From Haloferax marinisediminis (GTDB lineage: Archaea; Halobacteriota; Halobacteria; Halobacteriales; Haloferacaceae): DNA of 64,000 nt. Of the stretch, positions 1 to 64,000 are shown piece after piece. The DNA lies in contig NZ_WKJP01000001.1 in assembly GCF_009674585.1 (NCBI RefSeq), positions 2,232,001 through 2,296,000 on the forward strand, given 5' to 3'. Made by a program: the position numbers and the translations under genes. The notes beneath the pieces are model-generated. The model searched no databases and was not told the origin of the DNA. It worked only from the letters and a program-made list of their open reading frames with translations. Every line of letters starts with the position of its first letter. Positions within the stretch are counted from its first letter, which is position 1.

Positions 1-859
1 GCAGTCGGACGTTCTCGACGCCGCCACAGGCGACGACGAACTGGGCTGCTTCCTGTCGGTGTGTCTCCCCGTCGGGCGTGGTGTACGACGCGGCGACGAC
101 GCGCGCTCCCGATTCGTCGTGTTCGAGACGGCGAACGCGGGCGTGGTCGATGACGCGTGCACCCGCCGCTTCAGCCTTCTCGATGTGCGACTCGGCGGTG
201 TACTTCGCCCCTGACGGACAGACCGGTTTGCACGTTCCGTAGCCCACACACGGCGACCGGCCATCGTACGGCTCGGAGTTGCGAGCGCTTGGGACCGAGT
301 GCATGTCGATTTCGAGGCGCTCGCAGGCTTCGGCGAAGATAGAATCGGAGTGTGACGGTGGGAACGCTGGCAGAGGGTACGGGTCGTCCCGAGGCGGAGC
401 GTACGGATTGTCGACTGCCCCCGCGACCCCCAGTTCACGCTCTGCGCTGGCGTAGTACGGTTTGAGGTCGGAATACGAGATGGGCCAGTCGACGCCGACG
501 CCGTGGCGCGACGCGAGGTCGAAGTCGCGCTCGTGGAGTCGCATGACCATCCCTTGCCAGTGGAGTGTGCTCCCGCCGACACCCTTCACACGTGCGGCGT
601 TCAGTGGGTAGAACGACTCACCTGTCGACGAGAACTCGTCTCGTGGGCCACCCATCTCCCACGGGCCTCCGAGTCCGGGCCGGATGTGGCGCTCCAGTTG
701 CTCACGCCTGTCGCCGTCGAACCGCGGACCTGCTTCGAGGACGACCACGCGTGCACCCGACTCGGCGAGTCGGTGGGCGACGATACCGCCTGCGGGACCT
801 GCACCGACGATACAGACGTCTGCGTCTTCGACGGGTGTTCGGTCGTGCTCGTTAGCCAT
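1..859 (-). CDS. GMC family oxidoreductase (partial, C-terminus outside window)
   Basis: The N-terminal 286 residues are visible; the rest lies beyond the left edge. An FAD-binding dinucleotide motif GAGPAG is at residues 19-24, with the ribose-binding Glu of VVLEAGP at 42. It is followed by a GMC-type GGST(L)HW-like stretch (GVGGSTLHWQGM) and a Cys-containing CVGYGTCKPVCPSGAKYT segment. The family oxidises alcohols or sugars (glucose, gluconate, choline type) with FAD. The start overlaps the 3' end of the upstream subunit-3 gene by 8 bases, so the two are co-translated. The partner carries the Tat signal and this protein has none, which suggests export as a complex. The substrate cannot be read from the sequence. 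Confidence 0.9.
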   Translation of the reverse strand, partial: MANEHDRTPVEDADVCIVGAGPAGGIVAHRLAESGARVVVLEAGPRFDGDRREQLERHIRPGLGGPWEMGGPRDEFSSTGESFYPLNAARVKGVGGSTLHWQGMVMRLHERDFDLASRHGVGVDWPISYSDLKPYYASAERELGVAGAVDNPYAPPRDDPYPLPAFPPSHSDSIFAEACERLEIDMHSVPSARNSEPYDGRSPCVGYGTCKPVCPSGAKYTAESHIEKAEAAGARVIDHARVRRLEHDESGARVVAASYTTPDGETHRQEAAQFVVACGGVENVRL

Positions 860-1436
860 CGTCTGATTCCTCGTCGTCCGCGGGCATCTCCATCGCCGCG
901 CGTTGGTAGCTTTCTGTTCCGCCGGGGTGCCCGATTGGATTCTCGATGCCCACGAGGCGACCGCCGGTCGGCGAGGCGTAGAACGCGTAGAGCAGTTCGT
1001 TCACGACGTGGAACCGGATTCGTTCGGAGATGGTTCCATCTGGCACCGGGTCGGCAGTCGCCACACCGAGTTCACGCAGGAGCGAATCTCGCTCCTCGAC
1101 AGAGAGGTCTGAAAAGGGTGCACCGTACCAATCGCGTGCGGCGCCGTCGAGTTCGCCGACAGCCTCCCGCATCTGTGTCTCACGTTCCTCGTCGCTCACA
1201 CGCCCGTAGACGTACGTCTCAACGAACGTCGAGACACCACTCGTTTCGCTCGGAAAGACGACTTCGCCTGCGGCGACCATCGTCGGCAGGATGGCAGTCG
1301 TCGGGCGTTCGTCGCTTCCTTCAGTTCCACCTGTCTCTGCCGTCGGTGGGTCGAACCGGTCGACGGCGACTGCTCCGCTGCCGACGACACCGAGTCCGGC
1401 GAGAACCGCGAGCGCGTCCCGTCGCGTCAGTCGCAT
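852..1436 (-). CDS. Gluconate 2-dehydrogenase subunit 3 family protein (Tat-exported)
   Basis: The 194-residue protein starts with a twin-arginine signal (TRRDALAVLAGLG, Arg 5-6). The body is typical of the small gamma subunit that accompanies GMC dehydrogenases (YVYGRVSDEE, RFHVVNELLYAFYASPTGGRLVG, IENPIGHPGG). In bacterial gluconate dehydrogenases this subunit carries the export signal and pilots the flavoprotein; a cytochrome c subunit is not visible here. The ATG at 1436 is chosen because it gives the complete Tat signal and lies just downstream of the TATA-like box and iron-type palindrome. A longer reading upstream lacks any family resemblance. It is co-translated with the GMC gene (8-base overlap). 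Confidence 0.85.
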   Translation of the reverse strand: MRLTRRDALAVLAGLGVVGSGAVAVDRFDPPTAETGGTEGSDERPTTAILPTMVAAGEVVFPSETSGVSTFVETYVYGRVSDEERETQMREAVGELDGAARDWYGAPFSDLSVEERDSLLRELGVATADPVPDGTISERIRFHVVNELLYAFYASPTGGRLVGIENPIGHPGGTESYQRAAMEMPADDEESDDG

Positions 1437-1446
1437 TTGGCGGGGA

Positions 1447-1460
1447 TTAGGCCAGCCTAA
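1447..1460. promoter_or_regulatory. Iron-regulator (DtxR/SirR/Idr-type) operator palindrome
   Basis: TTAGGCCAGCCTAA is a perfect 6+6 inverted repeat (TTAGGC-CA-GCCTAA). It lies 11 bases upstream of the ATG at 1436, directly downstream of a TATA-like CATAAGTTTA on the minus strand, where a bound repressor would block transcription start. The same 14-mer occurs at 61185-61198 upstream of a cupredoxin-repeat lipoprotein. Haloarchaeal DtxR-family regulators are known to use TTAGG-type palindromes of this kind; assignment to that regulator is inference. Confidence 0.75.
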
Positions 1461-1521
1461 ACTTATGCGTTGTCCTCTGGCGTGGTCGTCTCGCGGTGGA
1501 AACGTGAGGCGTGTGACGCGC

Positions 1522-2253
1522 TCAGTCCTGTCGCACGTCGTGTTCGAGGACACCGACGCCTTCGATTTCGACTTCGACGTGGTCCCCGTCTTCCAGTGGG
1601 CCGACGCCTTCGGGCGTCCCCGTCGAGATGACGTCACCGGGTTCGAGCGTCAGATACGTCGTAATCTCGGCGATGAGTTCCGGAATGGAGAAGATGAGGT
1701 GTTCGATGCTGGAGTCCTGCCGCGTCTCACCGTTTACGCGAAGCGAGATGCGTGCGTCTTCGGGGAGGTGGTCCGGGTCGGCGAGGACCGGGCCGAGTGG
1801 TGCCGCGCCGTCGAACGCCTTGCCGCGAACCCAGTTCGACTCGATGTCCTGGTCGTCGCGGTTAGACACGTCGTTCATGATAGTGTAGCCAGCGATGACC
1901 GATTCGGCGTCTTCAGCCGACACGTTTCGGCACTGCTCGCCGATGACGACGGCCAGTTCGGCCTCGTGTTCCACGTTCTCCTTGCCAGCGGGGAGCGTCA
2001 CCGTATCACCGTGACTTGCGACGGCGTTCGGCGGTTTGAGGAAGAGCAGTGGTCGGTCTGGGACTTCCTCGTCGCGCTCTTCGGCGTGCTTGGCGTAGTT
2101 GCGACCGATACAGACGACTTTCGTCGGTTCTGACGGTGGGAGGACGTCGACTTCGCCGAGGTCGTACGTCTCGCCGCCGAAGGAAACCGAATCGCCGTGC
2201 CATTCGCCCTGTCGAACTGCGCCTGCTGGGTCACGAAACCGAACGTGGTGCAT
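1522..2253 (-). CDS. Fumarylacetoacetate hydrolase (FAH) family protein
   Basis: A 243-residue protein with the FAH C-terminal fold. It has the start-of-domain motif VCIGRNYAKHAEE (His 56 in the usual catalytic position), LFLKPPNAV, the metal-binding pair in VEHEAELAVVIG (Glu 97, Glu 99), NDVSNRD (Asp 128), and the closing signature GDVISTGTPEGVGPLEDGD. Members cleave or decarboxylate beta-diketo acids such as acylpyruvates and oxaloacetate using Mg2+ or Mn2+. The exact substrate is not determined. It stands alone, reading away from the upstream small zinc protein. Confidence 0.88.
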   Translation of the reverse strand: MHHVRFRDPAGAVRQGEWHGDSVSFGGETYDLGEVDVLPPSEPTKVVCIGRNYAKHAEERDEEVPDRPLLFLKPPNAVASHGDTVTLPAGKENVEHEAELAVVIGEQCRNVSAEDAESVIAGYTIMNDVSNRDDQDIESNWVRGKAFDGAAPLGPVLADPDHLPEDARISLRVNGETRQDSSIEHLIFSIPELIAEITTYLTLEPGDVISTGTPEGVGPLEDGDHVEVEIEGVGVLEHDVRQD

Positions 2254-2482
2254 AACCGACGACTCTGTTTCGGGCGTGATAGGTCTTTACATCCCACTGT
2301 ATTCGGCCGACACAGACACCACAGGTGAAGTTGTCCCGCCGTCGCACGAATCGAGTATCACTCGACGTAGACGAGCAGTCGAACCTGAGCGTGCACCTCC
2401 CGTTCTGGTTCGTTCGACTGTCTGGCGACTAGTAGTGTGTAGTTAGAACAACATTATCTCTCTGTGTCGCCACTGTACTCGT

Positions 2483-2650
2483 ATGTCCTCATCGTACATC
2501 GTCGAGTGTCGTGACTGTGAGTTCGAGAAACGAGTAATCGGCGACGAGTTCGCCCAACGGGCCGCCGACAGACACGAACTCGCCACAGACCACTTGGTCA
2601 CTGTTCGCAGTGTCTCTACGGGGACGACCGTCTACTCGTCGCCGGAGTAA
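2483..2650 (+). CDS. Small putative zinc-finger protein (55 aa)
   Basis: A 55-residue ORF starting at ATG 2483, preceded by an AT-rich stretch (AACAACATTATC) at a promoter-like distance. Cys 9 and Cys 12 (ECRDC) and His 31 and His 37 (RHELATDH) form a CX2C...HX5H pattern compatible with one zinc site. The composition is acidic, as in its neighbours. Small one-finger proteins of this kind are common in haloarchaea and mostly uncharacterised. Its stop is 10 bases from the end of the convergent membrane protein gene. The function is unknown. Confidence 0.7.
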   Translation: MSSSYIVECRDCEFEKRVIGDEFAQRAADRHELATDHLVTVRSVSTGTTVYSSPE

Positions 2651-2660
2651 CCACGAATAG

Positions 2661-3305
2661 TCACCGTACGTCCAATCCGATGTCGACGATGACGAACAGA
2701 CAGATGAGTCCGAACGCGACGACGGCGCTCGGTGCACCGACGGACAGGTCTAAGACTTGGCCGCCGACGGCGATTACCGACAACGAGACACCGTAGTAGA
2801 GTGCCCGAACGAGTGTTCGTGTGCCACTCGCCCCTCGAATATGTGGCAATACGAGCAACGAACCGAGTGTGAACCCGCCGGCGACGAGGATTGCGCTCCC
2901 CAGTCCCCCCGCAGTGTCGGCGAGTGCCCCCGCGAACGTTCCGAGTCCCAGTGTCGCGTTCAGGTACGCCGCACGTCGCGCGAAAAAGCCGTACCCTCCG
3001 GTTGGGCCGAGTCCGAGGTCGTTGTCTTCGATTCGTCGCCACGGCACCCCCACCGAGATGACGCCCATCCGAAACGCACCGATGGTCAGCGACGCCACAC
3101 TCAACGCGACGATGGCACTCGTCGTTACCGCGACGGGCGTGGTAACAGCCTGAAACGCAATCCAGAGTACCGGAACTGCGAGGAGGAGGTGTTGCCCGAG
3201 TCCATAGTAGACGATGGCGTCTAGCCACGCGTCGAGGCCGCCGTGTCGCTCGTCGAGGGAGGTGTGCCGACTCCTGCGTCGGTATCCCTCGTCGCCAGGG
3301 GACAT
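2661..3305 (-). CDS. Multi-spanning membrane protein of unknown function
   Basis: A 214-residue protein starting MSPGDEGYRRRS. The first ~35 residues are polar, then come about five or six hydrophobic segments (HLLLAVPVLWIAFQAVTT, VALSVASLTIGAFRMGVI, GTFAGALADTAGG, AILVAGGFTLGSLLVL, VVAFGLICLFVIVDIGL). The ATG at 3305 is preferred because residues further upstream are not membrane-protein-like and run into the promoter of the divergent hydrolase gene. I recognise no conserved domain. Confidence 0.7.
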   Translation of the reverse strand: MSPGDEGYRRRSRHTSLDERHGGLDAWLDAIVYYGLGQHLLLAVPVLWIAFQAVTTPVAVTTSAIVALSVASLTIGAFRMGVISVGVPWRRIEDNDLGLGPTGGYGFFARRAAYLNATLGLGTFAGALADTAGGLGSAILVAGGFTLGSLLVLPHIRGASGTRTLVRALYYGVSLSVIAVGGQVLDLSVGAPSAVVAFGLICLFVIVDIGLDVR

Positions 3306-3456
3306 CACGGTTACAATGTGGTCGGAAGCTGAAAATTGTACCTCGTGTGTGCCGGAGCTTCGAACAGTGAATTCAACCACAGAACCACGACCACAGCCGC
3401 TCGCACCGCTCCCGCGAATAGCTTTTTGTGTATTTCGTGTGTAACTTCGAACTGCT

Positions 3457-4173
3457 ATGGAACTCACCTGGCACGGTCACTCGACGTGGTACGTCACGGT
3501 CGGAGACACCTCACTCCTCATCGACCCGTTCTTCGACAACCCCCTTACGTCGCTCTCCCCGAGCGACATCGAGACGCCGGATTACGTCCTTCTCACGCAC
3601 GGCCACGCCGACCACATCGCCGACGCAGGCGAGTTCGACGGCGCGACGGTCGTCGGCACACCCGAGATTGTCGGCTACGTCGAAGCCGAGATGGGCGTCG
3701 ACGACACCATCGGTATGAACATCGGCGGAACCGTCGAACTCGGCGACGCGTTCGTCACGATGGTCCGCGCAGACCACACGAACGGAATCAACACGAGTTA
3801 CGAGTACGACGCGGGCATGCCGGGCGGGTACGTGATTAGCGATAAACTCCCGTCACACGAGTCCGACGACGACACGACGACGTTCTATCACGCCGGCGAC
3901 ACCGGCCTCATGACCGACATGCGCGAGATATTTGCACCGTATCTGGAACCCGACGCTGCAGCGCTCCCCGTCGGTGACCACTACACGATGGGCCCGATGC
4001 AAGCCGCAATCGCGTCCGACTGGTTGGACGTCGACCACGTGTTCCCGATGCACTACAACACGTTCCCGGCCATCGAAATCGACATCCGTGACTTCGAGCA
4101 CGAAGTGAAAGCCGCCGGCAGCAAGGCCGAAGTACACGTCCTCGAAGCAGACGAGTCGTTCACGCTCGAATAA
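3457..4173 (+). CDS. Metal-dependent hydrolase, beta-lactamase fold (UPF0173 type)
   Basis: A 238-residue metallo-beta-lactamase-fold protein. The N-terminus [13 protein letters not shown] and the metal motif THGHADH (His 48, His 50, Asp 52, His 53) match the UPF0173 / UlaG-like family. Further ligands are expected in [18 protein letters not shown] and GDHYTMGP. Members are cytosolic hydrolases of mostly unknown substrate. A TATA-like AGCTTTTTGT about 30 bases upstream of the ATG supports a leaderless start. It is a single gene, followed closely by osmC-like on the same strand. Confidence 0.88.
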
Positions 4174-4263
4174 CACCGAACCCTCCGCTTTTTCACGGTC
4201 GATTGTGCACGAGAGCGCCCGAGTGGACAACTTTTAGGGGCGATTACTCCCTTTCCCCGATGG

Positions 4264-4662
4264 ATGTCCGACATTCAAACTTCAACCGTCAGTGACGAAG
4301 GGTTCTCGTGTACGAGTCAGGTCGGCGACTTCGATCTCCAGATCGACGCGCTCGATGAATCCGGCCCGAACCCGAACGCGGCCCTCGTCGCGACGTACGC
4401 CTCCTGTTTCCTCCCTGCCTTCCGTGTCGGCGGCCAGAAGACTGGCTTCGACGACCTCGGCAAGATTCAGATCGACGCTGACGCCGAACTCGACGACTCC
4501 GACGACCTCTCGACCATCGAGTTCGACGTGTACGTCGAAGCAGACCTCTCTGACGACGAGTTCGCAGAGATTGCTGACCTCGCCGAAGACATCTGCCACG
4601 TTCACTCGGCGCTCCGTGACGACCTGCAGGCCGACGTGACCGTCGTCGGCGACGCGTTCTAA
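4264..4662 (+). CDS. OsmC family peroxidase
   Basis: A 132-residue OsmC-fold protein with the two conserved redox cysteines: Cys 48 in ATYASCFLPAFR and Cys 111 in EDICHVHSALRDD. OsmC/Ohr proteins reduce organic hydroperoxides through a cysteine pair, so a detoxification role is likely. The conserved Arg near the N-terminus seen in some Ohr members is not obvious here, so it fits the general OsmC-like group better than Ohr. The TATA-like ACTTTTAGGG upstream supports the chosen ATG. Confidence 0.82.
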   Translation: MSDIQTSTVSDEGFSCTSQVGDFDLQIDALDESGPNPNAALVATYASCFLPAFRVGGQKTGFDDLGKIQIDADAELDDSDDLSTIEFDVYVEADLSDDEFAEIADLAEDICHVHSALRDDLQADVTVVGDAF

Positions 4663-4675
4663 GCGTCGCTCTCTC

Positions 4676-4692
4676 CGTTTCTTTTCAAAAAA
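4676..4692. terminator. Possible bidirectional T-tract terminator
   Basis: Between the convergent osmC-like gene (ends 4662) and the 43-aa ORF (ends 4744), the sequence CCGTTTCTTTTCAAAAAAC carries T-runs on both strands. Archaeal RNA polymerase terminates at short U-tracts without a hairpin. It is a positional and compositional call only. Confidence 0.4.
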
Positions 4693-4743
4693 CCGCAGAA
4701 GAGTCGTGAGCTCCGGTGTCGACAGCCCAGTGCGTCGGACTGA

Positions 4744-4875
4744 TTAGTCCTGACGCCGGTATGTTCGAAGGCTCATTGCCTTTCCTTCCACAATAATGAC
4801 CTCGCCGTCTTGCGGGTCTGCTTCGACGACGTCGTCGACCTGGTCGCGGAAATATGGGCTGTTCGGTTCTTCCAT
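4744..4875 (-). CDS. Small conserved-looking acidic protein (43 aa)
   Basis: ATG at 4875 opens a 43-residue ORF, MEEPNSPYFRDQVDDVVEAD followed by PQDGEVIIVEGKAMSLRTYRRQD. Codon usage is haloarchaeal (GAC, GTC, GAA), and an AT-rich AGCTTTTTATTAACTG element sits about 20-35 bases upstream on the minus strand. It has no cysteine and no membrane segment. I do not recognise a family; it could be a haloarchaeal small protein of unknown function. Confidence 0.55.
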   Translation of the reverse strand: MEEPNSPYFRDQVDDVVEADPQDGEVIIVEGKAMSLRTYRRQD

Positions 4876-5062
4876 GGCAGACTCTATGCATCAGTTAATA
4901 AAAAGCTTTGTCAGACATTCTCACACGTGGTAAGTGGTGTGATGGGGTTCTATTCAGTCGTCTGCGGCCGTGGCAGTCGCTCTATGGCTCATTTCGGTGC
5001 CAGAGATGCCGAGCCAGTCACTCGGGGGCTGGCCACGACTGCCCACTGACGAGTCGCGCCGA

Positions 5063-5845
5063 TTACTCGGAGAGCAGTCGCTCGATATCGCCCAGACTGT
5101 CGAGGACGAAGTCCGGTTCGTACTCGCTTCTCGCGAGTGCTGCGTCGTCGGTGACGCCGGTTCGAACCACTGCGGTACTCATCCCTGCGTCGAGGCCAAA
5201 CGCGATGTCCGTATCGAGTCGGTCGCCGACGACCAGCACGTCTTCGGGGGCGAGACCGAGTCGGTCGAGGACGAACCGTTGTGCGACCCGCGAGGGTTTC
5301 CCGAGAATCGCGTCTGGTTCGCGCTCGGCGACGCCTGCGACGGCTTTGATTATCGCCCCAGACCCGGGGATGTCACCTGCAGCGGTCGGGATGATGATGT
5401 CGGGGTCGGTTCCGTAGAACCTGGCACCGTCGCGGAGGGCGACGTAGGCGTCACGCAAGTCGTCGAAGTGGAACTCGCGGTCGATAGCGACGACGACGAC
5501 GTCTGGGTCGTCGCTGGCGCCGACGAGTTCGAGCCCCGCGTCGCGGAGCTGGTCGTGTAAGCCAGACTCGCCGATACAGAAGGTGCGTGCGTTCGGATGG
5601 TTCTCGGTGAGGTACGCCGTGGTCGTCGTCCCCGAAGTGACGATTTCGTCGGCGTCCGCGTGGATGCCAGCGCGGCGAAGTCGCGCCTCGTATGCGGGCG
5701 GTGCTTTCGTCGGATTGTTGGAGACGAACAGACGGTCGAGTCCGGCGTCGGAAATGGCCGCGAGACCGTCGAGTGCACCCGGAATCGCTTCGTCGCCGCG
5801 AACGACTGTCCCATCGACGTCGAGGACGACACCTCGGTATTCCAT
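5063..5845 (-). CDS. HAD-superfamily hydrolase, class IIA (NagD/AraL-like)
   Basis: A 260-residue HAD phosphatase. Motif I is VLDVDGTVVRGD (nucleophile Asp 9, acid Asp 11), motif II VSNNPTKAP (Ser 42), motif III Lys 183 in ILGKPSR, and motif IV VVGDRLDTDIAFG (Asp 208, Asp 213). The large C2-type cap between motifs II and III places it in HAD-IIA with NagD, AraL and p-nitrophenylphosphatases. These hydrolyse sugar or nucleotide phosphates with Mg2+; the in vivo substrate is unknown. Confidence 0.9.
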   Translation of the reverse strand: MEYRGVVLDVDGTVVRGDEAIPGALDGLAAISDAGLDRLFVSNNPTKAPPAYEARLRRAGIHADADEIVTSGTTTTAYLTENHPNARTFCIGESGLHDQLRDAGLELVGASDDPDVVVVAIDREFHFDDLRDAYVALRDGARFYGTDPDIIIPTAAGDIPGSGAIIKAVAGVAEREPDAILGKPSRVAQRFVLDRLGLAPEDVLVVGDRLDTDIAFGLDAGMSTAVVRTGVTDDAALARSEYEPDFVLDSLGDIERLLSE

Positions 5846-5922
5846 CGACCGAAGTAGGGTCTCGTCGCTGTTGAACGTTCGCCCGGAGAACTATTATGTT
5901 CAATGATGACGTACCTCAAACT

Positions 5923-6189
5923 ATGGGTGTCTCTTCGAAGCGGTTGGTCGGGTGGCTACGGGGTCCCGCGACTGGCAATAGCGCGATGGGGGTGTATGGG
6001 CTGGTGACGGCGATGGTCGCGCTCTTTTTGACGTACTCGATGGTCGCGACACTGTCGGTCGTCGTTCCGTTGCTGTCGACGACGACGATACTCTTTGCCG
6101 CCATCGTGGTGTGGCTCGTGACGTGGGCGATTCTCGACGTTCTCGCCAGTAAATTCGTCCGAAAACCACCGACGAGCGACGAGTCGTAG
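5923..6189 (+). CDS. Small two-TM membrane protein (88 aa)
   Basis: An 88-residue protein starting MGVSSKRLVGWLRG. It has two hydrophobic helices (about residues 22-45 and 47-70; VYGLVTAMVALFLTYSMVATL, TILFAAIVVWLVTWAILDVLA) and a positively charged tail. An in-frame ATG at 5896 exists, but the TATA-like CTATTATG overlaps it and lies about 27-30 bases before the ATG at 5923, so a leaderless start at 5923 is preferred. No family is recognised. Confidence 0.65.
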   Translation: MGVSSKRLVGWLRGPATGNSAMGVYGLVTAMVALFLTYSMVATLSVVVPLLSTTTILFAAIVVWLVTWAILDVLASKFVRKPPTSDES

Positions 6190-6261
6190 GGTCCTGACCG
6201 AGTCCCGGCCGGTTCGTCCCAGAACCAAAGAACGATATGCGCGAACCCCCACCACTCTACC

Positions 6262-7047
6262 GTGACGAATACGCAGCTGACGCTCGTCCAGATCGACAAC
6301 TACGGGCCGTGGACGGTCACGCCGGACCCGCGACGTGAGATGGACCTCCAGACGCTCCAATCGCGGTTGTTCGCTGACTTGGCCCAGTTCGTCGGCTCTC
6401 GAGACGGGTATGTTTTCTTCACCCGCTTCGACAACATGGTCGCGGTCACTAACGGCCTCGACCGTGCAGACCACGAACTTCTGCAGGAATCTATCGGCAA
6501 CCGATATCCCGTGACGCTCAGTCTCGGAATCGGCACCGACCGGAACCCTGCAGTCGCTCTCGAACGTGCCACCGACGGTGTCCAGCGTGCCGGAAGCGCA
6601 CAGGACGGCGACCGTCGTGAAGTCCTCTCGGGAGACCCACTCGCCGAGGCGGACCGGACCCCTTCCGACGTCCAGATTGCGCACTTCGACGTGAACGACG
6701 CGACCGGCAAGTACACCGACCGACTCAACGAGTTCGACACGTTCATCCACATCGAGCAGGGCTACGCCTCGCTCATGCGGCACCTCCGTCAGGAACACGG
6801 TGCACTGTCGTTCTTCGTCGGCGGCGACAACATCATCGCCGTCACGCCGGACCTCTCTGCAGAACAGTACCGCGCGGCTATCGACCACGTCGAGGCCGAG
6901 GCAGATGTCGAACTCAAAGTCGGCGTCGGAACGGCGAGCAACGCCCACGAAGCGGGCTTCGCCGCCAAACACGCGCTCGAAGACTGCCGTCACCACGGGA
7001 CGATAGTCGAGTTCGCAGACGCACCGGTCGAACCAGTCAACGACTGA
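6262..7047 (+). CDS. gch3: GTP cyclohydrolase III
   Basis: A 261-residue protein with the duplicated nucleotidyl-cyclase-like fold of archaeal GTP cyclohydrolase III (ArfA). The N-terminus is LTLVQIDNYGPWTVTPDPRRE, with metal/nucleotide motifs FTRFDN (53-58) and FFVGGDN (Gly-Gly-Asp-Asn 187-190). The enzyme converts GTP to 2-amino-5-formylamino-6-ribofuranosylamino-pyrimidinone 5'-phosphate, the first step of archaeal riboflavin and F420 synthesis. The start is GTG, with no good ATG nearby. It is first in a tight operon, 3 bases before the dehydrogenase gene. A creatininase-type enzyme that could act next in this pathway is at 53340. Confidence 0.93.
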   Translation: MTNTQLTLVQIDNYGPWTVTPDPRREMDLQTLQSRLFADLAQFVGSRDGYVFFTRFDNMVAVTNGLDRADHELLQESIGNRYPVTLSLGIGTDRNPAVALERATDGVQRAGSAQDGDRREVLSGDPLAEADRTPSDVQIAHFDVNDATGKYTDRLNEFDTFIHIEQGYASLMRHLRQEHGALSFFVGGDNIIAVTPDLSAEQYRAAIDHVEAEADVELKVGVGTASNAHEAGFAAKHALEDCRHHGTIVEFADAPVEPVND

Positions 7048-7050
7048 GCG

Positions 7051-8049
7051 ATGCTGGGGCAAGCGGTCTACTTCGTCGGTCCAGAACGCGTCGAAGTTCG
7101 CGACCACGACGTCCCAGACCCTAGCCCCAGCCAAGTCCGTGTCCGAACGCGAACCTCCGCGGTGAGCTCCGGAACCGAACGGCTCGTCTACCGCGGTGAA
7201 GCACCAACGGACCTCTCGGCCGACGAATCTATCGCCGCCCTCGACGGTGACTTGTCGTTCCCACTTCGCTACGGATACGCTGCCGTCGGGGAAGTCGAAG
7301 CCGTCGGCGACGACGTTAGTTCTCGATGGCTCGGCCGCCGCGTCTTCGCGTTCAACCCCCACGAGAGCCGATTTCTCGCCACACCCAGCGAACTTTACCC
7401 AATCCCTGACGACGTGAGCGACACCCGGGCCGCTCTGTTGCCGACGATGGAGACTGCCCTCAACTTCGTGATGGACGGCACCCCGCGCATCGGCGAACAC
7501 GTCGTCGTGTTCGGGCAAGGTATCGTCGGCCTCGTGACGACTGCGCTACTCAGCCAGTTCCCGCTGGGGAGTCTCACTGTCGCCGATTGTGTCGCTGAAC
7601 GACGCGAGCGCGCCCTCGACCTCGGTGCGACGGACGCAGTCCATCCAGAGGCTCTCGACCCTCCTGCCGACGGCGCAGACCTCACACTCGAACTCTCCGG
7701 AAACCCAGATGCCCTCGACGACGCCCTCGACGTGACACGATACGCTGGTCGCGTCCTCGTGGGTTCGTGGTACGGAACCAAACCGGTGACGCTGGACCTC
7801 GGGGGGAAGTTCCACCGGTCACGAATCAGCGTCGAGAGCAGTCAGGTGAGCACCATCGCCCCCGAACTCCGTGGCCGGTGGGACGCCGACCGGCGCTTCT
7901 CACTCGCGTGGGAGCATCTCAGCGACCTTCCGCTCGACTCGCTCGTGACACACCACGTCGCGGTCGAGAACGCACCTCGCGCGTATCGACTACTCGAAGA
8001 CGACCCGAACGAAGCCGTCCAAATCCTCTTTACCTACACGGACGATTGA
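7051..8049 (+). CDS. Medium-chain dehydrogenase/reductase family protein
   Basis: A 332-residue MDR protein. An N-terminal GroES-like part (VSSGTERLVYRGE) is followed by a Rossmann domain with VVFGQGIVGLVT (Gly 155, 157, 160). It lacks the Cys/His zinc ligands of zinc alcohol dehydrogenases (no Cys before the Rossmann domain), so it is probably a zinc-free reductase of the kind found in pigment and cofactor pathways. It sits between GTP cyclohydrolase III and a PTPS-family gene with 3-6-base gaps, which suggests a role in pterin or flavin-related chemistry. That role is inferred from position. Confidence 0.85.
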   Translation: MLGQAVYFVGPERVEVRDHDVPDPSPSQVRVRTRTSAVSSGTERLVYRGEAPTDLSADESIAALDGDLSFPLRYGYAAVGEVEAVGDDVSSRWLGRRVFAFNPHESRFLATPSELYPIPDDVSDTRAALLPTMETALNFVMDGTPRIGEHVVVFGQGIVGLVTTALLSQFPLGSLTVADCVAERRERALDLGATDAVHPEALDPPADGADLTLELSGNPDALDDALDVTRYAGRVLVGSWYGTKPVTLDLGGKFHRSRISVESSQVSTIAPELRGRWDADRRFSLAWEHLSDLPLDSLVTHHVAVENAPRAYRLLEDDPNEAVQILFTYTDD

Positions 8050-8055
8050 CAGTTC

Positions 8056-8433
8056 ATGTATCGCGTCTCAGTTCGTCGGGAACTCATCGCCCAGCACTAC
8101 CTGACGGTCCCCAACCCGGGTCCGGAAGGAGAACTTCACTCACACGCGTTCACCGTCGAGGTCGAGCTCTCCGGCCCTGAACTCGACCAGTACGGCTACC
8201 TCGTCGATATCGACGACGTGAAAGCCGCACTCGACGCGACGCTCTCACGATACCGCGACGAGACGATGAACGAACTCGTCGAGTTCGCCGGACAGAACCC
8301 GAGCGTCGAACGCCTCGCCCGCCACGTGTGCGAACAGTTCGTCGAGGCCGCGACGCTCACGAAACCCGAACACGTCTCGGTCCGAATCTGGGAAGACGAC
8401 ATCGCGAGCGCCACCTACGAGACGTCGCTCTGA
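8056..8433 (+). CDS. 6-pyruvoyl-tetrahydropterin synthase family protein, Glu in place of catalytic Cys
   Basis: A 125-residue T-fold enzyme. The three zinc-binding histidines are visible: His 14 (IAQHYL) and His 28/His 30 (ELHSHAFTVEVEL). In PTPS and QueD a catalytic Cys lies a few residues before the HxH pair; here Glu 24 (and Glu 26) occupy that stretch, and the only Cys is remote (RHVCEQF). That resembles PTPS-III enzymes, in which Glu replaces Cys and the product is 6-hydroxymethyl-dihydropterin. The HSH (not HGH) variant is unusual. It is third gene of the operon starting with gch3; the next gene's GTG is one base past this stop. Confidence 0.85.
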   Translation: MYRVSVRRELIAQHYLTVPNPGPEGELHSHAFTVEVELSGPELDQYGYLVDIDDVKAALDATLSRYRDETMNELVEFAGQNPSVERLARHVCEQFVEAATLTKPEHVSVRIWEDDIASATYETSL

Positions 8434-8434
8434 C

Positions 8435-9508
8435 GTGCACGTTGGTCTCGTCGTCTACGGCGAACTCGATGGGCGCTCAGGTGGCTATCGGTACGACCTC
8501 GAACTCACTCGCGGCCTCCGTGCCGCCGGGGACGAGGTGACCGTCGTCTCACTCCCCGAGCGACCGTACCGAAAGCGACTTCGCGATAACGTCACGTCGG
8601 CCCGCCGACTCCGTGACCTCGACGTCGATGTCGTTCTCCAAGACGAACTGTGTCATCCATCCCTCGCAGCCGTGAATGCGCGCCTCGACGACGAGGTGCC
8701 GGTCGTCTCGGTCGTCCACCATCTCAACTCGGTGGAGAACCACCCACCGTGGAGACAGCATCTCCGCCAAACCATCGAGACTCGGTATCTGCGGTCTGTC
8801 GACGCGTTCGTGTTCAACAGTGAGACCACCCGAGCCTCTGTCGCGGCCGTCGCCGACGCCGACCCGCACGTCGTCGCCTACCCCGCTGGCAACCGGTTTT
8901 CGTCACACGGCGCACCGCTCGGCGACGACGAAATCCGGTCGCGCGCCGTCGAGGGACCGCTCCGGGTCGTCGCTGTCGGAAACCTCGAACCCAGAAAGAA
9001 CATCGATGGGTTGCTTCGCGCACTTGCCCGACTCAGCGGCGAGTGGCGGCTGACCGTCGTCGGTGCACCCGTGGATACGGCGTACGAACAGTCGCTACAC
9101 TCACTTGCCGACGAACTCGGTGTTTCCGACTGGGTAACGTTCACGGGGCGACTCTCCGACAGCGACCTCGCGACGATTCTTCGACAGTCGCACCTCTTCG
9201 CACTCCCGTCACACTACGAAGGGTTCGGAATCGCGGCCCTCGAAGCGATGGGGTTCGGTCTCCCGGCTCTCGTCTCGTCGGCTGGTGGTGCGAGCGAACT
9301 CGTCACCCATCGCGTCGATGGCTTCCTCGTCGACCCGGTCGATACGGCGTCGATTACCGATGCTGTCGCCCCGCTGTGCCGAAATCGCCGCCGACTCGTC
9401 ACACACTCGCTGGCAGCGCGCGACCGATTCGTCGAACACGAGACGTGGGACGAGATGGCCCAGACGGTTCGGTCGTTTCTGACGACGGTCGTGGACCACG
9501 GTGGGTAA
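8435..9508 (+). CDS. Glycosyltransferase, GT4 (GT-B) family
   Basis: A 357-residue GT-B glycosyltransferase. The N-terminal acceptor domain begins with a GGYRYDLELTRGL loop. The donor domain has VGNLEPRKNIDGLLRAL (Arg/Lys 187-188, phosphate binding) and the EX7E motif in HYEGFGIAALEA (Glu 262, Glu 270), followed by SSAGGASELV. It transfers sugars from nucleotide donors with retention. The GTG at 8435 is the likely start, immediately after the PTPS stop. As last gene of a pterin/flavin-like operon it might glycosylate a small molecule, but glycan or lipid acceptors are equally possible. Confidence 0.88.
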   Translation: MHVGLVVYGELDGRSGGYRYDLELTRGLRAAGDEVTVVSLPERPYRKRLRDNVTSARRLRDLDVDVVLQDELCHPSLAAVNARLDDEVPVVSVVHHLNSVENHPPWRQHLRQTIETRYLRSVDAFVFNSETTRASVAAVADADPHVVAYPAGNRFSSHGAPLGDDEIRSRAVEGPLRVVAVGNLEPRKNIDGLLRALARLSGEWRLTVVGAPVDTAYEQSLHSLADELGVSDWVTFTGRLSDSDLATILRQSHLFALPSHYEGFGIAALEAMGFGLPALVSSAGGASELVTHRVDGFLVDPVDTASITDAVAPLCRNRRRLVTHSLAARDRFVEHETWDEMAQTVRSFLTTVVDHGG

Positions 9509-9522
9509 TCTGTCCTCGTCTC

Positions 9523-10008
9523 TCACTCACCGTCAATTCGGACCCACTCTTGTAGCGTGAACTGTTCGTAGGGTGTCTCTGACTCCAGTCGCCACTCGTC
9601 GTCGTTCCACTCGGGATAGAACGAATCCCCTTCGTACGTTCCGGGGACCCGACTCAGAACCATCCGGTCGAGATGCGGTTGGAACAGGTCGTAGATTTTC
9701 CCGCCGCCGATGACGTAGACCGTCTCGGAATCCAGTGATTCTGCGATGTCGATGGCCTCTTCGACGTCTCTCGCGTGGTGTGCGGTGTCCACGTCGAACG
9801 CTTGTTGGCTTCGGCTCAACACGATTTGGGCGCTTCCGGGGAGGTCCGCGCGCATCGAGTCGAACGTCTTTCGGCCGAGAATAACCGGGTCGTTCGCGAT
9901 TCGGCCGCGGTACTGCTTCTTGTCTTCGGGGATGCTGTGCCACGGAATTTCGCCGTCTTGCCCGATGACGTAGTTCTCGGAGAGTGCGGCAACAGAGACG
10001 AGTTCCAT
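9523..10008 (-). CDS. hdrA: Dihydrofolate reductase
   Basis: A 161-residue DHFR. Visible features are [30 protein letters not shown] (the N-terminal strand and loop with Trp/Ile contacts), [11 protein letters not shown], the NADPH-binding [13 protein letters not shown], and the C-terminal strands. It reduces dihydrofolate to tetrahydrofolate. It resembles HdrA of Haloferax volcanii as I recall it. Two ATGs are adjacent (10011 and 10008); the second gives the usual MELVSV start. It is convergent with the glycosyltransferase, 14 bases apart. The acidic composition is typical of a halophilic cytosolic enzyme. Confidence 0.93.
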
Positions 10009-10118
10009 CATCGGACAGACGGGCCGTTCGACAATGATGGTTACGTCAGACGGCGGTGGCGACTACAGAATACGGGCCCTCCAGCCCTACGTCACTCCTC
10101 TATCGAGTGGGTTCGCAC

Positions 10119-10373
10119 TCACTCGACGACGAGTGTCCCGTCCGAATCGACGACTACGGTGTACCCGGCGTATTCGAACCTCACGATGATGGGAGACTGG
10201 GCGTCCGTCGTCGCTGTCGCTAAGAGGGTGTCGAGGGCATCGGGGTTGATGACGTCGTATAGCCGTGGTTCGAGGTTGGTCGGGTCGACGCCCTCCCGCT
10301 CGGCAACTGCTCTGACAACGTCTGTGCAATCGACGCTTCGGTGGGGTGTGTCCAGTTGCTGGGAGTCTCTCAT
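10119..10373 (-). CDS. HalOD1 output-domain protein
   Basis: An 84-residue protein made almost entirely of a HalOD1 domain (VVRAVAEREGVDPTNLEPRLYDVINPDALDTLL, then a short beta-hairpin VRFEYAGYTVVVDSDGTLVVE). HalOD1 is a haloarchaeal signal-output domain often found alone or fused to response regulators; its mechanism is unknown. The ATG at 10373 is chosen because the residues upstream do not belong to the domain. It lies downstream of, and on the same strand as, the HTH regulator at 10486, so the two may work together. Confidence 0.75.
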   Translation of the reverse strand: MRDSQQLDTPHRSVDCTDVVRAVAEREGVDPTNLEPRLYDVINPDALDTLLATATTDAQSPIIVRFEYAGYTVVVDSDGTLVVE

Positions 10374-10485
10374 CACGAGAAGTTCACCACCAGCGGGGGT
10401 GAGCCTTGCTCTTACACATGTAACATGCCTTTTCAGGGGTCGACAAACACACAGGAGCCACAGGGCTCGATGAAGAGTACGTAGT

Positions 10486-11130
10486 TCACTCGCTGAACAC
10501 GTCGAGCGCGTCGGCGGCAAGTGTGTCGAATGCCCGTCTCAGTCGCCCGCTGAGCGCTTGACGAGAGATTCGAAGCTCCTGTGCGAGTGTGTCCAGCGTG
10601 GTCCGCCGTGGGTCGTCGAAGTACCCTTCGACGTACGCGAGCTGCAACGCCTCGAATTGGGGACCAGTGAGATGCGTTCTGTCCTGCTCAGGGCGGTCTT
10701 CTGCGAGCCGTATGACGTTCATTCGGATGCCATCCGCTCGGAGCTCGTCGATGAACGCCGAGAGCGGAGCCTTGCTACTGCCCCGGAACTCGAAGCGCCA
10801 CTCGTCTGCGGTCCCAATCCCCGACAGTAAGGCGAGATTCGAATCACCAATCGAGACGATGGTGTCCTGAAACGCTCGGTTCCAGACGACGCGATACAGC
10901 GTCCGTCCCTCTTCTTCGTTGAGCACGGTAATCTGTTCGACAGCGCGATGCTCACGCGTCGCTCGGGCGACTTCAGTGGGACTCGGACCCTGCACCCAGA
11001 TGAACGGAACGACGGCGTTCGACGTCGGAACAACGCGGTCCAGTTCGACGCGAACGTCCGGGAACTCACTGAACGCTTGGCCAATCCGAAACCCGTTTGC
11101 TGCGACTGAAATCTCGGCGTAGACGACCAT
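10486..11130 (-). CDS. Bacterio-opsin-activator-type HTH transcriptional regulator
   Basis: A 214-residue regulator. The N-terminal ~145 residues form a sensor-like alpha/beta region (VVYAEISVAANGFRIGQAFSEFPDVRVELDRVVP). The C-terminal ~55 residues carry the HTH-10 domain shared with Bat: LTGPQFEALQLAYVEGYFDDPRRTTLDTLAQELRISRQALSGRLRRAF. Such regulators are numerous in haloarchaea and are usually one-component sensors of unknown ligand. There is no adjacent obvious target except the HalOD1 gene downstream. Confidence 0.87.
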   Translation of the reverse strand: MVVYAEISVAANGFRIGQAFSEFPDVRVELDRVVPTSNAVVPFIWVQGPSPTEVARATREHRAVEQITVLNEEEGRTLYRVVWNRAFQDTIVSIGDSNLALLSGIGTADEWRFEFRGSSKAPLSAFIDELRADGIRMNVIRLAEDRPEQDRTHLTGPQFEALQLAYVEGYFDDPRRTTLDTLAQELRISRQALSGRLRRAFDTLAADALDVFSE

Positions 11131-11493
11131 GCGGTACCCTTTGGGCCGAACGTGCTTTAGTCCGTGTGAATGAGTGACAGTGTTTCCGTATCGACGAGAT
11201 TGTTTTCTCCCGTTCCTTCGAGACGAGGATTCAGAACGATGTCTCGCTGTGAGGTTCGGTTGCCCATCAGCGATATTACTGATAATTGATAATAATGAAG
11301 AGTATATTCGAGATTATTCGTGCTGAGGTAGCTGTATTTCCTCCGAAGATTCGCCAGAACCAGCATATGGCGACTACTATGGCCGAACATATTGGAGAAT
11401 ATGATATTCAACAATCATGATTGATATCAGATAAGTATAATAATATTGCAAACCAACAGTATATACCTTCCATAAGGCAGGAGGGGGAGGAAT
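11131..11493. other. AT-rich intergenic region with likely promoter for the thioester-domain protein
   Basis: About 360 bases, clearly lower in GC than the flanks from roughly 11270 to 11490. TATA-like tracts include TAAGTATAATAATATTG (around 11432-11448) and AGTATATACC (11459-11468); the latter lies about 25-35 bases before the ATG at 11494. A reading frame on the minus strand (11157-11414) exists but has non-haloarchaeal composition and is probably noise. I see no RNA gene or repeat. Confidence 0.5.
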
Positions 11494-12570
11494 ATGGAAC
11501 CAATATCTGACACGGTTCGGCTAACGAGGAGGACAGTACTCCGAAGTGCAGCGACAGGGACGTTGCTCACTGCTGTCGGGGTCGGCACTGCGGGAACTGC
11601 AGCAGCAAACGGAGGAACGACAGTCGACCTCATCGCAGACAACGGCGATGGGAGCGGGCCAGTAGTCGGCTCTGTGTCGATTTCGGACGACGGCATGGAC
11701 CTCTCTATCACCATCGAGACGGACGGCTACTGGTGTCTCACAGAGACCCACGTGCACGTGGCCGATTCGGTCGGTGACGTCCCGGCCGCTGGCAACGGAA
11801 ATCCGATTCCCGGTCGATTCGACTACTCTGGGTCACACGACTGTGTGACGTCGGTACCGTATACGATTCCGATACCGTCGCCGAACGACGGCACACTCGT
11901 CGTCGCAGTGCACACTGTCGTAGAGACGTTCGGCACACTCGACTACTTCGCGCAGTTGCTCCCGTCGACCGCGAGTGTTCGCGTTGCGTTCCCCGGCGGT
12001 GACAGTTACTTCAACCTCACTGTCAGCAATGCAGGAAGTCTCGACGGAACGTACGACAGTTTCTGCATCGACACTGACCGGACGATATCGCCGGGGGCGA
12101 CGTATACCGCAGACGTATACTCGAGTTACGAGTCGCTTCCGTCGGGAATCGTCGAGTTCCCGGAGAACCTCGACCTGGTCAACTACATCATCAACCAGAG
12201 TTGGCCGGGGAAGACATCACCAGGGGGCTACGGGACGTACACCTACGGTGACGTCCAGCGAGCCATCTGGACGCTCATCGAAGACGAACTCAGCGCGTCT
12301 GGACTTGGCTCGTGGAGTCAGGACCGCGTCAACGAGATTCTTGCGGACGCACAGGCGAACGGCGAAGGGTTCGTTCCCGGCTGTGGCGACTACGTCGCAG
12401 TGATATTCGTCCCCGGAAATAGCCAGTATATCATCGGACAGGTCGTCCTCGGGTCGTACCCCGTCCCGTGCGAGTTCCGTGAAGAGACCGCCTGGGGAGA
12501 CGGTCCGGACTTCGCCGGTAGAAACTGGGCGACGTACATCGAGTACACACTGTCTGGAACGAACGGATAG
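11494..12570 (+). CDS. Tat-exported protein with putative Cys-Gln thioester domain
   Basis: A 358-residue protein. The Tat signal is LTRRTVLRSAATGTLLTAVGV (Arg 12-13), with a probable cleavage after AAA near residue 38. Residues ~165-325 resemble the thioester domains (TQxA type) of Gram-positive surface adhesins. FCID at 190-193 (Cys 191) matches the [YF]C-hydrophobic motif. VQRAIWTLIED (Gln 255) matches the TQxA-I-W-x-L motif, with a G-rich lead-in GGYGTYTYGD. In those adhesins Cys and Gln form an internal thioester that binds host or surface amines covalently. The N-terminal ~120 residues are beta-rich (WCLTETHVHV). No C-terminal anchor is seen, so it may be secreted. The assignment rests on two motifs only. 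Confidence 0.7.
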   Translation: MEPISDTVRLTRRTVLRSAATGTLLTAVGVGTAGTAAANGGTTVDLIADNGDGSGPVVGSVSISDDGMDLSITIETDGYWCLTETHVHVADSVGDVPAAGNGNPIPGRFDYSGSHDCVTSVPYTIPIPSPNDGTLVVAVHTVVETFGTLDYFAQLLPSTASVRVAFPGGDSYFNLTVSNAGSLDGTYDSFCIDTDRTISPGATYTADVYSSYESLPSGIVEFPENLDLVNYIINQSWPGKTSPGGYGTYTYGDVQRAIWTLIEDELSASGLGSWSQDRVNEILADAQANGEGFVPGCGDYVAVIFVPGNSQYIIGQVVLGSYPVPCEFREETAWGDGPDFAGRNWATYIEYTLSGTNG

Positions 12571-12702
12571 TCTCTCGGCGACGACTTCGTTCGACACCAC
12601 GAATACGTACTCGACATTTTTCACCCGACTTCGAACTCAGCACCAGTTGGTTACGCAGTCACACAATTCGAACCACATTCCTGGGGAGGGCGATGGATTT
12701 CG

Positions 12703-13086
12703 CTATTCGTTCAACAGGCCACGGAGTGCCATCGCAACTTCCTGGAAATCGCGGAGTGTGAGTCCGTCTGTCGTCAAGAACACGCCCTCGGTCGGGGTGG
12801 TAACCCGCACGAGAAATCCGTTGTCGAAGACGCGAATGGTAAACCGGTAGTTCCCGAGTTCGGACCCGGAGTACGCCGTGTGCGCGTGGAACCCCCACGA
12901 CTCGTAATCGACGAACCCAGCGAGGTCTGCATCCGATTCGAGGTCAGACCGGAGATATATCTGCTCGTATCTGTCTTTCGTGAAGTACGTAATCGACCGA
13001 AGTTGGTCTCCGATGGTCGTTCGGCACGCAGAGATCAGCTCCGACTCTCGGGCGTCGTCGATGATATCGTCCTCTTTAGGTCGCAT
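12703..13086 (-). CDS. Conserved haloarchaeal protein of unknown function (127 aa)
   Basis: A 127-residue acidic soluble protein. It includes the stretches SACRTTIGDQLRSITYFTKD, YEQIYLRSDLESDADLAGFV, YRFTIRVFDNGFLVRVTT and GVFLTTDGLTLRDFQEVAMALRGLL. It resembles a haloarchaeal family I recall as DUF7522, with no known function; the pattern (helical N-terminus, then antiparallel strands) suggests a small alpha/beta sensor or regulator. It is a single gene, preceded on the minus strand by a TATA-like CCTAAAGAGG. Confidence 0.75.
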   Translation of the reverse strand: MRPKEDDIIDDARESELISACRTTIGDQLRSITYFTKDRYEQIYLRSDLESDADLAGFVDYESWGFHAHTAYSGSELGNYRFTIRVFDNGFLVRVTTPTEGVFLTTDGLTLRDFQEVAMALRGLLNE

Positions 13087-13321
13087 CTGTCATCACCACA
13101 GCGTAGATACGCCTCAAACTGTGCTATCGACTGCTGTATTTCTCAACGTATGGGAACGACTACCGCACGGCGAGTGTATCGGTGACGCCGACTGGGGGGA
13201 CGACGACGCTCGGGGATGGGTGAGTTGGACGAGGTCTCTGAACGAAGGGAGATATTGTCAGCTAGCCACCAATTTGATTAGCGCACAGAGTGAGTCTCTT
13301 CCAACGGAGTGGTTTCAGACG

Positions 13322-13477
13322 ATGGCGCAGCCATTCGAAGTCATCAGTGTTCTCGTGGCACTGGAGTTCGTGGCCATGGCCGCGATTGTGCTTCTTCTGG
13401 GCCCGCTCGAAGCGGTGGTTTCGGTCGTGCCGCTGATGGTTGTGTTGTTGATTGCGTTAGTGGTGTATTGGCGGTGA
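13322..13477 (+). CDS. Small membrane protein (51 aa)
   Basis: The ATG at 13322 gives MAQPFEVISVLVALEFVAMA followed by AIVLLLGPLEAVVSVVPLMVVLLIALVVYWR, essentially two hydrophobic helices. The frame stays open upstream to 12980, but those residues overlap the promoter of the divergent gene and are not protein-like. Haloarchaea carry many small membrane proteins of this size. The function is unknown and the start is uncertain. Confidence 0.5.
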   Translation: MAQPFEVISVLVALEFVAMAAIVLLLGPLEAVVSVVPLMVVLLIALVVYWR

Positions 13478-13519
13478 TTCCGTGTCGTTCTCGCCGTCTC
13501 TTTGTTGAATAGATTACAG

Positions 13520-13696
13520 TGGGGCCGGAGGGATTTGAACCCCCGATCGACTGATATCTCCGGTGGGCACCTCGGAACTCCAGAGGGTCGTCAACACGAC
13601 CGATGATCAGTCGGCCGCTCAGTATATCAGCTGGAGTGTCGTCCCGGGCGCCAAGCCTCTGGAGTCAGTCGCCATGCCGGGCTTGGCCACAGCCCC
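13520..13696 (-). tRNA. tRNA-Trp (CCA anticodon) with intron
   Basis: Reading the minus strand, the 5' exon (13696-13659) is GGGGCTGTGGCCAAGCCCGG... ending ACTGACTCCAG and the 3' exon (13555-13520) is ATCAGTCGATCGGGGGTTCAAAT...CGGCCCCA. The acceptor stem pairs GGGGCTG with CGGCCCC, the D stem GCCA with TGGC, the anticodon stem ACTGA with TCAGT, and the T loop is TTCAAAT. The anticodon loop CT-CCA-G identifies tRNA-Trp. A 103-base intron (13556-13658) interrupts the loop after position 37, the standard site. The terminal CCA is not encoded. Confidence 0.95.
13556..13658 (-). ncRNA. tRNA-Trp intron, probable box C/D guide RNA
   Basis: The 103-base intron lies between tRNA positions 37 and 38, flanked by sequence able to form a bulge-helix-bulge. 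In Haloferax the corresponding intron is known to act as a box C/D guide RNA directing 2'-O-methylation of C34 and U39 of its own pre-tRNA. D/D'-like CTGA elements are visible (in CAGCTGATATACTGAGCGG and CCGACTGATCATCGG), and a C'-like TGTTGACGA lies downstream. The exact C and D boxes were not resolved. Confidence 0.7.
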
Positions 13697-13752
13697 GTTC
13701 CGTTCTGTCTGCACTCTCTCGTATGGCGATTTTTCTTAAAGGGGTTTCGATT

Positions 13753-13980
13753 CTACTCGTCGCGGTCGTCGTCCGCCCAGTCGCACTCTTGGCACTTGTA
13801 GGCGACGACGAACTCGGTCACACTCGGCATGTAGCCGACCTGAATCACGTTTTCTCCGCACTCCGGACAGTCGAAGTCGGCGTCTTCGATGGCTTCGGCT
13901 TCCAGCGGGCGTTCACCCTCGACGAGTTCGGCGAGTGTCTCGGGGGTCACCATCCGACCTTGTACGACGCGGTTGCTCAT
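13753..13980 (-). CDS. Haloarchaeal zinc-ribbon protein (75 aa)
   Basis: A 75-residue protein with a zinc ribbon: CPEC (FDCPECGENVIQVGY) and CQEC (YKCQECDWADDD), giving a CX2C...CX2C site. The N-terminal half (VVQGRMVTPETLAELVEGERPL) is conserved-looking. It resembles the haloarchaeal family I recall as DUF5795. The function is unknown; nucleic-acid or protein binding is plausible. It lies between tRNA-Trp and the yjbQ-like gene on the same strand. Confidence 0.8.
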   Translation of the reverse strand: MSNRVVQGRMVTPETLAELVEGERPLEAEAIEDADFDCPECGENVIQVGYMPSVTEFVVAYKCQECDWADDDRDE

Positions 13981-14045
13981 ACTCCGACGAATTCTCCCGA
14001 GTAACGTAAGCCCTCCGTCACCGACAGACCGAACCAGTCGTCAGA

Positions 14046-14432
14046 TTACGGCGTCGCAACCGTCACCGTCCGCGTCCGCGGGCCGTCACACTCGACGAGG
14101 AGGACCGACTGCCACGTGCCGAGGTCCAACTCGCCGCCGACGACCGGAATCGACACGCCGTTTCCGACGAGGAGGGCACGAAGATGTGAATCCGCGTTGC
14201 CGTCCAGTTCGTCGTGTCGCCATCCCTCGTCGGGGACGCTCGCGGCGAGCATGGACTCGATATCCTCCAATAGCCGTGACTCGGCTTCGTTGACACAGAC
14301 GCCGGTCGTCGTATGTCGCGAGAAGACGGTACAGACGCCGTCGTAATCGTCGGGAAGGGCGTCAGAAACGTGGTTCGTCACGTCGAGCGTCTGGAGACGC
14401 CGTTCGGTCCGGATATCGAAGGTTCGTCGCAT
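14046..14432 (-). CDS. YjbQ / UPF0047 family protein (secondary thiamine-phosphate synthase enzyme)
   Basis: A 128-residue UPF0047 protein. Visible features are VFSRHTTTGVCVNEAE (His in the presumed active site), LLEDIESML, HLRALLVGNGVSIPVVGGELDLGTWQSVLLVECDGPR with the family's C-terminal G-W-Q signature, and RTVTV at the end. Members show weak thiamine-phosphate synthase activity in vitro; the true role is unclear. The start at 14432 (MRRTFDIRTERRL) fits family length. It overlaps no neighbour; the next membrane-protein gene ends 42 bases upstream. Confidence 0.88.
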   Translation of the reverse strand: MRRTFDIRTERRLQTLDVTNHVSDALPDDYDGVCTVFSRHTTTGVCVNEAESRLLEDIESMLAASVPDEGWRHDELDGNADSHLRALLVGNGVSIPVVGGELDLGTWQSVLLVECDGPRTRTVTVATP

Positions 14433-14473
14433 ACGACGATGTTCGTCGACAGGAGAGAAAAATCGGCCGACGC

Positions 14474-15478
14474 TCAGAGCCACGGCGCGCGCGAGCCTTC
14501 CTCACCGGGGTAGCCGTATCCCGGTTCGGAGGCGTCGTCTGCGTCTTGGGACGACTCGTCGAAGACGTCGTCCCCGTCGTCGGCGTCTGCCGCGATGGAT
14601 TCTTCGTCGACGGCGTCAGCAGCGCCGATGTCGTCGCCGCCGTCTGCGACTGCTCCAGTTCCCATCGCACTGTCGGGTTCGGGGCCGTCGGTGACCGTCA
14701 GGTCGTCGAAGTCGGAGGCGTCTTCGCTCGCCCCAGCAGGGTCGAAGGCGAACAGCGCCGTGACACCCAGCACGCCGAGGGCGACCGGAGCCTTCGTCGG
14801 CATCAGGCCGAGGACGTCCAGCGCCAGCATCCCGAGAGCGACCGAACTCCCGAAGCGGAACAGGTCGATGTCGACCGACCCGCGCAGGCGGGGTGCGAGC
14901 AGGGCGACCGACCCGGCGAACGCGACGCCGGTTCCAGCGGCCGCGGCGGCACTGATGAGGCGAATCGGGTCGGGGCTGACGATGAGTTCGAAGCCCGAGG
15001 GGTTGAAGCTCGCCACGAGGCCGAGACCGATGATGACGCTCGGCGACGGGAGATACTCACCGACCTTCGAGGATGCCGTCTTCGCGGCGATTGCCAGGAT
15101 GACGAGGCCAGCGAAGCGGTGGAACACCTCGAAGTTGAGCAGCGTCTCGATGGTCTCGGCGACGGCCGCCTCTGCGACTGCCACCGGGATGAGGAGCGCG
15201 CCGAGCAGGAGAATCGACGTGAGCTGCTCGCGGCGCGTGCCGTCCATCTCCGCGAGGATGACCGCGACGGTCGCGGAACCACCGAAGATGAGCAGGCCCG
15301 TCTGGAGGATGCCCGTAATGGATGGGTCGCCTGCCGCCGTGGTCAACGCACCCGCGATGATGAGCGCGGGGAAGATGCCGTCGACGAGGGGCAGACCCAT
15401 GACCGTCGCGAGCAGGCGCGTGGCACCACCGACCTGCTGCTCGAGACGAAGCGCGACTGGATGGCGTGAAACACTCAT
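14474..15478 (-). CDS. Haloarchaeal polytopic membrane protein with acidic tail
   Basis: A 334-residue protein with about seven hydrophobic segments in residues 25-245 (IFPALIIAGALTTAAG, GLLIFGGSATVAVILAE, ILLLGALLIPVAVAEAAVAE, FAGLVILAIAAK, VALLAPRL, VALGMLALDVLGLM, PVALGVLGVTALFAFD). An 85-residue tail follows that is extremely rich in Asp, Glu, Ala and Ser and is probably disordered in the cytoplasm. It resembles a haloarchaeal family I recall as DUF5794. No catalytic motif is seen. Confidence 0.75.
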   Translation of the reverse strand: MSVSRHPVALRLEQQVGGATRLLATVMGLPLVDGIFPALIIAGALTTAAGDPSITGILQTGLLIFGGSATVAVILAEMDGTRREQLTSILLLGALLIPVAVAEAAVAETIETLLNFEVFHRFAGLVILAIAAKTASSKVGEYLPSPSVIIGLGLVASFNPSGFELIVSPDPIRLISAAAAAGTGVAFAGSVALLAPRLRGSVDIDLFRFGSSVALGMLALDVLGLMPTKAPVALGVLGVTALFAFDPAGASEDASDFDDLTVTDGPEPDSAMGTGAVADGGDDIGAADAVDEESIAADADDGDDVFDESSQDADDASEPGYGYPGEEGSRAPWL

Positions 15479-16013
15479 TCGATGTTACTGGCCTTCACCA
15501 TGGCCTAAGCGGCGATATGGACGCAATTCGGACAAGGGAGTACGAAGGGAGTGTACCGAGTGTCCTTTTCGTCCAATATTGAACTCCCGTTTAAATGTCG
15601 TCCACATCTGTGTAAAGAGAATGCCGGAGTCGGAGGTCAGTTGACCGGCAATACGCGATGCGGCGGGACACGTGGAGTCCATACAGCATAAATTTAGGAC
15701 AGGAGTATTAAACGTTGTGTGGGATACGACCGCATGGGACACGAACATCTCTGGCCTTGTTATAAAAAGGAGCTACAAATCGTAGGATAATGGAGGCCTA
15801 TTTCTACGAAACCGAGATACACGAACGTGAATATGGTGATTATTCACGAGGGTCCCGATATTCGATACTCCGTCACAAATTCACGTGACCAGAGTCGAGA
15901 TACTCGCGGACAGATATCCACTACTGTGCATACATCGTCGGAGGCGTTTGCCACACATCGACACGCCCGTGCTATCTCGCAACCCTTTTGTCGTCGCCGA
16001 AACCACGCTTGAT
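15479..16013. other. Long intergenic region upstream of guaB
   Basis: 535 bases without a convincing gene. It contains a TATA-like GTTATAAAAAGG (15768-15779) and an inverted repeat CGTGAATA (15826-15833) / TATTCACG (15841-15848) with a 7-base loop. A CCCTTTTGTC element about 27 bases before the guaB ATG fits a leaderless promoter. A 33-codon ORF after the internal TATA box (ATG 15790) has no visible merit. The region could hold a small RNA or a regulator site, but nothing is demonstrated. Confidence 0.4.
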
Positions 16014-17510
16014 ATGGCGAACGACGTTCCTGACCGAGAACCCTTCTCTGAGAAGCTTCGGGTACCCGAATCCCTGACGTTCGACGACGTACTGCTCCGA
16101 CCGATGGAGAGCCGTGTCGAACCTGACGATGCAAACGTCTCGACGCGTGTTTCGAAGAACGTCGAACTCAACATTCCGATTCTCTCTGCGGCGATGGACA
16201 CTGTCACCGAGAGCGGGATGGCTATCGGGATGGCCCGTGAGGGTGGCCTCGGCGTCCTCCACCGGAACATGGACGCTGAACAGATGGTCCACGAGATCGA
16301 ACGCGTCAAGCGCGCCGACGAACTCGTCATCCGGCGTGAAGACGTGGTCACGGCCAACCCCGAACAGACCATCCGCGACGTCGACGAGATGATGGAACGC
16401 GCCGGTGTCTCTGGTGCCCCCGTCGTCGACGACGACGACATCGTCCTCGGCATCATCTCCGGCACCGACATCCGCCCGTACCTCGAAGTCGGCGAATCCG
16501 ACGAGGTCAGCGAAGCGATGACGGACGAGGTCATCACGGCGACGCGCGACGTGACCGCCCGTGAAGCCCTCGAACTGATGTACGACCACAAGATCGAGCG
16601 CGTCCCAATCGTCGACGAAGACAGCCACCTCGTTGGCCTCGTCACGATGCAGGGAATCCTCCAGCGCCGCGAACACGAGAACGCCGCCCGCGACGCAGAC
16701 GGCCGTCTCGTCTGTGGTGTCGCTGTCGGTCCGTTCGACCGCGAACGCGCCCAGAAGGCCGACGAAGCAGGTGCCGACGTCATCTTCATCGACTGCGCCC
16801 ACGCGCATAACCTCAACGTCATCGACACCGCCCGAGAAATCAAAGAGACCGTCGAAGCCGACGTCGTCGTCGGGAACGTCGGAACGCGTGAGGCCGCCGA
16901 AGAACTCGTCGACTTCGCCGATGGTATCAAAGTCGGTATCGGCCCCGGTTCTATCTGTACGACTCGCGTCGTCTCCGGGTCTGGTATGCCGCAGATTACC
17001 GCCGTCGCAGAGGTCGCAGACGTCGCTGCCGACTACGACATCCCCGTCATCGCCGACGGTGGCATCCGCTACTCCGGCGACGCAATCAAGGCAATCGCCG
17101 CCGGCGCCGACGCCGTCATGCTCGGTTCCTACTTCGCTGGCACCGACGAAGCACCCGGCCGCGTCATCACGATGAACGGCAAGAAGTACAAGCAGTACCG
17201 CGGAATGGGCTCTGTCGGTGCGATGCGCTCCGGCGGTGCCGACCGCTACCTCAAGGACGACGACGAAGACGAAGAGTACGTCCCCGAGGGTGTCGAAGCC
17301 GCGACGCCGTACAAGGGTTCGCTCGCGTCTGAACTCCACCAACTCGTCGGTGGAATGCAGTCCGGGATGGGCTACGTCGGCGCCAAGACGATTCCGGAAG
17401 TCAAAGAACGCGCCAAGTTCGTTCGCGTCTCTGCGGCGGGCCAGACCGAAGGGCACCCCCACGACGTGATGATCACCGACGAAGCACCGAACTACAGCCC
17501 GAACGAGTAA
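16014..17510 (+). CDS. guaB: Inosine-5'-monophosphate dehydrogenase
   Basis: A 498-residue IMPDH. The TIM-barrel begins with LTFDDVLLRP and LSAAMDTVTESGMAIGMAREGGLG. A CBS pair is inserted at about 100-215 (RREDVVTANPEQTIRDV, VGLVTMQGIL). The catalytic loop KVGIGPGSICTTRVVSGSG has nucleophile Cys 315, followed by VIADGGIRYSGDAIKAIAAGAD and the flap KYKQYRGMGSVGAMRSGGADRYL. It oxidises IMP to XMP with NAD, the committed step to GMP. The start at 16014 matches the family N-terminus and a TATA-like box 27 bases upstream; the frame is open further upstream but not homologous. Confidence 0.97.
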   Translation: MANDVPDREPFSEKLRVPESLTFDDVLLRPMESRVEPDDANVSTRVSKNVELNIPILSAAMDTVTESGMAIGMAREGGLGVLHRNMDAEQMVHEIERVKRADELVIRREDVVTANPEQTIRDVDEMMERAGVSGAPVVDDDDIVLGIISGTDIRPYLEVGESDEVSEAMTDEVITATRDVTAREALELMYDHKIERVPIVDEDSHLVGLVTMQGILQRREHENAARDADGRLVCGVAVGPFDRERAQKADEAGADVIFIDCAHAHNLNVIDTAREIKETVEADVVVGNVGTREAAEELVDFADGIKVGIGPGSICTTRVVSGSGMPQITAVAEVADVAADYDIPVIADGGIRYSGDAIKAIAAGADAVMLGSYFAGTDEAPGRVITMNGKKYKQYRGMGSVGAMRSGGADRYLKDDDEDEEYVPEGVEAATPYKGSLASELHQLVGGMQSGMGYVGAKTIPEVKERAKFVRVSAAGQTEGHPHDVMITDEAPNYSPNE

Positions 17511-17687
17511 TCTCGCAGAACTCGCGTTCGCTTTTCGACCAGACGCACGCTGCTTCTCTCCCGACTGACGAGACAACGCATCCACGACGTATCACCGCCA
17601 GGTGTAATTTGTCTGTCTCGATGTCCCTCTAACGCGACGAGAATATGGGGATTATTAATAGGGATGTATGATGTGCACTTACAAGCG

Positions 17688-18761
17688 ATGGATACTGCGG
17701 AGCTGCGCACTGCCCTTCGGAACGCTGGGTTATCTCAATATCAGGCGGAAGCCTACGTGGCCCTCCTCCAGTTAGGTGCAGCGAGTGCAACTGAATTGGC
17801 CGATGCATGTGCTGTCCCCACAGCACGGATTTACGACGTACTTCGAGACCTCGAATCGAAGGGGTACATCGAGACGTACGAACAGGATAGTCTCCACGCC
17901 CGTGCGTGTGACCCAAAATCAGTGATGGAAGACCTCCAGAAACGGTCGGTCCAACTCGACGAGGCGGCCTCAGAAATCGAAGCTCGGTGGCAACAACCAG
18001 CAGTCGACCGCCACATGCTGAGCATCGTAAAGCGGTTCGATACCGTGTTCAACCGGGCTGAAGAACTGATTCGAGGCGCGACGAGTGAGGTCCAACTCTC
18101 CGTGACTCCCGAGCAGTTCGAGGTACTGCGTCCCGCGCTGTCAGAGGCGTACGAGAACGGAGCACTCGTGAAGATTTCGCTCCACCCAGAGCAAGGAGAG
18201 GAGGTAGACGATGTCAAGAACACATCGTACCACGGCCTCGCCTCTGAAGTTCGCTATCGGACGCTTCCGACACCGTTCGTCGCAATCGTCGACCGGACTG
18301 GAGCATGCTTCGCGCCCCACGTCGATTCGATGAACCAGTACGGCGTGCTCGTCGACGACTACACCCTCACGTACGTCTTCTACTGGTACTTCCAGACTGC
18401 ACTGTGGGAGGTGTGGGACGTCGTCTACACCGCACAGACGCCCGACCCACCCATCGTCTACTCAGACATTCGGCACTTCGTTCAGGACGCCGAACCACTC
18501 TTCCAAGATGGGAAGCAGATACTCACTCACATCAACGGCTACGACACCACAACCCGCGAGCCAGTCGATATCGTGGGGAATCTGTCAGACATCTACTACA
18601 CTGCAGTGTCCGAACCAAAAGACACGTTGTCGTTCTCAGAACTCGCAGGGCAGGTCTGTCTGACTATCGAGACGGACGACGAAACGTACACCGTCGGCGG
18701 GTGGGGTGCGGTGTTAGAAGAAGTCGAGGCGAACCGCATCACCGTCGAGTCCATCTCCTGA
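17688..18761 (+). CDS. TrmB-family transcriptional regulator
   Basis: A 357-residue regulator. The N-terminal winged helix is LRNAGLSQYQAEAYVALLQLGAASATELADACAVPTARIYDVLRDLESKGYIET. A coiled-coil linker follows at about 85-115, then a C-terminal TrmB sugar-sensing domain (VSIV-type phospholipase-D-like fold: VQLSVTPEQFEVLRPALSEAYENGALVKISL, and the beta-rich end). TrmB proteins control sugar uptake and glycolysis versus gluconeogenesis in archaea. An in-frame ATG at 17664 exists, but TATTAATAGGG at 17655-17665 looks like the TATA box for a leaderless start at 17688. No sugar gene is adjacent. Confidence 0.88.
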   Translation: MDTAELRTALRNAGLSQYQAEAYVALLQLGAASATELADACAVPTARIYDVLRDLESKGYIETYEQDSLHARACDPKSVMEDLQKRSVQLDEAASEIEARWQQPAVDRHMLSIVKRFDTVFNRAEELIRGATSEVQLSVTPEQFEVLRPALSEAYENGALVKISLHPEQGEEVDDVKNTSYHGLASEVRYRTLPTPFVAIVDRTGACFAPHVDSMNQYGVLVDDYTLTYVFYWYFQTALWEVWDVVYTAQTPDPPIVYSDIRHFVQDAEPLFQDGKQILTHINGYDTTTREPVDIVGNLSDIYYTAVSEPKDTLSFSELAGQVCLTIETDDETYTVGGWGAVLEEVEANRITVESIS

Positions 18762-18929
18762 ACCTCTCTACAAAGTGAGCATTCCCCCTTGCCGGAATGT
18801 ATAACAACTTCCCGTTCTCATACTTGGTACAAGACGCGTTTCGGGCACGCACTCGACAAGGGGTATTTTGATATACCACCGTGCGACATTCTGTCTCGTG
18901 AGTGTTCCCGGAACACCACTACACTACCA

Positions 18930-19520
18930 ATGAGTGCAGAACAGCCCTTGGTGCTCATCGTCGAAGATGAGCCTGACCTCGCCGATCTGTACGCAACCTG
19001 GCTTAGGGACGACTATCGCGTTCGTGTCGCATACGGCGGCCGAGAGGCACTCGACGAGCTCGACGACGAGGTCGACGTTGTTCTCCTCGACCGTCGGATG
19101 CCCGACCTCTCGGGCGACGAAGCGCTCACGGAGATTCGTGACCGCGGCTTCGACTGCCGCGTCGCGATGGTGACTGCTGTCGAACCGGACTTCGACATCA
19201 TCGCTATGGGCTTCGACGATTATCTCGTCAAGCCTGTCTCTCGGGAAGCGCTGACCGAAACTGTCTCTAATCTCATCTTGCGAAACGCCTACGACGTCGG
19301 GATTCAAGACTTGTTCTCGCTCGCCTCGAAGAAGGCCCTTCTCGAGTCAGAGAAGGACGAGGCGACGCTCGGGGACAACGAAGAGTATCAGACCCTCACG
19401 AAGGAGCTCGACGAACTCAGAAGCGAGCTCGACGAGACACTCGGTCAACTCGACGACACCAAGGGGCTCTCTGCGGTCTACCGCGACATCGGCGACTCGG
19501 CTCAGTCCGACGACTCCTGA
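18930..19520 (+). CDS. HalX-type response regulator
   Basis: A 196-residue protein. The receiver domain (residues 5-118) has the acidic pocket VEDEPD (Glu 12, Asp 13), phospho-acceptor Asp 54 in VLLDRRMPDLSG, Thr 82 and Lys 101 (DYLVKPVSRE). The HalX helical domain follows (about 120-175: ILRNAYDVGIQDLFSLASKKALLESEKDE...YQTLTKELDELRSELDE). HalX is a haloarchaeal output module of unknown mechanism. No histidine kinase lies nearby, so it is an orphan response regulator. The ATG at 18930 gives a normal receiver N-terminus. Confidence 0.9.
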   Translation: MSAEQPLVLIVEDEPDLADLYATWLRDDYRVRVAYGGREALDELDDEVDVVLLDRRMPDLSGDEALTEIRDRGFDCRVAMVTAVEPDFDIIAMGFDDYLVKPVSREALTETVSNLILRNAYDVGIQDLFSLASKKALLESEKDEATLGDNEEYQTLTKELDELRSELDETLGQLDDTKGLSAVYRDIGDSAQSDDS

Positions 19521-19619
19521 CGACGCACGTCCGGTCCGGGAACCATCTTTTCTATCCTCAGTGGCCGAATTCGTAGCGTAGGGGCCCGTCTGGCGCCCTC
19601 TTTCGGATTTCTTACAATA

Positions 19620-19701
19620 GGCGACATATTAATTGATTTAATTTTATATCAGAATTACACGAAAATTTATATTTTGCAGTCGCTCCTCGGACTACTTGCA
19701 C
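19620..19701 (+). promoter_or_regulatory. AT-rich promoter of the small membrane-peptide gene
   Basis: The stretch GACATATTAATTGATTTAAT...TTTTATATCAGAATTACACG...AAATTTATATTTTGCAG is far richer in AT than its surroundings. The TATA-like AAATTTATATTTTG (about 19662-19675) is about 27-40 bases upstream of the ATG at 19702. The strength of the AT tract suggests a strong promoter. This is a compositional call. Confidence 0.55.
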
Positions 19702-19842
19702 ATGTCCGAAGAATCCAGCACGATGGTTTCGTACCTCCGCCAGAACCCCCGTATGATGGGCGTCCTGTTCACGCTCATCCTCCTGCTCACGCAGGCGGGA
19801 AGCGCAGCAGCAGGAAACGCAGGGTACATCTACGGTCCGTAA
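19702..19842 (+). CDS. 46-residue single-span membrane peptide
   Basis: ATG 19702 to TAA 19842 encodes MSEESSTMVSYLRQNPRMMG followed by a 20-residue hydrophobic helix (VLFTLILLLTQAGSAAA) and a short GNAGYIYGP tail. The N-terminus is polar. The helix ends in small residues (AGSAAA) and could be either a membrane anchor or a cleavable signal. I recall similar tiny haloarchaeal proteins (DUF7503) next to CHAT genes. Its stop codon is the base before the convergent CHAT gene's end (19843), so the two transcripts overlap tail to tail. It is too short for ordinary gene calling but has a strong promoter. Confidence 0.65.
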   Translation: MSEESSTMVSYLRQNPRMMGVLFTLILLLTQAGSAAAGNAGYIYGP

Positions 19843-21945
19843 TCACGAGAGAAATTCGTAGTTCCAGTAGACTGCATCTTCGAAGACAACCGGTACTTGT
19901 TCTAACAAGAGGAAATCCCTGAGTTCCTCCTCAGACAGTCCTGTCTCTGTGATTCGTTGAGAGCCGAGGTGGTACTTTTGTTGGCCGGGGAATGCAGGAA
20001 TGACTAACGAGCCAGGGCCACAGCGAGACGTCGGGTACGTCTTGTACGTCAGGTCGTACGTATCCGTGTCGACCCGTTCTACTTCGCAGAGTACTGCAAA
20101 TCCACTTTCGGCTTGCACGACCGAGAGGCTCCCGTCCCCGACGACAGCGTATTGGTGGGCAACGCTGCCGTACTTGCGGACGAGTTGGAGCGACGCCTGC
20201 AGTGGGAATCCGCGATTGAGGTAGCGCGCAATCGTTCTCCCAGCGGTAACTGCCTTACTGTTGATGACTTCACTGAGTGTGACGATGCCACCGATTGCAC
20301 CTGCTTCGACGAGCGCGAGCCCTTGGTCGTAGGACTGACACGCGTTGAGGAAGAACGCCCCAGTCCCAACGTGGTCGAGCGTCTCCGCGTCGACTTTTCC
20401 ATCACGGCATTGGAAGCCGTCGTCGTCGATGTGACCGATGTAGTGGAGGAAGTCCGTCGGTTCAGCGAGTATCTGGCGGAGTTCTGCCCGGCTGAGGTTG
20501 TAGTGCGCATCGACGTCGAACGAGAGTCCGTTCCGTGACCCGTACACGTCGTCGACGATGTCAGTCTCGGCGAGCATCTCCTGGTCGTTACAGATGACGG
20601 TGATACCGATGTCGCCAGTTGTGGGCTCTCGCTGGAGACGGTTTTGATACGCTGTCGGTGTCGTTTTGGTCGCACCGACAGGTGTCCCGTCGCTGACCCA
20701 CGCCTGCTCGACGGAGTTGTCCGAACTCGGGCGGACGTACGTCTCGCTCGCCGTTGTCGTTCCGGCGCTTCGGACGATGTCGTCTCGGAGGAAGTCGGTG
20801 ACGGCGGTCGCTTGCACCTCCGAGTGTGGGACGCTCGTCCCGTCAGGTGTCCTCACCACCGCGAGGTCGTTGGTGACGAACGGAAGTAACTCGACGTTGG
20901 CTGCGTCTGGTGCGACGTGCGTCGTCAACTTCCACTCGGGGACGAGGTCTGCGATGTGTTCGTACGGAACCTCGAAGTACGACTCCAACTGCTCGCTGAG
21001 TGGTTTATCGTACAGGGTCTCGACGTCGAGGTCCGTCCGAGATTCGACCGTCTGTCGTTCGTGGAGTTCGACGTCGTAGATTCCCTCGGTTCGGACCACA
21101 CAGTCGAGGAAGAACGTTCGCTTGAGCGCCCGGGCGACGCCTTCTTCGAATCCGTGTGGGCCGTCGAACTCGTGTACGAACCCGGTGTCGGTGACGAGTC
21201 TGGGCGACTCACCGGGGACGAGCGTCGCGCCGAGGTAGTACGCGAGCGGCGTCGCGACGAAGATATGACTCAGCGTCGGTGGGAGCTCGATACGAACGCC
21301 CGTCTCCGGGGCCTGTAGCCCCTCGGGAATGTGGAGTTCGTCACCACGTTCGAGGAGCGGTGGGTGTCCCCGAAGCGTCGGATACGACCGTTCGACACTC
21401 GTCGTCTTGAGTGCCGAACTGAGCACCGAGATGGCACGCATCACGTCGAGAGGGTCGTCGGTCGTCGTGACCGTCGTCGCAGGACTCTCGTGAGACGACC
21501 GCCCACCGACGAGAACAGTCTGACTCTCCTCGAAGGAGAGCACCGTTTCGAGTGGTTTCGCGTCGATGGTGAACGGGCCGTCGACTTCGAGGTACGTCTT
21601 GACTGCGCCGAAGAGTTCGATGCTGTACGTCCCTGCGCCGAACTGCTCAGCTCCCTGTTGGTCGATTTGTGCGAGCATCGAACCGGAGCTGTCGCGGACG
21701 CACACGACCGTGTTCGCGGCGAGTCCAATAGCCGTCGTTTCGATGCGAACTGCAGCGTCTGTTGGGAGGGAGAATCGAGATTCGTCTGCCGGTTCAGGGG
21801 AGACCGACGAGGGAGTCCGTAACAGGAACTGGTGCCGTTCGACGTTGTCACGAACGACCAACCCAGTGCCATCTGAAGGGAGCGAAAATCCAACCTCTAA
21901 CGTAGAGGACTCAGTGGACTGTTCGCTCTGCCCGGACTCGTCCAT
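19843..21945 (-). CDS. CHAT-domain (caspase-like) protein
   Basis: A 700-residue protein. The N-terminal ~150 residues are beta-rich (possible sandwich: VGFSLPSDGTGLVVRDN...YSIELFGAVKTYLEV) and the middle region is unrecognised. The C-terminal CHAT domain (about 430-600) has the His of DFLHYIGHID (His 505) and the Cys of FFLNACQSYDQG (Cys 536), then AGAIGGIVTLSEV and AVTAGRTIARYLNRGF. CHAT is a caspase-clan cysteine protease fold used in separase-like and phage-defence or cell-death proteases. The ATG at 21945 lies about 27 bases after a TTTTTTA tract, supporting a leaderless start. It converges on the 46-aa peptide gene. The substrate is unknown. Confidence 0.85.
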   Translation of the reverse strand: MDESGQSEQSTESSTLEVGFSLPSDGTGLVVRDNVERHQFLLRTPSSVSPEPADESRFSLPTDAAVRIETTAIGLAANTVVCVRDSSGSMLAQIDQQGAEQFGAGTYSIELFGAVKTYLEVDGPFTIDAKPLETVLSFEESQTVLVGGRSSHESPATTVTTTDDPLDVMRAISVLSSALKTTSVERSYPTLRGHPPLLERGDELHIPEGLQAPETGVRIELPPTLSHIFVATPLAYYLGATLVPGESPRLVTDTGFVHEFDGPHGFEEGVARALKRTFFLDCVVRTEGIYDVELHERQTVESRTDLDVETLYDKPLSEQLESYFEVPYEHIADLVPEWKLTTHVAPDAANVELLPFVTNDLAVVRTPDGTSVPHSEVQATAVTDFLRDDIVRSAGTTTASETYVRPSSDNSVEQAWVSDGTPVGATKTTPTAYQNRLQREPTTGDIGITVICNDQEMLAETDIVDDVYGSRNGLSFDVDAHYNLSRAELRQILAEPTDFLHYIGHIDDDGFQCRDGKVDAETLDHVGTGAFFLNACQSYDQGLALVEAGAIGGIVTLSEVINSKAVTAGRTIARYLNRGFPLQASLQLVRKYGSVAHQYAVVGDGSLSVVQAESGFAVLCEVERVDTDTYDLTYKTYPTSRCGPGSLVIPAFPGQQKYHLGSQRITETGLSEEELRDFLLLEQVPVVFEDAVYWNYEFLS

Positions 21946-21996
21946 TGTGTGTACGTGACACAATTCGAGGTAAAAAACGTATTGGTCAACTGAAAG

Positions 21997-22698
21997 TCAG
22001 CCGTTCAGGGGGAACCAGCCCGACGAGACGTCGATATCGAGGAGGTGCCAGCGCTGTTTCGCTTCGGTCCCGTCGACGTCTAACTCGACGACAGCGTCGA
22101 ACAACGGCGCGAGCATTCGGTTGATTTCGTCGTCCCGTTCTCCGGGTGACCAGACGTGAAGCATTCCCTTCCGTGAGCGAACGTGTGCCGTCATCACGTG
22201 GAGGAAGCGGAACACGTGCTCGCGGTCGTACTTCGAGAGGAGGGCAGGCAGACAGTCGAACGCGACCCGAAGTTCGGCGGGTGAGAGTACGTTCCCGAAA
22301 CTGTCGAACTCGTGGATGTCTTCGGCAATCTCTGCACCGAGTCGGCCGATTCCGCCGTTCACACGGCGTTCGTAGCCGGGGCGCATCGGACTCGACGCCG
22401 CAGTCGCCACGCTTCGTTCGAGCGTCGTGTACCGAATCGCGCGCGTCCACTCCGTCGAGCGGCGAATCGCGGGGTCGAGGCGTGTGTCGAGAGAGGCGGA
22501 CTCGTTCAGGACGACGAGGCGACGGCGTTGCTCGGTCGGGGCACCGAGCATCTGCTTCGACGCCTCCGAGTAGAGTTCCGTGGGCACGGACCCGACGACG
22601 AGAAGCGCGCTTCCGCGTCGCTTGAGGTCGTCCAGTCCACGGTGGAATGTGGACGTCTCCTCTGCGGCGGGCGCGTCCATGTCACCTCTCGACACCAT
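21997..22698 (-). CDS. Unknown protein, RecA/KaiC-like fold suspected
   Basis: A 233-residue soluble protein, same strand as and upstream of the CHAT gene (52 bases apart). The sequence alternates strands and helices in a way that recalls a degenerate RecA/KaiC domain: ALLVVGSVPTELYSEAS where a Walker A would sit (no GKT), RRLVVLNES, HEFDSFGNVLSPAELRVAFDCLPALLSKYDREHVFRFLHVM, RKGMLHVWSPGERDDEINRMLAPLFDAVVELDV. I recall this haloarchaeal family as DUF7504. A TATA-like ATATTTAATAATAC about 27 bases before the ATG supports the start. ATP binding is doubtful. Confidence 0.75.
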   Translation of the reverse strand: MVSRGDMDAPAAEETSTFHRGLDDLKRRGSALLVVGSVPTELYSEASKQMLGAPTEQRRRLVVLNESASLDTRLDPAIRRSTEWTRAIRYTTLERSVATAASSPMRPGYERRVNGGIGRLGAEIAEDIHEFDSFGNVLSPAELRVAFDCLPALLSKYDREHVFRFLHVMTAHVRSRKGMLHVWSPGERDDEINRMLAPLFDAVVELDVDGTEAKQRWHLLDIDVSSGWFPLNG

Positions 22699-22835
22699 TC
22701 GTCTGTGACGACGAAACCATATTTAATAATACTTTGCGTGTTGCCGCGCCGATATGTGTGTAGTGGTAACACGCCCAGACTGGGTGTGAGGCCACCGCTC
22801 TTCGTGTTCGTCTGTACCACGTCCCGCCGAAGGAA

Positions 22836-23261
22836 TCACTCCGTAGCGTGAACCGTCAACACGGGGACGGACGACGTTCGGACGACACGTTCTGTGACGC
22901 TCCCGAGGAGGATGCGTTCGATACCCCGACGTCCGTGTGTCGCCATCACGATGACGTCGATTCCGTGGTCGTTTGCGTAGTCGATAATCGCCTCGTATGG
23001 CGTTCCTTGTACGATGTCTCCCGTTGCGGGGATTCCTCGCGCTTCGGCGCGTGCGACGATTTCGTCGACGAAGCGGTGTCCCTCCTGTTCGAGGGTGTCG
23101 AGTATCGACCCACCCATGACGCTCACACTGTCGCGGGTATCGTCTACGACGAACAAGACGTGGACCGTCGAGCCATACCGTTCGGCGAGGCCGAAGACGT
23201 GGGGAATCGCCTGTTCACCGGCGGCGCTCCCGTCGATTGGAAGCAAAATCTCCTCGTACAT
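22836..23261 (-). CDS. Universal stress protein (UspA family)
   Basis: A 141-residue single-domain Usp. It starts MYEEILLPIDGSAAGEQA, contains VIVMATHGRRGIERILLGSVTERVVRTSSVPVLTV with the G-2x-G-9x-G-S ATP-binding pattern, and has the usual central VDEIVARAEARGI helix. It belongs to the ATP-binding class of Usp. A role in stress or survival is general family knowledge. It stands alone between the DUF7504-like and aminotransferase genes. Confidence 0.93.
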   Translation of the reverse strand: MYEEILLPIDGSAAGEQAIPHVFGLAERYGSTVHVLFVVDDTRDSVSVMGGSILDTLEQEGHRFVDEIVARAEARGIPATGDIVQGTPYEAIIDYANDHGIDVIVMATHGRRGIERILLGSVTERVVRTSSVPVLTVHATE

Positions 23262-23338
23262 TCCTTACTATTCGCGCCCAGAACGTGTGAACCCTTCGCA
23301 CAGCAGAACACGGAGAACTCTCCGTGGTGTGTGAGCGA

Positions 23339-24490
23339 CTAGTCGCTCACGTACGCTTCGATTCGGTCCATCGCTTCGCGGAGTTCTCGCATACTCGTCG
23401 CGTACGAGACGCGGAGATGGCCTTCGCCGCCCGACCCGAACACGCTTCCGGGCACGAGTGCGACGTTCTGTTCTTCGAGCAGTCCTTCGGCGAACGCTTC
23501 GTCGTCGCCATCCGGTGCTTCGGGGAAGACGTAGAACGCACCCTTGGCCTCGAAGCAGTCGATTCCCATCTCGTCGAAGCGTGCGAGGACGAACCGTCGT
23601 CGACGGTCGTACTCACGCCGCATCTCTTCGACGGCGTCGTCACACGACCGCAACGCTTCGAGCGCCGCGTACTGCGCCGTCGTCGGTGCCGACAGCATCG
23701 CGTACTGGTGGACCTTGTTCATCGCGTCGATGGCTTCTGGCGGTCCCATCGCGTAGCCGAGGCGAAGGCCAGTCATCGCGTACGCCTTCGAGAAGCCGTT
23801 GAAGACGATAGTCCGTTCGCGCATCCCCGGATGGGTCGCGATAGAGGCGTGTTCGTCTTCGTATCGAAGGTCCGCGTATATCTCGTCAGAGAGGACGAGG
23901 AGGTCGTGTTCCTCGACGAACGCGGCCACTTCGGCGAGTTCGTCGTCGGTCATCACCGCACCGGTAGGGTTGTTCGGATAACAGAGGACGAGGACGTCCG
24001 CTTCGTCGGCACCCGCCGCGTCGAGGGCGTCGCGCGTCAGTTTGAACTCGTCTTCTGCGTGCGTCGGCACCGGAAGGGGGTCGCCGCCGGCGAAGACTGC
24101 TCCCGGCGTGTACGAGATGTACGACGGTTGCGGGATGGCGACGACGTCGCCGTCGTCGACGAACGCTCTGAACGCGAGGTCGACTGCTTCGCTGGCCCCC
24201 GTGGTGACGATAATCTCGTCGTCGGGGTCGTACTCCTGTCCGTAGCGAGTCACGCGCTCGGAGATGGCTTCCCGAAGTTCGCGCATCCCACGGTTCGACG
24301 TGTACGACGTCTTCCCGCGTTCGAGCGAGTCGATAGCCGCAGTTCGGGCGGCCCACGGCGCGGAGAAGTCTGGTTCACCCACACCGAGAGAGATGACGTC
24401 GTCTACCTCCTCGGCGAGTTCGAAGAATCGCCGGATACCCGAGGGCGGAACCTGTTCGACGCGGCTGGAGATGTGGTCACCAATCGTCAT
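23339..24490 (-). CDS. Class I/II pyridoxal-phosphate aminotransferase
   Basis: A 383-residue fold-type I aminotransferase. Visible features are ISLGVGEPDF (substrate carboxylate region), TSNRGMRELREAI, TTGASEAVDLAF, CYPNNPTGAVM, LSDEIYADLRY (Asp 202, Tyr 205), and the PLP-binding Lys 235 in FNGFSKAYAMTGLRLGY, followed by Arg near the C-terminus (EGHLRVSYA). It fits the aspartate/aromatic/MJ0001-like subgroup; the exact substrate is not clear. It begins inside the stop of the upstream Lrp gene (ATGA, 4-base overlap), so the two are translationally coupled and the regulator probably senses an amino acid related to this reaction. Confidence 0.92.
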   Translation of the reverse strand: MTIGDHISSRVEQVPPSGIRRFFELAEEVDDVISLGVGEPDFSAPWAARTAAIDSLERGKTSYTSNRGMRELREAISERVTRYGQEYDPDDEIIVTTGASEAVDLAFRAFVDDGDVVAIPQPSYISYTPGAVFAGGDPLPVPTHAEDEFKLTRDALDAAGADEADVLVLCYPNNPTGAVMTDDELAEVAAFVEEHDLLVLSDEIYADLRYEDEHASIATHPGMRERTIVFNGFSKAYAMTGLRLGYAMGPPEAIDAMNKVHQYAMLSAPTTAQYAALEALRSCDDAVEEMRREYDRRRRFVLARFDEMGIDCFEAKGAFYVFPEAPDGDDEAFAEGLLEEQNVALVPGSVFGSGGEGHLRVSYATSMRELREAMDRIEAYVSD

Positions 24491-24972
24491 GGCGACACAG
24501 AGAGCCGGTCGTCGTCGTCGCCGTCGCCGAGTTCGATGCCCTCCTCTTTGTAGGAGTCCATCACGAAGTGCGTCACCGTCTTGGTGACCTCGGGAATGGG
24601 CGCGATGCGCTCGGAGACGAAGTTCGAGACGTCGTGCATCGAGTCGCCTTCGACTTCGATGAAGAAGTCGTAGTCACCCGAGACGAGTCGAAGCGTCGCG
24701 ACTTCGGGGAACCGCGCGATACGACGGGCAATCTGTTCGTACCCCGTCTCGCGGTCGAGTTCGACGTCGACTTCGACTTGCGCGCGCACCCGCTCTTCGT
24801 CCACGCGGTCCCAGTCGACGACCGCCTGATAGCCTCGGATGACTCCGTCGTCTTCGAGTTCTTCGAGCGCTGCTGCCACTGCATCGGCGTCTGCGCCCAG
24901 TTGTCGGGCAATGTCGTCTACACTCTCTCGAGCGTCGTGACGCAGCAGGTCGAGCAGTGACTGCTTGTCCAT
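24487..24972 (-). CDS. Lrp/AsnC family transcriptional regulator
   Basis: A 161-residue regulator. The N-terminal HTH is MDKQSLLDLLRHDARESVDDIARQLGADADAVAAALEELEDDGVIRGYQAVVDW. The C-terminal RAM ligand-binding domain has VRAQVEVDVELDRETGYEQIARRIARFPEVATLRLVSGDYDFFIEVEG. The tail is very acidic. The start at 24972 is the standard family start, and a TATA-like CATTTTACTG lies about 25 bases upstream on the minus strand. It is co-transcribed and coupled with the aminotransferase (ATGA overlap), a common arrangement for local amino-acid control. Confidence 0.93.
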   Translation of the reverse strand: MDKQSLLDLLRHDARESVDDIARQLGADADAVAAALEELEDDGVIRGYQAVVDWDRVDEERVRAQVEVDVELDRETGYEQIARRIARFPEVATLRLVSGDYDFFIEVEGDSMHDVSNFVSERIAPIPEVTKTVTHFVMDSYKEEGIELGDGDDDDRLSVSP

Positions 24973-25117
24973 GGACAGTCCGTTGCAGTCATCAGTAAAA
25001 TGGTTTGCCCAATCGCGATGATTTGTCGTGATATTTTGTGACGGTCTCTCAGTATCGACGCCACCGGAGTCACGCCGCGACACAAACTATTCTAGTCGGG
25101 ACTGAGAGGTGCGTGCT

Positions 25118-25729
25118 ATGGAGACAGAATTCGATTGGCTCACCCTCGATACCGACGAGGAGGTTCTCTGGGCGGACACCCCGCACCCGTACAGCCTCGT
25201 CTCGGTACTCATCATCGGCATCCCGCTCTCGTTTTTCCTCATCGGGATTCCCATCCTCGTCGGTGGGTATCTCTCGTTCAAGAACACGAACTACGTCGTC
25301 ACCTCCGATGCGCTCTACAGGAAGACGGGCGTCCTCTCGCGGAACGTCCAGCGTATCGAGTTCGACAAGGTCCAAGACACCTCGTACAGCCAGACGTTCT
25401 TCGGCGCGCAGTTCGGCTACGGGTCGGTGAACATCAGCACTGCAGGAGGAAGCGGTATCGAGATGAGTTTCCAGAACGTCGCGGAACCCCAGTCGCTCCA
25501 GACGCTCGTCAACGAGCGAATCAAACGACGCGGCGGCCGTGACGCCGATGCAGACGGCAAAGCTGCCGTCCTCGACGACATCCTCACCGAACTCCGTGCG
25601 ATTCGGGCGGCAGTCGAGGACGACGGCGAGACGCACACGGAGTCCGCGACGGCATCGACAGACGACACGTCCGAGTCGGTCGAACCGAACGACTTCGACT
25701 TCGATTCGTCGGTGACGGACGAGCGATGA
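25118..25729 (+). CDS. PH-domain (bPH2/YdbS-like) membrane protein
   Basis: A 203-residue protein. A short N-terminus (LDTDEEVLWADTPHPYSLV) leads to two close membrane segments (VSVLIIGIPLSFFLIGIPILVGGYLSF, about 27-55). A bacterial-type PH domain follows (YVVTSDALYRKTGVLSRNVQRIEFDKVQDTSYSQTFFGAQFGYGSVNISTAGG, about 62-125) and then an acidic, probably disordered C-terminus. The function of these proteins is largely unknown; membrane signalling or stability is suggested. It overlaps its paralogue downstream by 4 bases (ATGA). Confidence 0.88.
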   Translation: METEFDWLTLDTDEEVLWADTPHPYSLVSVLIIGIPLSFFLIGIPILVGGYLSFKNTNYVVTSDALYRKTGVLSRNVQRIEFDKVQDTSYSQTFFGAQFGYGSVNISTAGGSGIEMSFQNVAEPQSLQTLVNERIKRRGGRDADADGKAAVLDDILTELRAIRAAVEDDGETHTESATASTDDTSESVEPNDFDFDSSVTDER

Positions 25730-26256
25730 GCGTCGACGACTGGATGGCCCGGGGAGCGGACGAAACGGTCGTCTGGGAGGGGCGACCACGCATTCAGACG
25801 ATTCTTCCGTCTATCGGCGTCGGCGTCGTCGTGGCCGGCGGTGCGCTCGCCGCAGCGACAACCATCGACGAACCACTCGTCGGACTGCTCGCGCTCTTCG
25901 GACTCCTCTTTCCTGTCTGGTCGTACCTCCGCGTCACCAACACACGATTCGTCGTCACGAACCGCGCACTGTACCGGAAGACTGGCGTCTTCTCGCGGAC
26001 CGTCCAGCGCGTCTCTCTCGACCGGGTGCAGAACAGCACCTTCTCGCAGGGTATCACCGGGTCGCTGTTCGACTACGGCACAGTGTCTGTCGAAGCCGCA
26101 GGTGGCGGAGAGATACAGTTCGAGGACGTGGACGACCCACGAGAAGTTCGCACCGTGATAGACGGGCGCCTCGGCCGCGACGAACTGCCGGGGACCGTCG
26201 AACAGTGGACTGCCGTCCTCGACGAGGTTCGCGCGCTCCGAACTGCGCTGGAATAG
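25726..26256 (+). CDS. PH-domain (bPH2/YdbS-like) membrane protein, paralogue
   Basis: A 176-residue protein with the same architecture as its neighbour. The sequence begins DDWMARGADETVVWEGRPRIQ; two TM segments lie at about 28-60 (ILPSIGVGVVVAGGALAAAT, LLALFGLLFPVWSYL). A PH domain follows with RFVVTNRALYRKTGVFSRTVQRVSLDRVQNSTFSQGITGSLFDYGTVSVEAAG. The shared RKTGV(L/F)SR...VQR pattern shows the pair arose by duplication. The two are translationally coupled and probably act as a heteromer. Confidence 0.88.
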   Translation: MSVDDWMARGADETVVWEGRPRIQTILPSIGVGVVVAGGALAAATTIDEPLVGLLALFGLLFPVWSYLRVTNTRFVVTNRALYRKTGVFSRTVQRVSLDRVQNSTFSQGITGSLFDYGTVSVEAAGGGEIQFEDVDDPREVRTVIDGRLGRDELPGTVEQWTAVLDEVRALRTALE

Positions 26257-26280
26257 CGACTCCAGAACGGTCGTCGTCGG

Positions 26281-27072
26281 TCACTCTCCCTTTGGATTCG
26301 GCAGCCCGTGAGCGCTCTCGATGAGTTCTCCGAGCCGTTGGACGAAGCGAGCGGCAGGCGCGCCGTCGACGACATCGTGGTCGAACGTCACCGTGAGGTC
26401 GAGGAACTCTCGCGTGCTGAGTTCTCCGTCGACGAGTCTCGGTTTTCTGCTGATGCCACCAACGGTCAGTTGGACTGTGTAGTTCGTCGGCGTGACTGCC
26501 CACCCACCCCCGTTCCCAAACATTCCAACGGAAGTCACGCTGACAGTCCCCGCCATCGACTTCCACCGCCGGGGGAACAACTGTGGCAGACGCCACACGT
26601 GTCGCCGGATAACCCCTGGCAGTCGGAGTGCCAGCGTACTCCACCGTGAGAGTTCTGTCGGGTCTGGTGACTCCTGTGCAGTTCGTATCTCGTCGTGGAT
26701 AGAGTGGATCGACCGCCGATTGGCCGCTCTGATGACGTGCGGGACGCCGATTCGACTCCCCTGAATCGTCGTCTCGACGAGGACGTTCACGTCCACGTCG
26801 GCGAAGACGTGAACCCGACCACGCCAATCGCGATACGCGTTGATGTGTGGGTGGTCGTCGATGGCCTGTGCGAGACAGAACACAATGAAACCGGTGAACG
26901 AAATCTGTTCCCCCGTCTCCTCCTCGTTGGTCTCGATGCGGTCTCTCGCCTCGGTCACGTCGAGTTCGACGAGGCCGTGAACGGTGCTTCTCCGGCCCGC
27001 CATTCGCATGTAATCGACCGTCCCACGTCGACGGAGAGGGAGTGGTTCGAGACGGTCTCCTCGCGTTCCCAT
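26281..27072 (-). CDS. Stand-alone 2-oxoacid dehydrogenase E2-type acyltransferase catalytic domain
   Basis: A 263-residue protein that corresponds only to the catalytic core of lipoyl E2 enzymes. The conserved C-terminal motif is FDHDVVDGAPAARFVQRL (catalytic His 232, Asp 236), with the central VDVNVLVETTIQGSRIGVPHVIRAANRRS and the strand GTVSVTSVGMFG. There is no lipoyl domain, no peripheral-subunit-binding domain, and no E1 or E3 gene nearby, so its acyl donor is unlikely to be the usual lipoyl arm. The ATG at 27072 is chosen; an ATG three codons upstream is also possible. The true substrate is unknown. Confidence 0.85.
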   Translation of the reverse strand: MGTRGDRLEPLPLRRRGTVDYMRMAGRRSTVHGLVELDVTEARDRIETNEEETGEQISFTGFIVFCLAQAIDDHPHINAYRDWRGRVHVFADVDVNVLVETTIQGSRIGVPHVIRAANRRSIHSIHDEIRTAQESPDPTELSRWSTLALRLPGVIRRHVWRLPQLFPRRWKSMAGTVSVTSVGMFGNGGGWAVTPTNYTVQLTVGGISRKPRLVDGELSTREFLDLTVTFDHDVVDGAPAARFVQRLGELIESAHGLPNPKGE

Positions 27073-27246
27073 GCAGTTCATACGACGGCGAACTGCATAC
27101 CTCTTGACACCAGCAGGTGTCGAAGCTATCGCGAGACGCGGTCACGTACGGGAAAAGAAGCGAGTCGTGACGGGGTCCAGTTGCTCGTTCTCGTCGATTC
27201 AGGCAGCAGAAGATAACAGGTGGGTCGCCTGTCGCCTGCGAGGCCG

Positions 27247-28701
27247 TCAGTCGTCTGCCGGACTCGTGGCGGCGGCACCCGAACTCGTCGCATTCCCGGA
27301 GAAACCGATTCCAGCGGCGACGAAGGCGAACAAGACGAGCGGTGAGAGGTAACCGAAGAAGTAGTACGGGGCGTACGAGAGCGTGGCAACACCGAGAACG
27401 CCCGACATGTACGCGCCACCGGCGTGCCACGGGAAGAGTGCACCCGTCGGGGTTCCTGCGGACTCGATGGCCTGCGAGAGGTCCGAACTGTCGAGGCCGA
27501 ACTCGTCGTAGGTGTTCCGGAGCGTCATGCCGGGGACGACGATGCTCATGTACTGTTGGGCCGTGAGCGCGTTGGTCAGAATCGCGGAGGCACCCGTCGC
27601 GGCGACGAGCGACCCGGTGTTTTTGACACCTTGTTCGAGGCGGTGTGCGAGCACGGCGAGGACACCAGTCTGTTCGAGGAGGCCGCCGAGCGTCAGTGCG
27701 GCGACGACGATGGCGATGGTCCACGCGGACCCGGAGACGCCACCGGCGGCGAGGAGACTGTTGACGAGTTCAGACCCGGTTTCGGGGCTGGTTCCGCGCA
27801 TGAAGACCTGCCACGCCGTGACGAACGTGGTACCTTGGACGAGGAGACTCGTGAAGGCGCCTGCGAAGGCACCGGCGAGGAGCACGTTGAGCGCGGGGTA
27901 TCCCGCGGCGGCGAGGCCGAAGGTGACGGCGAGTGGGATGAACGCGAGGAGCGAGATGTTGTACGAGGAGGTGAGTGCAGTCTGAATCTCGGTGATTTGG
28001 CCGGCAGGAATCGCCCCGGAGAAGCCGAGACTGAGGACGACGAAGCCAACGACAGAGAGTCCGAACGCGATGAGCGTCCCGTTGCGCATCGCTCGGATGT
28101 GGTCGTAGAGGTCGGTGTTCGTGACCGCAGCAGCGAGATTGGTCGTGTCCGAGAGGGGTGACTGCTTGTCACCCGCGTAGGCACCAGTGAGGATTGCACC
28201 GGCGGTCATCGGCTCGGGGACGCCGAGTCCAGAGCCGATGCCGATGAACGCGACACCGAGAGTGCCGACGGCAGTCCACGACGAACCGATGGCGAAGGTG
28301 GTGATGCCGACGAGGATGGCCGTTGCGGGCAGGAAGATTTCCGGCGAGAGCAGGTCGAGGCCGAAGTACATCAGCGTCGGAATCGTCCCTGCGGACACCC
28401 ACGTCGCGACGACGCCGTAGATGACGAACAGAATCAACACTGCCTGCAGGCCCATCGACAGACTTCGTTCGATACCCTCGTAGAGGTCGGTCCAGGTGTA
28501 TCCCCAGACGTAGCGACCGAGGAGGCCGACGAGTGCGATACTCCAGATGAGCGGAATGTGTGGGTCGAGTTTCAGCCACGCCGAGCCGAGGCCGAGGAAC
28601 GCGACGAGCCCGACGACCGGAATGAGCGCTTGGAGGAAACTTGGGCGCTTCTCCGGCGAGAGGTCGTCGAACGACCGTGGCGTGTAACTATCAGTTCCCA
28701 T
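27247..28701 (-). CDS. nhaC: Na+/H+ antiporter NhaC family
   Basis: A 484-residue polytopic protein with about 11-12 membrane segments. The characteristic NhaC stretches are SWTAVGTLGVAFIGIGSGLGVPEPMTAGAILTGAYAGDKQSPLSDTTNLAAAVTNTDLYDHIRAM, TNALTAQQYMSIVVPG and ESAGTPTGALFPWHAGGAYM. It exports Na+ in exchange for protons, expected in a high-salt organism. An AT-rich region (28702-28800) separates it from the divergent VWA/MoxR operon and probably holds both promoters. Confidence 0.93.
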   Translation of the reverse strand: MGTDSYTPRSFDDLSPEKRPSFLQALIPVVGLVAFLGLGSAWLKLDPHIPLIWSIALVGLLGRYVWGYTWTDLYEGIERSLSMGLQAVLILFVIYGVVATWVSAGTIPTLMYFGLDLLSPEIFLPATAILVGITTFAIGSSWTAVGTLGVAFIGIGSGLGVPEPMTAGAILTGAYAGDKQSPLSDTTNLAAAVTNTDLYDHIRAMRNGTLIAFGLSVVGFVVLSLGFSGAIPAGQITEIQTALTSSYNISLLAFIPLAVTFGLAAAGYPALNVLLAGAFAGAFTSLLVQGTTFVTAWQVFMRGTSPETGSELVNSLLAAGGVSGSAWTIAIVVAALTLGGLLEQTGVLAVLAHRLEQGVKNTGSLVAATGASAILTNALTAQQYMSIVVPGMTLRNTYDEFGLDSSDLSQAIESAGTPTGALFPWHAGGAYMSGVLGVATLSYAPYYFFGYLSPLVLFAFVAAGIGFSGNATSSGAAATSPADD

Positions 28702-28909
28702 CGTAGTTCGACAAATAACTTCGGAGCATAAAATTGTGTTGTGTTATAATTCAAGCGCATTGTTATGCAATGTCGTATTTACTATTGACAGGAAAATGTT
28801 TTCTAGTAATATTCTTCGAGCTGTTCTGTCCTCGATTGTTGACAGTCTTCTGTACGAGAACATGTCAACGAGGGAAAGTTCAATGCCCGTAGCGCGCGAG
28901 GACATGAGC

Positions 28910-30706
28910 ATGGTCCTCGACGAGTTCTTCTTAGCCCCTCTCGGACTCGTAGCGCTCCTCGGCGCTATCCCCCTCATCGTTCTCTATCTTCTGCGGCCGG
29001 AGCCGGCCCGGCGGACCCTCCCAACCTTTCGGTTCCTCGCAGAGACAGCAGGGCGAACCGCATCGAATCCAATCTTCGACCGACTGCTCCGAAGTCTGCT
29101 CCTTCTCATCCAACTCCTCGCAATCGTCACGTTGGTCGTGTCGCTTGCGACGCCGTACGTTCTCGTCCCGGAGGCAGAGACTGTCTCCGAGACGGTTCTT
29201 GTTCTCGACACGAGTGCGAGTATGGCGGTCCGTGACAACGGTGGGACGCGATTCGACAAGGCGCTCAGCGCCGCGCGTGACGAAGTGACTGGAACTACGT
29301 CCGTCGTCGCAGCCTCCTCGTCCGCTGATGTCGTGGTCAGGCGTGGGAGCAGCATCGACGCGAGAGCAGCACTCGACGGACTCACCGTGACCGACTCACC
29401 GGGAGACCTCCGCACGGCGGTCACGACAGCAACGTCGATTGCCGGCGAAGACGCCCGTATCGTCGTCCTCAGCGACTTCGCGGACGACTCACCGTGGGCA
29501 GACGCCGTTCGTGAGGCCCGCGCGAGAGGACTCGTCGTGGAACTCCAGCAGTTCGCCGGTGGCGGCGAGAACAACGTCGGTATCGTCGACCGGCGCTTCT
29601 CGGGGACGAACGTCACCGTCACCGTGAAAAACTACAGAGACACGCCAGCCACACGCACGGTCTCACTCGCCGGGACGAGCCGACAGGTCGAACTCGCCGC
29701 TGGTGACGTGGCGACTGCGACGCTTCCGGTTCCAGCGGGCGGTGGACGCGTCACGCTCTCACCGAGCGATAGCTTCGCCACCGACGACGAGTTGTACATC
29801 GCGGCACCGGAAGACGAGTCCATAGACGTACTCGTCCTCACGAACGACGAGAACGAGTACCTCACTGCGGCGCTGTCGGTCATCCCTGAGGTATCGCTGA
29901 CGGTCGACAACCCGCCGACGAGTATCACCTCGTCGTACGACGTCATCATCTACAGTAACGTCAACCCTGGTCGCATACTCAGGAGTAACGTCGATGCCGG
30001 ACGTGATACCCTCGCTGATGGCGGCGGCGTTGCGATTCAGGCCCAAGAAGAGCCACCGAACTATGGCGACCTCCTCCTCGTCTCTCCGGAGCGAATCGGA
30101 ACGACTCCGACGATCAGGTCCGTCGAAGCGCACGAACTGACTCGGGACATCACCTTCCCCCCACCGACCGAGTACGTCGTTGGGTCCCTCCAAGATGGTG
30201 AGTCGCTGGTGACGGCGACCGATGGCACGTCACTCATCGCCATCTCGGAACGCGGAGAAGGTCGCCTCGTCTACTATGGGTTCATCGAAGAGCAGTCGGC
30301 GTTCAAGTTCAACTACCAGTATCCGGTGTTCTGGAAACGCACCGTCTTCTATCTCGCCGGGCGCTCGACACTTGGTGAACTGAACCAACCGACGGGTGGG
30401 TCTATCGGAGCCAGTCCGAATCAGACGGTCGAGGGGCCGTCTGGAGAGATTACCGGCCCTGAGGTACGACTCGCTGATGCGGGGTTCTACCGCGTTGGAA
30501 ACGAGCGGGTCGCCGCGTCACTCCTCAGTGAGTCCGAGTCCGACGTGGTCGCACCCCCGTTGACGGGTGAGAACGCGCCAGCAAACTTCCCGACACGAGT
30601 CGAAGAACGACTGGTTCCTGACGCGTTGACCGAGTGGGCGGTCCTCGTCGCACTCGGCGCTACGCTCGTCGAACTGGGCTACCTGCGTCGTCGAGGTGAC
30701 CTCTGA
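28910..30706 (+). CDS. BatA-type membrane protein with VWA domain
   Basis: A 598-residue protein. The N-terminal aerotolerance/BatA helix region (FFLAPLGLVALLGAIPLIVLYLLRP, then RRTLPTFRFL) is followed by a second TM at about 62-84. A VWA domain has the MIDAS DTSAS (Asp 100, Ser 102, Ser 104), and a C-terminal TM lies at about 570-590 with a cytoplasmic YLRRRGDL tail. The middle (about 190-560) is extracytoplasmic and beta-rich. GAGG at 28898-28901 lies 8 bases before ATG 28910, which decides the start; other in-frame ATGs (28883, 28904) are possible. It is first of a six-gene overlapping operon ending with MoxR and DUF58. Confidence 0.85.
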   Translation: MVLDEFFLAPLGLVALLGAIPLIVLYLLRPEPARRTLPTFRFLAETAGRTASNPIFDRLLRSLLLLIQLLAIVTLVVSLATPYVLVPEAETVSETVLVLDTSASMAVRDNGGTRFDKALSAARDEVTGTTSVVAASSSADVVVRRGSSIDARAALDGLTVTDSPGDLRTAVTTATSIAGEDARIVVLSDFADDSPWADAVREARARGLVVELQQFAGGGENNVGIVDRRFSGTNVTVTVKNYRDTPATRTVSLAGTSRQVELAAGDVATATLPVPAGGGRVTLSPSDSFATDDELYIAAPEDESIDVLVLTNDENEYLTAALSVIPEVSLTVDNPPTSITSSYDVIIYSNVNPGRILRSNVDAGRDTLADGGGVAIQAQEEPPNYGDLLLVSPERIGTTPTIRSVEAHELTRDITFPPPTEYVVGSLQDGESLVTATDGTSLIAISERGEGRLVYYGFIEEQSAFKFNYQYPVFWKRTVFYLAGRSTLGELNQPTGGSIGASPNQTVEGPSGEITGPEVRLADAGFYRVGNERVAASLLSESESDVVAPPLTGENAPANFPTRVEERLVPDALTEWAVLVALGATLVELGYLRRRGDL

Positions 30707-33084
30707 TGACGCTCATCGCGTGGACGACCGAACTGGGAGACATCACGGTCGGGTTAGAGCGCCCGCTGTTCCTCGTCGTCTTCCCGGTCGCAGTCGCCCT
30801 CACGTGGGTCCTCATCTTCCGCGGGGCGACGGGTACTGCGGGGGTCCGGTCACGACGACTCCTGTTCGCGTCACGTCTGTTCGTCGCACTCTTGTTGGTC
30901 GTCGCAGCGGCGGGCCCGTACACAGTCGCGACCAGACAGACCGACGGAGACCCGCGAGTGACGCTCCTCGTCGACGAATCCGACAGTATGGACGTCTCGT
31001 CTAGCATAGCGTCGAAACTGGCGGACGATATCGAAGCAGAGGGCGTCCCCGTGACCGTGTCTACCGTCGCACGAGGTGACGAATCGGCGCTTGGTGAGGC
31101 GTTGGCGGCAAATCTCCGTCCCGGTGGGACCGTCGTCCTCGTCTCTGATGGGCAGGTGACGAGAGGACGGAGTCTCGCCTCTGCCGCCACGTTAGCCCGC
31201 GACCTGAACGCGACGGTGAGTGCTGTCCCACCGACGACGACCGAGACCGAACAGTACGTCTCGCTGAGTGGCCCCGCAAAGACGAGCGTCGGCGTCGACA
31301 ACGCCTTCCTCGCGCAGGTTAGTGGTGTCGTCCCGGATGAGGCAGAAGACATCGAGGTCGTTCTCGAAATCGACGGCGAGGAAGTCAGACGCGAGACACT
31401 CCCGTCGTCGGGTGGGAGCATCCAATTCACACGCTCGTTCAACACGACCGGTGTCCACCGCATCACTGCCAGCATCGACAGCGACGACGAGTTCGAGCGG
31501 AACAACGAGTTCCACAAGTCGGTCCGGGTCGTCGAACCGCCCAAGATTCTGTACGTCTCTCGAACCTCGTTCCCGTTCCGGGCGTACCTCTCTGAACTGT
31601 ACGAAGTTGACACCGCCGACCGAGTTCCCTCTGACCTCTCGCGGTACCACGCCGTCGTCCTCCAGGATATGAACGCCAACGACGTTGGAAACGTGGACAC
31701 GCTCCAGCGATTCGTCATCGACGGCGGTGGACTCCTCGTCGTCGGTGGCCGGAACTCCTTCGAGAACGGTGAGTACGACGGGTCGAGTCTGGCGTCGATG
31801 CTCCCCGTGACGACCGGAGAGGGTGCATCACAGAGTACGAACCTCGTCTTCGCAATCGACGTGTCCGGGAGTGCAGAGTCGGGGATGCGCGTCCAAAAGA
31901 GCGTGGCGCTCGACGCACTCGACCAACTCGGTGACGACAACCAAGTGGGCATCGTCGGGTTCAACTACCGCGCGTACGAGGTTGCGCCACTTCGCCCAAT
32001 CGGCTCGAACCGGGAGTCGACTGCCGACCTCATCCGGCGACTCGAATCCGGCGGTGCGACGGACATCGCCGTCGGTCTCAAAGGCGCTGCACAGCAACTC
32101 GGTGAACGACGGGGGACGGTCATCCTCATCAGTGACGGCCACGACCGATTCGAGGACGCGGCAACCGTCGCGGACCAACTCGGTCGGAGTGGCGTTCGTG
32201 TCATCACCATCGGTACCGGCCCGAGTCCGAACGAACAGACGCTCCGCGAAATCGCGCGGGCGTCGGGTGGAAACTACCTCCGTGCCGACGAGACGAACCG
32301 CCTCCGAATCCTCTTCGGCGGCGCGAACCGTCAGTACGCCGGCGACGGACTGACCATCGTCGACCAGAACAACTTCGTCACCGCCGGCGTGGAGCTGACG
32401 TCGAACCCTGGAAACGTCAACGACGTGGCCATCAGACGCGGTGCGGACTTCCTCGTGGCGGCAGACGATGGAACGCCCGCCGTCGCCACGTGGCGTTACG
32501 GCCTCGGCCGTGTTGCGACCATCACGTCCTACGGCGCAGACGGGTCACTCGATGGCCTCCTCAGTCGACCGGATTCGTTGCTCCTCACGAAGTCGACGAA
32601 CTACGTCATCGGCGACCCCGAGCGCAAGGCGTCTGGCGTGACTGACGTGCGCGACACCCGCGTCGGGTCGCCCGTGACCGTCGTCTACCGCGGCGAGGCA
32701 CGACCTGAAGACACGGAGAACGTCACGTTCTCGGCGGTGAGCCCGGGAGTCTACGAGGCGACTATCGTCCCCACAGAACAGGGCTACCAAGACGTACTCG
32801 ACAGCGCGTTCGCAGTGAACTACCCTGTCGAGTACGGCGGATTCGGAACGTCGACGCAACTCGCCGCCGCCGTCGCCGACACCGGTGGGAGTCTCTACTC
32901 CCCGAGTGATGCCGCCGAAATAGCCACGTCTGCTCGCGACAATGCATCAGGTGTGAAACCCGTTCGCGACGACTGGGCGATCTACTTCGTCCTGTTTGCC
33001 TTCCTCGTATACCTCTCAGAGGTGCTCCTCCGGCGAGTTCAAGTGTACCGAGGGCGAACCCAAAGTGAAGGTGGTTTGATATGA
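30706..33084 (+). CDS. Large membrane protein with two VWA domains and a GATase1-like region
   Basis: A 792-residue protein. TM helices lie at about 19-38 and 52-72. A first VWA-like segment has VDESDS (Asp 90, Ser 92, Ser 94). A beta domain with CARDB-like features is next (LAQVSGVVPDEAEDIEVVLEIDGEEV), then a class I amidotransferase-like Rossmann region without catalytic Cys (ILYVSRTSFPFRAYLSELYEVD...FVIDGGGLLVVGGRN). A second VWA domain has DVSGS (Asp 385) and GGATDIAVGL, and a final TM lies at about 755-775. Its ATG shares one base with the stop of the upstream gene, so the pair is coupled. Confidence 0.85.
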   Translation: MTLIAWTTELGDITVGLERPLFLVVFPVAVALTWVLIFRGATGTAGVRSRRLLFASRLFVALLLVVAAAGPYTVATRQTDGDPRVTLLVDESDSMDVSSSIASKLADDIEAEGVPVTVSTVARGDESALGEALAANLRPGGTVVLVSDGQVTRGRSLASAATLARDLNATVSAVPPTTTETEQYVSLSGPAKTSVGVDNAFLAQVSGVVPDEAEDIEVVLEIDGEEVRRETLPSSGGSIQFTRSFNTTGVHRITASIDSDDEFERNNEFHKSVRVVEPPKILYVSRTSFPFRAYLSELYEVDTADRVPSDLSRYHAVVLQDMNANDVGNVDTLQRFVIDGGGLLVVGGRNSFENGEYDGSSLASMLPVTTGEGASQSTNLVFAIDVSGSAESGMRVQKSVALDALDQLGDDNQVGIVGFNYRAYEVAPLRPIGSNRESTADLIRRLESGGATDIAVGLKGAAQQLGERRGTVILISDGHDRFEDAATVADQLGRSGVRVITIGTGPSPNEQTLREIARASGGNYLRADETNRLRILFGGANRQYAGDGLTIVDQNNFVTAGVELTSNPGNVNDVAIRRGADFLVAADDGTPAVATWRYGLGRVATITSYGADGSLDGLLSRPDSLLLTKSTNYVIGDPERKASGVTDVRDTRVGSPVTVVYRGEARPEDTENVTFSAVSPGVYEATIVPTEQGYQDVLDSAFAVNYPVEYGGFGTSTQLAAAVADTGGSLYSPSDAAEIATSARDNASGVKPVRDDWAIYFVLFAFLVYLSEVLLRRVQVYRGRTQSEGGLI

Positions 33085-33701
33085 GCTCCATCGGCCGACC
33101 CCTGAATCTGGGCCTCGTCACCCTCGTCGTCCTCCTGACCGCTGGTACCGTCGGTGCAACGATGTTCTACCAGTACTCCGTCGACTCGCTCGACCAACAA
33201 AACGAGCAGTTGCGCGAGCAAAACGAGGCGCTCGAAAACGACCTCTCACAGACACAAGAGAACCTGTCGGCGGCCAATTCAGAACTGGCGGAACTGAACA
33301 CCAGTCTCGAACGGACACGAGGCGACGTCTCGCAGGTCTCGACGAATCTCGAAGACACCGAGGCTCGACTCGAAGCGACACAGACCGAACTCGAGTCGAC
33401 CCAGTTACTCCTCCAGAAGTCTGAAGAAGAACTCACCCAGTCGCGGAACCGAATCGACGCCCTCGTCGCCGACTTGAACGACCGGAGAGCGATTCAATCC
33501 CGACTCGAAGACGAGCTCAACGACCTCGAACGAGTGAACGACGACCTCCAAAGGGCGAACGACGACCTCGAAACGCAGATCAACAGCCTCGAGACCGATA
33601 TCGACGACCTCCAGCGGCAGGTCGACGACCTCGAATCCGACCTTCGGTCGGCGTGTGCCGCGATAGAGGGCGAGAAACCTCCTGCATGTGATGGCGTCTA
33701 A
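33081..33701 (+). CDS. Membrane-anchored coiled-coil protein
   Basis: A 206-residue protein with one N-terminal TM helix (LGLVTLVVLLTAGTVGATMFY, about 9-29). An almost uninterrupted coiled coil follows from about 35 to 195, with heptad-like Leu/Asn/Asp/Glu repeats (ALENDLSQTQENLSAANSELAEL, DDLQRANDDLETQINSLETDI). A short CAAIEGEKPPACDGV end carries two cysteines. Probably the coil lies outside, anchored by the helix. It is inserted in the VWA/MoxR operon between the second VWA protein (4-base overlap) and the next membrane protein (11-base overlap), so it is likely a structural partner of that system. Confidence 0.85.
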   Translation: MSSIGRPLNLGLVTLVVLLTAGTVGATMFYQYSVDSLDQQNEQLREQNEALENDLSQTQENLSAANSELAELNTSLERTRGDVSQVSTNLEDTEARLEATQTELESTQLLLQKSEEELTQSRNRIDALVADLNDRRAIQSRLEDELNDLERVNDDLQRANDDLETQINSLETDIDDLQRQVDDLESDLRSACAAIEGEKPPACDGV

Positions 33702-34590
33702 CTCCACTTCGACCGACGGACCAACTGACCCCGAGTCAGCGACTGCCGACGACCGCCGTACCGAGATGGCCGCCGCGGTCCGCGAGGTTCGGCGTGAAGT
33801 CAAGAAAGCCGCGCTCGTCCCCAGTGTCGTCGACGCTGCGGCCGTGACGCTTCTCGCGAACGTCGTGTTTCGCGTCGTGGAACTGCCGTTCTCCACTTCG
33901 GTTTCGCTCGGGGGACTTCCCGGTGTCGACCCGGGCACGACCGTCCACGTGGCCGTCCCGATTGCGCTCGCACTCGGCATCCTCGTCGCAGTCGTCGAGT
34001 ACACAGTTCGGATGTGGCAACCGCCAGTCGCCCAGTTCGAGCGCGCGAACCCCCCAGTTGCAGAAGCACTGCGAACTGCCCGCGACACGATTTCGACTGA
34101 CGGCACTTCGGCGATGGCTGTCGCACTGTACGACGACGTGCTCACACGACTGAAATCGACGTCGTCCGTCGAGTTGTTACCGACCCGGCGTGTCGCCGTG
34201 ACGCTCGTCTTTGCACTCCTGCTCTCGGTGGCGAGCATCCACGTCGCCATCGAAGACATCCAAATCAACGTCCCCGGTGGGCAACAGAACGGGAACGGCT
34301 CCGACCTCGACGCCCAAGACCGACCGACTGAACTCCAGAACGGGAGTGCCATCCTCGGCGACCCTGAGAACGTGACCGCCGGTTCCGAAGAGTTGAATGC
34401 GACACTCTCCGGCGTCGCAGGATCCGGAGATGGGCCGTCTTCGTCGGCCGCCGCCTACGATTCGAGTGGCTTCGGCGGTGAGTCTGGCGTCGAAAGCCAG
34501 CGCGCTGGCTACCTCGAAGACGACACGCTCGAAGAAGCCGAACTGATTCGCAACTACACCCTCAAGATACGAGACCAAGACGATGAGTGA
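33691..34590 (+). CDS. Membrane protein of the VWA/MoxR operon, unknown function
   Basis: A 299-residue protein. After an acidic, disordered N-terminus and a short basic helix (REVRREVKKAALVPSV) come TM segments at about 47-63, 85-105 and 170-190 (VAVPIALALGILVAVVEYTV, VAVTLVFALLLSVASIHVAI). A hydrophilic, Gly/Ser/Asn/Asp-rich region and a charged C-terminal helix follow. The start ATG 33691 overlaps the upstream stop (GTG 33688 is possible). It has no known domain; it resembles a haloarchaea-only family seen in the same operon context. Confidence 0.75.
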   Translation: MASNSTSTDGPTDPESATADDRRTEMAAAVREVRREVKKAALVPSVVDAAAVTLLANVVFRVVELPFSTSVSLGGLPGVDPGTTVHVAVPIALALGILVAVVEYTVRMWQPPVAQFERANPPVAEALRTARDTISTDGTSAMAVALYDDVLTRLKSTSSVELLPTRRVAVTLVFALLLSVASIHVAIEDIQINVPGGQQNGNGSDLDAQDRPTELQNGSAILGDPENVTAGSEELNATLSGVAGSGDGPSSSAAAYDSSGFGGESGVESQRAGYLEDDTLEEAELIRNYTLKIRDQDDE

Positions 34591-35602
34591 CGACCAACAC
34601 TGGAACCCCGAAGACGACGTAGACGCGACGCTATCGAACGACGGCAGTGGAGAGACTGCCGAACTTGCGGACATGAGTATCGAAGACCTCCAGCGGAGCG
34701 TCGCGGCCGTCGAAGACGAAGTCGGAAAACGAATCATCGGCCAAGAAGACGTCGTCGAACGGCTCTTGGTCTGTGTCCTCTGCGATGGCAACGCGCTGCT
34801 CGAATCCAACCCCGGGCTCGGGAAGACGACGCTCGTTCGTACTCTCGCCGCAGCGACCGACCTGCAGTTCTCGCGCGTGCAGAACACCCCCGACCTGATG
34901 CCATCCGACATCACGGGAACCGAAATTATTCGAGAGACACCTGACGGACGCGAGTTCGTCTTCGAGCGTGGTCCGATTTTCGCGAACGTCGTCCTCGCCG
35001 ACGAGATAAACCGGGCGACGCCGAAGACCCAGTCTGCCCTTCTCGAAGCGATGCAGGAAAAGCAGGTGACGGCGGCCGGAAACACGTACACGCTTCCGAA
35101 ACCGTTCTTCGTCCTCGCGACCCAGAACCCCATCGACCAGGGGGGTACCTACCCACTTCCGGAGGCGCAGACGGACCGCTTCCTGATGAAAATCGTCGTC
35201 GACTACCCGACGTTCGACGACGAACGGCAGATTGTCAAGCAGTACGCCGAAGGCGCAGCAGTTCCAGACATCGAACGCGTCCTCTCGCAGGAACACCTCC
35301 TCGCCGCCCAGCAGCTCGTCAGAAACGTCCCCATCGCCGACGACATTCGTGACCGAACCATCGAGTTAGTTCGTCGAACCCGCGAGGACGAGGCAATCGA
35401 GTTCGGCGCCAGTCCGCGCGCGAGTATGGCGCTCGTCCTCGCAGCGAAAGCCCGCGCGTTCGTCAACGGTAGGACGCACGTCTCGTGGGAAGACGTCACC
35501 GAGATGGCGGCACCGGTCATTCGCCACCGCATCATCCTCGACTTCCGGGCGGAACGTGAGGGACTCACCGCGGACGACGTGGTTCAACGACTGTTGGAAT
35601 GA
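34583..35602 (+). CDS. MoxR-family AAA+ ATPase
   Basis: A 339-residue AAA+ ATPase. Walker A is ESNPGLGKT (74-82, Lys 81), Walker B is NVVLADEINRATPKTQSALLEAMQEKQ (Asp 140, Glu 141), sensor 1 is VLATQNPIDQGGTYPLPEAQTDRF, and the C-terminal lid follows. MoxR ATPases act as chaperones that assemble or activate VWA-domain proteins. It overlaps the upstream gene by 8 bases and DUF58 by 4. The variant SNPGLGKT (against the usual GVPGLAKT) is normal in some archaeal members. Function with the two VWA proteins is strongly suggested by the operon. Confidence 0.93.
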   Translation: MSDDQHWNPEDDVDATLSNDGSGETAELADMSIEDLQRSVAAVEDEVGKRIIGQEDVVERLLVCVLCDGNALLESNPGLGKTTLVRTLAAATDLQFSRVQNTPDLMPSDITGTEIIRETPDGREFVFERGPIFANVVLADEINRATPKTQSALLEAMQEKQVTAAGNTYTLPKPFFVLATQNPIDQGGTYPLPEAQTDRFLMKIVVDYPTFDDERQIVKQYAEGAAVPDIERVLSQEHLLAAQQLVRNVPIADDIRDRTIELVRRTREDEAIEFGASPRASMALVLAAKARAFVNGRTHVSWEDVTEMAAPVIRHRIILDFRAEREGLTADDVVQRLLE

Positions 35603-36489
35603 TCGACCCAGACTTCCTCGACGAACTCGACCGGTTCGACACTGCGCTGAAGCGCACGTCGAATGCGCCGCTTCAGGGCGACCAGCGCTCGCCGGACGTC
35701 GGAGAAGGCCTCACCTTCAGTGACTACCGCCGATACGTCGCAGGCGACGACCCGCGACTCATCGACTGGCGAGTCTTCGCGCGGACCGAAGAACTGTTCA
35801 TCAAACGGTTCGAGGCCGAGCGAAACCTGACCGTCCACGTCCTCCTCGATACGACTGCGTCGATGAACTTCGGCGACGGTGCCCACAACAAATTCGAGTA
35901 CGGGGCGAAACTCGGGTTGGGCTTTTGCCACCTCACGGCCGAAGACCACAACGACTTCCAGTTCTCTCTCATCGACGACGTTCCAGACCGAATCGACACC
36001 GACACGTCGACGCAAGGCGAGGTGCTTCGACTCATCGACCACCTCAACGAGACGACACCCAGTGGCGACGGTGACTTCAAGGCGGCCGTCGAGTCGTACG
36101 CCGACACGATTCACTCACGGTCGCTCGTCCTCATCATCAGCGACCTGCTTTTCGACCCGGACGACATCGCTGACGGACTCAGTGCACTCACTCGCAACGA
36201 CGTACTCGTCGCGCAGGTGTTGACGGCGGAGGAACTCGGCCCCGCGACGACAGGCGACGCAATCTTCGAAGACCCGGAGTCGGACGAGACCCGGCGGACG
36301 TACTTCGGCGGGACCGCCGCGAAAAAGTACGGAGAGCGACTTCGCGACCACCTCGACGCCGTCGACGAACGCTGTCGGCTACTCGGCGTCGAGCACACGC
36401 TCGTCGATACGGGCACAGACTTCTTCGACACGTTCGCCACGCTCTGGTTGGGTGCACGACTCAGAGGCGAACGACGCGGACGGCGGTGA
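35599..36489 (+). CDS. DUF58 / VWA-like protein, MoxR partner
   Basis: A 296-residue protein with the DUF58 signature GEGLTFSDYRRYVAGDDPRLIDWRVFART (36-64). A degenerate VWA domain follows with DTTAS (Asp 84, Ser 88) in place of DxSxS and SLVLIISDLLFDPDDIADGL. DUF58 proteins are almost always encoded next to MoxR ATPases and are their likely partners. It is the last gene of the operon (4-base overlap with MoxR), so the full set is two VWA membrane proteins, coiled coil, membrane protein, MoxR, DUF58. Confidence 0.92.
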   Translation: MIDPDFLDELDRFDTALKRTSNAPLQGDQRSPDVGEGLTFSDYRRYVAGDDPRLIDWRVFARTEELFIKRFEAERNLTVHVLLDTTASMNFGDGAHNKFEYGAKLGLGFCHLTAEDHNDFQFSLIDDVPDRIDTDTSTQGEVLRLIDHLNETTPSGDGDFKAAVESYADTIHSRSLVLIISDLLFDPDDIADGLSALTRNDVLVAQVLTAEELGPATTGDAIFEDPESDETRRTYFGGTAAKKYGERLRDHLDAVDERCRLLGVEHTLVDTGTDFFDTFATLWLGARLRGERRGRR

Positions 36490-36567
36490 CGGTCGACCAC
36501 ATCGTGCGCTGCGGATGGAATCACCGCGGACGGCGTGCTTTTCACGACTGAATCTGTCCACTCTCCT

Positions 36568-37806
36568 GTGACGGACACGCACGAACAGCGAGTCGTGGGC
36601 CTCGTCGCCGGGTCGCACGTCGTCAACCACGCCTATCTCGTCGCCCTCGCGCCAGTTATTGGCACAGTCGCGGCGGAGTTCGACGTGAGCATCGCCGCGG
36701 TCGGCCTCGCCATCGGCGTCCAAGGGGCCGTCGTGACGCTCTTGCAACTCCCGTTTGGCTACCTCTCTGACTCGAAGAGCCGCACACTCGTCCTCACCAT
36801 CTCGCTCGTCGTCGGGACGCTCGGTATCGCTGCAACCGCGTTTGCACCCTCGTATCGCTGGCTTCTGGTCTCACAGGCGCTCCTCGGCGTCGGTATCGCC
36901 GGACACCACCCTGCACACTATCCACTGCTCGCGACGGCCTCGTCGGAGACGAATCGTGGGCGCGCGTACTCGCTGCACGCCCTCGGCGGGTCGCTCGGCT
37001 TTGCTGTCCCGTACGCTATCGCCGCAGGAACTGGCTACCTCGGCCTCGACTGGCGCTGGGTCATCGGCCTCGTTGCAATCCTCGGCGCAGGTTTCGCACT
37101 CGTTGCGCTCCCCGTCGCCCGCGGATTCCCACCGGAAATCGCACGACCAGCAGTGTCCGACCGTCCGACTGCTCGCCCAACGCTCGCGGGAGTCCGTCGC
37201 GGCGCTGTCAGCCTCGTCAAATCGTCCGGACTGATGGGACTCGCACTCCTCTCGTTTCTCACCTCGGCGGCCGCGTGGTGTATCCGAACGTACTCGCCAC
37301 AACTGCTCTCCGGGGGGTACGGTCTCGCGCCGGGCACGGCAAACCTCCTCGTCTCGGGCATGCTCGTGACGGGCGCTGGGACCATCCTTCTCGGCGGGTC
37401 ACTCACGGACCGAATCGGCCCCGGAGACGTCGCGCTCGGCGGGTACGCAGCCCTCGCCGCATTGGCCGCGCTTCTCGCCAGCGGGTGGCTTCCACTCGCG
37501 TTGCTCGTCTTGATTCTCCCGTTCAGCGGGACGATTAGCGTCTCACGACCAGCGCGTTCGACGCTCGCAGACCGACTCTCCGAGCGGAGTGACCTCGGCA
37601 AGAACTTCGCCGTCGTCACGATTGGAATCTCTCTCGGTGGTGCGGTTGCTCCTCCCGCATTCGGCGCACTCATCGACCTCGCGAGCGTCCAAGTGGCGTT
37701 CGGTGTGGTCGCCGTCCTCGGCGTCGTCTCGCTCGGACTCACACGATGGCTCTTGGGCCACGTCGATGGGTCGGCACGAGATACGAGTGCGACTGCAGGC
37801 GACTGA
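36568..37806 (+). CDS. MFS transporter
   Basis: A 412-residue protein with 12 predicted TM helices. MFS motifs include the loop-2/3 YLSDSKSRTLVLT, GVGIAGHHPAHYPLLATAS and GRAYSLHALGGSLGFAVPYAIAAG. It resembles the fosmidomycin-resistance / sugar-efflux subgroup; the substrate is unknown. The GTG at 36568 is preferred because a TATA-like GCTTTTCA lies about 29 bases upstream; a longer in-frame start at 36535 would overlap that box. It is separate from the MoxR operon (78-base gap). Confidence 0.88.
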   Translation: MTDTHEQRVVGLVAGSHVVNHAYLVALAPVIGTVAAEFDVSIAAVGLAIGVQGAVVTLLQLPFGYLSDSKSRTLVLTISLVVGTLGIAATAFAPSYRWLLVSQALLGVGIAGHHPAHYPLLATASSETNRGRAYSLHALGGSLGFAVPYAIAAGTGYLGLDWRWVIGLVAILGAGFALVALPVARGFPPEIARPAVSDRPTARPTLAGVRRGAVSLVKSSGLMGLALLSFLTSAAAWCIRTYSPQLLSGGYGLAPGTANLLVSGMLVTGAGTILLGGSLTDRIGPGDVALGGYAALAALAALLASGWLPLALLVLILPFSGTISVSRPARSTLADRLSERSDLGKNFAVVTIGISLGGAVAPPAFGALIDLASVQVAFGVVAVLGVVSLGLTRWLLGHVDGSARDTSATAGD

Positions 37807-37920
37807 CGCCAGCCCATTCGCCGCAACTCACGACCCCCAGTTCTCTCCTCTGCCGACGTTCATGGGCCTAAGAGTTCATAACTAAGCTACTCTCTCGCGT
37901 CCTCTCTAGTGGTGGGAGAG

Positions 37921-38364
37921 ATGGCTGCGACTACCGAACAAGAACAACAGAATCGAACGACGTGCATCCGGCTCGCCGAAGAGTTGTGGAACAAGCGAAA
38001 CTACGATATCGTCGACGAAGAGTACGACCCGCTCGTAGAGGTCCACGCCAACGTGCCCGAAGCTGTCGTCGGAACACAAGCCGTGAAAGACTGGGCCCGA
38101 ATGCCCCACGACGCGTTCTCCGACTTCCACGTCGAACTATTCGACGTGACGGCGAAAGACGACTTCGTCTTCGGACGATACCACATGACCGGGACACACG
38201 ACGGGACGTTCCGGAGTGCACGAGGTGACATCCCGCCGACCCACCGGAAGATGGACACGTGGGGCCTCGTGGAGATGCGGTTCGAGGGTGGCCTCGTCGT
38301 CGAAGAGTGGAACAGCACGGACGGCATACGGATGATGGAACAACTCGGTGTCATGCCCGAGTGA
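37921..38364 (+). CDS. SnoaL-like ester-cyclase family protein, copy 1
   Basis: A 147-residue cone-shaped SnoaL/polyketide-cyclase-like protein. It has EQEQQNRTTCIRLAEELWNKRNYDIVDEEYDPLVEVH, GTQAVKDWARMPHDAFSDFHVELFDVTAKDDFVFGRYHMTGTHDG and VEMRFEGGLVVEEWNSTD. The fold holds many small-molecule cyclases, isomerases and uncharacterised proteins. GGAG lies just upstream of the ATG at 37921. A close paralogue follows at 38487. The substrate is unknown. Confidence 0.88.
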   Translation: MAATTEQEQQNRTTCIRLAEELWNKRNYDIVDEEYDPLVEVHANVPEAVVGTQAVKDWARMPHDAFSDFHVELFDVTAKDDFVFGRYHMTGTHDGTFRSARGDIPPTHRKMDTWGLVEMRFEGGLVVEEWNSTDGIRMMEQLGVMPE

Positions 38365-38486
38365 GCGACGGGTCGAACGAAGCACCGCCAACAGCAGACC
38401 GACTTTTCTGTTCACCACCAGCATTCATGATGGAATGAATACATAACTATGTCGACAGGGTGCGTCTATACGACTGGTGTTGACAG

Positions 38487-38933
38487 ATGGCTGAACTAAC
38501 CGACCAGGAACAACAGAACCGCGAGATGTCCTTCCGCATCATCGACGAGTTGTGGAACAAACGAAACTACGACATCATCGACAAGGAGTACGACCCACTC
38601 GTCGAGGCGCACGCGTTCTCCGAACCGGAGGGTATCGTCGGAACACAGGCAGTGAAAGACTGGGCTAGAAAGTACCACGACGCGTTCTCTGACCTCCACG
38701 TCGAAGCGTCCGACGTGAAGGCAATCGACGACCACGTCTATGGACGGTACCGCCTCACTGGCACCCACGACGGGACGCTCCGCAGCGCACGAGGTGACAT
38801 CCCAGCGACGAACAATACGATGGATACGTGGGGCCTCTACGAGGTTCGTGTCGAAGGTGGCCTCGTCGTCGAAGAGTGGAACAGTACGGACATCATGACG
38901 ATGATGGCACAACTCGGTCTCACTCCCGAGTAA
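38487..38933 (+). CDS. SnoaL-like ester-cyclase family protein, copy 2
   Basis: A 148-residue paralogue of the gene at 37921. Shared blocks include QEQQNR, ELWNKRNYDI, EYDPLVE, VGTQAVKDWAR, HDAFSD, TGTHDGT and EEWNST. It has its own AT-rich upstream region (GAATACATAACTATG), so the two are probably transcribed separately. Most differences lie in pocket-lining stretches, which could mean different ligands. It reads towards the convergent zinc-finger gene. Confidence 0.88.
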   Translation: MAELTDQEQQNREMSFRIIDELWNKRNYDIIDKEYDPLVEAHAFSEPEGIVGTQAVKDWARKYHDAFSDLHVEASDVKAIDDHVYGRYRLTGTHDGTLRSARGDIPATNNTMDTWGLYEVRVEGGLVVEEWNSTDIMTMMAQLGLTPE

Positions 38934-38938
38934 GCACG

Positions 38939-38958
38939 GTCTCTTTTCGAAAAAATCA
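38939..38958. terminator. Possible bidirectional T-tract terminator
   Basis: Between the convergent SnoaL copy 2 (ends 38933) and the zinc-finger gene (ends 38979) lies GTCTCTTTTCGAAAAAATCA, with T-runs on both strands. It resembles the tract at 4676-4692 (CTTTTC followed by A6). This is inferred from composition and position. Confidence 0.4.
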
Positions 38959-38978
38959 GTGCGCTGAGTGGCCGCAGC

Positions 38979-39176
38979 TTAGCCGGACCACTCGCCGCCG
39001 ACGTCGTCGGCGACTGCATCGCGCCACATTCCGAACCCCTGTCGACAGATTGGACTCTCGTCGATGTGGTCCATGAAGCCTGCACCTTCGCTCTCTAGTT
39101 TGGCGAGGCAGAACGGGCAGCGAGTCGGGTCGTCCCACGTGTGTGCAATCACCGAGGGGGATACTTCCTGGGACAT
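38979..39176 (-). CDS. Small haloarchaeal zinc-finger protein (65 aa)
   Basis: A 65-residue protein starting MSQEVSPSVIAHTWDD. It contains CPFC (TRCPFCLAKLES), a His in FMDHIDES and a Cys in PICRQGF, giving a CX2C...H...C single zinc site. The end GMWRDAVADDVGGEWSG is conserved-looking. It resembles a haloarchaeal family I recall as DUF7501. The longer upstream reading is hydrophobic/aromatic and overlaps the promoter (GATAATACTTGATAAATC). The function is unknown. Confidence 0.75.
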   Translation of the reverse strand: MSQEVSPSVIAHTWDDPTRCPFCLAKLESEGAGFMDHIDESPICRQGFGMWRDAVADDVGGEWSG

Positions 39177-39350
39177 GTCTACCGTTATGCGATAATACTT
39201 GATAAATCTATGCTCCATTCGGGAATTTGAAAACAGAGTATTATTCTCGTGCCGAATTTACACCTGAACATACAACGAAGAATTTCGCTTTATCCCCGAA
39301 CCGTAACCCTATACACGCTCCGCGTCCGGTACTCGAACGGTGAACTCTCG

Positions 39351-39776
39351 GTGAATTATATTTCGTGGGCCGTTATCGCGCTCGCCGCCTACTCGCTCGT
39401 CGCCCCCTTGATGAAAGTGGCGACGACCGGACAAGGAAAGATTCCGAGCGACGTGGCCGCACTCATCGCAAACGGAATCCTCGTCACGGCGACCATTGGT
39501 GTCATCGTCGTCTCCGGACAGAGCGTCTCCGACTCGGTGGTCAGTCCGAAACTTCCGTACGTTCTCGTTGCCGGCGTCTGTCTGGCCGTGGGTATCCTCT
39601 CGTACTATCGGGCACTGTCGCTCGGCCCCGTGTCTATCGTCGCGCCAATCTTCGGGATGTTTCTGGCCGTCTCGGCGCTCGTCGGAATCGTCGCCCTCGG
39701 CGAACCCGTCACGATTCGAAAGGTCGCGGGTATCCTGCTCGCGGTTCTCGCCGTCTTCCTCGTCTCCGTCGAGTAA
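39351..39776 (+). CDS. EamA-family membrane transporter, half-size (5 TM)
   Basis: A 141-residue protein with five TM helices, the size of one EamA repeat: VNYISWAVIALAAYSLVAPLMKVATTGQGKIPSDVAALIANGILVTATIGVIV, then YVLVAGVCLAVGILSYYRALSLGPVSIVAPIFGM and EPVTIRKVAGILLAVLAVFLVSVE. Full-length DMT transporters have two such repeats, so this one should dimerise. The GTG at 39351 gives the usual half-EamA N-terminus; upstream in-frame residues are not homologous. Substrate unknown. Confidence 0.85.
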   Translation: MNYISWAVIALAAYSLVAPLMKVATTGQGKIPSDVAALIANGILVTATIGVIVVSGQSVSDSVVSPKLPYVLVAGVCLAVGILSYYRALSLGPVSIVAPIFGMFLAVSALVGIVALGEPVTIRKVAGILLAVLAVFLVSVE

Positions 39777-39788
39777 CGTGGTCGCTCG

Positions 39789-39818
39789 CTCTCGGGCCAA
39801 CTGCTCTCGGGCCAACTG
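39789..39818 (+). repeat. 15-bp perfect tandem repeat (2 copies)
   Basis: CTCTCGGGCCAACTG occurs twice in direct succession (39789-39803, 39804-39818). A degenerate third version, CTCGCGGGCCAACC, lies at about 39828-39841, just upstream of the redoxin ATG at 39848. It lies in the short gap after the EamA gene. It probably arose by slippage. A role as a binding site for the redoxin promoter is possible but unsupported. Confidence 0.8.
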
Positions 39819-39847
39819 CTTTTGTCGCTCGCGGGCCAACCCCGTGT

Positions 39848-40411
39848 ATGGTACTGCTCGAATCCGACTCTGAACTGGAACGCGGTGACGTTGCACCCGA
39901 GTTCGACCTCCCGGGAACCGACGGTAAGACGTACTCGCTGGCATCGTTCGACGACTACGACGCCCTGCTCGTGGTGTTCACGTGTAACCACTGTCCCTAC
40001 GCGAAAGCGAAGTTCGACGAACTGAACCACCTCGCCGAGGCGTACGACGACCTCGCCGTCGTCGGTATCAACCCGAACGACGCCGAGACCTACCCCGACG
40101 ACTCGTTCGAGCGCATGAAAGAACTCGTCGACGACGGGACGATTCAGTACACTGCGTACCTCTACGACGAGTCACAGGAAGTCGCCGCGTCGTACGGTGC
40201 CGTCTGCACACCCGACCCGTTCCTCTTCGAAAACACGGGCGACGAGTTCGAACTCGTGTTCCACTCACGAATCGACGACGCGATGAGTCCCGACGACGAG
40301 GTGACGGCCTACGAGATGCGCGAGGCCGTCGAAGCCCTCCTCGCCGGTGAGGATATCCCAATCGACGAATATCCCTCTCAAGGCTGTTCTATCAAGTGGA
40401 AAAGCGAGTAA
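39848..40411 (+). CDS. Thioredoxin-fold redoxin (AhpC/TSA-like)
   Basis: A 187-residue protein. It starts MVLLESDSELERGDVAPEFDLPGTDGKTYSLASF, with the redox motif FTCNHCPYAKAKFDEL (CX2C), and continues VVGINPNDAETYPDDSFERMKELVDDG, YGAVCTPDPFLFENT and the C-terminal YPSQGCSIKWK. It is a one-domain cytosolic redoxin of the kind sometimes called thiol-disulfide oxidoreductase or peroxiredoxin-like. The ATG 39848 is the family start; the frame stays open upstream through the repeat but is not homologous. Confidence 0.9.
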   Translation: MVLLESDSELERGDVAPEFDLPGTDGKTYSLASFDDYDALLVVFTCNHCPYAKAKFDELNHLAEAYDDLAVVGINPNDAETYPDDSFERMKELVDDGTIQYTAYLYDESQEVAASYGAVCTPDPFLFENTGDEFELVFHSRIDDAMSPDDEVTAYEMREAVEALLAGEDIPIDEYPSQGCSIKWKSE

Positions 40412-40442
40412 GACTCGCCACTCGCGACTGTGTGAGTGAGGG

Positions 40443-40871
40443 TTACTCGCCGCCGAGAAGCGCCTCACGGGCGTTCTTCACGGCCGCGTCCTTCTTCGCC
40501 GGGTAGGCTTCGACCTTCGCTCGGAGCGTCAGCCCGCCACCGCGGCGGGCCTCGCCTTTGAACGCGGCCTGTTTGTCCAGTCGCAAGAAGAACTCGGTGT
40601 TCTCTGTGACTCGGTCGTCGAGTTCGTCCAACAGTTCTTCGAAGTCCGGGAGTTCGCGAATCTTCGCGAGGATGTGGCGGATATCGTCGGCCCGCTCGGC
40701 GCGCGCCGAGAACACGACGATTCGGTCGCCGTGGTGGCCGGTGCTCTCCATACGGTCTACTTCGAAGTCGTCGGGGAGGAACGTCCGAAGCGCCTCCTCG
40801 ACCCGCTTTTCGTCTTCTGTCTCGTAACAGAACGCTCGAAGGTCGACGTAGTGAAACGGAACGCGTGGCAT
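40443..40871 (-). CDS. RNA-binding protein, archaeal exosome-associated type (COG1325-like)
   Basis: A 142-residue protein starting MPRVPFHYVDLRAFCYETEDEKRVEEALRTFLPDD. It has a central VDRMESTGHHGDRIVVFSARAERADDIRHILAKI and a C-terminal NTEFFLRLDKQAAFKGEARR. It matches the small archaeal family usually annotated as RNA-binding/exosome subunit. A direct role in RNA degradation is not proven. It ends 32 bases from the convergent redoxin and is 37 bases downstream of the small SH3-like protein, likely co-transcribed with it. Confidence 0.82.
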   Translation of the reverse strand: MPRVPFHYVDLRAFCYETEDEKRVEEALRTFLPDDFEVDRMESTGHHGDRIVVFSARAERADDIRHILAKIRELPDFEELLDELDDRVTENTEFFLRLDKQAAFKGEARRGGGLTLRAKVEAYPAKKDAAVKNAREALLGGE

Positions 40872-40907
40872 TGTAGGGGTCTTCTCGGAGGCGGGAGTGT
40901 GGTGGGG

Positions 40908-41099
40908 TTACTCTTCGTCTTCTTCGACGGCTTCGAGCTGGTTCTCGGCGATGCCGACTTCCTGGCCCTCGTCGAAGCTAATCGTGTAGGTCGGCTCACC
41001 GAACATGCTCTCGATGACCTGCGTGACCGTTCCGGTCTCGCCGTCGAACTCGCTGTGCTGGTCGTGCAGAACGACTTTGTCGTCTTTCTCGAAGCTCAT
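40908..41099 (-). CDS. Small SH3-like/KOW-type protein (DUF1918-like, 63 aa)
   Basis: A 63-residue acidic beta protein: MSFEKDDKVVLHDQHSEFDG, TVTQVIESMFGEPTYTISFDEGQEVGIAENQLE. The pattern of five short strands with G-x-TG-xV-xxV fits an SH3/KOW-like barrel; I compare it with the DUF1918-type proteins. The function is unknown; nucleic-acid binding is possible. ATG at 41099 is preferred over 41105 by family start. It precedes the COG1325-like gene on the same strand. Confidence 0.7.
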   Translation of the reverse strand: MSFEKDDKVVLHDQHSEFDGETGTVTQVIESMFGEPTYTISFDEGQEVGIAENQLEAVEEDEE

Positions 41100-41281
41100 A
41101 GACACAGGTTCCGCGCCACCGAATAAAAGGGCGATGGTTAACCGCGAGCACAGTAGTACAGCGTGCCACGGACCAATCGCAGACGCTGGTCAGCGGAGTG
41201 TCGAAGCCAATTTGTGGAGTCACTCCAAACGTCACCTATGCTGAGGCGTTCGCGCAGAAACCGGCCGTCAGACCAACTTCG

Positions 41282-41851
41282 ATGACGGTCGACGACCTCT
41301 GGTTCCTCGCCGACCAGGCACGACAACGGGCCGAACAGGCGTATCACCGACTGCGACGAGGCCACGCTGACTTTCTCGAACCCGTCCACACACGCCGGGT
41401 CTCACGCGACCGATTCCGAACGTTAGCGACGCGCGTGAAAGCCACCGGAACACCGTACGGCGCCCACACCGTCGTCCGCCGACGCGACGACGAAGTCCTG
41501 CTGGTTCGGCACGAGGGGGTCGACATGTGGGTTCTCCCCGGCGGCGGCGTCGACGAAGGCGAAGGGTTCAGAGAGGCGGCTCGCCGGGAACTCGCAGAGG
41601 AAGCGGGTATCTCAGCCACCTACGGTGGCCTCGCGATGGCGACGAGAGTCGATATTCGGTGTGGCGGACACCAGACGTGGGGCATCATGCCCATCTATCA
41701 GGCCCGCGCCACCGAAGAATCAGTTCCGTCGGCCGACGACCCGGACGAAGAGATTTCTGCGGCCCGGTGGTTCACCGTCGACGACGTTCCGGCCGATACC
41801 CGCGACCGGGCGGACCTCCGAGCGTGGTTCGACCACGTCGCCGACGACTGA
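41282..41851 (+). CDS. NUDIX hydrolase
   Basis: A 189-residue protein with a 50-residue helical N-terminus (LWFLADQARQRAEQAYHRLRR), then a NUDIX domain. The NUDIX box GX5EX7REUXEEXGU is complete at 88-110 (GGVDEGEGFREAARRELAEEAGI with the catalytic Glu 106 and 107). LLVRHEGVDMWVLPGG precedes it. It hydrolyses a nucleoside diphosphate-linked compound; the substrate is not predictable. ATG 41282 is taken as the start; upstream in-frame residues to 41198 are unlike a protein. Confidence 0.92.
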   Translation: MTVDDLWFLADQARQRAEQAYHRLRRGHADFLEPVHTRRVSRDRFRTLATRVKATGTPYGAHTVVRRRDDEVLLVRHEGVDMWVLPGGGVDEGEGFREAARRELAEEAGISATYGGLAMATRVDIRCGGHQTWGIMPIYQARATEESVPSADDPDEEISAARWFTVDDVPADTRDRADLRAWFDHVADD

Positions 41852-41876
41852 AGACGGGTCCCACTGAGAAACTGCG

Positions 41877-42215
41877 TCAGTCGGTCGATTCGTCTGAGAC
41901 GTGGTGTCCCCAGAATCCGGGGTACTTCTCGACGGTGAGGTCACCCAAGACGAGCGTCTGACACGCCAGTCGAAGGCCGGAATCGGGGTCGTGAGGCGGG
42001 AATCGGAGTCGCCGCCGTTCTTTTTTCGTCCGGTACGTGACGGGGCCTCGAATCCGGACGGCACACGTCCCACAGGACCCGCCACCACGGCAGTTGAACC
42101 ACGTCGAGTTCCCGTTGTGTGGGGACTCACCGGCCGCTCGAAGGACGTCTCTGAGAACGTCTCCCCGGTCGCAGGCAATCTCGCGGCCACGGAAGCGGAC
42201 GGTTGGCACGTCCAC
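41877..42215 (-). CDS. 2Fe-2S ferredoxin
   Basis: A 112-residue ferredoxin-fold protein. The cluster cysteines are Cys 42, 48 and 51 (FNCRGGGSCGTCAVR) and Cys 85 (RLACQTLV), giving the CX5CX2C...C pattern. It differs from the large acidic haloarchaeal plant-type ferredoxin by its small size, basic middle (RTKKERRRLRFPP) and lack of the halophilic insertion. It could feed electrons to a specific redox partner, for example in the exported thiol/metal cluster that begins downstream on the opposite strand. Confidence 0.9.
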   Translation of the reverse strand: MDVPTVRFRGREIACDRGDVLRDVLRAAGESPHNGNSTWFNCRGGGSCGTCAVRIRGPVTYRTKKERRRLRFPPHDPDSGLRLACQTLVLGDLTVEKYPGFWGHHVSDESTD

Positions 42216-42331
42216 CGAGAGAACGCACGTGGTTTAAGTCGTATCGTTCTCCGTGTCACACTCTCGGGGGTGTCGAGACGTGGCGACGTATCCCCGGTGA
42301 GTTGAAGTACGACACATCCTTCCATCAACTC

Positions 42332-43024
42332 ATGCGACAAACACGACGTGCGTATCTCGCCGCGACGGCAGGTGCGTTGACCCTCGGCACTGCAGGGTGT
42401 CTCGGAGGGTCTGGCGGTGGTGGTGCCGGGACTGACGACGGAACCGTCGCTGCTGTTGGCTGTGACGTCCCCGAACGAGCGACAGTCGATTCCCTCCCCG
42501 CGCCACGGATGGGCCCCGAAGACGCCGCAGTCGTCGTCGATGGCTGGGAAGACTTCGCGTGCCCTCACTGTGCGACCTTCAGTCTCGAAGTCCTCCCGAA
42601 ACTCGAGTCAGAGTACGTCTCCGAAGGCATCGTCGCCTACCGCCACCACGACCTTCCGATTCCCGTCGACGACTGGTGGTCGTGGGTCGGCGCGTCCGGC
42701 GCCCGTGCAGTTCAGGACGAGGGTGACGACGAGACGTTCTTCGACGTTTCCAAGACGCTCTACGAGCAGCAGTCGACGTTCCGACAAAGCGACGACGAGG
42801 AGGCGCTCTCGACGCTGCAGGGCATCGCGGACGACGTAGGACTCGATGGCTGTTCTATTGTAGCGGCCGCCGCACGCGAACGATATCGTCCTCTCATCGA
42901 AGCAGAGCGGAAGGACGCCGTCGAAGACCGTGGCTTCCAGGGGACACCGACCGTGCTCGTGAACGGCGAGCAAGTCGCGCCTCGATGGGAAGACCTCAAA
43001 ACGGCTATCGAGAACGCCCGATAA
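42332..43024 (+). CDS. DsbA-like thioredoxin-fold Tat lipoprotein
   Basis: A 230-residue protein. A Tat-type lipoprotein signal (MRQTRRAYLAATAGALTLGTAGC, lipobox Cys 23) is followed by a Gly-rich linker. The DsbA-like domain has CPHC (Cys 77, Cys 80) in WEDFACPHCATFSLEVLP, a helical insert, and the cis-Pro loop GFQGTPTVLVNG near 205. It resembles DSBA/DsbG-type oxidoreductases acting outside the membrane to make or isomerise disulfides. The start is the first ATG giving the signal. It is the first of several exported redox proteins running to 47600. Confidence 0.9.
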   Translation: MRQTRRAYLAATAGALTLGTAGCLGGSGGGGAGTDDGTVAAVGCDVPERATVDSLPAPRMGPEDAAVVVDGWEDFACPHCATFSLEVLPKLESEYVSEGIVAYRHHDLPIPVDDWWSWVGASGARAVQDEGDDETFFDVSKTLYEQQSTFRQSDDEEALSTLQGIADDVGLDGCSIVAAAARERYRPLIEAERKDAVEDRGFQGTPTVLVNGEQVAPRWEDLKTAIENAR

Positions 43025-43157
43025 CCGGATTCGACGCGCACACTACCTCTCGCGCATGATTCGCGCACGACACCAGCGGTTCTTTAGGTCGAGATTCACT
43101 AGCCAGTTGTATGAGAGCGATGCCAGCGTCTGTCGGAACGCGCCGGAGTGGTGATAG

Positions 43158-43742
43158 ATGAACCGGCGCGACGTACTCGGTCTCCTCGCGGGTTCGGGTG
43201 TTGCTAGTCTCGCGGGGTGTCTCGGCGGGGGTACCAGCGGGTCTGGCGGAGCGACGACAGAGGGGTCCGAGAGTGGGGCGACCGAGACGACAGGTTCGTC
43301 TTCCGACTCCGACGCTGGAGAGCTCCCACTTGTCGTCGATACCATCGACGCGCAGGGGTCTACTGCCGGCGATATTCAGGTACCCGTCGAGGGAACGGCC
43401 ACGGTTCTCGACCTCTTCGCGACGTGGTGCGCGCCGTGTGTCGCACAGATGGAGTCACTCCGGTCCCTCCACACTGAGTTCGGTGGCGACGTCGCGTTCG
43501 TCTCCGTGACGAACGAACGACTCGGCGGCGGCCTCACGATGGACGACATTCGCGACTGGTGGTCCGAACACGACGGCAACTGGGTCGTTGGCCACGACCC
43601 AGAGAGTCGACTGATGCGCGCCGTCCGAGCGGGCGGTCTTCCGTTCCTCGTCGTGTTCGACGCAACTGGCGAGATAACGTGGACCCACCGCGGACTCGCG
43701 AGTGAGTCGAACCTCCGCCAAGCTATCGAGGACGCGCGCTGA
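43158..43742 (+). CDS. TlpA-like thioredoxin lipoprotein
   Basis: A 194-residue protein. Tat/lipoprotein signal MNRRDVLGLLAGSGVASLAGC (lipobox Cys 21), a Ser/Gly/Glu-rich linker to about 55, then a TlpA/ResA-like thioredoxin domain with FATWCAPCVAQMESL (Cys 91, Cys 94), and GGLPFLVVFDATGEI carrying the cis-Pro. TlpA-type reductants keep heme- or copper-binding cysteines reduced outside the membrane. Its stop shares one base with the start of CcdA, the usual electron supplier for such proteins, so the pair is coupled. Confidence 0.92.
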   Translation: MNRRDVLGLLAGSGVASLAGCLGGGTSGSGGATTEGSESGATETTGSSSDSDAGELPLVVDTIDAQGSTAGDIQVPVEGTATVLDLFATWCAPCVAQMESLRSLHTEFGGDVAFVSVTNERLGGGLTMDDIRDWWSEHDGNWVVGHDPESRLMRAVRAGGLPFLVVFDATGEITWTHRGLASESNLRQAIEDAR

Positions 43743-44410
43743 TGCTCGGTCTCGACCCCGCCTTCGCCGGCACGCTGGCGTTCGCACTCAGCGCTGGTGT
43801 CGCCACGTTCTTCGCGCCCTGTGCGTATCCGCTCCTTCCGGGCTACGTCGGGTACTATCTCTCGCGCGACGACGCCGACCTCGGTGGGGCCGTCGCTCGC
43901 GGCGGTGTTGCATCGCTCGCCGCGCTCACCGCCCTCGCCGCAATCGGTGTCCTTCTCGCCCTCATCGGGGGTCGAATTGCGGCACACATCGCACTCTTCG
44001 AACCCATCGTCGGCGGCGCTCTCGTCGTCTTTGGCCTCCTCTTGTTCACAGGCCGGGCACCGAGTCTGCACGTCGTTCTGCCCGAGTACCGTTCGTCGGT
44101 CGCTGGCTTCGGTATCTTCGGAGCAGTCTACGGGCTAGCGGCCGCTGGCTGTGTCGTCCCAATCTTCCTCGGCGTCGTCGCCCAGTCATTGGCGCTCCCA
44201 ACTGCGCAGACAGTCGTCTCACTCGGCGCGTACGCGACTGCGGCGGCCCTGCCGCTGGCAATCGTGACGGTGCTGGCCGCCCTCGGTGGTGACCGAATCC
44301 GGTCGCTCTCGCAGTACGTCGGGTCCGTCCAGAAAGTCGCTGCCGTCGTGATGATTGCCGCCGGCGTCTGGCAGATTTGGTTGGCGTTCTCGTTCCTCGG
44401 CTACGTCTGA
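43742..44410 (+). CDS. ccdA: CcdA-type cytochrome c biogenesis / thiol electron carrier
   Basis: A 222-residue membrane protein with six TM helices. The two redox cysteines are Cys 27 (FFAPCAYPLLPGY) and Cys 137 (GLAAAGCVVPIF), the CcdA pair. It carries electrons from cytosolic thioredoxin across the membrane to extracytoplasmic thiol proteins for cytochrome c or copper-site maturation. It is coupled with the TlpA-like lipoprotein upstream (1-base overlap), which should be its direct partner. Reading continues towards the convergent DyP-like gene. Confidence 0.92.
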   Translation: MLGLDPAFAGTLAFALSAGVATFFAPCAYPLLPGYVGYYLSRDDADLGGAVARGGVASLAALTALAAIGVLLALIGGRIAAHIALFEPIVGGALVVFGLLLFTGRAPSLHVVLPEYRSSVAGFGIFGAVYGLAAAGCVVPIFLGVVAQSLALPTAQTVVSLGAYATAAALPLAIVTVLAALGGDRIRSLSQYVGSVQKVAAVVMIAAGVWQIWLAFSFLGYV

Positions 44411-44434
44411 AGAATCGGCCGTTCCGTTCTCTCG

Positions 44435-45733
44435 TCAGTCGTCTATTATCGGCACTTCCCCGTTCGTCGTCGGCAACGCCCGAATCCGACGCGCCGGCAC
44501 GAGGAAGTTGCCACGGTGCTTGGTGAAGAGGTACTCCAAGATACCGTTGTTGACTCGCTGGCGGATGGTCGGAATGTCGGTCAAGTCGGTTCCGTTCATG
44601 GCCTCTCGAACCGCCTCGAAGTCCGAGATGCCGCGCTGGAGCGACGGGAAGTGGAGGCTGGCGATACCGTCGTCGGCTGACTCGAAGTGTCGCCGAAGGA
44701 GTTTGACGTTGCCGTCCTCGTCGCGGTTGGCGCGCGCGGCCTTCTGGGCGTGGCCGACGTGGCCGAACTGCTCGGCGTCGTCGCGGATACGGTCGAGCAT
44801 CGCGTCGATACCGCTGTCGTCGCCGAGGTTCTCGCCGATTCCCTCGACGAGACCCTGTTCGGCGTGTCCCGGCGAGAACAACTTCATGATGCGGTGATAC
44901 TGGTCTTCTTCGTCGTACCAGTCACCGAGTCGCTGGCGGACGTTCGCGACGTGTTTGGTCGTCCCGCCGGCGAACGGGCCGTCTCGGATGGTGACGTACT
45001 CCTCGGTGGCCTGATTCTTGGCGAATCCGGCCTTGAAGCCCATGAACAGCGGCGAGTGTTCGGGGACGGGATTCCCGTCGGGGATGCCGTTGAGTTCCGA
45101 CTGGCGTTCTGCTGGGAGTCCAGCACCGACGAACCCAGTCCGCCGGGCGTCGACCGAGAAGACGCCAGAGAGGTCGGCGTCGACGGTGATGCCGTTCGCC
45201 GTGTCGACTTCGCCGAAGAGCGCCTGTTCGGCTTCCAGCACGACGTCGGCGCGGTCCGATGCGAGGTGGACGAGCGCATCCTGTCGGTCGAACGCCGGCG
45301 TCTCGAACGGCGAGAGCGCCCGCGGTTCGGGGAGGTCGATGTCCTCCGGTAGTGGGTCGTCGAATCGGTCGAAGTAGCGCGGTGAGTAGCCAATCGACCA
45401 CAACAGTCCCTCGTGACTCCGCTCGTACGCCCGGTCGAGGACGCGGAACGCGTTCTCGGCCGTCGAGCGGTCGGATTCCGTCGGTGGGCCGTCACGGTCT
45501 AATTCGAGGTAGAGGAGTACCTGATGGCGAGGCATCTCGACGTTGCCGTACTCGTCGGTCTGGCAGGCGTCGTTCCACGCGTGCTGACTCGCTGGGAGCG
45601 CGTCGAAGTCGTCGGTTCCGGCTGGTACGGAGTCGTCAGGTGTCCTATCGAGGCAGGCTGAAAGCGCTGCTGCACCACCCGTCGCAACAGCGGCTTTCAG
45701 AAACTCCCGGCGAGACGGAGACCCGTCGAACAT
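44435..45733 (-). CDS. DyP/EfeB-like Tat lipoprotein with altered active site
   Basis: A 432-residue exported protein. Tat signal SRREFLKAAVATGGAAALSAC (Arg 8-9, lipobox Cys 27). The body follows dye-decolorising peroxidase order: LLYLELDRDG, GYSPRYFDRF, PAFDRQDALVHLASDRADVVLEA, MGFKAGFAKN (232-240), FAGGTTKHVANVRQRLGDWY (about 254-273). The catalytic Asp of the DyP motif GxxDG is replaced by Ala at 235 (GFKAG), although a second GIPDG occurs at 216-220, so the alignment needs checking. EfeB-type DyP proteins act in iron or heme handling. I also recall haloarchaeal homologues as DUF7405. It is convergent with ccdA and divergent from the Sco gene. Confidence 0.65.
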   Translation of the reverse strand: MFDGSPSRREFLKAAVATGGAAALSACLDRTPDDSVPAGTDDFDALPASQHAWNDACQTDEYGNVEMPRHQVLLYLELDRDGPPTESDRSTAENAFRVLDRAYERSHEGLLWSIGYSPRYFDRFDDPLPEDIDLPEPRALSPFETPAFDRQDALVHLASDRADVVLEAEQALFGEVDTANGITVDADLSGVFSVDARRTGFVGAGLPAERQSELNGIPDGNPVPEHSPLFMGFKAGFAKNQATEEYVTIRDGPFAGGTTKHVANVRQRLGDWYDEEDQYHRIMKLFSPGHAEQGLVEGIGENLGDDSGIDAMLDRIRDDAEQFGHVGHAQKAARANRDEDGNVKLLRRHFESADDGIASLHFPSLQRGISDFEAVREAMNGTDLTDIPTIRQRVNNGILEYLFTKHRGNFLVPARRIRALPTTNGEVPIIDD

Positions 45734-45876
45734 ACGTCGGCTAGGGAGTTCTTCGGCAAGTCCGTTCTGGTGTGCGTGTCGAAGAACTGGTTCAGTTCTC
45801 GAACCGAAATCGGCCGCCTGTGCGTTCGAAACACACACCAAACGGCATTTTAGGCTCTGGCCGTAAGTGGGAGATA

Positions 45877-46545
45877 ATGCAGCGACGAACCTACCTCCGT
45901 GCGGTCGGAACGGGCGCGGCCGTCGGACTCGCCGGCTGTCTCGGTGGGAGCGGCAATCCGAACGTGTCGCTCTCCAAGCCGGACCGAGAAAACGACATCT
46001 CGAGTGAGGACCTTCCGTACCCCGCGTGGGGCCAGCAAGTCCCCGACGTGACGCTCACGGACCCGATTCGCGGGACTGAAGTCGCCGTCCGCGACATCGA
46101 CACACCGCACTTTCACACGTTCTTCTTTACGAACTGTATGACCGTCTGTCCGGTCCTCATCAGCGCGCTCCGCGAGGTACAGATTCACTCGGTCACTGAG
46201 GGGTACGCCAACGAGGTGTCCTTTTACCCCATCACGTTCGACCCCGCCCGCGACGACACAGCAGCGTTCCAGAAGGAAGCAGACCAGATGAACGTCGATA
46301 TGGACGTCGGCAACTGGCACTTCCTCAGGACCGCTGACGAAGCAGAAGCGAAGTCGGTCGTCGAAGACCAGTTCGGCGTCTTCTTCGAGAAAAACGAACC
46401 CAACGAGGATGGCAACTACATGTTCACGCACCTCGGTCTCGTAATGCTCGTCAACGGCGACGGCTACGTCGAGCGAACCTACCGCGGAAACCAACCGGAC
46501 GAACAGACGCTCATCGACGACCTGACCGCACTTCGGGAGGCGTGA
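45877..46545 (+). CDS. SCO1/SenC family copper chaperone lipoprotein
   Basis: A 222-residue protein. Signal MQRRTYLRAVGTGAAVGLAGC (lipobox Cys 21), then a thioredoxin-fold Sco domain with the copper-binding CX3C motif FTNCMTVCPVL (Cys 87, Cys 91) and the distant His 185 (MFTHLGLVMLV). Sco delivers copper to, and reduces, the CuA site of heme-copper oxidases. A TATA-like CATTTTAGG about 28 bases upstream fits a leaderless start at 45877. Its stop overlaps the start of the P19/Tp34-like gene by one base. Confidence 0.93.
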   Translation: MQRRTYLRAVGTGAAVGLAGCLGGSGNPNVSLSKPDRENDISSEDLPYPAWGQQVPDVTLTDPIRGTEVAVRDIDTPHFHTFFFTNCMTVCPVLISALREVQIHSVTEGYANEVSFYPITFDPARDDTAAFQKEADQMNVDMDVGNWHFLRTADEAEAKSVVEDQFGVFFEKNEPNEDGNYMFTHLGLVMLVNGDGYVERTYRGNQPDEQTLIDDLTALREA

Positions 46546-47600
46546 TGAGACGGCGGCAATTCCTCACCGCGACAGGAACTGCCGCGGCAGTCGGACTCTC
46601 TGGATGCCTCGCAGAACTCGGTCGACTCTACACCTCAGACGAACCGCCCGTCGTCAGAAACCGTCCGAACGAGGTGTACATCCCGACTCACGTCGAGGGG
46701 ATGAAGATGGCCGGAACCGCCGACGCCGGCGACTACCGCGTTGGCCTCTTCTATAGCTACCCTCACCGCTTCTGGGTGTTGGACGACGAAGACGGCGACT
46801 ACGGAACGAGCAAGACGACCGTCGAACCGGGTGACGACGTACACCTCATGGCGTCTGTGTGGGACCCCGAGACGGGAACTGTCGTCCCCGACACCGGGTT
46901 GTCTGTCGAACTCAGCCGTGACGGCGAACTCGTGAGTGAGGAGGTCATCTACGCCATGCTCTCACAGCGGATGGGATTCCACTACGGCGCGAATTTCGGC
47001 CTCGACGGTGACGGAACGTACGACGTTCGGGTGAACGTCGGCGCTGCGTCGCTGAATCGCTACGGTGAGTTGGCTGGACGGTTCGAATCGCCGGCCACCG
47101 TGACGCTCGACTTCGAGTTCAGTACGCGAGACAGAGACGACATTCCGTACACGATGCTTGACGACCAGAAAGGCGACCCGGGTGCGGTCAAACCGATGGA
47201 GATGGAGATGGTTCCCCTCGGGCGCGCCCCCGAACCACTCCCCGGCGACCAACTCGGATCCGGGATGGCGAGTGGTCTCCGGTTGGTCGGGACAGCCATC
47301 TCTGCACCGAGGTTCGGCGAAGACCCGTATCTCGCCATCTCGGTACAGACACCGTACAACCGCCTCGTCGTCCCGCGGATGGGCCTCTCGGCGACTGTCT
47401 CTGGCGGCGGACTGGTCCGATTCGACGACAGGCTCGAACCCGGACTCGACCCCGAACTGGGATTCCACTACGGCGCGACGGTCCCCAGTCTCTCGAACGA
47501 CGACGCGGTCGAGGTTCTCGTCGACACGCCGCCGCAAGTCGCCCGCCACGAGGGCTACGAGACGGCGTTTCTGGAGTTCGACACCGTTCGTCTCACGTAG
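46545..47600 (+). CDS. Lipoprotein with two P19/Tp34-like metal-binding halves
   Basis: A 351-residue protein with Tat/lipobox signal MRRRQFLTATGTAAAVGLSGC (Cys 21). The first half has HVEGMKMAG, DYRVGLFYSYPHRFW and GFHYGANFGLDGDGTYDVRVNV (HYGAN 146-150); the second repeats LGFHYGATVPSL (HYGAT 308-312). The HYGAN-x-L...Y-V-V pattern matches the iron/copper-binding P19 and Tp34 proteins (Iron_transport family), in which that His is a metal ligand. P19 works with high-affinity iron permeases in bacteria. I recall haloarchaeal homologues as DUF7350. It is coupled with sco (1-base overlap). Confidence 0.7.
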   Translation: MRRRQFLTATGTAAAVGLSGCLAELGRLYTSDEPPVVRNRPNEVYIPTHVEGMKMAGTADAGDYRVGLFYSYPHRFWVLDDEDGDYGTSKTTVEPGDDVHLMASVWDPETGTVVPDTGLSVELSRDGELVSEEVIYAMLSQRMGFHYGANFGLDGDGTYDVRVNVGAASLNRYGELAGRFESPATVTLDFEFSTRDRDDIPYTMLDDQKGDPGAVKPMEMEMVPLGRAPEPLPGDQLGSGMASGLRLVGTAISAPRFGEDPYLAISVQTPYNRLVVPRMGLSATVSGGGLVRFDDRLEPGLDPELGFHYGATVPSLSNDDAVEVLVDTPPQVARHEGYETAFLEFDTVRLT

Positions 47601-47636
47601 ACAGCCCTATTTTGGCCGAGTTTCTATCTCTCGTAT

Positions 47637-48836
47637 ATGACCGCGACGCGCCGTGAACGAGTGACGCTCGCCCTCGCCGTCTGGGGAGTGCTCGTCTCAC
47701 AAGTGTTACTCTACCCGGGCGTCGCAGACCTCGTCTCGGCGCTCGGGGGGAGCGGCGACATCTCGGCAGGGATGCTGTTCCTCGTCGCCGAATTCGCCGC
47801 TTTCGTCACCTTCGCGAGCGTCTGGGGTGCCGCGTCGGACGCACTCAGCAGGCGAACGTCGCTCATCGTCGTCGGTGCCCTCGGTGGTGCGACGAGTTAC
47901 CTCGTCCTCGCCGCCCTTCCGAGTCTCGGGATGCCGTTTAGTATCGCGCTCGCAGTCCGACTGTTCGGCGGTGCGATGACCATCGGTGCCTTCTCGCTGG
48001 CGATTACCATGCTCGCAGACCTCTCCGGTGGGAACGGCCGAAACATGGGTGCGGCCGGTATCGCTATCGGTCTCGGTGCCGCGCTCGGGTCGGTCGTTGG
48101 GGGTCGACTCTCGACGTTCGACCCACTCGCACCGCTCTACGCCGCGGCGGCCGTCCTCGTCGGTGTGGCACTTCTCGTCGCGACGGTTCCCGATAGAGCA
48201 CCGGACTCCGTCCGCGTCGGCATCGGAACCGTCCTCCGGAAGTTAGCCGCGAAACCGGCGTTCAGCGTTCCCTACGCGTTCGGCTTCATCGACCGGATGA
48301 CGGCCGGGTTCTTCGCACTCGTCGGCGTGTTCTACTTCCGTGAGACGTTCGGGGTGAACGCCGCTGTCGCAGGGGGCGTGCTCGCGCTCTTTTTCGTCCC
48401 CTTTGCTATCTTGCAGTACCCGTTTGGGTCGCTCTCTGACCGCGTCGGTCGGTTTAGACCGGTCGTCGTGGGGTCGATGCTGTACGGTGTCGCGATCGTC
48501 GCTGTGGGTCTCGCACCGACGTTCGAACTCGCGGCGGGACTGATGGTCGTCGTCGGCGTCTTCGGTGCCCTCGTCGCACCCGCGACGATGGCGCTCGTGA
48601 CCGATCTCGCACCACCTGGTGAACGCGGCGCGGCGCTCGGAGGCTTCAACGTCTTCGGCAGTCTCGGCTTCCTCACAGGGTTCGTCGTCGGGGGCGTCGT
48701 CGCCGACGCCGTCGGCTACCTCCCGTCGTTCCTCGTCGTTGGACTCGCAGAAGTCGCAATCGCGGTCATCGCGCTCCGGGCGGTCAAACGGCTCGACCGG
48801 GTCGGGGCGGGTCAGCCCCCAGTGAGTGCAGACTGA
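47637..48836 (+). CDS. MFS transporter
   Basis: A 399-residue protein with about 12 TM helices. It has the MFS loop motif (WGAASDALSRRTSLIVVGALGG), GAAGIAIGLGAALGSVVGGRL and the second-half PFGSLSDRVGRFRPVVVGSMLYG. It resembles drug/metabolite efflux members. A TATA-like CCCTATTTTGG about 30 bases before the ATG supports the start. It runs towards a convergent membrane-protein gene whose end overlaps it by 25 bases. Being next to the exported metal cluster may be coincidental. Confidence 0.9.
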   Translation: MTATRRERVTLALAVWGVLVSQVLLYPGVADLVSALGGSGDISAGMLFLVAEFAAFVTFASVWGAASDALSRRTSLIVVGALGGATSYLVLAALPSLGMPFSIALAVRLFGGAMTIGAFSLAITMLADLSGGNGRNMGAAGIAIGLGAALGSVVGGRLSTFDPLAPLYAAAAVLVGVALLVATVPDRAPDSVRVGIGTVLRKLAAKPAFSVPYAFGFIDRMTAGFFALVGVFYFRETFGVNAAVAGGVLALFFVPFAILQYPFGSLSDRVGRFRPVVVGSMLYGVAIVAVGLAPTFELAAGLMVVVGVFGALVAPATMALVTDLAPPGERGAALGGFNVFGSLGFLTGFVVGGVVADAVGYLPSFLVVGLAEVAIAVIALRAVKRLDRVGAGQPPVSAD

Positions 48837-49306
48837 AGTTCGGCGTCGACGACCCGCCACATCCCGCGAAGACAGACGATGACTGCGAGGGCGACTCCGG
48901 AGAGGATGAACGCGAGAAAGAGGCCGACGAAGACGCCGCTGCCGTGCGGATTCGAGATCGATTGCATGTACTGCCCGAGTTCGATGGCGAGGGCAGCGAT
49001 ACCGGCGACGAAAAAGGCGAACAGCACTTCGAGCAGTCGCCAGAACGATTCGATAGCGAGCCCGCCCCGGCCGGTGACGAGGCGGACGATTCGCCGCGAG
49101 GCCGCCAGCAGCGACGTGACTGTGAGAACGGAGATTGCGACCATCGCAATCGGAAGTCCGACATCGGCGAGGTCCACCGAGGTGACGACTGGAGAGAGCA
49201 GCGTCAGTGCGACGCCGAGAAGCGTCGATACTGCGAGAACCAACTCGACTCCAAGTATTACTCTCTCGGGGTCGTCGCGGGCGACTCGGACCAGTTGCCT
49301 GTGCAC
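48812..49306 (-). CDS. Small polytopic membrane protein
   Basis: A 164-residue protein with about four TM helices (VELVLAVSTLLGVALTLLSPVV, VGLPIAMVAISVLTVTSLLAA, LLEVLFAFFVAGIAALAIELG, VFVGLFLAFILSGVALAVIVCL). The start is GTG at 49306. Its 3' end overlaps that of the convergent MFS gene by 25 bases, an overlap of two coding 3' ends. I recognise no family. Confidence 0.7.
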   Translation of the reverse strand: MHRQLVRVARDDPERVILGVELVLAVSTLLGVALTLLSPVVTSVDLADVGLPIAMVAISVLTVTSLLAASRRIVRLVTGRGGLAIESFWRLLEVLFAFFVAGIAALAIELGQYMQSISNPHGSGVFVGLFLAFILSGVALAVIVCLRGMWRVVDAELQSALTGG

Positions 49307-49342
49307 GGTCGAACCTCTCGAACGGCAGTAAAGTGTGTTCCC

Positions 49343-50317
49343 CTATTCGTGGCCAGAGACCCGGACCGGTTCGTAGGGCTCTTCGAGATACTCGATATCA
49401 GAGTTCGAGAGTTTGATGTCCAGTGCTTCGACGGCGTCTTCGAGGTGTTCGATACTCGTCGTGCCGACGATGGGTGCGTCGACCCAGTCTTTGTGGAGCA
49501 CCCACGACAGCGCAATCTGTGCCATCTTCACGCCCTTCTCGTCGGCGAGTTCCTGCACGCGCTCGTTGACTTGGCGGCCGCCGCCTTCGAAGTAGGGGTG
49601 CCCCTTCGCGAGTTCGTCCGTCTCGCCGCGTGTCGTCGCCTCGAACTCCTCGTGCGGGCGCGTGAGATAGCCACGGGCGAGTGGCGACCACGGGATGACG
49701 CCGACGTTCTGCTGCTCACAGAGCGGGAGAATCTCGCGTTCTTCTTCGCGGTAGAGCAGGTTGTAGTGGTTCTGCATCGTCGCGAAGCGGTCGAGACCGA
49801 GTGCGTCCGCTGTGTACTGCGCGTCGGCGAACTGGTGGGCCCACATCGACGAGGCGCCGACGTATCGCGTCTTTCCACGACGGACTGCGTCGTCGAGAGC
49901 GCGCATCGTCGTCTCGATTGGCGTGTCGTAATCCCAGCGGTGAATCTGTAGCAGGTCGAGTGTGTCCATCCCGAGTCGGTCGAGTGAGTTGTCGAGTTCT
50001 TGCTCGATGGCCTTCCGCGAGAGCCCACCCGAGTTCGGGTCGTTCTCGTCCATCTGGAAGTACACCTTCGACGCGACGACCATCTCGTCGCGGCGTCCCT
50101 CCAGTGCCTTGCCGAGGACGCGTTCGGACTCGCCGTCGGAGTACATGTTTGCGGTGTCGAAGAAGTTGATACCGAGGTCGATGGCGCGGTCGACCAGTTC
50201 CAGTCCCGCCTCTTCGTCTAAGACCCACTCGCGCCAGTCGGGGGTGCCAAAACTCATGCAACCGAGGCAGATACGCGAAACCTCCATGCCGGTGTCACCA
50301 AGTGTCGTGTACTCCAT
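49343..50317 (-). CDS. Aldo/keto reductase
   Basis: A 324-residue (beta/alpha)8 NADPH reductase. The catalytic tetrad is visible: Asp and Tyr in NFFDTANMYSDGESERVLGKAL, Lys in VVASKVYF and His in LLQIHRWDYDTP. It has the NADP-binding VNERVQELADEKGVKMAQIALSWVLHKDWVDAPIVGTTSIEHLEDAVEALDIKLSNSDI end. It begins MEYTTLGDTGMEVSRICLGCMSFG. The substrate is unknown; related enzymes reduce aldehydes or sugars. The ATG 50317 is preferred over 50344 by family start. Confidence 0.93.
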   Translation of the reverse strand: MEYTTLGDTGMEVSRICLGCMSFGTPDWREWVLDEEAGLELVDRAIDLGINFFDTANMYSDGESERVLGKALEGRRDEMVVASKVYFQMDENDPNSGGLSRKAIEQELDNSLDRLGMDTLDLLQIHRWDYDTPIETTMRALDDAVRRGKTRYVGASSMWAHQFADAQYTADALGLDRFATMQNHYNLLYREEEREILPLCEQQNVGVIPWSPLARGYLTRPHEEFEATTRGETDELAKGHPYFEGGGRQVNERVQELADEKGVKMAQIALSWVLHKDWVDAPIVGTTSIEHLEDAVEALDIKLSNSDIEYLEEPYEPVRVSGHE

Positions 50318-50491
50318 GCCCGCAGGCACACAGGGCAGGGGCAAAAAGGTGGACCACCCGGACAGTTCGGTTCAACTTGTAGAGACGAAGTTCCCAATAA
50401 TCGCCACATTCCCTCGAAATGAGACTCTCTACGCCTGTTTATCCCCTCACACGTTGTATCATCAAACTGAGGCAAGGCCTCGGTGATTCCG

Positions 50492-51607
50492 ATGTTTAGT
50501 AGAACCAAGCTGGTCGCCCTGTTCCTCGCGGTCCTCGTTATTGGGTCCGTCGCGGGTGTGGCGACTGCACAACAGGGACCGTCTGCCGGCGGTGCCATCG
50601 TCATCGACGAAGGGGAAACCTACGTCGGTGACCTCGAAGCAACCGGTGGGACAGTCGTCATCGCGGGGACAGTAGATGGAAACGTCGAAACAGCAGCAGG
50701 TAGCGTCCTCGTGGCAGAAACCGGTGTCGTGACTGGCTCACTCGAAGGGGTTGCAGGCAGTGTGACCATCGAGGGGACAGTCAACGGTGACGTGAACCTC
50801 GCCGCCGGTGCCATCTTCGTCCGCGACACGGCCACTGTCGGCGGGTCGATGGAGGCTGCAGGCGGAGATGTGAGACTCGACGGAGCCATCAGTGGCGACG
50901 TCACCGTCACCGCTGAGACGCTCGTCGTCGGCCCAGCCGTACAGATTGGCGGGGCGATGCAGTACAACGCAGCGACTGCGTCGATTGACTCGGGTGCGGC
51001 CATCGCTGGCGGCGCGACGCAGGTGGACGACCTCGAAGTCGTTGGCCCGCCCGTCTTCGGTGTGCCAGTCGGTCAGTTCGAAGGCCCCATCATCCCGGCG
51101 TGGGTGTTCACTGGGTACTGGCTCATCGCGAACTTAGTCCTCGGTGCGATTATCGTCCTCGTGGCACCCACGTTCGCCACTCGTGTGACGGGCCTCGGGA
51201 CGAAGAAGGCGCTCCGCAGCGGTGGGACTGGTCTCCTCCTCATCGTCGCCGTCCCCATCGTCCTGCTCGTCTTACTCCTGACCATCATCGGCATCCCGCT
51301 GTCACTCGCTGGTGGCGTCGGGTTCGCCCTGGTGCTCTGGGTCGCGAGCATCTACGGGGCACTCGTCCTCGGGACGTGGTTGCTCTCACTGGCGGACTAC
51401 GACAACCGCTGGGTCGCCCTGTTCGCAGGGCTGTTCATCCTGGCGCTGCTGGACTTCGTCCCGTTCGGTGGCATCGTCGACTTCGTCGTCCTCCTCGTGG
51501 GTCTCGGCGCGTTCGCGCTGGCACTCCGCGGTGAGTCCGGTGACGAAGGCGACGAAACAGTGAGCATGCCCGACGAAGGACCGCAAGAAGGCTCTCCGAT
51601 GACCTGA
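50492..51607 (+). CDS. Bactofilin-like (polymer-forming) membrane protein
   Basis: A 371-residue protein. A signal peptide/TM is at about 8-27, followed by a right-handed beta-helix-like series (about 35-170) of short repeats such as GTVVIAGTVDGNVETAAG, GSVLVAETGVVTGSLEGVAGSVTIEGTVNGDVNLAAG and GAIFVRDTATVGGSMEAAGGDVRLDGAISGDV, typical of bactofilins. After it come four TM segments (about 205-345). With the bactofilin part on the outer side it could form a surface or sub-S-layer scaffold. The ATG 50492 is chosen over GTG 50483. The start codon is preceded by an ATT/CCG context rather than an obvious TATA box. Confidence 0.8.
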   Translation: MFSRTKLVALFLAVLVIGSVAGVATAQQGPSAGGAIVIDEGETYVGDLEATGGTVVIAGTVDGNVETAAGSVLVAETGVVTGSLEGVAGSVTIEGTVNGDVNLAAGAIFVRDTATVGGSMEAAGGDVRLDGAISGDVTVTAETLVVGPAVQIGGAMQYNAATASIDSGAAIAGGATQVDDLEVVGPPVFGVPVGQFEGPIIPAWVFTGYWLIANLVLGAIIVLVAPTFATRVTGLGTKKALRSGGTGLLLIVAVPIVLLVLLLTIIGIPLSLAGGVGFALVLWVASIYGALVLGTWLLSLADYDNRWVALFAGLFILALLDFVPFGGIVDFVVLLVGLGAFALALRGESGDEGDETVSMPDEGPQEGSPMT

Positions 51608-51674
51608 CGGCGGTTCGACGACCCCACAAAATAGCGGACGAACAATTATTATGGTCCTCTCTGTCTGTCGAGTT

Positions 51675-53279
51675 ATGGCAGTCGATTACGAGGCCGAACT
51701 GGAATTGTTCGAGTGGGATATCCCGGAAGACTACAACATTCCGGCAGTCATCGAGTCCCACGCCGATTCGTTCGGTGACCGGGTGGCACTGAAGTTCCGT
51801 GACGCGGAGGGCACACGCGAAGAACGGACCTACGACGACCTCCGACGGGACATGAACCGATTTGCGAACGCGCTCGAATCGATGGGCGTCGGCAAAGGTG
51901 ACCGCGTCATTCATCTGCTTCCGCGGGACCCCGACGTGTTCGCCATCCAGCTCGGCGCGCTCAAGCGCGGCGCGCTCCTCGTCCCGAGTTCTTCGATGCT
52001 CAAGCCGAAGGACATCGAGTTCCGCGCGAACGACTGTGAGGCGACGACGGCCGTCGTCCACGAGTCGCTCGTCGACATGGTCGACGACGTACGCGACAAC
52101 ACACCACTGGAGAACTTCGTCTCGCTCGGCGGCGCGCCCGACGGGTGGACAGACTTCGCCGACCTCGTCGACGGCGAGTCTGACGAGCACGACGGCCCCG
52201 AACTGAAGGCAGAAGATGGCATGTCCATCAACTACACCTCCGGGACGACTGGGCAACCGAAGCCCGTTCGACACCGCCACCGCTGGATGCGCTGCTTCGA
52301 ACTCATCAACGCACCCTACTGGTGGGGCGTCACGGCCGACGACGACCTCTCGGACGAACTGCTCTGGGCGACCACCGGGACCGGGTGGGCGAAGTGGTTC
52401 TGGAGTCCCGTCGGCGTCGGCCTGACGACGGGTGCGACTCAGTTCATCTACCGCGGCGACTTCGAACCGGACCTGTTCCTCGAACTCATGGAAGAAGAAG
52501 GCGTCACCCGTCTCTGTGCCGTCCCGACGCAGTACCGCATGTTCGCACAGCGTGACCTCGGGTCGTACGACCTCAAGTTGAAGGAAGTCCTCTCGGCCGG
52601 CGAGCCCCTCAACCGCGAACCAATCGAAGCGTTCCGCGAAGCGTTCGACGTCATCCCGCGCGACGGCTACGGCCAGACCGAGACGGTCGCCCTGCTCACG
52701 AACTACCCCGGTATCGACGTGAAACCCGGTAGTATGGGTAAGCCGACGCCGGGCCTCGGAACAACTATCATCGACGAAGACGAGAACGAAGTCGACGACG
52801 GCGAAATCGGTGAAATCGCGGTCCCTGTCGGCTGTCCGGGTATCTTCGACGGCTACTACGAAAAACCCAACCTCGACGAGAAGACGTTCTCTGGCGACTA
52901 CTACCGAACCGGTGACCTCGCCTCCCGCGACGAAGACGGCTACTTCTTCTTCGAAGGGCGCGCCGACGACATCATCATCTCGTCGGGCTACCGCATCGGC
53001 CCGTTCGAAGTCGAAGACGCACTCGTGTCCCACGAGGCAGTCGCCGAAGCAGCAGCAGTCGCGAGCCCGCACGACGAACGCGGGAACATCGTCAAGGCGT
53101 TCGTCGTCCTCGTCGACGGCTACGAAGGCTCTGACGACCTCGTCACCGAGCTTCAGGAGTTCATGAAAGAGCAGACGGCACCGTACAAGTACCCACGCGA
53201 AATCGAGTTCGTCGACGAACTCCCGAAGACCTCTTCGGGGAAGATTCGCCGTATCGAACTCCGTTCCCAAGAGAAGTAA
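51675..53279 (+). CDS. Acyl-CoA synthetase (AMP-binding, ACSM-like)
   Basis: A 534-residue adenylate-forming enzyme. P-loop INYTSGTTGQPKPVRH (core YTSGTTG), A5 motif GYGQTETV, A7 motif YRTGDLASRDEDGYFFFEGRADD, hinge and A8 IIISSGYRIGPFEVE, and the acyl-activating Lys in KTSSGKIRRIEL. It resembles medium-chain acyl-CoA synthetases; it activates carboxylic acids with ATP and CoA. ATG 51675 fits the family N-terminus and lies about 27 bases after a TATA-like TTATTATGG. Confidence 0.93.
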   Translation: MAVDYEAELELFEWDIPEDYNIPAVIESHADSFGDRVALKFRDAEGTREERTYDDLRRDMNRFANALESMGVGKGDRVIHLLPRDPDVFAIQLGALKRGALLVPSSSMLKPKDIEFRANDCEATTAVVHESLVDMVDDVRDNTPLENFVSLGGAPDGWTDFADLVDGESDEHDGPELKAEDGMSINYTSGTTGQPKPVRHRHRWMRCFELINAPYWWGVTADDDLSDELLWATTGTGWAKWFWSPVGVGLTTGATQFIYRGDFEPDLFLELMEEEGVTRLCAVPTQYRMFAQRDLGSYDLKLKEVLSAGEPLNREPIEAFREAFDVIPRDGYGQTETVALLTNYPGIDVKPGSMGKPTPGLGTTIIDEDENEVDDGEIGEIAVPVGCPGIFDGYYEKPNLDEKTFSGDYYRTGDLASRDEDGYFFFEGRADDIIISSGYRIGPFEVEDALVSHEAVAEAAAVASPHDERGNIVKAFVVLVDGYEGSDDLVTELQEFMKEQTAPYKYPREIEFVDELPKTSSGKIRRIELRSQEK

Positions 53280-53339
53280 CCCTCTCAGGGGACTACCCCA
53301 CGGTTCACATTCTTTACGTGTCGCTCCGTGGTGACTGAC

Positions 53340-54134
53340 ATGTACCTCGCGGACCAGACGTGGCCCGAACTCGGTGACTACGTCGCCTCGGAGTCGCTGG
53401 CGGTTGTCCCGCTCGGCTCGACCGAACAACACGGCCCACACCTCCCACTCGCCACCGACCACCTCATCGCCGAGTCGTTGGCACGCGCTGCGACCGACCG
53501 AACCGGTCACCTCTGTACGCCAACAGTGAACGTCGGCGTGAGCCCCCACCACCGACAGTTTCACGGGACGATGTGGGTCGACGCGCCACAGTTCCGCGAC
53601 TACGTCGAGTCAATGACGCGTAACCTCGCGTACCACGGTGTCGACCGCGTCGTGTTCGTCAACGCCCACGGCGGCAACGTTCAACACCTCCGCGAAGTCG
53701 GTCGCAGACTGCGCGACGACGGGACGATGTACGCCATCGAGTGGATGTGGGACGAGTCGATTCCAGACCTCGTCAGCGAGTTGTTCGACCACCCCGGGCC
53801 ACACGGCGGTCCGAAGGAGACGGCGATGATTATGCACATCGCGCGCGACCTCGTCCGAGACGACCGACTCGAAGACGCCCGCGACGGGGGAACCGTCGAC
53901 CTCACTGGAGACCACCTCCGTGAGTACGGTGCCCGGACCTACTACGACGCCATCGAGAACGCCGAAAACGGCGTCTTCGGCGACCAGACCGACGCGACAC
54001 CAGACGCCGGTGCCGAGCTGTTCGAGGCCGCGACCGACCAACTCGTGCGGCTCCTCGAATGGCTTGACGCGCAACCAATAGACGACCTCCTGGCACCCGC
54101 GCACGTCGACCCGCAACCGGGCGAGCGCAGATGA
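53340..54134 (+). CDS. Creatininase-family amidohydrolase (ArfB-like)
   Basis: A 264-residue creatininase-fold metalloenzyme. Metal ligands are visible in GSTEQHGPHLPLATDH (Glu 29, His 31, Asp 40), with VNAHGGN and HPGPHGGPKETAM further on. In archaea this family includes ArfB, which removes formate from the ArfA (GTP cyclohydrolase III) product. It also includes MftE-like and true creatininase enzymes, so the assignment is tentative. It overlaps the photolyase gene by 4 bases (ATGA). Confidence 0.85.
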   Translation: MYLADQTWPELGDYVASESLAVVPLGSTEQHGPHLPLATDHLIAESLARAATDRTGHLCTPTVNVGVSPHHRQFHGTMWVDAPQFRDYVESMTRNLAYHGVDRVVFVNAHGGNVQHLREVGRRLRDDGTMYAIEWMWDESIPDLVSELFDHPGPHGGPKETAMIMHIARDLVRDDRLEDARDGGTVDLTGDHLREYGARTYYDAIENAENGVFGDQTDATPDAGAELFEAATDQLVRLLEWLDAQPIDDLLAPAHVDPQPGERR

Positions 54135-55627
54135 CCGTCTGGGTCCTCGGCGACCAACTCTCTCCAGACGCGACACCCCTCCAGCACGACGACCACGTGC
54201 TCATGATAGAGGCACACGCGTTCGGCGAGCGGTTGCCGTATCACCCCCAGAAACTGGCGCTCGTGTTCTCGGCGATGCGCCACTTCCGCGACGACCTTCG
54301 TGAGCGCGGGTACGAGGTGACCTACATCGAAGCGGAGACGTTCGCCGATGGCCTCGACCGATTCTACGACGCTGCTCCCGGGACAGACCTCGTCATGATG
54401 GACCCGCCGAGTCACGGCGCAGGCGAGCGATTTCGGCACCTCGTCGAATCCCGTGGAGGGTCGCTCACGCTCGTCGAAAACGACCGCTTTCTCACGACAC
54501 CCGCGGAGTTCGATTCGTGGGCGGGCGACGCGGAGTCTTACCGGCAGGAACACTGGTACCGTCACGTCCGGCGAGAGACGGGAATCTTGATGGACGGCGA
54601 CGACCCGGCCGGTGGTGAGTGGAACTACGACGACCAGAACCGAGAGACGCCACCCGACGACTGGACACCTCCCGAAGCGCCGCGATTCCTCCCTGACGAC
54701 GTGACACAGGAGGCCATCGAGTTCGTCCGCGAACGCTACCCTGCGGCGTGGGGGTCTGCCGACGAGTTCGTCTGGCCAGTGACCCGTGACGAGGCACGAC
54801 AGGCACTCGACCACTTCGTCGAGACGCGACTCACCGAGTTCGGCCCGTATCAGGATGCGATGCTCGACGGCGAGTGGGCGCTGTGTCATTCGCTTCTGTC
54901 GGCGTCTATCAACCTCGGCTTGCTCACGCCGCACGAGGTCGTCGAGGTCGTCGAGGACGCCTACAGAGATGGTACGGCACCGCTCAACAGCGTCGAAGGC
55001 TTCGTCCGGCAGGTCGTCGGCTGGCGAGAGTTCATGCGCCACGTCTACCGCCGGTCGATGCCCGAGCTCGCCGACGCCAACCAACTCGGTCAGACGGAAT
55101 CACTGCCAGAGGCGTACTGGACCGGCGAGACGGACATGAAGTGTCTCTCTGAGGCGGTCGGCCACGTCTACGACCACGGCTATGCGCACCACATCGAGCG
55201 CCTGATGGTGCTTTCGAACTTCGCACTCGTCTACGGCGTCGACCCACAGGAACTCAATCGATGGTTCCACCTCGGATTCGTCGACGCGTACCACTGGGTG
55301 ACGACGCCGAACGTCGTCGGGATGGGGTCGTTCGCGACAGACGTGCTCTCGTCGAAGCCCTACGCCTCGTCGGGGAACTACGTGAACAAGATGTCCGACT
55401 ACTGCTCGTCGTGCCCCTACGCGGTGTCGAAGACGACTGGGTCGAACGCGTGCCCGTTCAACGCGCTCTACTGGGACTTCCTGAAGGAGAACGAAGAACT
55501 GTTGCGTGGGACGGGTCGGATGGGGCTCATGTACTCACACGTCGACCGGAAAGACGACGACGAGTGGGCCGAAATCAGCGCGCGTGCGACAGAAATTCGG
55601 CAGATGGGACGGGACGGCACACTCTGA
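54131..55627 (+). CDS. FeS-containing photolyase/cryptochrome (PhrB/CryB type)
   Basis: A 498-residue cryptochrome/photolyase. The N-terminal antenna-binding domain is VWVLGDQLSPDATPLQ. The FAD domain has EGFVRQVVGWREFMRHVY. The four iron-sulfur cysteines of the FeS-BCP group are Cys 338 (DMKCLSE), Cys 425, Cys 428 (DYCSSCPY) and Cys 441 (SNACPFN). The spacing 425-428-441 equals that of Agrobacterium PhrB (438-441-454). The group repairs (6-4) photoproducts and uses a 6,7-dimethyl-8-ribityllumazine antenna. Coupling to a creatininase/ArfB-type gene upstream (4-base overlap) suggests linked cofactor supply. Confidence 0.95.
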   Translation: MTVWVLGDQLSPDATPLQHDDHVLMIEAHAFGERLPYHPQKLALVFSAMRHFRDDLRERGYEVTYIEAETFADGLDRFYDAAPGTDLVMMDPPSHGAGERFRHLVESRGGSLTLVENDRFLTTPAEFDSWAGDAESYRQEHWYRHVRRETGILMDGDDPAGGEWNYDDQNRETPPDDWTPPEAPRFLPDDVTQEAIEFVRERYPAAWGSADEFVWPVTRDEARQALDHFVETRLTEFGPYQDAMLDGEWALCHSLLSASINLGLLTPHEVVEVVEDAYRDGTAPLNSVEGFVRQVVGWREFMRHVYRRSMPELADANQLGQTESLPEAYWTGETDMKCLSEAVGHVYDHGYAHHIERLMVLSNFALVYGVDPQELNRWFHLGFVDAYHWVTTPNVVGMGSFATDVLSSKPYASSGNYVNKMSDYCSSCPYAVSKTTGSNACPFNALYWDFLKENEELLRGTGRMGLMYSHVDRKDDDEWAEISARATEIRQMGRDGTL

Positions 55628-55705
55628 ACGTCCCGGCGCAGTCGCTCACCGTGTGAAAATGAAAAGTTCTGTTCGCGCTCGAGTCTCCGGTCGGGAGTCG
55701 CAGCC

Positions 55706-55900
55706 TTAGAGCCGCTTTACGTTGACCGCTCGGGGACCTTTGTCCGCCTGTTCGATGTCGAATTCGATTTCCTGACCCTCTTCGAGGTCTGGACCACCGA
55801 TATCTTCCATGTGGAAGAATACGTCGTCATCCGCGTCGTCCGTCTCGATGAATCCGTATCCACCGGAGGACTTGAAGAATGCAACCTTACCTTTCGCCAT
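55706..55900 (-). CDS. cspA: Cold-shock protein (CspA family)
   Basis: A 64-residue OB-fold protein. RNP1-like GGYGFIETDD and RNP2-like DVFFHMEDI are intact, with the start MAKGKVAFFKSS and the end GPRAVNVKRL. It binds single-stranded RNA/DNA and acts as an RNA chaperone. ATG 55900 is the family start. It is a single gene, with acidic insertions (DDADDDV) typical of halophiles. Several copies are usual in haloarchaea. Confidence 0.95.
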   Translation of the reverse strand: MAKGKVAFFKSSGGYGFIETDDADDDVFFHMEDIGGPDLEEGQEIEFDIEQADKGPRAVNVKRL

Positions 55901-55984
55901 TGCGTGTCGAATGTCGGCAGAGAAGCTGATAAGGGTTCCGCCAATTGACACCAATCCACGTGGTCTCTGCAGGCAGACACTGTG

Positions 55985-56563
55985 TTAGTCGCGGCGTTCT
56001 CGGCCCAGTGAGTGGAATTCCTCGTTCGGCCGCATATCGGCGAACATCGCCATGCGGTTGCTCAGATTGAAGAACGAGGTGACTGCACCGATGTCCCAGA
56101 CGGCCTCCTCGGAGAACCCCACGTCACGAAGTCGCTGGAGGTCGTCGTCACCGACTTCAACTGGGCGCTCGGTGAGTTTGACGGCGACGCCGAGCATCGT
56201 CTTGTGCTTCTCGGAGATATCCGCCGACCGGTAGTTGGCGACGAGTTGGTCCGCGAGCAGTGGGTCTTTCGCGTAAATTCGCAGCAGCGCACCGTGTGCG
56301 ACGTTGCAGTAGTAACAGTGGTTGACTCCCGAGACGGCGACGATTATCATCTCGACTTCGTGGCGCTCCAAGTCGGTGTCGTCGACGAGGGCGTCGTGAT
56401 AGTCGAAAAACGCCCGCCAGTGTGACGGTTTGTACGCGAACCCGGCGAAGACGTTCGGGGTGAAGCCTGCTCGTTCTGTCTCGTCTTCGATTCGCTCGCG
56501 CAGGTCGTCTGGGAGTTCGTCGAGGTCCGGAACTGGGAACCGTCGCATCGCGTCGTCGTCCAT
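55985..56563 (-). CDS. Peroxidase-related AhpD/CMD-family protein
   Basis: A 192-residue helical protein of the carboxymuconolactone decarboxylase/AhpD family. The redox motif is NHCYYCNVAHGALLR (Cys 83, Cys 86, His 90) with Glu 71 in RHEVEMIIVAVSG. It resembles peroxidase-related enzymes in which the CX2C pair works as a thiol-dependent alkylhydroperoxidase. It is a single gene with a normal length. A role in peroxide defence is family inference. Confidence 0.9.
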   Translation of the reverse strand: MDDDAMRRFPVPDLDELPDDLRERIEDETERAGFTPNVFAGFAYKPSHWRAFFDYHDALVDDTDLERHEVEMIIVAVSGVNHCYYCNVAHGALLRIYAKDPLLADQLVANYRSADISEKHKTMLGVAVKLTERPVEVGDDDLQRLRDVGFSEEAVWDIGAVTSFFNLSNRMAMFADMRPNEEFHSLGRERRD

Positions 56564-56641
56564 GCGTCGGTGGTCACTCGGACAGACCTTAACGATTCCT
56601 CAGATTCGAGAGACGATACAGCCGGTGGCAATCCGCCCGAG

Positions 56642-57136
56642 TCAGATAGCGACCGAGAGATACGCGGCGGCGGCGACTGCGAACACGCCGACTGCGAACA
56701 GGCCGTAGTTGGCGAGTGTGTTGTCTGCAGTCCAGAGGGAGAGCGTGAACTTCCGCGACGAAAGCGGCCAGAGGGGCCGAATTCCCATGGGTGTGAGCAC
56801 GTCGCCGAGGAGGTGGGCGACGATGGTCAGCGCGCCGACGGCGAACCCGAACGCACCGAGGGTCAGTGCTGTGGTTTCGGTCTGTCCCGCGTTGCTCGCG
56901 AGCAAGAAGGCACCGCCGCCGCCGACGGCACCGACGAGTGCGGCAAACAGGAGCGTGTGGGTCGGCCCACGGTGAGAGATACCCGGGATACGAACGTCGT
57001 AATCGGGAAGCATCGCCAACCAGCACATCACCGCGCCGGCGACGAACGCGAGTTCGGGAGAGCCTGCTTGCACCAGCGTGAATCCAAGCGGGGCGAACAC
57101 GAGGAGGGAGACGCCCCAGTGGCCGAGTCGGTACAT
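56642..57136 (-). CDS. YdjM-family membrane-bound metal-dependent hydrolase
   Basis: A 164-residue protein with four TM helices. The metal-binding motifs are CWLAMLPDYDVRIPGISHRGPTHTL (Asp residues, His-Arg-Gly-x-Thr-His) and AHLLGDVLTPMGI, which define the YdjM family (LexA-regulated in E. coli). The start at 57136 (MYRLGHWGVS) is chosen because TATA-like AGGTTATG lies about 30 bases upstream on the minus strand; an in-frame ATG at 57166 overlaps that box. Substrate unknown. Confidence 0.85.
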   Translation of the reverse strand: MYRLGHWGVSLLVFAPLGFTLVQAGSPELAFVAGAVMCWLAMLPDYDVRIPGISHRGPTHTLLFAALVGAVGGGGAFLLASNAGQTETTALTLGAFGFAVGALTIVAHLLGDVLTPMGIRPLWPLSSRKFTLSLWTADNTLANYGLFAVGVFAVAAAAYLSVAI

Positions 57137-57253
57137 CTGACTCGTGTTGGTGGCGGTATCGTACATAACCTTTCGGCCCGAAGAGCGTCACCGTGGCCAG
57201 AGTGTCAGCCGCTCGGAACAATGGTTAACCGCGATGGCCGCGTCGTGCGCGTT

Positions 57254-58441
57254 ATGAGCCAGCACCTCTCTGGATTCCTTTCGGGACTGTCGGCGGTGGA
57301 GGCGACACTCCTCGTGTTACTCATCTCTATCGGTGGTGCATTCGTGATGGAGGCCGTCGTCATCCGCCTCTTGTTGCAGTACACGAAGCGGACAGAGACT
57401 GGCCTCGACAACATCATCGTGCAGGAACTCCGGTGGCCCATCGTCGTCACCGTCTCACTGACCGGCATCTACCTCTTTGCGCAAGCCCCGGCAGTCGCGA
57501 CAGCGCTCGTCGTCGACGAAGCGTTTCTCAACACCTTCTTCGGACTGCCGTCGATTTCCATCGGCATCGTCGTCTGGGCGTGGGGGCTGAACCGTCTCGT
57601 CAACCGCATCGTCGAGTCGGTCAAAGACAAAGGGAGTCGATTCGACTTCGCGCCGGTGTTCTCGAACATCTGGACGATCGTCGTCTCCGCGGGGACCATC
57701 GCGGCCCTGTTGTACCTCTGGGGCATCGAAATCACTCCACTGTTCGCCGGTGCAGGTATCGCTGGCATCGCCGTCGGGTTCGCCGCGAAGGATACCGTCG
57801 CCAACTTCTTCGGCGGAATCGCACTCTACTTCGACGACACGTACAAGATTGGCGACTACGTCGTCCTCGACTCTGGTGAGGCAGGAACGGTAATCAAAGT
57901 CGGAATTCGCTCGACGACGCTCCTCACCCGTGACGAACTCCGCGTCACCGTCCCGAACTCTGTGCTCAACGCTGCGAAGATTATCAACGAGTCGGCGCCG
58001 AACCGCCGTCGTCGGATGAAGGTCCCCATCGGCGTCGCCTACGGCACCGACGTGGACGAGGTCGAAGAGATACTCGTCGACATCGCCATCGACGAACCGC
58101 TCGTCCTCGATTCGCCCCGACCACGCGCTCGACTCCGGCGGTTCGGTGCCGACGCACTGGAGTACGAACTCGTCTGCTGGGTCAACAGTCCACTCAAACG
58201 AGGGAAGGCGACGCACAACGTCAACCGCGCCATCTACAAACGGTTGAACGCTGCAGATATCGGAATCCCGTTCCCACAGCGGGAGGTTCACGTCTACACT
58301 GCCGAGAAGCGTGAAAAGCCAGCCCAAAAGTCGATGGTCTCAGAGATGACAAACGGCGGGAGTTCGTCGTCGCGAGCAGACGCCGAGTTCGACGCAGAAG
58401 ACGCCGAAGACGACTCATACGACGACCTCATAGACGACTGA
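57254..58441 (+). CDS. Small-conductance mechanosensitive channel (MscS family)
   Basis: A 395-residue protein. Four TM segments occupy about 12-160, and the pore helix TM3 is GAGIAGIAVGFAAKDTVANFFGGIALYFDDTYKIGDYVVL. A beta domain follows (VKVGIRSTTLLTRDELRVTVPNSVL) and then an alpha/beta cytosolic domain with a disordered acidic tail. It releases osmolytes under hypo-osmotic shock. ATG 57254 is preferred because TATA-like TGGTTAACC lies about 30 bases upstream; ATG 57221 overlaps it. Confidence 0.93.
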   Translation: MSQHLSGFLSGLSAVEATLLVLLISIGGAFVMEAVVIRLLLQYTKRTETGLDNIIVQELRWPIVVTVSLTGIYLFAQAPAVATALVVDEAFLNTFFGLPSISIGIVVWAWGLNRLVNRIVESVKDKGSRFDFAPVFSNIWTIVVSAGTIAALLYLWGIEITPLFAGAGIAGIAVGFAAKDTVANFFGGIALYFDDTYKIGDYVVLDSGEAGTVIKVGIRSTTLLTRDELRVTVPNSVLNAAKIINESAPNRRRRMKVPIGVAYGTDVDEVEEILVDIAIDEPLVLDSPRPRARLRRFGADALEYELVCWVNSPLKRGKATHNVNRAIYKRLNAADIGIPFPQREVHVYTAEKREKPAQKSMVSEMTNGGSSSSRADAEFDAEDAEDDSYDDLIDD

Positions 58442-58503
58442 GTGCGAAGCCGACGACGAGTAACCGCCGGGAACGTTAACCCTCGGGCGGCCCTTCGTCA
58501 GGT

Positions 58504-58638
58504 ATGCTCCAACTCGGGCCGCTGGACACGCTCATCCAGACGTTCGGGCCCTTCATCATCCCAGTCCTCCTGTTCGCCGCCGGACTCGTGGGATATCTCG
58601 TTCTCGTCGCACTCGGGCAGGGCCGGGCGGAGCGGTGA
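58504..58638 (+). CDS. Small single-TM protein (44 aa)
   Basis: ATG 58504 gives MLQLGPLDTLIQTFGPFIIP, VLLFAAGLVGYLVLVALGQGRAER: one hydrophobic helix (about 17-37) with a short basic end. TATA-like CGTTAACCC lies about 30 bases upstream, which supports a leaderless gene. I do not recognise the family. It lies between mscS and the cupredoxin-repeat lipoprotein gene (convergent). Confidence 0.6.
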   Translation: MLQLGPLDTLIQTFGPFIIPVLLFAAGLVGYLVLVALGQGRAER

Positions 58639-58690
58639 CTGACCAGGACCGAACCACTCGGCACCCGAGTGAGACAGCGACGTGTGTCCC

Positions 58691-61144
58691 TTATTCTTCG
58701 ACGACGATGGTTCCGGTCATGCCTGCAGCCTCGTGAGGGATGCAGAAGTACGGGTGTTCGCCCGCCGTCTCGAACGTGTGGACGTAGGACTGACCGGACT
58801 GGACCGCGCCCTTCTGTTCGTCCCATCCTGCTTCGGCCGCATCCTGTGACTCGAATCCACCAGAGGCCCAGTACGCTGCACCTTCGGGTAGGTCGCTCCC
58901 GATAGCGGTCACCGTGTGTGCTTCGCCAGCGGCGTGTTCGAAGGCGACCGTGTCGCCGACGTTCACTGTCAGTTCGTCGGGGTCGAAGGAGACGGCGTTC
59001 ATCTTCACGACGTGGTCCACGTCTTCGGGGACACCCTCGACGACGTTCGGTCCGCCTGAGTACGAAGTTTCACTGCCTCCGTGGTCGTGGTCGTGCGACG
59101 AGTGGTCGATAGGTGCCTTGTCGGGGGAACCGACGACAGCGAACTGTGCGCGAAGCGTCGCGGCGGCGTACGCGTTGGCCGCCGTGTCGGTCTCGGCACC
59201 CTCTTCGAGCGCACCCACGTAGGTCGAAAGTGCCTTCTCGAAACCTTCGTAGGCATCGTGGTCGGCTTCTTCGAGCGTCTCGTGGACGCGGGCTCCTTCG
59301 AACGTTTCGTAGACACCGCTCATGCGCGCAGATGCAGCGGCCGCGAGGCCTGCGTCTGCGGCGGCGGTTGCCACCACAGCGTACATCGAGTCGATGGCCT
59401 TCTGGTTGTACGTCTTGGCCGGGCCGTAGGCGTCGCCGCCTTCTTCGGCCGCAGTTCCGACTCCTTCGAGTGCGCCTTCGAACGACTTGTACAGGTCGTG
59501 GTCGGCGTGTTCGAGCGCCTCGTGGTAGCCACCGGCCCCTTCCTCGAAGAAGCCGTACGCCGACTCCACAACAGCCGCGGCGCGGTCGGTCGACCCAAGC
59601 TGTGCGAGTCCGGCCGCGTCGAATCCTCGGGCACCGAAGAACGCTGCTTCGGCGGCCGACACTTCGGCGGTCGTTCCGACTGCAGTCTCGAACTCGAAGA
59701 GCGCGTCCATCGCACCCTCGGCGTGCGTCACTGCCGACTCGGTGTCGCCTGCCGTCGCGGCGTCGACGAGACCGGCGAGGTGTTCCTCTTCGAAGCGGTG
59801 ATAGAGGTCTTCAGACTCGTGTTCGATGGCTTCGTGGAGGTTGGCTTCGTTCTCCTCGAACCGTTCGAAGAGGTGCTCGGCGACGGAGGCGGCCCGGTCG
59901 GTCGCACCGAGAGAGACGAGTTCACGAGCATCGGCGAGTCGGGCACGGAAGAACGCCGCTTCGAGGATGGTCGCCGCGTCGCCACCGACGAGTGCTGAGA
60001 CACCGGCGAGCAGGTTCTCGTCGACAGTCACGAGTGCCTCTTCGGTCGCTTCGAGGTCACCAGACTGGGCTGCTTCCTTCAGCGATTCGAGGCCACCTTC
60101 GAAGCCTTCGTACGCGTCGTGGTCGGCGTGTTCGAGAGCCTCGTGTGCGCGTGCGCCTTCGAAGTGCGCGTAGATGTCACCGGCAATCGTCGCGGCGAAG
60201 TCGGTCTCACCCTGCGCGACGAGCCACGCGACGTCGGCAGCGCGGGCGCGGTAGAGGGTGAGTGCCGACGCGTGGGCGTACTCGTCACCGGGGCCGCCGA
60301 GGCCAGCGAGGACTTCGGCGTCGAAGCCAACTGCTTGCATGAGCGCGAGGTGTCCGGCACCGCTGACGGATTTTGGGGCGACTTCGTAACTGGCATCGAC
60401 CATCGCGGTGGCGGCACTGCGAGCGGATTGGCGAATCGCGCTCGCGTCGCTCGCGTCGGCCGCGCCTTCGATGCCCGCCTCGAACGTCTCGTAGAGTTCG
60501 TGCGATGCCTCCTCGATGACTTCGTGTGCGGGCGCGTCTTCGAACGCTTCGTAGATGCTGTGTGCGAGTTCCGCCGCGGCGTCTCCTTCACCGGCGGCCG
60601 CGAGCATCTCGACGTCGCGAGCGCGGGCAGCGAAGGAAAACAGTCCCAGTGCATCGACGATTGCGGGGTCGGTGCGTCCGCGCTGGGCAGCGAGAAGGTT
60701 GTCGGCCGCTTGCATGGCGAGGTCGGTCCCCTCGTCGGCGTGGCCTTCGGAGAAGGCAGTTGCCGCACCACCGAGGTGTCGTTCGAACGTCTCGTAGTTC
60801 TGCTCGTTCGTCGCTTCCAGCTGTTCGTGCGCACTCCACTCGCCAGATGCCTGTTCGAACCGGGCGAACACGTCTTCGGCCACACGACCGGCAGTACCGA
60901 GACGGCCGGCCGAGGCGAGTGCAACCGTATCGTACAGTCGCGCACGCATGGCGTTCCACTCGGCCGCGACGGCAACCGTCGCATCGACAGTCACTGACGA
61001 GCCGGCTTCGGTTCCCTCCGCAGTCTCCGTCGCTGCCGTCTCGGATTCCGTCGAATCGTTGTTTTGGCTGCTACAACCGGCGAGGCCGGCGGATGCGACC
61101 GCGAGCCCCGTCGTCTTCAACAGCGTCCGTCGGGAGTAGTTCAT
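58691..61144 (-). CDS. DUF5059-type lipoprotein: six HE-repeats plus C-terminal cupredoxin
   Basis: An 817-residue exported protein. The signal MNYSRRTLLKTTGLAVASAG leads to lipobox Cys 24 (LAGC). Residues ~90-640 hold six repeats of a helical unit with core FE...HE...(E/H)...H-x-x-Y-x-x-FE. The HE pairs are at 106, 207, 334, 437, 541 and 621, and the first FE at 96, 201, 328, 429, 533 and 615. A His-rich linker follows (HSSHDHDH, 681-688), then a cupredoxin domain (~705-817) with ligands His 743, Cys 801, His 804, Met 809. Two iron-type palindromes overlap its promoter, so it is probably derepressed in iron shortage. It resembles the DUF5059 plus halocyanin-like group. A role in metal capture or electron transfer outside the cell is likely. 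Confidence 0.85.
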   Translation of the reverse strand: MNYSRRTLLKTTGLAVASAGLAGCSSQNNDSTESETAATETAEGTEAGSSVTVDATVAVAAEWNAMRARLYDTVALASAGRLGTAGRVAEDVFARFEQASGEWSAHEQLEATNEQNYETFERHLGGAATAFSEGHADEGTDLAMQAADNLLAAQRGRTDPAIVDALGLFSFAARARDVEMLAAAGEGDAAAELAHSIYEAFEDAPAHEVIEEASHELYETFEAGIEGAADASDASAIRQSARSAATAMVDASYEVAPKSVSGAGHLALMQAVGFDAEVLAGLGGPGDEYAHASALTLYRARAADVAWLVAQGETDFAATIAGDIYAHFEGARAHEALEHADHDAYEGFEGGLESLKEAAQSGDLEATEEALVTVDENLLAGVSALVGGDAATILEAAFFRARLADARELVSLGATDRAASVAEHLFERFEENEANLHEAIEHESEDLYHRFEEEHLAGLVDAATAGDTESAVTHAEGAMDALFEFETAVGTTAEVSAAEAAFFGARGFDAAGLAQLGSTDRAAAVVESAYGFFEEGAGGYHEALEHADHDLYKSFEGALEGVGTAAEEGGDAYGPAKTYNQKAIDSMYAVVATAAADAGLAAAASARMSGVYETFEGARVHETLEEADHDAYEGFEKALSTYVGALEEGAETDTAANAYAAATLRAQFAVVGSPDKAPIDHSSHDHDHGGSETSYSGGPNVVEGVPEDVDHVVKMNAVSFDPDELTVNVGDTVAFEHAAGEAHTVTAIGSDLPEGAAYWASGGFESQDAAEAGWDEQKGAVQSGQSYVHTFETAGEHPYFCIPHEAAGMTGTIVVEE
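59225..60877 (-). repeat. Six-fold internal protein repeat region of the cupredoxin lipoprotein
   Basis: Six related units, each about 80-127 residues, in which FE-(3-8)-HE-x-(L/I)-E-x-x-x-(H/N/E)-x-x-Y-x-x-FE recurs: QLEATNEQNYETFE, EVIEEASHELYETFE, EALEHADHDAYEGFE (unit 3), EAIEHESEDLYHRFE, EALEHADHDLYKSFE, ETLEEADHDAYEGFE. Units 3, 5 and 6 are the most alike. Paired His/Glu on facing helices could bind iron in each unit. The nucleotide level is diverged, so this is an ancient protein repeat and not recent DNA duplication. Confidence 0.85.
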
Positions 61145-61148
61145 GATT

Positions 61149-61162
61149 TTAGGCTTGCCTAA
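61149..61162. promoter_or_regulatory. Iron-type operator, proximal copy
   Basis: TTAGGCTTGCCTAA, a perfect 6+6 palindrome. It lies 5-18 bases upstream of the ATG at 61144, between the TATA-like TTTTATTAG (minus strand, about 61166-61175) and the start codon, so it covers the expected transcription start. Same consensus as 1447-1460 and 61185-61198. Confidence 0.8.
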
Positions 61163-61184
61163 ACTAATAAAAGGACTTCGATTT

Positions 61185-61198
61185 TTAGGCCAGCCTAA
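61185..61198. promoter_or_regulatory. Iron-type operator, distal copy
   Basis: TTAGGCCAGCCTAA, identical to the palindrome at 1447-1460. It lies just upstream of the TATA-like box of the cupredoxin lipoprotein gene, so the promoter is bracketed by two operators whose starts are 36 bases apart. Two sites about three and a half helical turns apart could allow two regulator dimers to bind. Confidence 0.8.
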
Positions 61199-61239
61199 AA
61201 CTGTGCCGTGCGTTGAGACTCTCTCCTGTTACTGATTTT

Positions 61240-61253
61240 TTTGGTCTCCCTAA
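61240..61253. promoter_or_regulatory. Imperfect third iron-type site
   Basis: TTTGGTCTCCCTAA matches TTAGGN4CCTAA in nine of ten fixed positions (T for A at position 3). It lies 42 bases upstream of the distal operator. Its inner C/G pair is also lost. It may be a weak third site or chance. Confidence 0.35.
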
Positions 61254-61404
61254 ACGTTGATAAGGACGTCGATTGTTCGAGTGCCGGCAGCAGCACCGAC
61301 GGAAAAACGGAGATTGTCGATGAGTGACGACTGTCGGTCGAATCTGGCGCGAAGAGAAGGTAGTCGAAACCGAGGCAGTTGGGTTGAGACGAGGCCGTCG
61401 TCGA

Positions 61405-62997
61405 TTAGTCGGACCAGGACGTCTCGTTGCCGCGGATGCGGTCGAACGCAGACTCGAACTCGCCGTCTTCTTCGACGGTGTCTTCCCACTCTTCGAGGCC
61501 GCGTTCGACGCGAGTTCCCTGAATGGTGTTGTCGAAGAAGAACGCGAACAGGCCACCGACTGCCATGCCCGTCGAACCGATGACGAAGATGGTGTCGGCG
61601 ATGAGTTGCGTCCCGAGGATACCGCCAACGACTGCGACCTGACTCATCCCCTGCCGGAAGGCTTCAGCACTGCCGACGTTGCCCATGTACGCTGGGATTG
61701 CGAGTCCAGCGAACATGGCGACGCCGATGATGAAGATGTTGCGCGAGGAGTCGAGGTCGACGTACTTCAGGTTCGAGAGGCCGACAGCGACGATTTGGCC
61801 GAACATGGCGATGTACAGGCCACCGACGATGGGGCCGGGAATCGTCGCGATGAGTTGCCCGAAGTAGCCGACGAAGCCCATGACGAGCATCAGCGCAGCA
61901 CCGACCTGCACGACGTAGCGAGACGCGACGCCCGTGAGACCGATTGCACCGATGTTCTCGGAGTACGAGGTCGACCCACTGCCGCCCATCGTCGCGGAGA
62001 AGATGTTCATCAGGCCTTCCATGCCGATGCCGTGGTTGATGCGGCGCTTCGACGGTGCACCGACACCCGACAACCGGGCGACGGCGTGGTAGTCACCGAA
62101 GGACTCGACCATCGAGGCGGCGACGCCGGCGAGCATGCCGATGATGAACGAGGTGGTGAACTGCGGGATACCGAAGGCGACAGCACCCACGACGGGGAGC
62201 GCGACTTCCATCGTTCCAGCACCGCCTGCGAAGCCCCACTGGAAGGGGTAGATAGGCATGACTGCCGGTGCGGTGAGGACCGACTGGAAGTTGACGTACC
62301 CCGGTGCACCCGCGGCGATGACGCCCGTGACAGACAGAATCGCCGCCACGATGTAGGAGACGAGGACACCGAGGAGCACGGGGAAGAGTTTGAACGCCGA
62401 GTGAGTGGTGTCGAGGTACTGCGAGAAGAGGACGATGAGTGCCAGCGTCAAGCCGAGCAACCACCAGTTGTTGGTGGCCGACGTGACCTGTGGGACGCTG
62501 AACAGCGACAGACCGATGAGCGCGATGGTCGGCGCGATGACGACCGGCGAGATGAACTTCCGGAGGCGTCCGAGCAAGCCGAAGTAGCCGACGAGGACTT
62601 CGACGCCCGCCGCGACGATGATGGCGCCCTGAAGTTGGAGCAACGCACTCTGCCACGCGACTCCTGCTGGGTCGGTGGCTTTCACGACGCCGATGACGGC
62701 GATTGCCGGTGCGAGCATCGAGAACGGTGCCCCCTGCACGATTGGGTAGCGGTTCCCGAACGTCGTCTGCATCAACGTCGCGATGCCGGAGACGACGAAG
62801 AACGTCCCGACGAAGCGTGGGACGACGTCGCCGGGCATTCCGAGGACTCCAGCGAGAATGAGGGGAACAGCGATGTTTGCGCCCACCATCGTGAGATAGT
62901 GTTGGGCGCCGAGAAGGAGAGCGGTTGGGAGGGGTGGTTTGTCGTCGATACCGTACTGCACGAATGAAGAGGGTGATGAGTCGTCCGTCACGACCAT
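61405..62997 (-). CDS. NCS2 uracil/xanthine permease
   Basis: A 530-residue transporter with 14 TM helices in the NCS2 fold. Motifs: LGAQHYLTMVGANIAVPLILAG (helix 1), PVVIAPTIALIGLSLF, ESFGDYHAVARLSG (with Glu/Asp in the substrate site), GMEGLMNIFSATMGGSGSTSYSENIGAIGLTGVASR (NSG-like motif). It takes up xanthine, uric acid or uracil with protons or Na+. A TATA-like GGTATATATG lies in the divergent region upstream, about 55 bases before this ATG, so a short leader is expected. The acidic tail is at the C-terminus. Confidence 0.93.
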   Translation of the reverse strand: MVVTDDSSPSSFVQYGIDDKPPLPTALLLGAQHYLTMVGANIAVPLILAGVLGMPGDVVPRFVGTFFVVSGIATLMQTTFGNRYPIVQGAPFSMLAPAIAVIGVVKATDPAGVAWQSALLQLQGAIIVAAGVEVLVGYFGLLGRLRKFISPVVIAPTIALIGLSLFSVPQVTSATNNWWLLGLTLALIVLFSQYLDTTHSAFKLFPVLLGVLVSYIVAAILSVTGVIAAGAPGYVNFQSVLTAPAVMPIYPFQWGFAGGAGTMEVALPVVGAVAFGIPQFTTSFIIGMLAGVAASMVESFGDYHAVARLSGVGAPSKRRINHGIGMEGLMNIFSATMGGSGSTSYSENIGAIGLTGVASRYVVQVGAALMLVMGFVGYFGQLIATIPGPIVGGLYIAMFGQIVAVGLSNLKYVDLDSSRNIFIIGVAMFAGLAIPAYMGNVGSAEAFRQGMSQVAVVGGILGTQLIADTIFVIGSTGMAVGGLFAFFFDNTIQGTRVERGLEEWEDTVEEDGEFESAFDRIRGNETSWSD

Positions 62998-63123
62998 CCC
63001 CCCGTATGCGGCGGTTTTCTCCCGAGCATGGTTGTTCCAGCATTCCACTGGTGGTATATATGTCCTACTTTTTCGTGTGACCGGGGCACAACGACTATAT
63101 TTCACCGTTTTGACTGTTGGCCC

Positions 63124-64000
63124 ATGTTCGACCGACAGTCCTCTCAGAACTCGGCCCGCGACCGGTGGCTCATCGGGTGGGCACTCGGCTACGCCGCCGT
63201 CGGTGCATCGTCACTCGTCGTTCCACTCTACGCCATCGAGTTGGGTGCGAGCGCCCTCTTCGTCGGTCTCATCGCGGCCACCGCGGCGTTTGCCGGGGCA
63301 CCCGGTGCGATACTCTGGGGCCGACTCGCGACCCGAGCGAAACGCAGACGTCCGTTCGTTCTCGTCGCACTCATCTCGACGGCCGGCGTGCTCGGACTAC
63401 TCACCGCCGTCGACTCACCGACAGCAGTCCTCGCCGCAAATACGCTCCTGTGGTTCGTCGTCGCGGCCGCTGCGCCCGTGTTGAACCTCATCGTCGTCGA
63501 AGGCGTACCCTCGCATCGGTGGGACCAACGGTTCGGCGTTCTCAACCACTATCAGGGCTACGGCTGGTTGGGTGGCCTCGTCGTCGGCGCAGTCTGGTCG
63601 GCGCTCGCGCCACGACTGCTCGGCCTCGACGCACTCGCCGTCCAACGATGGTTCCTCCTGATTTCGGCAGTTGCCGCCGCGGTCGGAGCAGTCTTGGTTC
63701 GAGTGTGGTACCCCGAACACTCCACGGTGTCTGCCGAGAGATTCGCGCGTCTCTCAGCGGGAATCCGCCGACAAAGTGGCCTCATCGGGCGCTCGGTCAG
63801 GGCGGTTCCGTACGGTCCATCACGGATGTACTGGGCGCTGCACGGACTGGACCTCTCGGAACTACGGACTCGTGTGAACCCAACCTTGCTTCGGTACCTC
63901 GCGGCCGCGACGCTCTTTTTCGTCGGGTTCTCCGTCTTCTTCGGCCCACTCCCTGCGTATCTCATCGCTGCGGGTCGGTCGGCGGATGAAGTGTTCATCC
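63124..64000 (+). CDS. MFS transporter (partial, C-terminus outside window)
   Basis: The visible 292 residues cover about eight TM helices. They show MFS features: WLIGWALGYAAVGASSLVVPLYAIELGASALFVGLIAATAAFAGAPGAILWGRLATRAKRRRPFVLVAL (motif A-like GRLATRAKRRRP), with a large cytosolic loop around 190-250. The gene runs off the right edge. The TATA-like CTATATTTCA about 27 bases upstream supports the ATG 63124 and a leaderless transcript. It is divergent from the xanthine/uracil permease. Confidence 0.88.
   Translation, partial: MFDRQSSQNSARDRWLIGWALGYAAVGASSLVVPLYAIELGASALFVGLIAATAAFAGAPGAILWGRLATRAKRRRPFVLVALISTAGVLGLLTAVDSPTAVLAANTLLWFVVAAAAPVLNLIVVEGVPSHRWDQRFGVLNHYQGYGWLGGLVVGAVWSALAPRLLGLDALAVQRWFLLISAVAAAVGAVLVRVWYPEHSTVSAERFARLSAGIRRQSGLIGRSVRAVPYGPSRMYWALHGLDLSELRTRVNPTLLRYLAAATLFFVGFSVFFGPLPAYLIAAGRSADEVFI

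Follow-up and report, generated by a model that had tools for sequence, protein, structure and literature searches.

The hcpE gene of Haloferax marinisediminis probably encodes an array that is induced by iron starvation and displayed at the cell surface, in which repeated helical units would bind iron and a plastocyanin-like domain would serve in electron transfer; both the iron-binding and the electron-transfer roles are putative. The gene lies on the minus strand at positions 58691..61144 of the window, i.e., the whole stretch of 64,000 nucleotides that was analyzed, and its open reading frame, Pfam matches, and orthologues identify the product as a DUF5059/cupredoxin lipoprotein of 817 aa (HcpE, HVO_1228 type). 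The initial annotation had described an exported protein of this length, in agreement with the Tat-type signal and lipobox (RR...LAGC, residues 1–24, 61073..61144, minus strand), of which R5, R6, and A22-G23-C24 are invariant in the alignment; HcpE also appears among the putative Tat lipoproteins in the literature (PMC6267482). The window protein matched DUF5059 over its full length (PF16502, E=8e-262, 870.9 bits vs. a curated cut-off of 25), with a Copper-bind domain on the C-terminal side (PF00127, 1.3e-14, 54.8 bits vs. a cut-off of 21.2). It is thus an ordinary member of the known DUF5059 + Copper-bind architecture. HcpE (HVO_1228) of Haloferax volcanii shares the family over its full length, has the same domain order, and is also a Tat lipoprotein, and nothing essential differs between the two genes. 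Identity of orthologues to the window protein was 75–80% in other Haloferax and 44–53% in other haloarchaea. The family itself was already known, and the new points are the conserved residue quintet, the repeat count, and the kinship to the outer domain of FTR1 permeases described below.

The DUF5059 family was found in 77 of the 292 sampled Halobacteria genomes, about three quarters being without it, and, among 14 control genomes, in H. volcanii only. No match was detected in 6 of 15 sampled Haloferax genomes, and thus the genus as a whole does not depend on the gene. It seems to be broken or split in L016, G267, G190, and G202, with frameshift-like frames or pieces on separate contigs. Short forms of about 500–520 aa (L112–L116 and L020) contain only units 1, 2, and 6; in L112–L115, Gln or His takes the place of the axial copper Met, and the genes of L112–L114 and L116 have a Thi4-like gene nearby (checked with Pfam only in L112). 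Neither a conserved neighborhood of DUF5059 genes across genera nor a conserved neighbor gene linking HcpE to one transporter was found. Dps/ferritin neighbors were seen only in Halohasta; in Halohasta salina (L010), the DUF5059 gene is flanked by two ferritin-like genes (155–706 and 3500–3952, both on the minus strand). HVO_1228 has been annotated as hcpE and named halocyanin (PMC9051519) or annotated as DUF5059 (PMC7714728), and no role was assigned to HcpE or DUF5059 in the papers found.

A profile built from 55 single DUF5059 units detected exactly six copies per protein in 11 matching genomes (that of the window and ten other haloarchaeal genomes), and repeating helical units were also visible in the AlphaFold model, confirming the number of units initially proposed. 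Each unit is composed of a long helix H1, a helix H2 with a terminal FE, a short helix opening with a His, and two further helices, H3 (containing Y-x2-FE) and H4. The motif previously assigned to these units, an HE pair with a His or Glu on the next helix, was mis-specified. The Glu directly after the His is an Asp in unit 3 in 15 of 42 orthologues, and the His or Glu opening the next helix is variable (position 629 is His in 30 of 42 orthologues; position 549 is Glu in 21 and His in 18) and is not a conserved ligand. The conserved motif is a quintet, E...H-x3-E-x6-Y-x3-E, formed by a Glu at the end of H2, a His, E(+4), Y(+11), and E(+15).

The quintets, located with the unit profile and by conservation on the minus strand, are E97 H106 E110 Y117 E121 in unit 1 (residues 58–157, 60674..60973), E329 H334 E338 Y345 E349 in unit 3 (residues 287–386, 59987..60286), E430 H437 E441 Y448 E452 in unit 4 (residues 387–491, 59672..59986), E534 H541 E545 Y552 E556 in unit 5 (residues 492–598, 59351..59671), and E616 H621 E625 Y632 E636 in unit 6 (residues 599–680, 59105..59350). 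The six repeats described initially comprise these five canonical ones and unit 2 (residues 158–257, 60374..60673, minus strand), in which the quintet is degenerate, its His being a Tyr in 17 of 42 orthologues. Units 2 and 3 are separated by an extra helix in the model (residues 258–286, 60287..60373, minus strand) that contains the invariant D275. In a set of 42 full-length orthologues, some pairs of which are as little as 43% identical, the quintet was invariant at 25/25 positions in the five canonical units; the other invariant columns included 4/59 Glu and 3/17 His, and 83/626 of all columns were invariant. For the whole protein, the AlphaFold model (15 sequences) had a pLDDT of 83.7, and residues 53–676 modeled alone reached 92.6. 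The His and Glu, and likewise the Tyr and Glu, are four residues apart, and therefore each pair lies on one helix face; the side chains of a quintet may converge in space. The invariant E-H-E-Y-E set of the five units most likely binds iron.

The units are followed by a His-rich linker (residues 681–700, 59045..59104, minus strand), which is indeed present as initially described, but it has low model confidence, is missing from several orthologues, and is thus not conserved. The C-terminal domain (residues 701–817, 58694..59044, minus strand) is a plastocyanin-type cupredoxin according to Pfam, Foldseek, and conservation. The copper-type domain proposed at the outset was borne out by the Copper-bind match and by the type-1 ligands H743, C801, H804, and M809, found in 42/42 orthologues; with His, Cys, His, and Met ligands on a cupredoxin fold, HcpE belongs to the type-1 (blue) copper proteins. 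The cupredoxin was also the only part matched by Foldseek when the whole model was used. HcpE shares the ligand pattern H, C-x2-H-x4-M with halocyanins and plastocyanin but, in contrast to them, its cupredoxin is fused to a helical array of 620 residues and is iron-controlled. A single type-1 copper site does not by itself make an oxygen-using ferroxidase.

The promoter region contains two perfect palindromes around a TATA box, as the initial annotation had noticed. The proximal iron box (TTAGGCTTGCCTAA, 61149..61162) is located between the TATA-like element and the start codon, and the distal box (TTAGGCCAGCCTAA, 61185..61198) lies 36 bp from it. The TATA-like element predicted from the sequence (TTTTATTA, 61165..61172, minus strand) spans −21 to −28 from the ATG. 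This element sits between the two boxes, an arrangement compatible with a leaderless hcpE transcript. A weak third box with three mismatches (TTAGGGAGACCAAA on the minus strand, 61240..61253) was observed further upstream, and four further Haloferax orthologues have similar sites at −108 to −111. Three box matches with at most two mismatches were detected in the window vs. 0.40 expected, and no shuffle gave three. Box scans and comparison of orthologue upstream regions showed the proximal box at −17 to −22 in 43/43 upstream regions of long-form genes and the distal box (at most three mismatches) at −52 to −57 in 42/43, the exception being L086; typical positions in the DUF5059 family are about −18 and −54. 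The distal box is absent in two of four short-form genes (L115 and L116).

Five perfect iron boxes were found in the Haloferax marinisediminis genome, one of which belongs to a near-perfect pair with the same 36-bp spacing, located upstream of the gene for a Peripla_BP_2 lipoprotein of the iron/siderophore-binding type. Another perfect box (1447–1460 of the window) lies across the start region of a gene for a Gluconate_2-dh3 subunit (ORF 852–1457, minus strand), which is followed by an ORF for a GMC-type oxidoreductase; this pair is a probable iron-controlled membrane dehydrogenase. The genome encodes two genes with an Fe-dependent repressor C-domain (Fe_dep_repr_C). With a palindrome that is conserved in orthologues and common to iron genes, the hcpE promoter places the gene in a putative DtxR-type iron-box regulon.

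Published transcriptomes of H. volcanii are in line with this assignment. HVO_1228 was upregulated (log2 4.2) alongside iucA, iucB, iucD, and iron(III) substrate-binding genes upon repression of endA (PMC7714728), and was downregulated, as were iucA and further iron genes, in a second study (PMC9051519); the main text of the paper on the low-iron proteome of H. volcanii does not mention it. The iron-box control suggested initially is supported by the conservation of the boxes in orthologues and, as an indirect sign, by this co-expression with siderophore genes.

A probable relative of the repeated unit was found in iron permeases. FTR1 permeases with N-terminal extensions appear to have in common a pattern G-x4-A-x5-6-(aromatic)-x2-3-FE ... 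E, and a profile of this N-terminal, extracytoplasmic domain (FTR1-N), made from 12 units of bacterial and archaeal FTR1 proteins with DUF5059 left out, has G19, A24, Y32, E37, E40, and E55 as invariants, that is, conserved Glu and Tyr and no conserved His. Comparison of FTR1-N with the DUF5059 unit profile by hhalign gave a probability of 90.6% (P=1.3e-6) over 67 columns, in which both the FE Glu and the Glu of the second helix were aligned. An earlier FTR1-N profile of 13 units scored 30.9 vs. at most 18.7 in 400 column shuffles and 11.3 when reversed. When the FTR1-N HMM was run on 42 DUF5059 proteins, the median was 12.6 bits, with at most 7.0 for shuffled and at most −0.1 for reversed sequences, and when 145 haloarchaeal genomes were scanned blindly in six frames, the DUF5059 gene was the top match in three (E=2.2e-4, 0.012, and 0.02). 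The HcpE units thus match FTR1-N at the sequence-profile level beyond composition, and their relationship to this domain is well supported but not proven. In the PDB, the FTR1-N profile matched designed chlorophyll proteins; these matches covered short single-helix stretches and were disregarded.

In cytochrome c/FTR1 and FTR1 iron permeases, FTR1-N spans about 95 residues and occurs in tandem in some proteins; its Gly, Ala, FE Glu, and second-helix Glu line up with those of DUF5059. A Pasteurella FTR1 permease (L122:703-2607) carries three tandem FTR1-N units before its membrane domain, and therefore the unit repeats already in FTR1. Unlike FTR1 proteins, DUF5059 proteins have His and Tyr beside Glu in their units, are fused to a blue-copper domain, and have no permease domain; the latter (PF03239, with its REGLE motif) is absent from both the window protein and this Haloferax genome. 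No solved structure of the FTR1 N-domain was found in a PDB search, and Pfam has no model for it.

The same blind scan also led to another haloarchaeal family, whose members combine a unit of the FTR1 type with a PGF-CTERM anchor (L134:581-3108, its relative L141:1391-3945, and the incomplete L135:2-1630). Two perfect iron boxes were found upstream of the L134 gene and one perfect and one near-perfect box upstream of the L141 gene; the L135 copy is cut too short to include its promoter. A Tat lipoprotein gene of the SBP_bac_6/8 type directly follows each of the three, as assigned by Pfam for the L135 copy and, for the L134 and L141 neighbors, by the sequence signature that they share with it. 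This type includes iron(III)-binding proteins. The PGF-CTERM proteins resemble HcpE in having an FTR1-N-type unit, in being exported, and in the boxes upstream (L134 and L141), but they have fewer units, no cupredoxin, an S-layer-type anchor, and an adjoining solute-binding-protein gene. A His-rich variant (HAHHPVEEYW-like) also occurs in the L134 and L141 proteins. Box pairs 36 bp apart were found for the more distant relatives L142 and L145. In L143 (724-2157, minus strand), a Tat-exported protein with His-containing repeats (FHAKHAGDYY and FHARHAPDYA) is kin to the N-terminal part of L134 and has one perfect iron box right at its gene start. When a whole PGF-CTERM protein was the query, matches were dominated by the common C-terminal anchor, and no count of carriers was taken from them.

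HcpE had initially been seen as a haloarchaeal counterpart of EfeO. Like EfeO and EfeM, it is exported and has a Tyr/His/Glu site and an iron-uptake context, and it shares with EfeO the combination of a cupredoxin with a helical His/Glu domain. It is nevertheless scarcely credible that HcpE is a true EfeO/imelysin (M75) relative with amplified units. Neither the whole protein nor any unit matched M75/imelysin in Pfam, no unit matched the hemerythrin or ferritin-like profiles against which the repeats were also searched, and a search of 295 genomes from the phylum turned up no M75 protein. The hhalign comparison of the units with EfeO gave P=0.65, and Foldseek of the helical model returned nothing at E≤0.001 and no imelysin, EfeO, or M75 structure in the top 50. 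The HxxE and GEEDRY motifs of M75 are absent from HcpE, where the conserved spacing is H-x3-E, and the domain order is reversed, the HcpE cupredoxin being C-terminal. EfeM Site III consists of Tyr, His, Glu, Glu, and Asp (PMC9174327), and therefore the likeness between HcpE and EfeM is chemical at most. From the original proposal, we retain the multi-site array, with its repeated acid/His sites, and replace EfeO by FTR1-N as the better relative. Foldseek matches of the helical part to vinculin/catenin-type bundles were weak (E≥0.03), the helical model had no match in a viral structure library, and the matches of the unit profile to PDB sequences, i.e., the designed protein 8e1e (3.7e-5) and chance helical matches, were treated as compositional.

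The main rival to the iron-binding array is an iron-sparing electron carrier, in which the copper protein would replace iron-containing carriers under iron limitation and the helical array would be a metal-free scaffold or spacer. The replacement of cytochrome c6 by plastocyanin is an established precedent for such a switch. Control by iron boxes would fit this explanation too, as would the intact plastocyanin-type domain with its four ligands in all 42 orthologues and the halocyanin name in the H. volcanii annotation (PMC9051519). We regard it as unlikely, since a scaffold leaves unexplained the 25 invariant Glu, His, and Tyr positions, the FTR1-N kinship, and the iron boxes over FTR1-unit proteins devoid of a cupredoxin. 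A heme-binding or heme-scavenging lipoprotein, with heme coordinated by the His and Tyr of each unit, is improbable: these residues are invariant in five units and can serve as axial heme ligands, and iron control is compatible with heme uptake, but three Glu per unit point to a bare metal, the relative FTR1-N conserves Glu and Tyr and no His, and no imelysin or heme-binding family was matched. Finally, the units might bind Mn, Zn, or Cu, with the gene controlled by a DtxR regulator that responds to Mn or to more than one metal. Members of the DtxR family are sensors of Fe or Mn, sets of Glu, His, and Tyr bind several metals, and the genome has two Fe_dep_repr_C genes; this reading is nonetheless highly improbable in view of the co-expression of HVO_1228 with siderophore genes, the kinship to iron permease domains, and the identical arrangement of the box pair at the Peripla_BP_2 gene.

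The iron-binding surface array is thus the reading that we favor, and it could operate as follows. When iron is plentiful, a repressor, presumably of the DtxR type, would occupy the two palindromes flanking the TATA box and block transcription; when iron is scarce, it would leave the boxes and hcpE would be transcribed. The folded protein would then be exported by the Tat pathway and lipid-anchored at the outer face of the haloarchaeal membrane, where the five canonical units may hold iron through Glu, His, and Tyr. The blue-copper domain would most likely exchange electrons with this iron, with either Fe(II) as the donor or Fe(III) as the acceptor. Because Haloferax is without an FTR1 permease, the iron would be handed to the binding protein of an iron-uptake ABC transporter as the likely partner. 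The elements of this scheme backed by computation are the architecture, the conservation, the conserved boxes, and, at the profile level, the FTR1-N kinship.

The architecture of HcpE hints at a haloarchaeal device for capturing iron that had not been assigned before. More tentatively, haloarchaea, which mostly have no FTR1 permease, may have turned the outer, iron-collecting domain of this permease into a module that stands alone and is multiplied, giving a five- or six-site surface iron relay with its own blue-copper redox partner that feeds ABC transporters. If true, this would represent a ferroxidase- or reductase-coupled route of iron uptake not described before. Iron uptake by haloarchaea in brines is poorly known beyond siderophore genes, and DUF5059, a domain present in about a quarter of the sampled haloarchaeal genomes, gains a function hypothesis with exact residues. 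The kinship would also provide a testable role, the collection of iron via Glu-rich units, for the domain at the N-terminus of FTR1 permeases, which are widespread.
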